Of a stretch of 33,459 bases of DNA, positions 1 through 33,459 are shown one piece after another. Source of the DNA: Treponema sp. (lineage in GTDB: Bacteria; Spirochaetota; Spirochaetia; Treponematales; Breznakiellaceae); NCBI GenBank assembly GCA_031282065.1, contig JAITEL010000149.1, forward strand, positions 1 to 33,459. Direction: 5' to 3'. The notes beneath the pieces are model-generated. The model saw only the letters and a list, made by a program, of their open reading frames with translations, did not search any database and was not told the origin of the DNA. The position numbers and the translations under genes are program-made. Every line of letters begins with the position of its first letter. Within the stretch, counting starts at the first letter, position 1.

Positions 1-48
1 GGTTCTAACCCGCAGCACTGGGGGTCAGAACGGGGACTTTCCTGTCTG

Positions 49-175
49 GATTGCTTCGGGGCTGCGCCCCTCGCAATGACGGGTTCACTGCGCTCCCGCA
101 ATGACGAAAGCCCCCGCCACCCCCCACATGCGGGAGACCCTTGCCCCGTCATTGCCAGCAAAGCGAAGCAATCCA
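49..175. repeat. Dispersed inverted repeat (CGTCATTGCGAG...CGAAGCAATCC type)
   Basis: Three copies of one short element lie close together. 49-83 reads GATTGCTTCGG...CTCGCAATGACGGG; 86-107 is a half copy ending CCCGCAATGACG; 146-175 is the opposite orientation, CCGTCATTGCCAGC...CGAAGCAATCCA. The first and third copies form an inverted pair. Elements with this core are known as dispersed intergenic repeats in several bacterial genomes. I see no gene in 1-364; the open frames there are low-complexity and lack ribosome-binding sites. Confidence 0.7.
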
Positions 176-364
176 CTCCCCCAGCCCCGGCATCCGGACT
201 GGCATCTCTGGCACCATAGCAGAAAAAGCCCCCCTGCCGCAAGGCCCGTCTTCCCCCGGTAAGGTTCTTCCTTCCCTTAATAAAATCTTTACCGCCCGCC
301 CTGGAGCTTCCCGCTTGGGCCATACCGCGGAGAGCTCATGGCTCCTTTTTTCTGTACTTTAGAC

Positions 365-393
365 TTGACCGTTTCCTAAACTCCTTTTATTCT
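365..393 (+). promoter_or_regulatory. Sigma70-like promoter of the cobalamin operon
   Basis: TTGACC at 365-370 is followed by exactly 17 nt and then TATTCT at 388-393. The predicted start of transcription, about seven bases after the -10 box, falls at 399-400, which is where the P1 stem of the riboswitch begins. The agreement between the two independent predictions supports both. The -10 box is only a 4/6 match. Confidence 0.6.
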
Positions 394-397
394 GAAC

Positions 398-632
398 AGG
401 TATACTTCAAAGGAAGTGAGGTCAGACCCCAAAAGGTCTGCGGTCCTTATGGCCCGTTTATTCCTCCGCTATCCCGTAACTGTAAACCGGGACTTCGCCG
501 AAAGGTGAACCGATACTGTTGCAAAGCCACTGGCAGCACAAGGCAGGGTTCTTGTTCTCCGGGAAGGCTGACAGAAACGGCAGGCTGCATGAAAAACCAG
601 CCCCCGCAAGCCAGGAAACTTTGGTATACACC
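398..632 (+). promoter_or_regulatory. Cobalamin (adenosylcobalamin-class) riboswitch
   Basis: The conserved landmarks of the B12 riboswitch occur in order. A CCCGTAACTGTAA segment lies at 473-485, AAAGCCACTGG at 523-532, CCGGGAAGGC at 559-568, and the B12 box GCAAGCCAGGAAACT at 606-620. The ends close a P1 helix: AGGTATAC-TTCAAAG at 398-412 pairs with CTTTGGTATACACC at 619-632. Downstream lie the palindrome CCTGTACAGG (636-645) and a stem around 687-713, which could be part of the expression platform. I see no poly-U terminator, so control of translation initiation is the likelier mode. The downstream lipoprotein and TonB-dependent receptor fit B12 repression of an uptake operon. Confidence 0.88.
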
Positions 633-769
633 GGACCTGTACAGGTTCGCATCTATTTTCTCGGCTTCGAGGATAGAGCCTTGAAAGAAATCCCCCTAAG
701 GTATGGGTATTTCCTTCTTATGGGACAGAGGAAGTCCCCGGCTGCTTTTCCTCAAATATGGAGGAAGCC

Positions 770-1309
770 ATGTTTGTTTCTTTTATGAAGCGCTCTTTCT
801 TGAGTAAGGCGCTTCCCTGTGTGTCTGGGCTGTGCCTGGTTGTAGGCGCCCTGTTGTTTACCGGCTGCAATACGGACAGCGGTAATGATGATGCCTTTGT
901 AGACCGGCAGTTTGTTCCACTAGGAACGTGGGTTTCTAAATATGAAGGTGGAGAAGACTCCTATACCATAGAAGCGGGAACGCTCACGTACATTTCTTCT
1001 TATTCCGGTACATGGAAGGGTACCATTGAGGCGGCCGTTGATTTTTCTCCGACTTCCGGCGTATTAATCGTTAAATATACAACTGCCCCTACAGGGGAAT
1101 ATGCAGGTCATACAGATGGCAAGAACTATACGGGGGTTTATTATACCGAGTATTCAGCTGATTCCACGGATTTTGCGGATGCTTGGCTGCCCGATGATCC
1201 TTATCCCACTGAACGGGCGGAGGCAAGTTCCTTAAACGAGGCTCTTAAACTTTTTACCGCAGGCAATGAGGGTACTCATGTCGGCGACTATGGGACCTAT
1301 TTAAAATAG
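770..1309 (+). CDS. Lipoprotein in the cobalamin-regulated uptake operon
   Basis: A secreted lipoprotein of about 179 residues with no function I can name. The start is taken at the ATG at 770 because GGAGG (760-764) lies 5 nt before it; an ATG at 758 would contain that ribosome-binding site. The N-terminus is basic, then hydrophobic, and ends in a lipobox LFTGC, so the mature protein would begin at that Cys followed by Asn-Thr-Asp. The mature part is rich in Tyr, Thr, Gly and Ser, with a GTWVSKYEGGEDSYTI-like start that suggests a beta-rich fold. It is the first gene behind the riboswitch and ends 2 nt before the TonB-dependent receptor ATG, so translation is probably coupled. A surface or periplasmic accessory to cobalamin capture is an inference from position only. 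Confidence 0.8.
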   Translation: MFVSFMKRSFLSKALPCVSGLCLVVGALLFTGCNTDSGNDDAFVDRQFVPLGTWVSKYEGGEDSYTIEAGTLTYISSYSGTWKGTIEAAVDFSPTSGVLIVKYTTAPTGEYAGHTDGKNYTGVYYTEYSADSTDFADAWLPDDPYPTERAEASSLNEALKLFTAGNEGTHVGDYGTYLK

Positions 1310-1311
1310 AG

Positions 1312-3363
1312 ATGAACTTGCTTTCCTCCAGAGCCGGGAGACTGTTCCCGGTCCTGCTCTTCTTGCTATGCCTTCTTTCCCCACTATTCTCCCAGGAAAT
1401 AGGAGAGCCAGAGGAGGATCCCCTGAATGAGGAAGTGCTCCTCATGGAAGATGCCGAGGGTATTACCGTAACCGGAAGCCCGGAAACCACCCAGCAGATG
1501 AAGGTCCTTACCAAAGAGGACATTGAAAAGGTTCATGCCCCGGACCTGGCGACCCTTTTACAGGAGACCCTGGGTCTGGGCATTGCCCGTTTCGGCCCCT
1601 ACGGTAATCAGACGGACATTACTATGCGGGGCTTTGACTCGGAACGCATAGCCTTTCTCATAGACGGGGTGCCCGTCAATTCCCCCATGTCCGGGGACTT
1701 TGACATCTCCATGATCGATCTCAACACCGTAGAGCGGATAGAGGTCGTCTACGGCGGGTCCGATTCCAAATACAACGTAACTGGGGCCTTAGGCGGCCTT
1801 ATCAATATCATCACCGTAAAAAAACAGGAGCCAGGCCTGCGGATAGGGGGCAGCCTTTCCAATACCGCTGCCCTGCCGGGGCCCTATTATGAGCGCTCGG
1901 GAACCAAGGCCGACCCCGCATGGCAGGATCTGGCGGATACCCAGAACGTTGCGCTTTCCCTGGGACTGGGCCTTCAAAGCCTTTCAATTAGCGCAAACAT
2001 CTTCGCCAATAGAGCGGAAAACCATTTTCTTTTTACGGATAGTAATAAAAAAGTCCGCCGTAAGGACCACAATGAGGTATGGGATGCCGGAGCCTCGGCT
2101 TCTCTTGTCCGGGATATCGGGGACTACGCAAAAGTCATCCTCAAGGGAGACTTCTATTACGGCGATAAGAATATCCCCACCTCCGGGTTTTCAAGTGTAG
2201 CGCAAAAACAAAACGATTTTTCCACCCGGCAGAACCTGATGCTGGATATGCCCCGGGCTTTTCGGGACGAGCTTTCCACTGAGGCTTCCCTCACCCATGC
2301 CCTGCACACCCTGGACTACGGCAGCGCCTCCCGTCACAGGCAGCATACCATCACCGGCATAAACCGCTGGGGCTGGTATCCCCTGGACAAGCTCACCCTC
2401 AGACTCGGCGGGGACTACCGGTACAGCTACCTGGATTCCACCGATATAGGCCGCCATGACCGGCATGACGGCGGGCTCTACCTCACCGCAGAGTATCAGC
2501 CGGTCAAGCAATTTCTTGTCATCCCCTCGGTCAAGGCGGTTTTCAGCGGCGGCGCAGCCGCAGCCCTTGTGCCTGTGCCCAAACTTGGCCTTGTCTGGAG
2601 CCCGTCGGATTCCCTTACCATCAAAAACAACTACTTTCGCAGTTTCAAATTGCCCGATTTTGAAGACCTCTATTGGGTTGGCGGCGGCATGTACGGCAAC
2701 CCGGACCTGAAACCGGAAGACGGCTGGGGTGCGGACCTGGGGGCCGCCTATGAGTTCCATGAGCGGCTCAGCCTGGAGGCAAGCGGCTTTGTCCAGTGGA
2801 CTGCGGATTCTATTCATTGGTACAGCTCAAGCGGTACCTGGAGACCGGAGAATGTGGGGGAGGCGATCTTCTTCGGACTGGATTCACGGCTGGGCTTTAG
2901 GCTTCCCTTTTCCCCAGGACCCTTTGCAGAAATCGGCCTCTCGGTGTCTTATCAGTTCCTGTTGAGCTATCTCCTGAGTTACGGGTATACCTATGCTTCG
3001 GATAAGCGCATCCCCTATATGCCGCTGCACAGGGCGGGGCTTTCCCTGAGCCTTCCCTGGAATGCCGGATCCCCGGAACACCGCGGCTCCCTGGTCATTT
3101 CCGGCCATTACGAAGGCCCCCGTTTTGCCGATACCGCAAACCTTACGACGCTCACCTCCTACGTTCTCCTTAATGCCACCGTCAACCAGGCCCTGAACAA
3201 GCATCTTGGCGCCTTTGTAAGTTTCCGCAACATCCTGAACCAGAGTTACGAGTCTTTCAATGATTACTACATGCCCGGCCTCACCATTACCCTGGGCATA
3301 GGGATGAACCTGTCGTTTCCCAGGGAGAGCCCCATAAAAACGGCGGATGACCCCGAGGGCTGA
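1312..3363 (+). CDS. btuB: TonB-dependent outer-membrane receptor, probable cobalamin transporter (BtuB-like)
   Basis: A 683-residue receptor, a normal length for the BtuB type (about 600-700). Residues 1-27 form a signal peptide ending SPLFS before Gln. A TonB-box-like stretch, EGITVTGS, lies at 49-56. The plug domain spans roughly 64-170 and includes LLQETLGLGIARFG, ITMRGFDSERIAFLIDGVPVN and VERIEVVYGG, all typical of TonB-dependent receptors. The rest has alternating barrel strands and ends with GIGMNLSF plus about 14 extra polar residues after the usual terminal aromatic. Substrate assignment rests on the riboswitch upstream; the protein alone could be read as a generic siderophore/vitamin receptor. 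No ABC transporter genes follow, so the rest of the uptake path must be encoded elsewhere. Confidence 0.85.
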   Translation: MNLLSSRAGRLFPVLLFLLCLLSPLFSQEIGEPEEDPLNEEVLLMEDAEGITVTGSPETTQQMKVLTKEDIEKVHAPDLATLLQETLGLGIARFGPYGNQTDITMRGFDSERIAFLIDGVPVNSPMSGDFDISMIDLNTVERIEVVYGGSDSKYNVTGALGGLINIITVKKQEPGLRIGGSLSNTAALPGPYYERSGTKADPAWQDLADTQNVALSLGLGLQSLSISANIFANRAENHFLFTDSNKKVRRKDHNEVWDAGASASLVRDIGDYAKVILKGDFYYGDKNIPTSGFSSVAQKQNDFSTRQNLMLDMPRAFRDELSTEASLTHALHTLDYGSASRHRQHTITGINRWGWYPLDKLTLRLGGDYRYSYLDSTDIGRHDRHDGGLYLTAEYQPVKQFLVIPSVKAVFSGGAAAALVPVPKLGLVWSPSDSLTIKNNYFRSFKLPDFEDLYWVGGGMYGNPDLKPEDGWGADLGAAYEFHERLSLEASGFVQWTADSIHWYSSSGTWRPENVGEAIFFGLDSRLGFRLPFSPGPFAEIGLSVSYQFLLSYLLSYGYTYASDKRIPYMPLHRAGLSLSLPWNAGSPEHRGSLVISGHYEGPRFADTANLTTLTSYVLLNATVNQALNKHLGAFVSFRNILNQSYESFNDYYMPGLTITLGIGMNLSFPRESPIKTADDPEG

Positions 3364-3437
3364 CGCATGGCAGGCGTGCCCGGGACTACCAAAAGGCCGG
3401 TATCCGGTCTATGATAGGGTAAAAAAGGATAGAGCAC

Positions 3438-4073
3438 ATGATCGAATTAGTAGCTTTTTTAGGAAACCCCGGCAGGGAGTATGCACAAAACCGGCATAAT
3501 GCAGGACGGCTGCTTGCAGAAGCCCTTCCTTTTTCCGCATCTTTGCATTGGCAGAGAAAATACCAGGGACTGTACGCGAGCATAGAAGGGAGTATACTGC
3601 CGGCTTATCAAAAAGAGACACCGGCGCCCCTACCTCAGGAGGAAAAGCTCCTTCCCGGTAAGATACACCTCCTGTTACCTGAAACCTATATGAATAGTTC
3701 CGGGGATTCGGTGTATGCGGCGGCTTCTTTTTTCAAAATTCCCCTAGGGAATATCCTGGCGGTTCATGATGAGCTCGAGTTACCTTTGGGAACCGCCGCA
3801 TATAAATTCTCCGGGGGACTGGGAGGACATAATGGCCTGCGGTCTATGAAGGCTAATTTCGCCACCGGAGATTTCTGGCGCTTTCGTCTCGGTATCGGCC
3901 GCCCTCCCCAAAAGGAGATGGATATAGCCGACTGGGTTCTTTCTGACTTTAGCCCGGAGGAGAAACTTGTTTTTGCACAAGTCCTAGACACCTGTAGCCA
4001 AGCCCTGATTCACGGCTTGCTTCATGGACCGCAATCCCTCCTGCCGGAATGGAATAAGAAACAGATCCTATAA
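3438..4073 (+). CDS. pth: Peptidyl-tRNA hydrolase
   Basis: Cleaves peptidyl-tRNA released from stalled ribosomes, recycling the tRNA in the cytoplasm. The 211-residue protein has the family motifs in order: LGNPGREY at 8-15 with Asn10, NRHNAG at 18-23 with the catalytic His20, PETYMNSSG at 81-89 with Asn86, HDELELPLG at 110-118 with Asp111, and GGLGGHNGLRS at 126-136 with Asn132. Length is slightly above the usual 190-200 because of an insertion near residues 55-75 (KETPAPLPQEEKLLPG). The ATG is preceded by a modest AAGGA. It stands alone on the + strand between the receptor and the convergent flagellar operon. This housekeeping assignment is secure. Confidence 0.95.
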   Translation: MIELVAFLGNPGREYAQNRHNAGRLLAEALPFSASLHWQRKYQGLYASIEGSILPAYQKETPAPLPQEEKLLPGKIHLLLPETYMNSSGDSVYAAASFFKIPLGNILAVHDELELPLGTAAYKFSGGLGGHNGLRSMKANFATGDFWRFRLGIGRPPQKEMDIADWVLSDFSPEEKLVFAQVLDTCSQALIHGLLHGPQSLLPEWNKKQIL

Positions 4074-4098
4074 GCCCCTTGGCATACAGTACAACACC

Positions 4099-4122
4099 GG
4101 TGGAGGGGCTGAACCCTCCACC
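4099..4122. terminator. Hairpin between convergent pth and fliJ
   Basis: GGTGGAGGG at 4099-4107 and CCCTCCACC at 4114-4122 form a perfect 9-bp stem with a six-base loop, GCTGAA. It lies between the stop codons of two converging genes, so it could end transcription from both sides. There is no clear T-run on either strand, so efficiency as an intrinsic terminator is uncertain. Confidence 0.6.
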
Positions 4123-4152
4123 CTTTCCTGCACATGCTTCACCCGAAAAGCA

Positions 4153-4599
4153 TTATTCTGTTTCGCTCACCCTCCGCTGGAACCGGGAACTCCCCACTTC
4201 ATCCAGTATCTTAGTTTCCTCTTCCAGTTGAAGCTTGCGGTATTCCGCTTCCTGGTGTTCCCGAACCTTATCCATGATCTTCCGTTCCCGGGATGCAGTA
4301 AGATACAGGTCTTGAGCTTCCTGGACCGTGCGTTCTGCCTTAGCAGCATCCTCCAGAAGACGATTCCTGGTGCTCTCCAGCCTTTGCACATACCGATCAA
4401 AGGCCACAATCTCTGCGGTACCACGACTGGCCGTGCACTGCTCATTCCCAACCCGTATCCGTTCTGCCTCAAGATCCGTGATGTGCTGCTCAATCTGCGT
4501 AAGGGCCCCAATCGCTCTACCCAAGGCAAGCTTAGTCTCTTGCTCCTGGTATTCCCTGAGTACCAAGACCTTCTGAAGTCCAAAGAGGAACCGCCTCAT
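4153..4599 (-). CDS. fliJ: Flagellar export chaperone FliJ
   Basis: The predicted soluble coiled-coil stalk of the flagellar type III export ATPase, working in the cytoplasm with FliI and FliH and escorting export chaperones. The 148 residues are nearly all helical, with heptad-like charge patterns from about residue 10 to 140 (for instance LEEDAAKAERTVQEAQDL) and the basic MRRFLFGLQKVLVLRE start common in FliJ proteins. Sequence conservation in this family is low, so the call leans on length, coiled-coil character and position immediately after fliI, 33 nt downstream. It is the last gene of the flagellar run, ending just before the hairpin at 4099-4122. Confidence 0.85.
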   Translation of the reverse strand: MRRFLFGLQKVLVLREYQEQETKLALGRAIGALTQIEQHITDLEAERIRVGNEQCTASRGTAEIVAFDRYVQRLESTRNRLLEDAAKAERTVQEAQDLYLTASRERKIMDKVREHQEAEYRKLQLEEETKILDEVGSSRFQRRVSETE

Positions 4600-4632
4600 A
4601 CCTTACCAGCACCTACCCTGTAGAGTTCCTGC

Positions 4633-6051
4633 TTACGCATCCCTTGCATCAAGAAAGGGATCCGCTTCCGAGTCTGTCTTCAACAACGTCGATGCCTTCA
4701 TATCTTTTTCATAGACCTGCATCTCCGCATCGGGTATGGTGCTGCCGGAAATCCCGGCCATCATTTTGAGGGTCTGGGCAATCGTTGACATTTCATCTAC
4801 CTCTTGGATGAGAAATTCCTCAATAGCCTTATGCTTCATGATCGCCTCATCAATAGCAGGATTTGAACCGGTATGATAGGCCCCCACATTGATGAGGTCC
4901 TCGTTTTCCGCATAAACCGCCATGAGCCGCCTGAGAGCCCCTACCGCCTTATTGGTAAAGGGCCCTGAAACTATGGGCGCAAGCCGGGAGACACTGGCCA
5001 GCACATCAATGGCCGGATAATGATAAGCCTGGGCAAGGGACCGCGAAAGGACAATATGTCCATCCAGGATTCCCCGCACCGTATCGGCTACCGGCTCATC
5101 CATATCATCCCCATCGACCAGGACCGTATAAAATCCGGTGATACTTCCCTTTTCCGACATACCACAGCGTTCCAGGAGCTTAGGCATCTGGTCAAACATG
5201 CTGGGTGTATACCCTCTTGTTGCAGGAGGCTCCCCTATGGCAAGTCCTATTTCCCGTTGAGCCCGGGCAAAGCGAGTAACCGAATCAAAGAGGAGCATCA
5301 CATCCAGGCCCTGATCCCTGAAGTATTCAGCCACTGCCGTAGCTACATAGGCTCCCCGCAGGCGAGCTAAAGGAGGGGTGCTTGAGGGAGTCACCACGAT
5401 AACACTGCGAGCCAAACCCTCAGGGCCGAGATCATTTTCGATAAAATCATTAACTTCCCGTCCCCGCTCACCAATAAGGGCAACCACGTTTACATCGGCA
5501 TTGGTATTGCGGGCAATCATCCCGAGAAGGGTAGACTTTCCCACCCCGGATCCGGCAAAAATACCCAGCCGTTGACCTCGACCTACCGCTAAAACCCCGT
5601 CGATAGCTCTCACCCCGGTACATATTCGCTCGGTTACCCGTTTTCGCTTGAGCGGATCTGGTGCCTGAGCCACAGCCGGATAATACCTCGTTGCCCTAAT
5701 GCCCCCCTTACCGTCATTGGGTTTACCCTGAGCATCCAGAACCCTGCCTAGTAATGCGTTGGAAACCGGCACCGCCAAGGTTCTCCCTGAGGCAACCACC
5801 CGGTTTCCCACCTCAATCCCGTCTGTCTCCTGATAGGCCATGAGCTGGACCGTCTTATCCCGCAGCCCTACCACCTCTGCCAGGATCACCCCAGGTCCCT
5901 TGGGGGCCTCAATACGACAGAGTTCTCCCATGACCCCCATAGGGCCTCTGCTTTCAATAAGGAGACCCTGTACCTTGGTAATATGACCCACATATTTGAT
6001 AGTATCCACCCGTTCAGTCGCTTCCCGGTATTTGGAGATAAGGGTTTCCAT
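4633..6051 (-). CDS. fliI: Flagellum-specific ATPase FliI
   Basis: The ATPase of the flagellar type III export apparatus, an F1-beta-like hexamer at the cytoplasmic face of the basal body. The 472-residue protein is a standard FliI size. The Walker A motif GSGVGKST is at 167-174, GERGREV at 194-200, the Walker B strand VMLLFD at 251-256, followed by SVTRFARAQREIGLAIGEPPATRGYTPS, the classic FliI/YscN signature. The N-terminal 90 residues form the beta-barrel region. The ATG is 5 nt after the fliH stop codon. A short acidic C-terminal tail (TDSEADPFLDARDA) extends past the conserved helical domain. No missing catalytic residue is seen. Confidence 0.97.
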   Translation of the reverse strand: METLISKYREATERVDTIKYVGHITKVQGLLIESRGPMGVMGELCRIEAPKGPGVILAEVVGLRDKTVQLMAYQETDGIEVGNRVVASGRTLAVPVSNALLGRVLDAQGKPNDGKGGIRATRYYPAVAQAPDPLKRKRVTERICTGVRAIDGVLAVGRGQRLGIFAGSGVGKSTLLGMIARNTNADVNVVALIGERGREVNDFIENDLGPEGLARSVIVVTPSSTPPLARLRGAYVATAVAEYFRDQGLDVMLLFDSVTRFARAQREIGLAIGEPPATRGYTPSMFDQMPKLLERCGMSEKGSITGFYTVLVDGDDMDEPVADTVRGILDGHIVLSRSLAQAYHYPAIDVLASVSRLAPIVSGPFTNKAVGALRRLMAVYAENEDLINVGAYHTGSNPAIDEAIMKHKAIEEFLIQEVDEMSTIAQTLKMMAGISGSTIPDAEMQVYEKDMKASTLLKTDSEADPFLDARDA

Positions 6052-6056
6052 AGGTC

Positions 6057-7010
6057 CTAAGCCCCTGCCTTCTCAGGATGCCTCCCGGATGTGAGGGTAG
6101 ATTTGATGGGGGTCATTTCCAGAATCTTTGTTTCTAATTCTGCAAGCTGACTGGCAATCCGGGCATCAATATCACCAAAATCCGTCTCGATGATACAGCC
6201 GCCCTGATCCACGGAAGAATCTTCCTGAACTTGCAGATGCTGCCCCCCTTCCAGGGTCTGAATAAAATCGTTCACATGTTCGGTAGTTAATTGCAGATCC
6301 GCCGTGTTTACCCTGATGATAACATCCCCTCGGCCCTTCACTTTCCGCAGTGCCTCTTTCGTATTGGCGATGATCACCTCTTTCGCCTGCTCGGAAATGA
6401 TCTTGATTACCTTCCGGGAAATGAGAAGTACCAAATCCACGATCTGCTGTTCTGTTTCAATAAGAATTGCCGAGCGCTTGTCCTGAGCCCGCTCAAGGAC
6501 CGTCTGGATTCTTTGAATAAGTCTATCTACTTCGGCCTTGCCTGCCTTAAACCCTGCTTCGTGGCCTAAAAGCAAGCCCTCTTTTTCCGCTTCTTTCCGG
6601 CGATTTTCAATAGCACTCTGGGAAGCGGTCTCCATATCTTGGGATCTTCGCCGGCCTTCTGCAAGCATACGTTCAGCCGAGGTTTTGGCGTCCTTTTGCA
6701 GGGCCTGGGCTTGCTCAGTTCCCCGCTGTACTAGCTCAGCCGCTGCTTCTTGGGCTTCCTTAATAATTCGATCTGCTTCTACCTGAGAGGATAAGACCAT
6801 AGTATCCCGCTCTACGATCCATTGACTTTTAAAAAGTTCTGCTTCCCGACGAATATCCTCTATAGTAGGACCATCGTATTGCTCTACCTCCAGGGATTCT
6901 ACCGCAACATCCTCTTGAATAAGCGCTTCTGAAGCGGTAGTGGGAGGTTCTATTAACAATTTTGTATCATTGATAATAATTTCATTGGATCGAAAGACCG
7001 CTCTTGACAT
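6057..7010 (-). CDS. fliH: Flagellar assembly protein FliH
   Basis: Negative regulator and peripheral stalk of the FliI ATPase, tethering it to the motor C-ring. I take the ATG at 7010, giving 317 residues beginning MSRAVFRSNEIIINDTK, with GAGG/TAGGG upstream. A longer frame begins at a GTG at 7100, but its extra 30 residues (with Cys and hydrophobic runs) look like translated leader. Residues about 60-170 are a long, Ala/Glu/Lys/Gln-rich coiled coil; the C-terminal part (around QQIVDLVLLISRKVIKIISEQAKEVI through VDQGGCIIETDFGDIDARIASQLAEL) matches the FliH/V-ATPase E-type domain, including the GGCIIET segment common in FliH. A 330-nt gap separates it from fliG upstream. Confidence 0.92.
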   Translation of the reverse strand: MSRAVFRSNEIIINDTKLLIEPPTTASEALIQEDVAVESLEVEQYDGPTIEDIRREAELFKSQWIVERDTMVLSSQVEADRIIKEAQEAAAELVQRGTEQAQALQKDAKTSAERMLAEGRRRSQDMETASQSAIENRRKEAEKEGLLLGHEAGFKAGKAEVDRLIQRIQTVLERAQDKRSAILIETEQQIVDLVLLISRKVIKIISEQAKEVIIANTKEALRKVKGRGDVIIRVNTADLQLTTEHVNDFIQTLEGGQHLQVQEDSSVDQGGCIIETDFGDIDARIASQLAELETKILEMTPIKSTLTSGRHPEKAGA

Positions 7011-7340
7011 GGACCCTACCTCATGCACTGGTACAAATTTACAGTAAGGGCCTTTACAAAACATCAACCCTTGCAAAGCTACCCCTATATAAAGGATCAC
7101 CCTTTGGATCCTTTAACGTACTTACCTCATGTCTATACTCCCGGAGCATAGACACGTTTTCAAAAAAGCCCGGATAAGCCCAAACTTTTTACCACCCACC
7201 CTTCGCTCTTGTATGGATAGATATCCGAACCTAGCTTAACATGAGTTCGACGGGAACAAAACGCGCCTGTCATCCGGCTTATCGCATATATGGATGCAGG
7301 ATACTATCGAACCCACATGAGCTCAAGGTCTCCCATACGC
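7011..7340 (-). other. Long intergenic gap between fliG and fliH with two hairpins
   Basis: This 330-nt stretch interrupts an otherwise compact operon and has no convincing gene. Two perfect inverted repeats stand out: AAAGGATC (7091-7098) with GATCCTTT (7107-7114), and TGTCTAT (7130-7136) with ATAGACA (7148-7154), the latter extended inward by CTC/GAG. Neither is followed by a T-run in the operon direction. They could be RNA processing or stability elements, or mark an internal regulatory region; I see no good promoter match. Confidence 0.55.
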
Positions 7341-8387
7341 CTAGACCACCAATTCGTCTTCCCCTGATCGGGCAATGACGATATCGCCGCTTTCTTCTAA
7401 ACGCCGGATAATTGATACGATCTTCTGCTGGGCCTCTTCCACGTCCTTTAACCGGACCGGACCCATATAGTCCATATCTTCCTTGAGCATCCCTGCGGCA
7501 CGCTTACTCATGTTTCGGAAGATCTTATCCTGCACTTCTGCATCCACCGACTTTAATGCCTTAGCCAGCTCTCCGGAATCCACTTCCCGCAAAATCTTCT
7601 GAATGGATTTATCGTCGATCATCACAATATCTTCAAAGACAAACATCCGCTTCTTGATTTCTTCTGCCAGTTCCGGATCTTCCCCTTCCAAAGCTTCAAT
7701 GATCTGTTTTTCCGAGGTCCTATCCACCAGGTTAAGGATCTCCACGATACTTTCAACCCCTCCGGCAGCGGTATAATCTTCACTGGACAGGGTGGAAAGC
7801 TTCTTTTCCAGTACCCGCTCTACCTCCCGCAGGACTTCAGGACTGGTCCTGTCCATAGTAGCGATACGCCGCGCGACATCACTTTGCATTTCATGGGGAA
7901 GATTCTGAATTATCACCGATGCCTTATTCGGTTCCAAATACGCAACGATAAGGGCGATAGTCTGGGGGTGTTCTTGTTGGATAAAATTAAGCAGGTGCGC
8001 CGGATCGGTACGACGTATAAAATCAAAGGGCCGCACTTGCAGGCTTGAGGTAAGGCGGTTAATGATATCCACTGCCTTCTGGCTTCCCAAGGCTTTTTCC
8101 AAGAGCTCCCTGGCATAATCAATACCACCGGTACTGATAAATTGATTTGCCATCATGAGTTCCTGAAATTCTTGCAAAATAGCGTCTTTCTGTTCAGACT
8201 CTACGGTTTCCAGCCGGGCAATCTCAAAGGTAAGGGTCTCGATTTCATCTTCCCGCAAATACTTAAATATTTCAGAGGATACCTCAGCACCTATGGATAC
8301 CAGAAAAATAGCAGCCTTCTGCCTCCCGTTAATATCTTTCGGCCCTTTTTTCTTACCCACCGCATCGGCACCGGATGATTTTGCCAT
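7341..8387 (-). CDS. fliG: Flagellar motor switch protein FliG
   Basis: C-ring protein that couples stator torque to rotation and helps set switching. The 348-residue length is typical. Residues 20-110 match the N-terminal FliF-binding domain (GRQKAAIFLVSIGAEVSSEIFKYL), EHPQTIALIVAYL at 139-151 carries the hallmark EHPQ motif of the middle domain, and MFVFEDIVMIDD at 248-259 opens the C-terminal torque domain, with charged residues in the helix following (LREVDSGELAKALK). Spirochaetes commonly carry two FliG paralogues; the one in the flgB-fliJ operon is the motor-type copy conventionally called FliG2. The start ATG is 4 nt downstream of the fliF stop. The N-terminus has a short Lys/Gly-rich lead of about 18 residues. 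Confidence 0.97.
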   Translation of the reverse strand: MAKSSGADAVGKKKGPKDINGRQKAAIFLVSIGAEVSSEIFKYLREDEIETLTFEIARLETVESEQKDAILQEFQELMMANQFISTGGIDYARELLEKALGSQKAVDIINRLTSSLQVRPFDFIRRTDPAHLLNFIQQEHPQTIALIVAYLEPNKASVIIQNLPHEMQSDVARRIATMDRTSPEVLREVERVLEKKLSTLSSEDYTAAGGVESIVEILNLVDRTSEKQIIEALEGEDPELAEEIKKRMFVFEDIVMIDDKSIQKILREVDSGELAKALKSVDAEVQDKIFRNMSKRAAGMLKEDMDYMGPVRLKDVEEAQQKIVSIIRRLEESGDIVIARSGEDELVV

Positions 8388-8391
8388 TACC

Positions 8392-10098
8392 TTATTCCTC
8401 CAAAAGCCAGGTTCTTAAAAGCTGTGCCACATCCTCAGGGTGATTTTTAGCTACATCGGTAACATTTTCATGCAATTCCATACGGATTCGGTCTTCATGA
8501 GACATAGGGAGTTCCGCTCCTTCTTGCTCTGCTTGCATCAGCGCCGTATCCCGCATTTCTTGTTCCCGTTTAGTACGCTCAGCCTCTTCCAAAATTCGTT
8601 TTCGCTCTATCCGCCGGGTTAGTATCCGGAACAAGATAAATCCAATAAGGAGTAAGATAAGTCCTCCCAGGACTATCAAGAGCAGCGATTGCCATTGCTT
8701 GCGTTTAAAAAAAGCAGCGTCTTCTTCGGCAAATTGCTTGGTTCGATCAAAACCAATATTTTGTACGGTTACCGAGTCTCCCCGAGCCGCGTTATACCCT
8801 ATGGCATTTTGAATCCATGTCTGAGTTGCCCGGAGATCCTCCACAGATATGGGGGTATATTCTCGTTCAATGGAACCGCCTGGAAGCATCACGGGATTTC
8901 GATTTTCGTCATATTTCATTTGCCAGATTCCATCAATATTAACCGAAACCGTAACCCGGTCTATCCTCGGACTTCGTTCTTCCTGAATAGAACGTTTATT
9001 GATTTCTTCATTGTCTACCAGCGTTTCTTGGGTAACCTCTCCGTAGACGTTTGACATATCCCGAAAAGCCGGGGCCGTCTGACCTTCAACCCCTGGAGGG
9101 CCTTCCGGGGTGAACCCCGTACCCTTCCAGGTGGTACTGGAAGTGGTTTTAGACCGGGTAACCGAAGGGACGATCTCCGAATCATCATAGGAAGACCCAG
9201 GAGTCCGGGGCCTTATGGTAGTCGGGAAAAATTCTTCAGTACTGATGGCCTTTTTAGATAGATCCATCTCAATCTTAATGTTAAGGTCTCGAACCCGATC
9301 AGCGGTAAAGGTATCCTGGAGGGATTTAAGGATAACCGCCCGGTACTGGGCTTCTAAGGTTCGAATCATCTTGTTTCCTCGCTCAATGAGACTCATGCGA
9401 TCCGCTTCAGCCTGACCGGTAAAGTCATTGAGCACGAACCCATTTTGATCGGTAATAACGATGGTATCATCCTGGAGACCGGCCACCGCAAATTTAAGAA
9501 GCTTCTGAATTCCTTCGATCTTTTTACGGTTTTGGGTAATATCACTCCCTAAACGCGGGGTAATAATAACACTGGCGGTTACCGGGTTCTGCTCTGAAGC
9601 AAACAAGGTCCGTTCAGGCATCACCAAGGTAACATTGGCATTGTCCACATCATCTAAGGCCCGTATATGTTCGGTAACCATCTGGGTAATGGCTCGTTGT
9701 AGGTTCACGTTGCGTTCAAAATCAGTAATGGTCCATCGTTCCCGGTCAAACAACTCCCAAGGACTCGTTCCTGAAGGGATGAGGTCTTCTCGAACCAGAA
9801 GGGCCCGTATACGCCGAGCAGTAGCATCATCAGAAACCAGGATAATGCCCGTAGAAGATACCGCCGTCTTAACCCCTTCCTCGTTTATTCTGGTGATGAT
9901 TCGATTCCGGGCACCTTCATCCAACACCGGGGCGTCAATAACTGGGATCATAGTAGGTGCCGCAGATACGGAAAAGAGAGCAATGATCCCAGCAACAGAT
10001 GCTACACAAATCCCCAAAAGTATGAGTTTCTGTAATAATGACCACTTACCCCATAGTTTCTGTATCTGTCCTACAATCTTCTTGATCCACTCACCCAT
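8392..10098 (-). CDS. fliF: Flagellar MS-ring protein FliF
   Basis: Builds the MS ring in the inner membrane, the base on which the C-ring and export gate assemble. The 568-residue protein has two membrane helices, at about 23-46 and 471-492, bracketing a large periplasmic part with ring-building motifs (ISDDAT-like repeats, TSPWELFDRERWTITDFERNVNLQRA, the usual FliF signature near 110-140). The C-terminal cytoplasmic tail ends ENVTDVAKNHPEDVAQLLRTWLLEE, the conserved FliG-binding peptide. A G-rich run (GGGGGGG) just before the ATG serves as ribosome-binding site. The upstream gap to fliE is 94 nt and A/T-rich with no visible gene. Confidence 0.97.
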   Translation of the reverse strand: MGEWIKKIVGQIQKLWGKWSLLQKLILLGICVASVAGIIALFSVSAAPTMIPVIDAPVLDEGARNRIITRINEEGVKTAVSSTGIILVSDDATARRIRALLVREDLIPSGTSPWELFDRERWTITDFERNVNLQRAITQMVTEHIRALDDVDNANVTLVMPERTLFASEQNPVTASVIITPRLGSDITQNRKKIEGIQKLLKFAVAGLQDDTIVITDQNGFVLNDFTGQAEADRMSLIERGNKMIRTLEAQYRAVILKSLQDTFTADRVRDLNIKIEMDLSKKAISTEEFFPTTIRPRTPGSSYDDSEIVPSVTRSKTTSSTTWKGTGFTPEGPPGVEGQTAPAFRDMSNVYGEVTQETLVDNEEINKRSIQEERSPRIDRVTVSVNIDGIWQMKYDENRNPVMLPGGSIEREYTPISVEDLRATQTWIQNAIGYNAARGDSVTVQNIGFDRTKQFAEEDAAFFKRKQWQSLLLIVLGGLILLLIGFILFRILTRRIERKRILEEAERTKREQEMRDTALMQAEQEGAELPMSHEDRIRMELHENVTDVAKNHPEDVAQLLRTWLLEE

Positions 10099-10192
10099 AT
10101 CCCCCCCGGCATATATTTTTTGTTTTTTTATTACTTTACTTCACAGGATCGCCGCCATTACAGAGGGCTGTTCACCATAAGTATGTATACCT

Positions 10193-10564
10193 TTACCTTG
10201 TATTGATAAGATCTTTCCAGCCCTGGACCAAACGGTTCAACACGGTTCTAGAAATATTTAAAGACATAGAAGCTTTTGCCTGGGCAATGGTGATGTCATG
10301 CACATCCACTGAACCAGGTTCGGTAATAGCCGTTTGTATAAGATCACTTGCTCGTTGCTGATCCCCTGAAACCCTATCTAAAGCACGAAGCATCGCATCC
10401 TCAAAGCTACCTGAACGAAGAGTCGATTCCACACCGATTTTCTCCCCCAAAGACACCAGAGCTTCCCCAGAGGCATTCTTTGATGCAGGAACTAAATGTT
10501 TAGGATGGGTTACCCGCAAGGGGATCTTATCAATCCCTATCAACTGCGGTGTTCCAATGGTCAT
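10193..10564 (-). CDS. fliE: Flagellar hook-basal body protein FliE
   Basis: Connects the MS ring to the proximal rod and is needed for export of rod proteins. The ATG at 10564 is chosen: GGGAGG ends 6 nt before it, whereas a TTG one codon upstream abuts the flgC stop. The protein is 123 residues. The C-terminal two thirds match FliE: GSFEDAMLRALDRVSGDQQRASDLIQ, then SVDVHDITIAQAKASMSLNISRTVLNRLVQGWKDLINTR, with the DVHDITIAQAKASMSL core typical of the family. The ribosome-binding site is inside the last codons of flgC, so the two are translationally linked. The N-terminal 45 residues are poorly conserved, as usual. Confidence 0.95.
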   Translation of the reverse strand: MTIGTPQLIGIDKIPLRVTHPKHLVPASKNASGEALVSLGEKIGVESTLRSGSFEDAMLRALDRVSGDQQRASDLIQTAITEPGSVDVHDITIAQAKASMSLNISRTVLNRLVQGWKDLINTR

Positions 10565-10567
10565 CAA

Positions 10568-11029
10568 TTACCTCCCGCCTATGTCCAAGGCCCGTTGGAA
10601 CATGGCTTTGGAACCGTCAATTATAGATGCATTCGCCTCATAGGCACGGGACGCGGCAATCATATCAACCATTTCCGTAACAATATCTACATTCGGCATC
10701 TCCACATAACCTTCCTGAGGACCCGATATAATGGCATCAGGATGGGTCGGATCATAGACCAACCGGTTTTTGGTGGTAAAATCTTTTTGAATTTCTACTA
10801 CCCGCACCCCCTGCCCTGGACCATTATCCATTATATCAGGGAGAAAAGGAGAACGCCAGTAAGGGCCCTCGGTCTTAGGTCGCATGATGACCCGACTTCG
10901 CCGATAAGGTCCCCCTTCAGCAGTACGGGTAGTGGAAGCATTGGCAATATTGTCGGCAATCACATCGGCAATAAGCCGCTGGGCACTCATGCCAGTAGAG
11001 GCTATATTTATCGAATTAAAAATACCCAT
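10568..11029 (-). CDS. flgC: Flagellar basal-body rod protein FlgC
   Basis: A proximal-rod subunit exported through the flagellar type III system. The 153-residue protein shows both family ends: the N-terminal MGIFNSINIASTGMSAQRL and DVIADNIANASTTRT, and the C-terminal GYVEMPNVDIVTEMVDMIAASRAYEANASII, which form the rod/hook coiled coil. It lies between flgB (13 nt upstream) and fliE (3 nt downstream of its stop). No signal peptide, as expected for a type III substrate. Nothing unusual. Confidence 0.96.
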   Translation of the reverse strand: MGIFNSINIASTGMSAQRLIADVIADNIANASTTRTAEGGPYRRSRVIMRPKTEGPYWRSPFLPDIMDNGPGQGVRVVEIQKDFTTKNRLVYDPTHPDAIISGPQEGYVEMPNVDIVTEMVDMIAASRAYEANASIIDGSKAMFQRALDIGGR

Positions 11030-11042
11030 ATTTCATACCTTA

Positions 11043-11462
11043 TTACTTTAATACCATATTAATTTGGCTGAATTCAAAAGATCCTCCCTGGGCCAAAAGG
11101 ATATATAAAAGCTGATTTTCTACGGCTCGCATGATCTCCTGTTCCGCATCCACATTATTTCCATTGTTTTTAGAGGCGCTGACATAATCAAGAACCCGTC
11201 GCGGCTGCACCTCCTGATAATCCCGTTTTTGCCAATTACTTATATGCCGGGAATCGGTCTGGGTTAATTCCAAGCTAGGCCGCTGCTTTTCAGTGTCTAG
11301 AGCTCGTTTCAGCTCACTTTCAAAGCTGAGATCCGACCGTTTGAACCCTGGAACTGTAGCATTAGCTAGATTATTGGCAATCACATCCCGGCGTATAATA
11401 TTAGCATCCATAGCACGATGCACCAAGTCTATAGTTCGAGAAAAGTTATTTTCAATACCCAT
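11043..11462 (-). CDS. flgB: Flagellar basal-body rod protein FlgB
   Basis: The most proximal rod subunit and first gene of the flagellar operon. The 139 residues include RAMDANIIRRDVIANNLANATVPGFKRSDLSFESEL, the standard FlgB N-terminal block, and the C-terminal AEQEIMRAVENQLLYILLAQGGSFEFSQINMVLK. The ATG has a good GGGAGG 6 nt upstream. A strong sigma28-like promoter lies 19-45 nt before the start codon, with a weaker sigma70-like candidate further up, so flgB probably heads the transcript that includes fliJ. Confidence 0.96.
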   Translation of the reverse strand: MGIENNFSRTIDLVHRAMDANIIRRDVIANNLANATVPGFKRSDLSFESELKRALDTEKQRPSLELTQTDSRHISNWQKRDYQEVQPRRVLDYVSASKNNGNNVDAEQEIMRAVENQLLYILLAQGGSFEFSQINMVLK

Positions 11463-11480
11463 TCCCAGCCTCCCTGTATA

Positions 11481-11507
11481 TCATCGGCAGGTTTTATACA
11501 AAAGTTA
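11481..11507 (-). promoter_or_regulatory. Sigma28 (FliA)-type promoter of the flgB operon
   Basis: Read on the minus strand, TAACTTTT (11507-11500) is followed by exactly 11 nt and GCCGATGA (11488-11481). The accepted sigma28 consensus is TAAAGTTT-N11-GCCGATAA, so the match is 6/8 and 7/8 with perfect spacing. It is 18 nt upstream of the flgB ATG. In spirochaetes the class of sigma used for basal-body operons varies, so this is a testable prediction. Confidence 0.65.
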
Positions 11508-11571
11508 GCAGTATATGTAAGGTTCCTTGCCTGCTCCTGGGTCTCCCGATGCCCCCTCGATCTCTCTACTT

Positions 11572-11600
11572 ATCATAACACCAGTTTATAAAAGTCACAA
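11572..11600 (-). promoter_or_regulatory. Candidate sigma70-type promoter upstream of flgB
   Basis: On the minus strand TTGTGA (11600-11595) overlaps the hslU stop codon and is followed by 17 nt and TATGAT (11577-11572). The -10 matches 5/6 and the -35 only 4/6. It may give basal transcription of the flagellar genes alongside the sigma28-like site. Confidence 0.35.
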
Positions 11601-13208
11601 AATATACCGACCTAACTCATGATCCATTACCAAGTCAGTAAGCTTTTCGTTGACATAGGTCTTGGTAATGGATACCTTTGTCGGTGCAATATCTGGGGCC
11701 TCGAAAGAAAGCTCCTCTAAGAGGGCTTCCATGATGGTATGGAGCCGCCGGGCACCGATGTTTTCCAGCCGGGAATTGACCTCCGCAGCTAAGACCGCAA
11801 GACGCTCGATCGCATCAGGAGTGAAATTAATGTCCACCTGTTCGGTGGCTAAAAGATCCATGTACTGTTTAGTTAGGGCATTCTTGGGTTCAGTCAAGAT
11901 CCGAAGGAAATCCTCCTTTCCCAAGGAATCCAACTCAACCCGCAGGGGGAAGCGACCTTGGAGCTCAGGAATTAAATCCGATGGCTTACTAACATTAAAG
12001 GCACCTGCAGCCACGAAAAGGATATGATCCGTATTAACCGGCCCCCACTTGGTATTCACCGTGGCTCCTTCCACAATAGGCAGGATGTCCCTCTGTACCC
12101 CTTCCCGGGATACATCAGGACCGCCTCCTCCCCGTTCACCTTTCACCGCGATCTTGTCAATCTCGTCAATAAAGACGATCCCGGTTTCTTCCACCCGCTG
12201 TCGGGCTTCATCACTTACCCGGTCCCGATCAATAAGTTTTTCCGCTTCCTCTGCCTTGAGGATCTCCCGGGCCCGGCTTACGGTAAGCAGTTTCTTTTTC
12301 TTACCACCCCCAAAAAAACCGGCAATTCCTGAAAGACTGGATTCCAGATCTTCTAAACCCCCACCCATCATCTCAAAAGCCGGAAATTGGGGGTTCTGAG
12401 TTACGGTAATTTCCACGATTTTGTCTTCCAGCTTGCCTTCCCGGAGCATAGTCCTGAATTTTTCTCGAGTGGAAGCATCTTTTGCTGCTGCACCTCCCTC
12501 TTGGGCTTGATTTTCCTCAGTAGTATCTTTCGCTTCCTGGTCTTCAGCGTCTTCCTGTGCAGACCCTGCGTCATCCTGAGTGTTCCGAAAGATCGAAGGT
12601 ATCCCCACCTGGATGGCCGCCCCCATGAGAGAAGGTCCTTGTCCACCATTCGTATCAGGAATAGAAAAGGTTCCTACAGGCCTCACCACTGGTCGCGGCT
12701 GGGACTTAGGCTCTTTTCGTTTTTTACCGGTTCCTGGTAAAAGGAGGTCTAACAACGCCTCTTCAGCCCGTTTTTCTGCTTCCACCGTAACTGATTCCTG
12801 CATCTCCTGCTTCACCATCTGAATCCCCGCAGCCATGAGATCCCTAATCATGGATTCTACGTCACGGCCTACATAACCCACCTCAGTATACTTGGTGGCC
12901 TCCACTTTAATAAAGGGAGAGCCCGCTAACTTAGCAAGCCGCCGAGCAATCTCGGTCTTACCAACCCCTGTAGGGCCAATCATCAGTATGTTCTTAGGGG
13001 CAATATCTTCCCGCATATCGCTTTCCAGCTTGAGCCTACGGATCCGGTTCCGTAATGCCACGGCTACTGCCCGCTTGGCCTTTTTCTGTCCTACAATGTA
13101 CTTATCCAATTCAGCAACAATTTCCCGAGGGGTAAGCCTATCCAGGTTCTTTTCATTACTTTTCTTAACAGGCAGGTCTTGTTTCTTACCGGTATGTTGA
13201 CTACTCAT
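11595..13208 (-). CDS. hslU: ATP-dependent protease ATPase subunit HslU
   Basis: AAA+ unfoldase that feeds substrates into the HslV peptidase. At 537 residues it is about 90 longer than the usual 440-450. Walker A GPTGVGKT is at 78-85, the pore loop GYVGRD at 111-116, Walker B IVFIDEID at 344-351, and the C-terminus ends HELGRYIL, close to the conserved tail that inserts into HslV. The extra length is in the I domain, about residues 160-247: a Pro/Lys-rich stretch, then an acidic Gln/Glu/Asp/Ala-rich low-complexity run. The ATG is 13 nt after the hslV stop, with GAGGAGA upstream. Core catalytic residues are all present, so it should be active. Confidence 0.96.
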   Translation of the reverse strand: MSSQHTGKKQDLPVKKSNEKNLDRLTPREIVAELDKYIVGQKKAKRAVAVALRNRIRRLKLESDMREDIAPKNILMIGPTGVGKTEIARRLAKLAGSPFIKVEATKYTEVGYVGRDVESMIRDLMAAGIQMVKQEMQESVTVEAEKRAEEALLDLLLPGTGKKRKEPKSQPRPVVRPVGTFSIPDTNGGQGPSLMGAAIQVGIPSIFRNTQDDAGSAQEDAEDQEAKDTTEENQAQEGGAAAKDASTREKFRTMLREGKLEDKIVEITVTQNPQFPAFEMMGGGLEDLESSLSGIAGFFGGGKKKKLLTVSRAREILKAEEAEKLIDRDRVSDEARQRVEETGIVFIDEIDKIAVKGERGGGGPDVSREGVQRDILPIVEGATVNTKWGPVNTDHILFVAAGAFNVSKPSDLIPELQGRFPLRVELDSLGKEDFLRILTEPKNALTKQYMDLLATEQVDINFTPDAIERLAVLAAEVNSRLENIGARRLHTIMEALLEELSFEAPDIAPTKVSITKTYVNEKLTDLVMDHELGRYIL

Positions 13209-13221
13209 ATGTCTCTCCTCA

Positions 13222-13767
13222 TTACGCTAACTCCTCCAGGGTAATGTGTCCATTAGTATAGATACAGATGGTTCCTGCAATGGCAAGACTCTTTTCTGCG
13301 ATCTCTGCAGCAGAAAAAGAACTGCCTTCAAGGTATGCCAGAGCCGCGGCATACGCGTAGTTACCCCCAGACCCTATAGCTAGGGCATTTTCCGCAGGCT
13401 CAATCACATCCCCAGTACCTGATATAAGCAGGGTCTTGTGGATATCCGCTACCAAAAGCAGGGCTTCAAGCCGCCTGAGGGACCTATCAGTACGCCAATC
13501 CTTGGCCAGTTCCACTGCTGCCCGAACCAGGTCCCCGGAATATTCCTTAAGTTTAGCTTCAAAACGGTCAAAAAGGGTGAATGCATCTGCCGTGGCCCCA
13601 GCAAATCCACAGAGCACCTTGCCATCCATGAGCCGCCGCACCTTGCGGGCATTGTTTTTCATCACCGTTTCACCCATAGTCACCTGTCCATCTCCAGCCA
13701 TAGCCACCTTGCCATCCTTGCGTACCGCCAGTATTGTGGTGCTCCGAATCTTGTTAGTGTCCTTCAT
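13222..13767 (-). CDS. hslV: ATP-dependent protease peptidase subunit HslV
   Basis: The proteasome-like threonine peptidase of the HslVU complex. The 181-residue protein contains [23 protein letters not shown], in which the first Thr (residue 10) would become the N-terminal nucleophile after removal of a nine-residue leader MKDTNKIRS. Most HslV proteins have shorter leaders, so the leader length is somewhat unusual. Asp/Lys residues of the active site ([15 protein letters not shown]) and the [16 protein letters not shown] segment are typical. The ribosome-binding site is weak (GAGGG is 12 nt away). It overlaps the end of the small upstream ORF by 14 nt and precedes hslU. Confidence 0.95.
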
Positions 13768-13936
13768 TATAGTTCTTTTCCCTCATATTATCTTGTACCC
13801 CTGTTGTACCTCCACCAAGGGCTCTCTGGGTATTGTTCCCTTCCCATGATTTCTTGATACCTTGGGGATACGCCTTAGTAAGACAAGCCAAGTAGCGGTC
13901 CATTTCCAGGTGCGGTTTCTCCTGTTTATTCGACAT
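13754..13936 (-). CDS. Small ORF of unknown function between topA and hslV
   Basis: A 60-codon frame starting 18 nt after the topA stop and overlapping the hslV start by 14 nt. It has a good ribosome-binding region (GGAGG and AAGGA just before the ATG). The predicted peptide is polar and charged, with Gly-rich middle (ALGGGTTG) and no signal peptide, membrane segment or recognised domain. The segment [14 protein letters not shown] is faintly reminiscent of the start of a Xer-type recombinase, and related spirochaetes may have a recombinase near here, but the similarity is too short to claim. It could be a real small protein, a decayed gene, or simply a translated leader that couples hslV to topA. 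Confidence 0.4.
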
Positions 13937-13954
13937 GATCCTTTCCCTCCATTG

Positions 13955-16219
13955 CTACGGCATCTTCACGGACCAGTTCATCCTGGGGGATCGTTGCTTG
14001 ATATGGAGATAATCACAGGCTGGATTAATATATGCCTTGTGGGAACCGTATTTCTTGTCGTATTGTTCTACCATGAACGGTCCGCACTTGGGACAGTTCT
14101 GGTTGATTGGCTTAAATTTGCTGACAAAGTTGCACTCAGGATAGTCGGTACACCCATAGAATTCTCTGCCCCGCTTTTTGGTCTTACGAGCCACAATATC
14201 GCCACCGCACTGGGGACACTTGGCCAAAGGTACGGATTTGGTATGCCGGCATTCTGGAAACCCCGTACATGCGAGAAAGAATCCGAAACGGCCCAGCTTC
14301 TTCACCAGGGGCCTGCCGCAGACATCACAGACCCGATCGGTTACTTCGTCCAGAGTACCCTTGAAGGATTCCAAGGTTTTCCCCACCGCTTCAACTCTAT
14401 CCTTAAAAGGATCGTAGAATCCCCGGATCATGTCGGGCCAGTGAAGTTGCTGTTCCTCCACCGCATCCAGTTTATTTTCCATAAAAGCGGTGAAGGTAGT
14501 ATCCACTACCTCAGGAAAATATTCCACCAGCATATCGCAGCTGAGCCTCCCCAAGATCGTGGGAACAAGCTGTTTATTGGACCGAGTTACATAGTAGCGG
14601 TCCAATAATACCGAAATGGTAGGCGCATAGGTAGAAGGCCGTCCGATGCCCTTTTCTTCCAAGGCCTTCACCATGGAAGCATCGGTATACCGGGTCGGTC
14701 CCTGGGTAAAGTGCTGTTCAGGATAGAAGAAATCTATGGTTACTGGATCTCCAATCTTGAGGGAAGGGTACCCACACCCCTGTTCTTCCTTTGAGGGAAG
14801 GAGCTTCATTACCCTATAGAATCCTTCCTCAATGATTTTGGTTCCAGATATCCTGAATATCCCTGCTCCTGCCTGAATGTCGGTACTAACGGTCCTGGTT
14901 TTAGCTGCCTTCATCTGGCTTGCCACGAAGCGTTCCCAGATCAGCGTGTAGAGCCGGAGTTGATCTTGGGAGAGATGAGCCTTTACCTTATCAGCGGTAT
15001 ATCTTACATAGGTGGGCCTGATGGCTTCATGGGCATCCTGGGCCTTTTTTTCCAAGGTGTATTCCACTGCCTTTTCTGGAAGCTCCTGGGGATAGCGCTC
15101 TTGGATCCAAAATCGGACCTCTTCCAAGGCGATCTGGGATATACGCACCGAATCGGTACGCATATAAGTGATAAGCCCCACCCGGGAAGCGCCGATATTC
15201 ACCCCTTCATAGAGCTGTTGGGCCACCTGCATGGTCTTTTTACTGGTAAAGCCCAAACGATTAGCCGCGCTCTCCTGCAGCTGGGAAGTAGTAAAGGGCG
15301 GCTTAGGTCGCAGGGTTTTATCAATTTCTCGAATATCAGAAACCTTGCAAGCTGCCCCGATGATCTGATCGAGGATCTCCTTGACCGTGGCTTCGCTCTT
15401 TAATTTTGGCTTGTTCCCCTGCCACTGCACTAATTGCGCGGTAAATCGGGATTTCCCGACCATAAAATCCGCTTCCAAGGTCCAGTATTCTTCGGGAATA
15501 AAAGACTCAAGTTCCTCTTCCCGTTCACAAATGAGCCGTAATGCCACCGACTGCACCCGTCCTGCGGAAAGCCCGTTTTTCACCTTCTTCCAGAGCAGTG
15601 GGGAAAGGTTATACCCCACTAGCCGGTCCAATACACGTCGGGCTTTCTGGGCATCCACCTTGGCCTCGTCAATCGCACCAGGATGGGCCACTGCATCCTT
15701 AATCGCCACCGGAGTAATTTCATTGAAAGCTATCCGCTGGATGAGAACCCCATCGGCCTTCGCCGTGATGGCGTTACGCAGATGCCATGCGATGGCCTCC
15801 CCTTCACGGTCATTATCACTGGCCAGGAGCACTGTATCTGATTTTTTGGCCTCCCACTGGAGTTCCTTGAGAATTTTCGCCCTTCCCCGGATCGTAATAT
15901 ATTCAGGCTCAAAATTATGCATCACATCAATGGCTAAGCGGGATTTGGGGAGGTCGATGAGGTGTCCCATAGAGGCTTTCACCATATAGGAAGCACCCAA
16001 ATACTTTTCAATGGTCTTTGCCTTAGCTGGAGATTCCACAATCACGAGAATTTTTTTCTTCTCTCTTTCCTTTTGCTCTTTTTTCTTACCTCTTTTGACC
16101 AGTTTAGTTGTATTGGTGGTATTCTTTTCCCTGGTATCCACGGCATTACGCGCGGATACCAGGGATTGCTTGCGTTTCTTCTCCTGGGGAGGAAGGGGTC
16201 TGTCGTTTTCTACCGTCAT
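13955..16219 (-). CDS. topA: DNA topoisomerase I
   Basis: Type IA topoisomerase that relaxes negative supercoils. The ATG at 16219, 7 nt after the dprA stop, is preferred; a TTG at 16246 would overlap dprA and lacks a ribosome-binding site. This gives 754 residues. A very basic Lys/Arg/Glu-rich extension of about 55 residues precedes the Toprim domain (KILVIVESPAKAKTIEKYLG, then SDNDREGE at 134-141). The catalytic Tyr is Tyr352 in GLITYMRTDS. The C-terminus carries Cys-rich zinc-finger units: CDVCG...CTGFPEC, CPQCGG...CTDYPEC and a third, incomplete-looking CPKCG...CDY. The basic N-terminal extension is unusual but likely just DNA-binding. Confidence 0.96.
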   Translation of the reverse strand: MTVENDRPLPPQEKKRKQSLVSARNAVDTREKNTTNTTKLVKRGKKKEQKEREKKKILVIVESPAKAKTIEKYLGASYMVKASMGHLIDLPKSRLAIDVMHNFEPEYITIRGRAKILKELQWEAKKSDTVLLASDNDREGEAIAWHLRNAITAKADGVLIQRIAFNEITPVAIKDAVAHPGAIDEAKVDAQKARRVLDRLVGYNLSPLLWKKVKNGLSAGRVQSVALRLICEREEELESFIPEEYWTLEADFMVGKSRFTAQLVQWQGNKPKLKSEATVKEILDQIIGAACKVSDIREIDKTLRPKPPFTTSQLQESAANRLGFTSKKTMQVAQQLYEGVNIGASRVGLITYMRTDSVRISQIALEEVRFWIQERYPQELPEKAVEYTLEKKAQDAHEAIRPTYVRYTADKVKAHLSQDQLRLYTLIWERFVASQMKAAKTRTVSTDIQAGAGIFRISGTKIIEEGFYRVMKLLPSKEEQGCGYPSLKIGDPVTIDFFYPEQHFTQGPTRYTDASMVKALEEKGIGRPSTYAPTISVLLDRYYVTRSNKQLVPTILGRLSCDMLVEYFPEVVDTTFTAFMENKLDAVEEQQLHWPDMIRGFYDPFKDRVEAVGKTLESFKGTLDEVTDRVCDVCGRPLVKKLGRFGFFLACTGFPECRHTKSVPLAKCPQCGGDIVARKTKKRGREFYGCTDYPECNFVSKFKPINQNCPKCGPFMVEQYDKKYGSHKAYINPACDYLHIKQRSPRMNWSVKMP

Positions 16220-16226
16220 CGTGTGC

Positions 16227-17201
16227 TTACCGATCCTCGTACCCAAGGTGTAGGGTGTGGGCCAGAGAAGCTGTCCATGCGGAAACGCTGAATTCCCCTT
16301 CAGGTAGAGGTTGTCTTGGTGCTTCCTTTGGGGTAATGTCCCATTCCTTGAGGATTTCCGCTGCAGAGGAGATCACCTTCGCCCCTTCTGTGACAAGCTT
16401 TCGAGTTCCTGCCCCCTGGGGAGAATCGATTCCTGCGGAAGCCACCCAGAGGTCTCGGCCCTGTTCCAGAACAAAACGGGCGGTGATGAGAGCTCCGGAA
16501 GATTCTGGGGCTTCTACAATCACGGTTCCTCGAGCAAGAGCGGAAATGATCCGGTTTCGGGCAGGAAAATGCCATTTCCGAGGACTAGTTCCCGGAGGGT
16601 ATTCACTCAGCAAGACCCCTCCCTGTTCAATAATACGTCGGGCGAGGAGCCGATTCCCTGCAGGGTACACCTCATCCAAACCAGAACCCAGTACTGCGAT
16701 AGTCGGGGCACCACCGTCGCTGTTCCCCCGATGGGCCATCCCATCAATGCCCAGAGCAAGTCCTGCAATCACTGGAATCCCCATATGAGCAAGATCCTTG
16801 GCCATATTGTATGCCTGGGTCAGCGCTGCAGCAGAAGGATGCCTGGTCCCTATAATACCCACGATGGGTAACTCCGGATTGGGAAGCTGTCCCCGATAAA
16901 ACAGAATTGCCGGAGGGTCATAGATCTCTCGTAGCAATGGCGGATATTGGGGACTCACATAGGCAACATAGCCGATACCCCACATCCGGGCTACTGTTGC
17001 ATCCCGTTCTGCCTGAGTGTACAACGCATCCAGGTCCCATCGCTGATCCAAAGAGCGACCTACCAATATTTCCATAGCACGTTTTGAAAGGCCAAATAAA
17101 TCGGCTTCCTGATTACAGTGGACACATACCCGTACCCGTTCAACAGGACTAAGCCGGGGAATTCGCCCTATCATTAAATCCACTAAACCCCGATCAGCCA
17201 T
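16227..17201 (-). CDS. dprA: DNA-processing protein DprA/Smf
   Basis: Binds incoming single-stranded DNA and loads RecA in transformation; many non-competent bacteria keep it too. The 324-residue protein contains the Rossmann-like core: IIGTRHPS at 116-123, AGLALGIDGMAHRG at 146-159, GSGLDEVYPAGNR, SEYPPGTSPRKWHFPARNRIIS and IVEAPESSGALITAR, all hallmark DprA segments. The N-terminal 75 residues are SAM-like helices, and the C-terminus lacks an obvious winged-helix domain. It overlaps the TPR gene upstream by 8 nt and topA begins 7 nt downstream. Neighbours give no other competence gene, so a competence role is not implied. Confidence 0.95.
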   Translation of the reverse strand: MADRGLVDLMIGRIPRLSPVERVRVCVHCNQEADLFGLSKRAMEILVGRSLDQRWDLDALYTQAERDATVARMWGIGYVAYVSPQYPPLLREIYDPPAILFYRGQLPNPELPIVGIIGTRHPSAAALTQAYNMAKDLAHMGIPVIAGLALGIDGMAHRGNSDGGAPTIAVLGSGLDEVYPAGNRLLARRIIEQGGVLLSEYPPGTSPRKWHFPARNRIISALARGTVIVEAPESSGALITARFVLEQGRDLWVASAGIDSPQGAGTRKLVTEGAKVISSAAEILKEWDITPKEAPRQPLPEGEFSVSAWTASLAHTLHLGYEDR

Positions 17202-17952
17202 AGAGTAACCTTAACACCTGTTCTTTATTCTGTTCTGCATCTGAACGCTTCTTGGGATCCTTGGTAAGCTTGAGGATTCGATCATAGAGGTCTGCTGCAT
17301 TATCATACTGATCTATCATATAATAAGCCCGTGCCAAAATAAACATACCATCCACCTCATTTTTCGCCAGTTCCAAGTACCGTTCCAGGTGGGGAATTGC
17401 CTCATCAGGACGGTTCAGCTCGAATACATACAATACCCCCAAGCCATACCGGGGTCGGGCATATCGATCGTCCAACTCAATAGCCCTCAGAAAGGCTCCT
17501 TCAGCGAGCTCAAAATAGCGCATCCGCCGACTATCACCCCCACCAGTCTCCAGACTACCATAGGAGGCTTTCGCCACAATCCCCGCAGAAACTCCCCGTA
17601 GATAATGAGGTGTCGGATCCGCAGGGGTATAGTAAATAGCCCGTTCCAGTGCATCCAAGGCTTCGGTATGCAGCCCCCGATCTTGTAACCGGGTAGCCAA
17701 AATTTTCCAATACACACCGGTCTGAGCAGCATCTTTCACATGCTGTTCAATCTTCGCTTCATAGAGGGCTATGGCTTCCCGCAGCCCTTCGATAGTCGTC
17801 GGCGGTCCTCCTCCAGGAGGCCCCAATTCGGCAAGCCGAGTCGCGAGGGTATCTCGGAACCGGTACTTCCGGTATGTATGGATACCAAGCACCAGAGCCC
17901 CTATTACCAAAATCACAACTATGCCAATCATCACATCTTTTTTAATTTTCAT
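17194..17952 (-). CDS. Membrane-anchored TPR protein
   Basis: A 252-residue protein of unknown precise role. Residues 7-25 form a single membrane helix after a short basic start (MKIKKD), so the bulk probably lies in the periplasm. Residues about 75-240 read as several tetratricopeptide-like helices (YWKILATRLQDRGLHTEALDAL, GAFLRAIELDDRYARPRYGLG, AIPHLERYLELA, AYYMIDQYDNAADLYDRILKL). A Gly/Pro-rich run PPGGGPP separates the anchor from the repeats. It overlaps the Xer-like gene by 11 nt and dprA by 8 nt. TPR proteins scaffold complexes; the closeness to ftsZ may hint at envelope or division work, but that is inference. Confidence 0.85.
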   Translation of the reverse strand: MKIKKDVMIGIVVILVIGALVLGIHTYRKYRFRDTLATRLAELGPPGGGPPTTIEGLREAIALYEAKIEQHVKDAAQTGVYWKILATRLQDRGLHTEALDALERAIYYTPADPTPHYLRGVSAGIVAKASYGSLETGGGDSRRMRYFELAEGAFLRAIELDDRYARPRYGLGVLYVFELNRPDEAIPHLERYLELAKNEVDGMFILARAYYMIDQYDNAADLYDRILKLTKDPKKRSDAEQNKEQVLRLLYG

Positions 17953-18598
17953 AAAATACCTGGATGTAGATTTGGATGGTGGTTAAATCCGCATACCCTA
18001 AGAGTTCTTGCATCGACCATAGATCCGCTCTCCTAGCCAATAAGTCGGTGACAAAGGTATGCCGTAAAGTATGAAGCTTGGAACTCACTTCCACAGGGGT
18101 CACATTTTGAGCATAGGTCTTCCACCTACCGACACTACTGATAAATAGGGCAGAACATTGTTTGGAACCGGCAAGCTGTGAATGGACCGCCATCAAGTAG
18201 CGTTTTAACCAGGATGCAGTTTCCCCTCCAAAAATGACGAATCGTTCCTTGTTTCCTTGTCTCCTTTCCCTGACGACAATGAGTCCAACCCATACATTCA
18301 GGGAAACCGTCTCTGTAACCCGTAAACCTGCATTTATAATAAAGCAAAAAAAAGAACGAAGCGCAACTATGACTGTAGCGGTGGTACGAGAACTGATGGC
18401 GTCCCAGGTATGGCGTTGTTCCAAATAACGAAGCAGGGACAGGGTATCGGCAGTTTCAAGGCATATCTGGGTTTCGGTAAGCCAATACAAAAAAAGCCAC
18501 ATCTCCCCTCTATAGGTTGCAACCATAAGAGGCACCCGATGTTCTCTGTTGATATGTCGGGAATAATACGATTCCACAAGATCCTGCCGATGTATCAC
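17942..18598 (-). pseudogene. Xer-family tyrosine recombinase with internal deletion, probably inactive
   Basis: An open frame of 218 residues beginning with a GTG 2 nt after the ftsZ stop. Both ends match XerC/XerD: an N-terminal SAM-like core-binding region (about 28-90, ending ALRSFFCFIINAGLR) and a C-terminal catalytic part (SSKLHTLRHTFVTDLLARRADLWSMQELLGYADLTTIQIY). Compared with E. coli XerD, roughly 55 residues are missing where the N-domain joins the GLRVSE catalytic Arg: here INAGLR runs directly into VTETVSL. Of the six catalytic residues, Arg93, His176, Arg179 and Tyr211 remain, but the Lys of GKGNKER is Gln114 and the His of LGH is Tyr202. The frame is still open and overlaps the TPR gene by 11 nt, so it may be translated. 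Confidence 0.75.
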
Positions 18599-18600
18599 TC

Positions 18601-19815
18601 CTATGCTTCCTTACCGGCCCTAGATACGGAGGCATCCCTATGAAGGCTGTACTTCCGATCCCGGATTACCGTGGGAACTTCCAGATCATCCTCCTGATAA
18701 CTACTATTCCGGGGAGAAATAAATTCCGTCCGTTTGGTCCGTTCCCGAATCTTTTCCCATTCATTAATATCAATGAAATCACTCTCGGCTTGCTTAACCG
18801 GTTCCCGGACTGGTCCCTTTTGAGGAGGTTTTACGGTTTCCGCTTGAAATCCAGTAGCAATAACCGTTACCCGCAGCTTATCCTCCAGCGCGGGATCAAG
18901 GGTTGACCCGACAATAATAACCGCTTCCGAATCAGCCTTTGCAGTGATAAGATTGACCACTTCCTGAAATTCAACCAGAGAGAAATCCTCACCGCCGGAA
19001 ACGTTCACCAAGATCCGGGTGGCCCCTTCAATAGCAGTATCTTCCAGCAGAGGATTATCCACTGCTGAAGAGGCTGCTTCTGAGGCCCGGTTATCCCCGG
19101 ACCCATAGCCTATACCCATAAGGGCATCTCCCTGGCCTTGAATAATCGCTTCTACATCGGCAAAATCAATGTTAATGAGCCCGGTTTGATTCACCAGATC
19201 AGAGATACCTTGTACCCCTTGCCGGAGTACATCATCAGCTTTGAGAAAAGCCTCGGTGATGGGAGTTCGTCGTTCCACAATATTGAGCAGATGCTGATTG
19301 GGAATGATGATCAGCGTATCCACTGCCTCCCGCAGCCTGGTAATCCCCGCTTCGGCCAGACGCATCCTGAAACGCCCCTCAAACTCAAAGGGTTTGGTCA
19401 CTACCCCCACGGTCAGCGCCCCGCACTCCTTGGCGATCCGGGCGATAACCGGCGCGGATCCGGTCCCAGTCCCCCCCCCCATACCTGCAGTTACAAAGAC
19501 CATATTGGCCCCTTTAAGGGCTTCGGCGATCATCTCTTGGTCGTCATTGGCCGCCTTTTCACCGATCTCTGGTTTTCCCCCAGCACCTCGGCCTCCGGTA
19601 AATTTAGCGCCGATCTGCAATTTTTTATTGGCCTTGCATTTATTCAGATCCTGCACGTCCGTATTGACCGCGATGAATTCCACACCCTGTAAACCACAAC
19701 TAATCATACGGTTCACCGCGTTAGATCCGCCACCGCCGGTACCGATGACCTTGATGATCGCCGGACTTGGGTTTGTTAATTTCTCATCATGTACTTCAAT
19801 ATTCATAAAATTCAT
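18601..19815 (-). CDS. ftsZ: Cell division protein FtsZ
   Basis: The tubulin-like GTPase that forms the division ring. The ATG at 19815 is chosen since GGGAGG lies 5 nt before it, giving 404 residues starting MNFMNIEV; a start 18 nt further up would place that motif inside the gene. The nucleotide site shows [13 protein letters not shown] at 26-38 and [12 protein letters not shown] at 111-122; the T7-loop motif is NIDFADV. The conserved C-terminal peptide that binds FtsA is recognisable as [11 protein letters not shown], but it is followed by about 17 further residues rich in Ser, Arg and Lys rather than ending there. The gap to ftsA upstream is 95 nt. Confidence 0.97.
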
Positions 19816-19910
19816 ACAACCCTCCCAAATCACCTCTTTGATTTTTTATGCTCATTTGTAAATATTGTACGCCATTTAGACGCCGAATGTTCCTATACAC
19901 CACGCTATTC

Positions 19911-21152
19911 TTAAAAAAACTCGTTTTTGAACCACTCGATGATTCGATGCACCCTAGTCGATCGTCCCTTTTCTCGACCATGTAATTCTCCTCCCCGTTC
20001 AGGAGTGTTCCGGCGCTCCCGATCATCACCTTCCAACACCAGCCCCACTGCGGTAGCATATATAGGACTACGGTATTCCTCCACCAAGCCTCCCACCGGA
20101 AGAGGGCTTCCTATTCGTACCGGCAGCTTAAAGATATGAGAAGCCAATTCCGCAGCTCCTAAGAGTTGCGCTCCGCCGCCAGTCAAGACAATACCACCTC
20201 CCAAAGGTCTTGAAAGGGAAAGTTTATCCAACTTCTCCTTTACCATCTTGAAAATCTCTTCCATTCTAGGCCGAATGATCGCTAAGATCTGAGATTTTGG
20301 TATAGGCATCGGGGGGCGACCCCCGACTCCCGGTACAATCACCTCTTCATCCTCTTCAAACAAATCTTCCCAACAGCATCCCGTATCAATTTTAATTCGT
20401 TCTGCTGTCTCAAAAGAGATATTCTTCACTTTAGATATATCACTAGTGATCATAGCCCCCCCTGCAGGAATGGTAACATTTGAATAGGGGGCCCCATCAG
20501 CATACACCAATACATCCGTGGTCCCTCCCCCCAAATCAAGAAGGGCCACTCCGATCTCTTTCTCCTCCAGGGTCAGTACGGATCTGCTTGCCGCCAAAGA
20601 CTGGAGGATAAGATCATTCACAATGAACCCTGCCCGGTTTACACATTTTATCAAATTCTGGGCACTGGTAACCGAACAGGTAATGATATGGACCTCTGCT
20701 TCGAGACGAACCCCAATCATGTCCAAAGGATCCCGAATACCCCGCTGATCGTCTACGATATAACTCTGAGGAATTACCTCCAGTACCTGCCTATCCATGG
20801 GAATCGCCACTGCTCGAGCCGCTTCAAGGACCCGATTGATGTCTTCTTGCCCAATCTCCCGGGTCTCCCGATTCTTTCCGGTAACTGCTACCACCCCTCG
20901 AGAATTGATCCCATCAATATGGTTTCCCCCTATTCCGGTCCAGCATACCTCTACTTCCCGTCCGCTCATCATTTCTGCTGCCTCAATAGCGGCAGCAACC
21001 GACCGGAGGGTAGCCTCAATATTAACCACAACCCCTTTTCGTAACCCTGTAGACGGACACACCCCTACCCCGGTAATTTCGAGAATGCCATGCTCATTAC
21101 GCTCGCCAATCACGGCGCAGACCTTAGTCGTTCCTATATCGAGGCCGACCAC
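19911..21152 (-). CDS. ftsA: Cell division protein FtsA
   Basis: Actin-like ATPase that tethers FtsZ to the membrane. From the GTG at 21152 the protein has 413 residues. The nucleotide-binding start VGLDIGTTKVCAVIGE, the SHS2/1C region near 85-165, LLDLGGGTTDVLVYADG and VLTGGGAQLLGA are all diagnostic. The C-terminus RVHRIIEWFKNEFF is the amphipathic membrane-targeting helix. The start is unclear: the GTG is 24 nt from the nearest ribosome-binding site, whereas an in-frame CTG at 21170 sits 6 nt after AAAGGAGG and adds the six residues M(L)VNDGL. An ATG at 21163 overlapping the ftsQ stop is in the wrong frame by one base. The true protein may be up to six residues longer. Confidence 0.95.
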   Translation of the reverse strand: MVGLDIGTTKVCAVIGERNEHGILEITGVGVCPSTGLRKGVVVNIEATLRSVAAAIEAAEMMSGREVEVCWTGIGGNHIDGINSRGVVAVTGKNRETREIGQEDINRVLEAARAVAIPMDRQVLEVIPQSYIVDDQRGIRDPLDMIGVRLEAEVHIITCSVTSAQNLIKCVNRAGFIVNDLILQSLAASRSVLTLEEKEIGVALLDLGGGTTDVLVYADGAPYSNVTIPAGGAMITSDISKVKNISFETAERIKIDTGCCWEDLFEEDEEVIVPGVGGRPPMPIPKSQILAIIRPRMEEIFKMVKEKLDKLSLSRPLGGGIVLTGGGAQLLGAAELASHIFKLPVRIGSPLPVGGLVEEYRSPIYATAVGLVLEGDDRERRNTPERGGELHGREKGRSTRVHRIIEWFKNEFF

Positions 21153-21162
21153 TAATCCGTCA

Positions 21163-22029
21163 TTAACCAGAAGATGCCTCCTTTATCGTATAGGATGCCG
21201 TACCAGTTCTAAAATCAATCTCCTCAATCTTGGCGCCTTTTGAAACACACACATCTACCACCAATAATATATAACGAAGCATGCTCTCATTTAATTCTGA
21301 TCCCAGTCGAATCCTTACTGGATTGTGAACAGGATAGAGGATAACATCATAACTGTCAAAGGCCTTCCGGGTTACGGTAATCTCTGAAATAGCTGCCAAC
21401 AGTTCAGGAGCAACCTCCTGTATACGGGCAAGATTGAACAACAAAGTCCTCGACATAAGCGGAAGCTGCATCCCTAAAAAGGGCGGTTCTGTGAGCAACC
21501 CCGTTATAATCGGTATGGACGAGGCGGTCAAGGTTTCCTGGATTTCATAGCCAATCTTAAAGACCACCCCCCGATGGTCAAAAAAGATGGGGCATACCTT
21601 GCCATTTATCACCGCAAAAGACAAGGCCACCGCTTTACGGCCTTCCAAGACTATCCGTACTGAATTAGGGAAACCTTTAATCACCTTGGCGGATGCTACT
21701 TCCGATAAGGCATTCAAATGGGCTTCCACGCTCCGGGAATTCACCGATACATAGGAGGATCTTCTGGTGATTCCTGCTTGTTTAAGAACCATCGCCACAT
21801 CCAATTCAGGCATTCCCATTACTTCCACTCGAGACAAGGGTAGGCAGGGATTAACCAGCAAGAGTAAGATCAATTCCCCTCCAATAAGAACCACAATAAC
21901 GACGATGATCCACTTCAGCACCTTGTCTATAAGAGAGGGGCCTACCGATTCATCCGCTGCTGTTTCTATATCATCGGATAAGAATTCAGGGGATAATATA
22001 TCTTCGGTAAAAATATTATCATCGGACAT
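21163..22029 (-). CDS. ftsQ: Cell division protein FtsQ/DivIB
   Basis: A bitopic divisome protein that links FtsL, FtsB-like partners and the septal synthase. The 288-residue protein has an acidic cytoplasmic tail (1-35), one membrane helix at about 38-59, and an extracytoplasmic POTRA-like domain starting near LSRVEVMGMPELDVAMVLKQAGI. The following segment with VNSRSVEAHLNALSEVASAKVIKGFPNSVRIVLEGRKAVAL is the classic FtsQ beta domain (the equivalent of the Ala-x-V-x-R-x-P-x-x-V block). It overlaps the end of ftsW by 11 nt. Its last codons contain the AAAGGAGG that is the candidate ribosome-binding site of ftsA. Confidence 0.92.
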   Translation of the reverse strand: MSDDNIFTEDILSPEFLSDDIETAADESVGPSLIDKVLKWIIVVIVVLIGGELILLLLVNPCLPLSRVEVMGMPELDVAMVLKQAGITRRSSYVSVNSRSVEAHLNALSEVASAKVIKGFPNSVRIVLEGRKAVALSFAVINGKVCPIFFDHRGVVFKIGYEIQETLTASSIPIITGLLTEPPFLGMQLPLMSRTLLFNLARIQEVAPELLAAISEITVTRKAFDSYDVILYPVHNPVRIRLGSELNESMLRYILLVVDVCVSKGAKIEEIDFRTGTASYTIKEASSG

Positions 22030-23233
22030 GGAATACCTCAGGATCAGCGGAATACCAGCCTTCGGGTCTGGCTGTATATTTCATAGAAGAAGGGCCAAAA
22101 GACCCTGATACTTCCCGGGAACGAGAAATATTAACGATGATCCCTGCCCCAATCAGGGTGGTTACCAAGGATGACCCCCCGGCAGAAAAAAACGGCAACG
22201 GAATTCCGGTGGCCGGGATTGAACCGGAAACCACCGCAATATTTAAAAGAGCTTGGAACAGGATCATAGTAACAAGTCCAAAGGCCAGAAGCCGCCGGTA
22301 GATTCCTTCAGCCCGCATAGCCGCCCGGTATCCCCGAGCAGCAAAGACCCCGAAAAGCAAAACAAAGAACAAAATCCCGAAAAAACCCATTTCCTCCGCA
22401 AAAGAGGAAAAAATAAAGTCCGATTGAATTTCAGGCACCCCGGCAAACTTCCGTATCCCATGACCAATCCCTTTACCCCAAAATCCACCGGATGCAATGG
22501 TGGTAATAGAAGCCCGAACCTGGTACCCGGCTCCGTGAGGTTCCCAGGTTGGGTTAAGATAGCTGATAATCCGCCTGAACCGATGTTCCTTAGTTAATAT
22601 CAACAGCAGAGCAAAAGGCAGGAACATGAATAAACCGCTGAGAAAGTAACGATACTTTACCCCTGCAAGATAAAAAATTAATACCGCATTCATCGCAATG
22701 AATGCAGCAGTGGAGAAATTATTTTGTAAAGAAATTAATATAATGAACAAGGCGGTAATACAAAACGGTGGCAAGATACCCTTAGTTAAGGAATGAATAT
22801 ACTCCTGTTTTTTATCAAAAATATGGGCCAAATACAGGGGTAAGACCAACTTAACTAGTTCTGAAGGCTGAAAGGTCTCAGAACCAATGCGGAACCATCG
22901 GGAAGCGCCATTTTTCGTTACTCCTACCACGGGCAGCAGGGGAAGGATACAGAGTATAATCGTGCCAAGAACTGCCACCACCGGCAATCCATAGTTCCGT
23001 ACCAAATTCAGATTAATCCGGGAAGTTACCAAGAACAGCACCATTCCTACCCCCAAAAAGAAAAGTTGCCTGGATAGTAAATACAAGCCATTTTCGAAGA
23101 AACGTTCCGCGTATACATAGGAGGAAGAATAGAGGGTTACCATCCCCAAGCCGGTAAGGAGAAAGATAGTGGCCACCAACATATGATCCGTATGGATCCG
23201 GCGTCCTGTTTTTTCAACCGTAAAGTGATACAT
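22019..23233 (-). CDS. ftsW: Septal peptidoglycan polymerase FtsW (SEDS family)
   Basis: A polytopic glycosyltransferase that polymerises septal peptidoglycan from lipid II, working with a class B PBP. The 404-residue sequence has about ten membrane helices. SEDS signatures include GASRWFRIGSETFQPSELVKL, YQVRASITTIASGGFWGKGIGHGIRKFAGVPEIQSDFIFSSFAEEMGF (with the catalytic-type Asp in QSDF) and GIPLPFFSAGGSSL near the C-terminus. The loop usually reading QPDLGTA is NNFSTA here. A soluble tail of about 35 residues follows the last helix. Its cognate PBP (FtsI) is not encoded in this cluster. Confidence 0.95.
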   Translation of the reverse strand: MYHFTVEKTGRRIHTDHMLVATIFLLTGLGMVTLYSSSYVYAERFFENGLYLLSRQLFFLGVGMVLFLVTSRINLNLVRNYGLPVVAVLGTIILCILPLLPVVGVTKNGASRWFRIGSETFQPSELVKLVLPLYLAHIFDKKQEYIHSLTKGILPPFCITALFIILISLQNNFSTAAFIAMNAVLIFYLAGVKYRYFLSGLFMFLPFALLLILTKEHRFRRIISYLNPTWEPHGAGYQVRASITTIASGGFWGKGIGHGIRKFAGVPEIQSDFIFSSFAEEMGFFGILFFVLLFGVFAARGYRAAMRAEGIYRRLLAFGLVTMILFQALLNIAVVSGSIPATGIPLPFFSAGGSSLVTTLIGAGIIVNISRSREVSGSFGPSSMKYTARPEGWYSADPEVFHVR

Positions 23234-23281
23234 GCTTTCTCTGCCTTACTCCCTGGTTATGCCACCAGCCTTGCTTTTTCC

Positions 23282-24361
23282 TCATTGAATTTTCAAGGTT
23301 GATACGGCAATGATGGCGAACAGCCCTCCCAATATCCAAAAACGGATAACCACCTTGGTTTCCGCCCACCCAGATAATTCAAAATGATGGTGCAACGGCG
23401 CCATCTTAAACACCCGCTTCTTCCGCACTTTACAAGAAATTACCTGGATGATTACCGAGGCAATTTCCAAAACAAAGACCCCTCCAATAATAAGAATCAG
23501 GATTTCCTTTTTAATAATCAAGGAGACTATCGCCGTAACACCCCCCAGCGGGAGGCTCCCCACATCTCCCATGAATACATCCGCAGGATGGGCATTGAAC
23601 CAGAGAAACCCGATACAGGCCCCTACTGCGGCAAGACAAAAAACTGTCAATTCCCCTCCTCCAGTAATATAGGGTATTCCCAAATAGGAAGAATAATCCG
23701 CCCGACCGGAAAGATAGGTAAGGATCCCTAAGGTAATAAATACCAGAATAAGGAGCCCTGCTGCAAGCCCATCAAGGCCATCGGAGAAATTCACCGCATT
23801 GGATTCCCCCACAATGAGGAAGATTCCAAAAGGTATCCACCAGACCCCCATATCCACCACGGGGTTCTTGAAAAACGGAATATACAGGGCCGTGATCCCT
23901 TCTTCCCCAGAAAAATACAAGAAAAGTACCACCCCAATGGCCACCACAAACTGACCTGCCAGTTTTGCCCAGGCTGGTAAGCCTGCGGAATTATGCCGCC
24001 GGACCTTGAGAAAATCATCCATGAACCCGATACATCCTAATGCCACCAATGCCCCCCCGGTAAGCCACACCTTAGCATTTTTAAAATCCTGCCACAAGAG
24101 CAAAGAACAGATCATAGAAAAAATGATGAGTATCCCCCCCATGGTGGGGGTCCCGTTTTTCTTTAAATGACTCTCAGGGCCATCTTCCCGAACTGCTTGG
24201 CCTATCTTGAGTTTTTGGAGGGCTTCGATTATTCGGGGACCCAAGATAAAACAAATGAGTAGGGTGGTTAAGGCCGCATAGGCACCTCGAAATGAAAGAT
24301 ACTGGAACACATTAAGAGGGGTGAAATATTTAACCAAGGGATAAATGAATTCCAGAAACAC
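23282..24361 (-). CDS. mraY: Phospho-MurNAc-pentapeptide translocase MraY
   Basis: Transfers phospho-MurNAc-pentapeptide to undecaprenyl phosphate, producing lipid I at the inner membrane. The 359-residue protein has about ten membrane helices and the conserved acidic motifs: GFMDDFLK with Asp115/Asp116, NAVNFSDGLDGLA, NAHPADVFMGDVGSL and MAPLHHHFE. The start is a GTG directly after the murF stop; AGGAGG lies 7 nt upstream inside the last murF codons, so the choice is firm. Gene spacing to ftsW is 48 nt. Here murD, normally next, is absent. Confidence 0.97.
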   Translation of the reverse strand: MFLEFIYPLVKYFTPLNVFQYLSFRGAYAALTTLLICFILGPRIIEALQKLKIGQAVREDGPESHLKKNGTPTMGGILIIFSMICSLLLWQDFKNAKVWLTGGALVALGCIGFMDDFLKVRRHNSAGLPAWAKLAGQFVVAIGVVLFLYFSGEEGITALYIPFFKNPVVDMGVWWIPFGIFLIVGESNAVNFSDGLDGLAAGLLILVFITLGILTYLSGRADYSSYLGIPYITGGGELTVFCLAAVGACIGFLWFNAHPADVFMGDVGSLPLGGVTAIVSLIIKKEILILIIGGVFVLEIASVIIQVISCKVRKKRVFKMAPLHHHFELSGWAETKVVIRFWILGGLFAIIAVSTLKIQ

Positions 24362-25831
24362 CTAAACGCCTCCTCCCTTTACCTTTTTATATCCAGCCCT
24401 TGCCTCCCGGGGCCCCATCACCACCTCGGTGAGCTGTTCCAATCCACAGGCCCGGGAACCCTTTAACAAGACCAGATCACCAGGCTGAATCTGCTCGGCA
24501 AGAACCTGGGATAAGCAGGGTAAGCTATCGGTATAATAGAAGCTCATCCTACCCGCTTCCCCCTGACCGGTTTCACTACAGGTCTGCTCCAAAGCCGCTA
24601 CTGCTTCTTGAGTTGCAGTACCCAAAAAACCAATCCAATCCGCTTTGGAAGTTGCTAAGACCCGGCCAATTCCTGCATGAGCCTCAGGGGAAGCGCTACC
24701 CAGTTCCAGCATGGAACCGATTACATAAATCCGTCGCCCCGACCACTCAATACTATCACAGAATGCAATAACTTCTTGCATAGATTCCGGGTTGGCATTA
24801 TAACAATCCCGAATCACCGTAACTGGGCCCCGAAGAATCTCGCTACGACCAAAAAGGGGCTGTACCGATTCCAATCCCCCCCGTATTGCCTCGGAACTAA
24901 CCGAGACTTCCTGGGCTATGGCAAGGGCGGCTAAAAGGTTCCGTATATTATGCTTTCCTGAAAGCTGACAATGTACCGGTATATCTTCCCATTTAAGATC
25001 AATACCCTCAATGCCTCGATCATGGATATCCCCCAATGCTCTGAATGACTCAGGACCATAAAAACAGATCCTTCCCCTGATACCTTCCGCAAGAAAGGCC
25101 CTATAGGGCTCATCCGCTGGAATTAATGCCTTTTCAGTTCCGGAGAACGTGGAAAAGATAGCCTTCTTTTCTTGAGCAATAGCCTGTTTACTACCGAGTA
25201 TACCGATATGAGCGGAACCAATATTGGTAATGAGTGCGATATGAGGTTTAAGTACCTGAGCTAGTTCCCCTATCTCCCCTGCCCGGTTCATACCCATTTC
25301 GAATATCCCTACCTGATGATGGGAACGAACCTTAAAAACCGATAGAGGAAGCCCGGTCTCTGAATTCAGGTTATCTTGATTCATAACCACCGACTGCTCT
25401 TGGCCTAGTATCGCCGCGGCAATCTCCTTGGTAGTGGTCTTTCCCGATGAACCGGTAATGCCAATTCTGAGCAGCCGGGGGAACTGTGCCAGGTAGTAAG
25501 CCGCAGCTTGCTGGAGGCCTCGTAAGGTATCTTCTACCACCAAAAGCAAGCCCTGAGCGTCCTTGGTCTGACGCACCAGATCTAAGGCAGGATATTCAAA
25601 ACGCGCTCGGGCCACCATAGCCACCTTTGCGCCTGCCCTAAACGCAGCCCCTACATACCAGTGACCATCCTGGACCGTGCCTACCAGCGCTACAAAGAGG
25701 GCCCCCGGTACCACCTGCCGAGAATCAATACATACCGATGAACAAACTGCCTGGATTAGACTTGAGGAGCCTTGAAAGGAGATAAGTTGTGCACCCAAAG
25801 CCTTGGATAAATCAACACAATTCATCTCCAT
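24362..25831 (-). CDS. murF: UDP-MurNAc-tripeptide:D-Ala-D-Ala ligase MurF
   Basis: Adds D-Ala-D-Ala to complete the peptidoglycan pentapeptide precursor in the cytoplasm. Starting at the ATG at 25831 (MEMNCVDLSKALGAQL) gives 489 residues, close to the usual 450-480. The first upstream TTG at 25897 would overlap the ftsL-like gene; a TTG at 25879 has GGGAG 8 nt before it, and ATG 25825 is also possible, so the start is uncertain. In the chosen numbering, SVCIDSRQVVPGALFVAL is near 33-50, and the P-loop GITGSSGKTTTKE at 124-136. MNQDNLNSETGLPLSVF, EMGMNRAGEI, DCYNANPESM and LKGSRACGLE are all typical Mur-ligase blocks. Confidence 0.95.
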   Translation of the reverse strand: MEMNCVDLSKALGAQLISFQGSSSLIQAVCSSVCIDSRQVVPGALFVALVGTVQDGHWYVGAAFRAGAKVAMVARARFEYPALDLVRQTKDAQGLLLVVEDTLRGLQQAAAYYLAQFPRLLRIGITGSSGKTTTKEIAAAILGQEQSVVMNQDNLNSETGLPLSVFKVRSHHQVGIFEMGMNRAGEIGELAQVLKPHIALITNIGSAHIGILGSKQAIAQEKKAIFSTFSGTEKALIPADEPYRAFLAEGIRGRICFYGPESFRALGDIHDRGIEGIDLKWEDIPVHCQLSGKHNIRNLLAALAIAQEVSVSSEAIRGGLESVQPLFGRSEILRGPVTVIRDCYNANPESMQEVIAFCDSIEWSGRRIYVIGSMLELGSASPEAHAGIGRVLATSKADWIGFLGTATQEAVAALEQTCSETGQGEAGRMSFYYTDSLPCLSQVLAEQIQPGDLVLLKGSRACGLEQLTEVVMGPREARAGYKKVKGGGV

Positions 25832-25868
25832 CCCCAGGTACTTTGAGGCATCTGTCTCCTTTTGAGGA

Positions 25869-26162
25869 TTATCCGTCAAGGCTTTTGCTCCCTTCAACCC
25901 GAATCTGCAACACCCCTTCAGGATGTATTTTTGATAAACCTAATTCATTTTTAGCAATTTTTTCTATTCTCCCTGGAGATGAAAGCACGGCAATTCCTGC
26001 AATAAGGCTCTTATTGCTTTCTATCCAGTCTGCTTGATCTATTTCAAGTTGTCCCACTTGTCGTTCTAAGGCAGCATATCGAGAGGATTGCCATGCAGTA
26101 ATACCTAACAGCAGCGGGATGGTAAGAGCAATAAAATATAAAAGTACCACCTGCCCTTTCAC
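25869..26162 (-). CDS. ftsL: FtsL-like bitopic divisome protein
   Basis: A small membrane protein of 97 residues with the topology and location of FtsL. The start is the GTG at 26162, overlapping the rsmH stop as GTGA, with AAGGAG 5 nt upstream; a GTG one codon earlier is also available. There is one hydrophobic helix (about 6-25), followed by a coiled-coil-like stretch with Leu at regular intervals (SSRYAALERQVGQLEIDQADWIESNKSL) and the typical FtsL end SPGRIEKIAKNELGLSKIHPEGVLQI. FtsL sequences are poorly conserved, so the assignment rests on topology, the C-terminal motif and its place after rsmH. Confidence 0.8.
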   Translation of the reverse strand: MKGQVVLLYFIALTIPLLLGITAWQSSRYAALERQVGQLEIDQADWIESNKSLIAGIAVLSSPGRIEKIAKNELGLSKIHPEGVLQIRVEGSKSLDG

Positions 26163-27133
26163 CACATCTCCTTAGCGTGAAGGTATGCATCCTCATCTAC
26201 TACTTTTTCCACTATCCGAAGCCTGGCACTTCGAGAGGACGGATTACTGCGTATTTCAGCTTCTCCAGGGGTAATCCCCTTTCGGTAAAGTACCTTAACA
26301 CTCCTGCTCATCCTGTTATCCTCATATATCGGTTGTTCTTCAGTGCCGGTATAATCCTTGCTCTTTTCCCGAAAGAAATGCTTAACGATCCGGTCTTCCA
26401 AGGAGTGGAAGGTAATGACCCCCACCCGTCCTCCGGGTTTAAGCACCCTTAGCGCTCTTTCCAGAAGCTCCTGTAACCGGATAAGTTCTCCATTAACCAC
26501 GATGCGCAGAGCCTGAAAGGTCCTGGTGGCAGGATGGATACTTCCCCGGTACCGCGAGGGCACTGCCCGGGCTACAATGTCTGCCAGAACCCCAGACCGG
26601 TTTATTCTTCCCTTGGACTTGGCCTCTGTAATACTACGGGCGATCCGCCTTGCATACCGTTCTTCCCCATAGGTATACAGCAAATCTGCCAAGGCTTTTT
26701 CAGAAAGACCGGCTATAAGTTCTGCGGCAGCTAGGCCCTGGGTCCTGTCGATGCGCATATCCAAGACTTCGTCCCGCAAGAAGCTAAAACCCCGCGCCCC
26801 CTTCTTGTAATGATACTGGCTTACCCCTAAATCAATGAGTATAGTATCCGGCTTTTCAAAGGAGGAATCGGCAAAAAAAGCATACGACCATCCGGTATAC
26901 CAATGGACTCGCTCCCCAAATACCTTAAGCCGCTGCTTGGCCACCTCCTGTATTTCCCGATCTGCATCAATGCCAATAAGACGTAAATCTGGAAACCGAG
27001 ATAAAAACGCATAACTGTGCCCCCCCTCCCCCACTGTCGCATCAATCATCAGCTCCCCCGCTTGCCGAGGAGCCAGCAATTGCAAGGTCTCTTCCAGCAA
27101 AACCGGAGTATGAACGATTTCCATATACTCCAT
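26159..27133 (-). CDS. rsmH: 16S rRNA (cytosine-1402-N4) methyltransferase RsmH (MraW)
   Basis: Methylates C1402 of 16S rRNA in the decoding centre with S-adenosylmethionine. The 324-residue protein shows the Rossmann motif MIDATVGEGGHSYAFL at 29-44, LIGIDADREI, then ILIDLGVSQYHYKKGARGFSFLRDEVLDMRID, and GVITFHSLEDRIVKHFF near 235-250, all specific for this family. The ATG at 27133 is used; an ATG three codons in (27124) has a better-spaced AGGA/GGAG and may be the real one. mraZ, normally preceding rsmH in division clusters, is not found here. Confidence 0.96.
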   Translation of the reverse strand: MEYMEIVHTPVLLEETLQLLAPRQAGELMIDATVGEGGHSYAFLSRFPDLRLIGIDADREIQEVAKQRLKVFGERVHWYTGWSYAFFADSSFEKPDTILIDLGVSQYHYKKGARGFSFLRDEVLDMRIDRTQGLAAAELIAGLSEKALADLLYTYGEERYARRIARSITEAKSKGRINRSGVLADIVARAVPSRYRGSIHPATRTFQALRIVVNGELIRLQELLERALRVLKPGGRVGVITFHSLEDRIVKHFFREKSKDYTGTEEQPIYEDNRMSRSVKVLYRKGITPGEAEIRSNPSSRSARLRIVEKVVDEDAYLHAKEMW

Positions 27134-27184
27134 TCCTGTTTAATCGCTTATGTATACTTTATATCAGGTAAACCCTTGAACACC

Positions 27185-27289
27185 CTAGAAAATCAATAGT
27201 ACAGTAATGAAATATATGTACATATCTACAGAATACCATGCTTGATAGATAGTTTCAATTCCCTTGACAGGTATTCGCATGTTTTCCAT
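27185..27289 (-). CDS. Candidate 34-residue hydrophobic small protein before rsmH
   Basis: An ATG at 27289 opens a 34-codon frame ending in TAG at 27185, 51 nt before rsmH. The ribosome-binding site is as good as any in the window: AAGGAGGG (27304-27297) with a 7-nt spacer. The first half (MENMRIPVKGIETIYQAW) is polar and mildly basic; the second half (from VDMYIYFIT to the end LLIF) is a short hydrophobic segment that could sit in a membrane. No family is recognised. It might be a real membrane peptide, or a leader peptide controlling the division operon. Too short for gene-finders with typical cut-offs. Confidence 0.5.
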   Translation of the reverse strand: MENMRIPVKGIETIYQAWYSVDMYIYFITVLLIF

Positions 27290-27832
27290 AAGCCTTCCCT
27301 CCTTACAGACGGCCTGGTAGGTTTACCTTTTTGTGTGCCCATAGTATTTTTTACCTATTTTTCTATGTTACATGATGTCAAATCATACAGCATAAAGCAC
27401 GATTAGGCTGGTATGGGAGACAAGCCCCTCCCTCACCCAAGTGCTTCATGCGTCACGACTTGTCGAACTCAGATTAATTGAGGATTTTTTAGAACCCAGG
27501 TGAGTTTTGAAAACAAGCTTAATATTACCTACGTATTCTCAATCTATATATTCATTCAGCCTAGGGACTCCGTCAAGGTCCTCATTAAAAAAATGGAGAT
27601 TATAGGATCATTCCAAAGAGGCTTCCTTAGTATACCTCTGCGGACTGAGGCATAATCGAAGTTAGCACCTGGTATAACGGAAAGGACATCTGTGACGGGA
27701 TATACAAAACCAGGTATCATTGAGGTACAAATCGGTAGCTTGGGTAAGGGTAAAACAACAATAGCAACAAGCTGGCTAGGGCCCTTGGCGTCGTCAGGGA
27801 CTCAGTATCCTGGATACCGAGTTTACCGCAAC
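27290..27832. other. Gene-poor spacer upstream of the division cluster
   Basis: No convincing gene. On the minus strand a perfect -35 TTGACA (27381-27376) is followed after 18 nt by a poor -10 TAGGTA (27357-27352); this could promote the small ORF and rsmH, but the -10 is too weak to be sure. A + strand open frame beginning with GTG at 27692 has an AAAGGA upstream but its last third is antisense to the transposase relic, so it is not called. No tRNA-like structure was seen. Confidence 0.4.
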
Positions 27833-28411
27833 TCAGGACTCGTTCATTCTTTCGAAGGTGATCCACAAAGCATGATGGCCCTCAAACAAACCATAATTGA
27901 TGTAAAAGAAGTCCGTATCAAACGCTTTCAGGTGCTTGCATAAGCTTTTAAAAAAATAACACCTTCTCCGAAATACGCTCCGTATCCGATGTCTCAGCCG
28001 GCAATGGTTCCCTTCTATCCCCCTTCATGTATTCCTTCCCTACCCCATCATGCCCGCCTCCGCCAAATACCGAAAGAAAACGCTCCCCGTTATCCGTAGC
28101 TATCAGGTCAGAGCTTATCCCCAGTCCTGTTATCCTCTCCTTCTACGTTTCTCCGTCTTGATGTCCTGAGTCCCCTCCACATACGCCATGATTTCCCCCC
28201 TTTCTCGGTGATACGCATAAATCGCCATACTTTATTCTTCTTGTTTCCTACATAATTCCACAATTCGTCTATTTCAAGGCACTCATAGTCGTTTCGGTTC
28301 TATCGTGTATTTACCCGATTTAAGGACTTTTAAGACGTTGGTAATGCTGATGTTCAGCACGATACTGATATCTCGCATTAATTCCCCGTACCAGGAGTAA
28401 TCTCTAGACAG
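27833..28411 (-). pseudogene. IS1-family transposase remnant
   Basis: Reading the minus strand across three frames gives successive pieces of an IS1-type transposase. One frame has RDISIVLNISITNVLKVLKSGKYTIEPK (InsA-like helix-turn-helix end). The next has YECLEIDELWNYVGNKKNKVW, then shifts to AIYAYHRERGEIMAYVEGTQDIKTEKR, then ISSDLIATDNGERFLSVFGG, and finally RIRSVFRRR and LKAFDTDFFYINYG, the family's C-terminal signature. The catalytic-type Asp of LEIDE and of ATDNGE can be seen. At least two frameshifts and loss of the N-terminal zinc-binding part show that it is dead. Terminal inverted repeats were not found, so the exact ends are unclear. Confidence 0.8.
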
Positions 28412-28433
28412 GAAGATTATAGACTTCACAGCA

Positions 28434-28484
28434 TAAAAAAAGGGCTAGAGATTACAGTGAATGCCTTCACTACTTCCCTAACCC
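28434..28484 (-). terminator. Rho-independent terminator of the flaA-like operon
   Basis: On the minus strand an outer stem GGGTTAG/CTAGCCC (28484-28478 with 28448-28442) encloses a perfect inner hairpin AGTGAA-GGCA-TTCACT (28471-28456). It is followed directly by seven T residues. It lies 45 nt past the stop of the second flaA-like gene. A separate 11-bp inverted repeat, GTAATCTCTAG (28397-28407) with CTAGAGATTAC (28445-28455), overlaps it and could form an alternative structure. Confidence 0.8.
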
Positions 28485-28528
28485 TCTTCATTCAAAGAAC
28501 CGATACGAGCCCTTTGAACTTCCTGGTT

Positions 28529-29257
28529 CTACCACGCATCAGCCATATCATCAGGATCTCGATTGTTTTCAGGGAACAGGTCTGTAACGGCTCGAAGATC
28601 GTCCAAATAAAAATAGTAGGTACCTACCGTTTCCGCAGGATCACAATCAACCCTAAACCCGGTAATCTTAATCCCCAGATAGTTATTATAATGATAATTC
28701 CGCTGTACAATACCACTTTTTCCATCATAAGCCTGAGGAGGAACCGCCACGGTCAACTTTTTCCATCCCTGGAAATTCAACTTACCCATAGACAGCTCAA
28801 AGGGGCGACCAAGAGAATCCTGGATAAGGATCTTTAATTCATGATTAAAGTTCCGCCCCACTGCCCATACAGAAATAGTCTTAGTTATTCCTTCAATAGG
28901 AATAGGCCGTAGAGGGGTTAAAGTAAAACTAGCATGTCCCCGATGAAGAAAATCAACCCGGGTACCCAATACATGCTGATCAGGAATATCCAATCCCTCT
29001 TCTTCCGGTAAAGACTCTTTCCCTGCCGGAGCTCCTTCAAAAAGCCGAGAACTGATAAACCCGTTATCCACCGAAATACTAGGTCGCCAATATCCCTCGT
29101 ACTCGAATTTATCAACCGAAACCTCTTTCAGGTTCTGTTGAGCCGTATCAATTCCGATCCGACTTGGATCTGAGGAACCCACTGCCCCATCCTGAGTTTG
29201 GGCAAACAAAGCCCCACTCAACAAAAGACACAAGGCTATACTGCTTAATCGCTTCAT
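28529..29257 (-). CDS. FlaA-family flagellar filament outer-layer (sheath) protein
   Basis: A 242-residue secreted protein of the spirochaete FlaA family, which coats the periplasmic flagellar filament. The signal peptide is MKRLSSIALCLLLSGALFA before Gln. Diagnostic stretches are KTISVWAVGRNFNHELKILIQDSLGR, LNFQGWKKLTVAVPP, and near the C-terminus ITGFRVDCDPAETVGTYYFYLDDLRAVTDLF, the most conserved FlaA block. It ends ENNRDPDDMADAW. The start overlaps the stop of the upstream paralogue by one base (TAATG) with GGGAGG 6 nt before the ATG, so the pair is translationally coupled. Probably equivalent to one of the accessory FlaA proteins of Treponema; which one cannot be settled by eye. Confidence 0.9.
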   Translation of the reverse strand: MKRLSSIALCLLLSGALFAQTQDGAVGSSDPSRIGIDTAQQNLKEVSVDKFEYEGYWRPSISVDNGFISSRLFEGAPAGKESLPEEEGLDIPDQHVLGTRVDFLHRGHASFTLTPLRPIPIEGITKTISVWAVGRNFNHELKILIQDSLGRPFELSMGKLNFQGWKKLTVAVPPQAYDGKSGIVQRNYHYNNYLGIKITGFRVDCDPAETVGTYYFYLDDLRAVTDLFPENNRDPDDMADAW

Positions 29258-30006
29258 TAAAGACCTCCCTCACTATTCCAGAATTCCTGCACCCGAACAG
29301 GATTTGCCAATTCATCACCATCATAAGGCGCCTCAAAGGTATCCGTAAGGACTTTGAGCTGATCAAAATAAATATAGAAGTTATCTACCGGTTCAGTAGG
29401 CACCGTCCATATCCGGAATTTAACGAAAGTTAAGGGAGCAAGCCGGGGAAGCACCCGTTTAGCCTGGGGGAAATTCTTAGGTATGGCAACCTGCAAATTT
29501 CTCCATCCCTGATAGCCGATAGATCCCAAATCAACCGTATGAATTACCCCCTGATAATCCCGCAAATAGGCTTCTATGTGGTAATTAAGATTAGATCCCC
29601 ATACCCACATATCCAGATACCTCACCCGGCCGGGAATAGGAATTTCCACCGGTACTCCGTCTTCCTCACCCGCATTTACCGGATATACATCAATCCAATT
29701 ATATCCCCGGCGATCAAAACGACCCCAAATACCAAGACTCTTCAGATCTGCTCCGTCTGGATTAGACCCAAAAAGCGCCGCAGGCCATGTAGCAACATAC
29801 GTTACTTTAGGAAATGAGTCTTCATCGGTTTTGGTAGCGAATTTACTCGCCTCCAGTTTCCAGTTATACAGAGACTCATCATTTTGATCAAACGTCTCCA
29901 AAATCCTGGATTCAAGAGCCACCGCCTGCTCATCACCAAAAGCTGATAATACTGCTATACATGCCAAAAAAATTAAGCAAATAGCCCTGAAACTACCATG
30001 TTTCAT
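29257..30006 (-). CDS. FlaA-like flagellar filament outer-layer protein, paralogue 2
   Basis: A 249-residue secreted protein clearly related to its downstream neighbour but diverged. The signal peptide is MKHGSFRAICLIFLACIAVLSAFG. Shared features are RYLDMWVWGSNLNYHIEAYLRDYQG, SIGYQGWRNLQVAIP and the C-terminal KFRIWTVPTEPVDNFYIYFDQLKVLTDTF, equivalent to the FlaA YLDDLRAVTD block. The start ATG has AAAGGAG 6 nt upstream, and a near-perfect sigma70-like promoter lies 44-72 nt upstream. It is thus the first gene of a two-gene operon. It may form a mixed sheath with the other FlaA. Confidence 0.87.
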   Translation of the reverse strand: MKHGSFRAICLIFLACIAVLSAFGDEQAVALESRILETFDQNDESLYNWKLEASKFATKTDEDSFPKVTYVATWPAALFGSNPDGADLKSLGIWGRFDRRGYNWIDVYPVNAGEEDGVPVEIPIPGRVRYLDMWVWGSNLNYHIEAYLRDYQGVIHTVDLGSIGYQGWRNLQVAIPKNFPQAKRVLPRLAPLTFVKFRIWTVPTEPVDNFYIYFDQLKVLTDTFEAPYDGDELANPVRVQEFWNSEGGL

Positions 30007-30049
30007 TCTATACTCCTTTTCAACGTAGGGAACTTTAAGATCAAATAAT

Positions 30050-30078
30050 AGTATACTTACTTATGAGACCTTTGTCAA
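30050..30078 (-). promoter_or_regulatory. Sigma70-type promoter of the flaA-like operon
   Basis: On the minus strand TTGACA (30078-30073), a 17-nt spacer, and TATACT (30055-30050): a perfect -35 and a 5/6 -10. It sits 43 nt before the ATG at 30006. This is the best vegetative promoter in the window, so these sheath genes look to be under housekeeping sigma control rather than sigma28. Confidence 0.8.
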
Positions 30079-30128
30079 ATCTCTCCAAGTATATATCATC
30101 TTAATCCTCTTGCGCAATAGTTTTTTAG

Positions 30129-31046
30129 TTAAAGCATACTTCTAAGAAGTACTTTTTTCAAACGGCCTAAAACCTCCTTATCTACTATTCGCTGCCCTGG
30201 AAGCACCCAGTCCGCAGGAACAGCCTCTCCCTTCCTCCCCGGTATCATGGCTATCGTCTTTCCCGCCACAGCCCAAGGAGAATCATCCACTACCAACTTC
30301 ACCGCCTTTGAGGTTAGATCCGGATCAATCCAGGAAAATAAAATAACTGGTATCTCAAGATTCCGTTCAAGAAAGAGGGTCGCCTGTCCTTGCATAACTA
30401 CACAGGAAAGATTCTGTATTATATCGACATAATCTTGTTTTATATTGAGATATTTTGGCTCTTTTGTAAATCCTTGTTCCCGAAGCCCTATACTAAAGGC
30501 TTCCCGGTATTCGCTGGAAATTGCTTCGTTCTGAAAAAACAGGACCTCCCCCTGAGTAATCGGCTCTCCCTCCCTTGAGGCTGTCTGCTGGGCAATAATA
30601 CCAGCACAAAGCCCCGCCCGGTACAAGTCCAACATAGTATCAGTACCCACAAAAATAGTCCCCGGCACCTGGGGATCCTGGTTCCGGGCTCCCAAAATAA
30701 AGATCGGTACATGAGGAAATTGGGCTGCATACCGTCCAGCTCCTTCATAATACCTGTAGGGGAACAACACCCCATAGGGAGCGCTGTGGGCTTCCTCTAC
30801 CGCAAACATCACTATATCCGGACCCGCGTTTTCTCCGATAAGCACCGGCTTAATCCGGCGCATCATCATGAGGGTGATTTCGAGGCGTTTTATCCCTACC
30901 CGCCTAAGGCCATACAGGGCATTAAAAGAGGCATCCGTAACGAACAACACGGGGGCACGGAACAAAAAGAAACCGGTCAAGAGAACTGGCAGCAGGACCC
31001 ACATACTAAGAAGAAGGTATCGTTTTTTGAACCTAGGGCTACCCAT
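30129..31046 (-). CDS. Membrane-anchored periplasmic-binding-fold protein, function unknown
   Basis: A protein of about 305 residues with a single N-terminal membrane anchor (RYLLLSMWVLLPVLLTGFFLF after MGSPRFKK) and a large periplasmic part. That part reads like a type 1 periplasmic-binding fold of the sugar/BMP kind: GPDIVMFAVEEAHSAPYGVLF, PHVPIFILGARN, GTIFVGTDTMLDLYRAGLCAGIIA, GEVLFFQNEAISSEYREAFSIGLREQGF, IPVILFSWIDPDLTSKAVKLVVDD. There is no lipobox and no transporter beside it. The start is uncertain: ATG 31046, ATG 31091 and TTG 31103 are all in frame and none has a good ribosome-binding site. It lies upstream of the flaA-like pair, separated by 122 nt and a promoter, so may be functionally unrelated. 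Confidence 0.75.
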   Translation of the reverse strand: MGSPRFKKRYLLLSMWVLLPVLLTGFFLFRAPVLFVTDASFNALYGLRRVGIKRLEITLMMMRRIKPVLIGENAGPDIVMFAVEEAHSAPYGVLFPYRYYEGAGRYAAQFPHVPIFILGARNQDPQVPGTIFVGTDTMLDLYRAGLCAGIIAQQTASREGEPITQGEVLFFQNEAISSEYREAFSIGLREQGFTKEPKYLNIKQDYVDIIQNLSCVVMQGQATLFLERNLEIPVILFSWIDPDLTSKAVKLVVDDSPWAVAGKTIAMIPGRKGEAVPADWVLPGQRIVDKEVLGRLKKVLLRSML

Positions 31047-31103
31047 ACTTAAACCATACCCGGCTCTGGGAGGTCTGTAAAGACGGAACATAGGGATTAA
31101 CAA

Positions 31104-31610
31104 GAAATATCTGGAAACAGGATAAACCTCCGGTAAAGTCTTTAGTCAGCAGGCCATTCCTGCGGAACGAGCCGGCTCTTTCGGCTTGCAGCCAAAAGTA
31201 TATGTGGACCAAAAGGCCCCAAAAGTCCATAGTTAACGTTAGGGATATTAGGTGTTGTTAGCAAGGACGTAATGCCTCAAGATAAAAATCCCCGCCACAA
31301 GGCGGTTATCATGTATTTTAAAAATAAAGGTCTTCCCTGTCTTTTTCCGATCTTTCAGAAGAGGAAAGGGGTACGTTTTTCAAAGACAGAGCAGATGCAC
31401 AAATGCGTCCGCCCCTGGCGGAAGCCTTCCAGGAGTCAGGCAGGGCGCGGGACAAAGGCCCGGGAGAGGCCGTACTCCTTCGGGGGCCTTGCGATACAAT
31501 GGCCCTGAAACGGGCATATCCTGCGGCAACGCAGGGATCCTTTATGGAAGGACAAATTCGACTTTTGAGGCTGTTCTTACCCTAAGAAGGACCTGTATCC
31601 GGGCGATCCC
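31104..31610. other. Non-coding stretch with small hairpins
   Basis: About 500 nt without a supported gene; the frames present have no ribosome-binding site and odd composition. Small inverted repeats include GCAGG/CCTGC (31149-31163), AGCCG/CGGCT (31170-31186), CCGCC/GGCGG (31292-31305) and CCTGCG-GCAA-CGCAGG (31520-31535), the last closed by a GNRA-type tetraloop. A lone TGCGTC at 31404-31409 is the same hexamer that forms the array further down. Confidence 0.5.
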
Positions 31611-31808
31611 TGCGTCTGTATGGCTATCCCCTGCGTCTGTATCAATATTCTATGCGTCATTTACGGTAGGTAATACGGACGCATCTATAAGTATTCCATG
31701 CGTCAAAGAAGGGGAAAAGACGCAGAGAACAGCAATATATGCGTCCATAATAACGATACCGACGCATGAAACAGTGAAACCTGCGCAGATATTAACCGGA
31801 AAGATGCA
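31611..31808. repeat. Phased array of TGCGTC/GACGCA hexamers, about 21-bp period
   Basis: Exact or near-exact hexamers start at 31611, 31632, 31653 (TGCGTC), 31678 (GACGCA), 31699 (TGCGTC), 31719 (GACGCA), 31740 (TGCGTC), 31761 (GACGCA), 31782 (TGCGCA) and 31803 (GATGCA). The steps are 21, 21, 25, 21, 20, 21, 21, 21, 21, about two helical turns. The two hexamers are reverse complements, so sites face both ways on one side of the helix. The intervening 14-19 nt differ, apart from CTGTAT shared by the first two units. It ends 127 nt before the caspase/WD40 gene. Confidence 0.85.
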
Positions 31809-31935
31809 TGGAAAAGGCCTTCCCGCCACGGAACAGGCCGGGACGGAGCACGGTAAGCCAGCAGGATTGCCCCGCGGCTCAAGGCATGGTATCCTGGGGT
31901 GTACCTGTTTATACCATACATGGAGGACAAGACAG

Positions 31936-33459
31936 ATGACATCGACGATGCTTCACCGCCCCAGGACCAGGGCTGCTTCCCGGAGGGCCCTGCCCCTGTT
32001 CGCGGCAGTTTTGTGGTGGGCGGCGCTGCCGCTCCCGGGGCTTTCCGCGCAGCAGAAATACGCCCTGGTAATCGGGAACGGGGCCTATACGGGCATTACC
32101 CGGCTGAACAACCCGGTGAATGACGCCGGCGACATAAGCGCGGCCCTGCGGGGCCTGGGCTTTACCGTGGATCAGCTGACCAATGCGGGCCGGGTGCAGA
32201 TGGAAGAAGCGGTCATACGGCTCAAGAACCGCCTGGCTGCGGCCCAGGGGTCTTACGGCTTTTTCTATTATGCGGGCCACGGGGTGCAGTCGGAGGGCGA
32301 AAATTACCTGATACCGGTGGATGCGAACATCCCCAGCGAGGCGTACCTGCGGGACCGGACGGTGTCCATGCAGGCGGTCCTGGAGGAGCTGAATGAGGCG
32401 GGGAACGTTCTGAACATCGTGGTGCTGGACGCCTGCCGGGACAACCCCTTCAGCTGGAAACGGAGCGGCAGCCGGGGCCTTCAGGTGGTAACTCACCAGC
32501 CCGCGGACAGCATCATCGTGTACGCCACCAGCGCGGGCAGTACCGCCGCGGACGGAGAAGGCAGGAACGGGCTTTTTACCACCCACCTTTTGAACAACCT
32601 GAAAAAGCCGGACTTGAGCGTCCGGGACGTGTTTGACAGAACCGGCGCGGACGTGCGCCGGGCCTCAGGCGGCAGCCAGATACCGGCCATCTATTCGCAG
32701 TTTTTTGATGTGGCGTATTTGGGAAACAGGCCCGCCGCCGCGGTACAGCCGGTTCCCGCGCCCGTAAAACCCGCGCCGGCGAGCGCGGCGCAAAGTACAA
32801 TAAAACCCGCGCTGCAGCCAGGCCCCGCGCCCGCGCCGGTACAGCCTGCGGTGAAGCCGCAGCCGGCGACCGAGGCATGGTCCCTGATCCGTACCCTCTC
32901 CGGGCATAGCGAATCGGTTAGGTCCGTGGCCTACAGCCCCGACGGCAGGCGGATCGCCTCGGCGTCGTATGATCACACCATCAGGATCTGGGACGCGGAA
33001 ACCGGGGCGCCTCTCCGCACCCTCTCCGGGCATAGCGGCTCGGTTCATTCCGCGGCCTTTAGCCCCGACGGCAGGCGGATCGCCTCGGCGGGGGCGGAAG
33101 ATATGGCCGTCAGGATCTGGGACACGGAAACCGGGGCGCTTCTCCGCACCCTCTCCGGGCATCGCGCCGTGGTTCTGTCTGCGGCCTTTAGCCCCGACGG
33201 CAGGCGGATCGCATCGGGGGCGGATGATAAGACCGTCAGGATCTGGGACGCGGAAACCGGGGCGCTTCTCCGCACCCTCTCCGGGCATAGAGACTTGGTT
33301 CGTTCCGTGATCTTTAGCCCTGGCGGCAGGCGGATCGCCTCAGGGTCGTGGGATAAGACCGTCAGGATCTGGGACGCGGAAACCGGGGCGCTTCTCCGCA
33401 CCCTCTCCGGGCATAGTATCAGTATTGCTTCCGAGGCCTTTAGCCCCGACGGCAGGCGG
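31936..33459 (+). CDS. Exported caspase-fold peptidase with WD40 repeats (partial, runs off the window)
   Basis: Reading frame open from the ATG at 31936 to the window end, 508 residues so far. GGAGG lies 9 nt upstream. Residues 1-38 look like a signal peptide ending LPLPGLSA before Gln, so the protein is probably secreted or periplasmic. Residues 41-262 are a C14 caspase/metacaspase p20-like domain: KYALVIGNGAY, LNNPVNDAGDISAALRGLGF, the catalytic His115 in YYAGHG and Cys167 in VVLDACRDNPF, followed by IVYATSAGSTAADG. A Pro/Ala-rich linker (about 265-313) leads to WD40 repeats of 42-43 residues (LSGHxxxVxSxAxSPDGRRIASxxxDxxVRIWDAETGA). The region is visibly more GC-rich than the rest of the window. 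Substrates are unknown. Confidence 0.88.
   Translation, partial: MTSTMLHRPRTRAASRRALPLFAAVLWWAALPLPGLSAQQKYALVIGNGAYTGITRLNNPVNDAGDISAALRGLGFTVDQLTNAGRVQMEEAVIRLKNRLAAAQGSYGFFYYAGHGVQSEGENYLIPVDANIPSEAYLRDRTVSMQAVLEELNEAGNVLNIVVLDACRDNPFSWKRSGSRGLQVVTHQPADSIIVYATSAGSTAADGEGRNGLFTTHLLNNLKKPDLSVRDVFDRTGADVRRASGGSQIPAIYSQFFDVAYLGNRPAAAVQPVPAPVKPAPASAAQSTIKPALQPGPAPAPVQPAVKPQPATEAWSLIRTLSGHSESVRSVAYSPDGRRIASASYDHTIRIWDAETGAPLRTLSGHSGSVHSAAFSPDGRRIASAGAEDMAVRIWDTETGALLRTLSGHRAVVLSAAFSPDGRRIASGADDKTVRIWDAETGALLRTLSGHRDLVRSVIFSPGGRRIASGSWDKTVRIWDAETGALLRTLSGHSISIASEAFSPDGRR
32896..33459 (+). repeat. Tandem near-identical 126-bp repeats encoding WD40 units
   Basis: The sequence CTCTCCGGGCAT recurs at 32896, 33022, 33151, 33277 and 33403: spacings of 126, 129, 126 and 126 bp (42, 43, 42, 42 codons). 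Blocks such as GACGGCAGGCGGATCGC and GACGCGGAAACCGGGGCGC are identical in several copies. The differences concentrate in the blade loops. The fifth copy is cut by the window end. Such high DNA identity suggests recent expansion or gene conversion. Confidence 0.9.

Follow-up and report, generated by a model that had tools for sequence, protein, structure and literature searches.

The 33,459-nucleotide window, which is contig C14 of genome G000 (2.65 Mb, 179 contigs), carries at positions 31611..31808 of the forward strand a degenerate copy of a phased, dyad-symmetric array with a 21-bp unit, from which the associated protein-coding gene is missing. At other loci, arrays of this type are located directly upstream of genes for a protein family composed of a helical domain and a fibronectin type III (FN3) domain. 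The gene directly downstream of the window copy encodes a caspase/WD40 protein instead, and this copy is an orphan rather than the full unit of array and gene. No described system that matches the pairing of a phased dyad array with a helical/FN3 gene was found in the open-access literature.

The window array contains eight exact TGCGTC/GACGCA hexamers, which start at 31611 (+), 31632 (+), 31653 (+), 31678 (-), 31699 (+), 31719 (-), 31740 (+) and 31761 (-). The orientation is thus +++-+-+-, and the successive steps are 21, 21, 25, 21, 20, 21 and 21 bp. Two degenerate sites continue in phase, the ninth being a perfect palindrome, TGCGCA, at 31782..31787 and the tenth being GATGCA at 31803..31808. 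The ten hexamers phased at about 21 bp that were reported in an earlier note on this DNA are therefore real, in the precise form of eight exact sites and two variants. In copies that bear the family gene, the counterpart of the tenth site is GGAGCA, which sits inside the GGAAAGGAGCATATATG ribosome-site/start region. When chains of any hexamer and its complement with steps of 20-25 bp are considered, the longest has eight members in the array, two in the remainder of the window (1-31500) and two to three in 60 dinucleotide shuffles of the sequence.

The spacers between these sites had been described as nonrepetitive, which proved to be wrong. Their mean pairwise identity is 0.42 compared to 0.28 after shuffling, and none of 5000 shuffles gave a value as high. 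The consensus of the unit is TGCGCA-TATATCAnTGATATA, a degenerate repeat of 21 bp with dyad symmetry (p=0.001), one mirror axis lying in the hexamer and the other in the spacer. Phased sites and a degenerate 21-bp satellite had been offered as alternatives; both descriptions hold, and they do not exclude each other, as the spacers themselves form a degenerate repeat.

Pattern searches of G000 revealed a near copy of the array on contig C72, as well as more arrays on C97 (three, C97a-c), C111 and other contigs. The similarity to C72 extends over a duplicated block at 31511..31878 (+) that is 86% identical to L030:9207-9549 and comprises the 3ˊ end of a recQ gene (stop near 31566) followed by the array. 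The C72 segment likewise begins in the 3ˊ-terminal part of a gene for a recQ-type helicase, and its array is placed between recQ and a converging gene (gene names from translations). Relative to C72, the window copy has carried the recQ tail along and has gained one whole 21-bp unit (31611..31631, +), such that the unit number of the two copies differs by exactly one period. It also has a 4-bp GGTA duplication in the resulting 19-nt spacer at 31659..31677, which accounts for the single 25-bp step.

A caspase (Peptidase_C14)/WD40 gene, whose start codon was read from the sequence, occupies 31936..33459 (+) and ends at the contig edge. The distance of about 127 bp from the end of the array to the caspase ATG is compatible with a phased operator of this gene, the association that the earlier note had implied. 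This candidate was rejected once the recQ-tail duplication was seen, because the array arrived within the duplicated block and its other copy lies between recQ and the converging gene. In addition, no other array among the homologous ones found precedes a caspase gene. An operator role is highly improbable, and the caspase/WD40 gene is judged to be an incidental bystander. The WD40 region at 32888-33459 is itself a 126-bp tandem repeat (84% matches) that continues up to the contig end, which is likely an assembly break.

Homologous arrays are found directly upstream of helical/FN3 family genes on C97 (C97c), C111 and C31, and also in two relatives, G007 from the same genus and G013 from a different genus of the family. 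The proteins at these five loci begin like MANRxDWIP. Read in gene orientation, the homologous arrays have a common site order in which the single 20-bp step is central, and the same central arrangement occurs in both relatives. In the window, this step corresponds to a 14-nt spacer at 31705..31718, roughly midway through the part of the array in which orientations alternate; this central spacer is common to the window, C72, C97a-c, G007 and G013. Among five copies compared, the hexamers are 87-98% identical and the spacers 59-66% (87% for the spacers of the closest pair); without that near-identical pair, hexamer identity is 87-97%. Sites 1-6 are missing from the C111 array, whose junction coincides exactly with a hexamer.

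In addition to the window and C72 arrays, C97a, C97b, L032 (like L031) and L130 (like L106) are copies that match family-gene arrays and are without the gene. The C97a array precedes a DNA methylase gene and the C97b array an lpoB-like gene. Among ten genomes of the genus with an lpoB match, only G000 has the lpoB array, which is absent from all eight relatives with a readable upstream region (8/8). A TTGACA...TATAGT-type promoter before lpoB is kept in most of the relatives that are without the array.

The family protein has a helical domain of about 115 residues followed by a C-terminal FN3 domain (AlphaFold2, pLDDT 92), and the FN3 assignment is backed by matches to FN3 domains. No Pfam entry matches the family, and no PDB entry matches its helical N-terminal domain. 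A single-sequence search gave 19 matches in G000, and the family is present in 29 of the 99 genomes searched. A scan of named genomes placed it in Treponema, Tannerella, Dysgonomonadaceae, Prevotellaceae and Oscillospiraceae; judging by the isolate names, we take the bins concerned to come from termite guts. Nearly every member has a private array with a different unit, examples being TGCGCTGAGGGCGGCGGAGGC, GGCGTTACAACGCCAGACCTT and TCCGATCGGATACAGAATAAA. A single family gene, likewise with an array (L095), is present in G038, which represents a cultured relative. The earlier suggestion of a family-specific repeat was thus the right lead, although the family is a far larger one and crosses phyla. 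A relative from Phycisphaerales and another from Spirochaetia are without an upstream 21-bp array. Carriage by viruses was considered and rejected, as viral contigs gave three weak relatives only and no clear 21-bp array lay immediately ahead of any of these. For some pairs of family proteins, the identity of one domain is about 80% while that of the second is about 20%, a mosaic look that is partly due to truncated C-termini.

An array with a period of 21 or 42 bp lies within 500 bp upstream of 73 of the 93 evaluable family genes from Treponema, Bacteroidales and Oscillospiraceae, and a few others have a weak upstream array. Arrays of any kind were found downstream of 4/93. The family-gene arrays have 5-22 countable units with a period of almost always 21 bp, and of 22 bp in one case. 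Within G000, upstream arrays occur at 17/19 family genes versus 6/169 control genes (Fisher p=2.6e-17), where the genes of one genome are not fully independent, gene starts were estimated, and the controls are long ORFs and not annotated genes. The score for array periods was lag identity, taken against a fixed threshold of 0.58 or 0.62; most of the genomes compared are metagenome-assembled, and genome-wide array counts come from sampled stretches.

The proposal of phased sites two helical turns apart is supported by these comparisons, and the hexamers are conserved above the spacers. Dozens of arrays with no sequence relationship have the 21-bp step, which indicates that the step is somehow constrained. 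Dyad symmetry is also general: out of 73 arrays, 51 reach p<0.05, where 3.7 would be expected, and 30 reach p<0.01. A single consensus for all arrays was sought and rejected, as only a weak shared core emerged (4.65 bits versus about 3.6 in shuffles).

Symmetric units could in principle act as RNA, and many units of family-gene arrays are able to form a hairpin. In type III toxin-antitoxin systems (ToxIN, CptIN, TenpIN), locus-specific tandem repeats likewise lie directly upstream of one gene (PMC5086642), and transcribed repeats bind or restrain the downstream protein. Unlike in those systems, however, the dyads here show no RNA-type covariation. Mismatches on the sense strand are of the G.U type in 229 cases versus 293 of the A.C type, and therefore have no wobble bias, a result by which an RNA hairpin array was rejected; compensatory double changes number 68 versus 51 +/- 5.5 expected. 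In type III loci, a terminator separates the repeats from the toxin gene (PMC5086642). As read by eye, the arrays here often run into the ribosome site, and in some loci a promoter-like sequence is located between array and gene. The family protein, made of FN3 and helices, is not a ToxN-like endoribonuclease. An RNA array of this kind is very unlikely.

The same period equals seven codons, and a heptad repeat coded on the minus strand had also been suggested for the window. Open frames are slightly commoner than in column-shuffled arrays (1.27 versus 1.01), about equally on both strands. Array variability is nevertheless without codon-position periodicity (0.437 versus 0.447 for the null), and every frame in the window is broken by the 20-bp and 25-bp steps. 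Coding heptads were rejected on the absent codon-position signal, and their probability is close to negligible. The dyad symmetry, the lack of a G.U-type excess and the lack of codon-position periodicity together argue that the symmetry and step of the arrays belong to double-stranded DNA and reflect neither an RNA hairpin nor a peptide.

The reading that we tentatively prefer is that the arrays are dyad sites on one face of the helix, probably bound by the product of the adjacent gene, and that copies without the gene are relics or passengers. Each unit would serve as a site for a symmetric (dimeric) protein, and the 21-bp step would set all sites on one helix face and permit cooperative filling. 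The likeliest binder would be the product of the adjacent gene, because the unit is private to every locus and no other neighbouring gene is conserved at the family loci; the protein would thereby control or mark its own locus. Arrays without the gene are present elsewhere in the genome, and the window copy is one that was duplicated along with the recQ tail. The window array is considered a relic or passenger because its partner gene is gone.

Two known arrangements, among others, resemble this one. Plasmid iterons are direct repeats of 17-22 bp, about two helical turns, that lie upstream of rep, vary in copy number and may be bound by the rep product. The arrays here share the two-turn repeats, the variable copy number and the position immediately upstream of a possible binder's gene, but they differ in that the gene encodes a helical/FN3 protein and not a replication initiator (Pfam gave no Rep match for the downstream proteins), the units are mirror-symmetric and wholly different between loci, and the arrays are chromosomal with many per genome. 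Partition centromeres of the parC/ParR type are arrays with a period of about 11 bp, one turn, upstream of the gene for their own binder, which assembles a cooperative nucleoprotein complex on locus-private sequences. Phasing, position upstream of the putative binder and private sequence are common to both, whereas the period here is 21 and not 11 bp, the helical domain is without a known fold, and the family loci have no ParM- or ParA-like partner, that is, no partition motor or CTPase gene as a conserved neighbour.

We place the probability of this binding-site reading somewhat below even, because the binder is one that we infer and the fold of the family lends it no support: no DNA-binding fold was recognised in a protein made of FN3 and helices. 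Coevolution between the array and a particular domain of the protein was looked for and rejected, the partial correlations being equal (0.137 for the N-terminal and 0.141 for the C-terminal domain), so that a binding domain could not be picked. Also counting against it, promoter-like sequences precede the array in some loci and follow it in others. Moreover, family proteins with 60-75% identity in the N-terminal domain can be paired with unrelated units, and a single conserved mode of recognition could hardly account for this without a very rapid turnover of specificity. A broader proposal, to which we give a rather modest probability, is a system of cis-array and gene in which the helical/FN3 protein binds a private, fast-evolving dyad array phased at 21 bp. 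Selection would act on period and symmetry, not on sequence, and the pairs would spread between phyla in termite guts, each with its own specificity.

The main rival to the binding-site reading invokes a mutational process as the source of the 21-bp repeats. The arrays would be neutral minisatellites in which slippage or unequal exchange generates and homogenises short palindromic repeats and sets their period, and the family gene would merely lie beside a hot spot. Like minisatellites (VNTR), the arrays have head-to-tail units, rapid turnover and copy changes by whole units, as in the gain of exactly one period between the C72 and window copies. In three sister species (G000, G006 and G007), dnaE is preceded by a 21-bp array whose sequence is unrelated to that in the other two, and in two further species (G002 and G010) it is preceded by none; the loci are L112:18963-19224, L288, L289 and L292. 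The same genomes are rich in intergenic arrays of 21 and 23 bp, and array periods peak at these two values in the sampled sequence of G000. Many arrays of both periods occur in G013, and two single-contig genomes have zero and one 21-bp array in 400 kb each. Several orphan 21-bp arrays are copies of family-gene arrays. The orientation of orphan arrays to genes is unbiased (15 versus 21), and therefore not all arrays are promoter elements. Unlike VNTR, however, the arrays keep period and dyad symmetry while their sequence changes, and they are tied to one gene family across phyla, nearly always on its upstream side and at the frequencies given above for G000. The greater conservation of hexamer cores than of spacers, and the fact that no sampled 23-bp array adjoins the helical/FN3 family, also weigh against this process, and we consider it rather unlikely.

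A third possibility is that the units are relatives of REP sequences moved by a RAYT-type Y1 transposase, with the arrays as their clusters. REP/BIME elements are likewise short, palindromic intergenic repeats with alternating orientation and regular spacing (PMC3733652, PMC2817692), and 21-bp array copies without the gene do exist. In G013, 23-bp arrays adjoin Y1_Tnp-like genes. Some such genes in G000 also have a 23-bp array at a distance of up to 1.5 kb, and 3/9 Y1_Tnp loci of G000 show an array of 23 or 24 bp. A 21-bp array, in contrast, is within 1.5 kb at none of these loci (0/9). CGTC-tagged REPs need stems of 8-9 bp, loops of 4-5 nt, a tag and a tail (PMC3733652), a geometry that does not fit a 15-nt spacer between hexamers. 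REP families also share their sequence within a genome, whereas no unit is shared across the loci here. A REP origin of the 21-bp arrays is improbable.

Repeats are usually classed by sequence, whereas here the length, two turns of the helix, and the symmetry are what is conserved, and both attach to a single, unstudied gene family that occurs in at least three phyla inhabiting the same gut. Should the arrays be bound, they would represent a new kind of self-specific pairing between DNA and protein, with dozens of natural pairs of operator and protein. Otherwise, these cells contain something that writes 21-bp and 23-bp repeats very regularly, and that would amount to a new process of mutation. 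Every locus makes a prediction of its own site, and sister species differ by the gain, loss or replacement of whole arrays.

The 23-bp arrays, often dyad-symmetric, were rejected as the same element and kept as a separate class, since none sampled adjoins the family and some are near RAYT-like genes. Examples are found at L031:1459-1745, L036:9336-9542, L105 and L239-L253, among others, and those adjoining or near RAYT-like Y1 transposase genes include L245, L246, L305 and L309. Locus L253 has two 23-bp arrays upstream of a gene beginning MAKETYWKVWLTSNRLTKDVENDFVAEV, which may resemble HU-like DNA-binding proteins of Bacteroidales. Very long arrays with a 21/42-bp period (about 800-1100 bp) are present in G013 at L254:16595-17715, L246:14540-15346 and L255:5365-6217. 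Finally, a GACGCA-N15-TGCGTC pair with near-identical flanks occurs on two contigs, outside longer arrays, at L034:9301-9327 and L035:14-40, and is probably another repeat.
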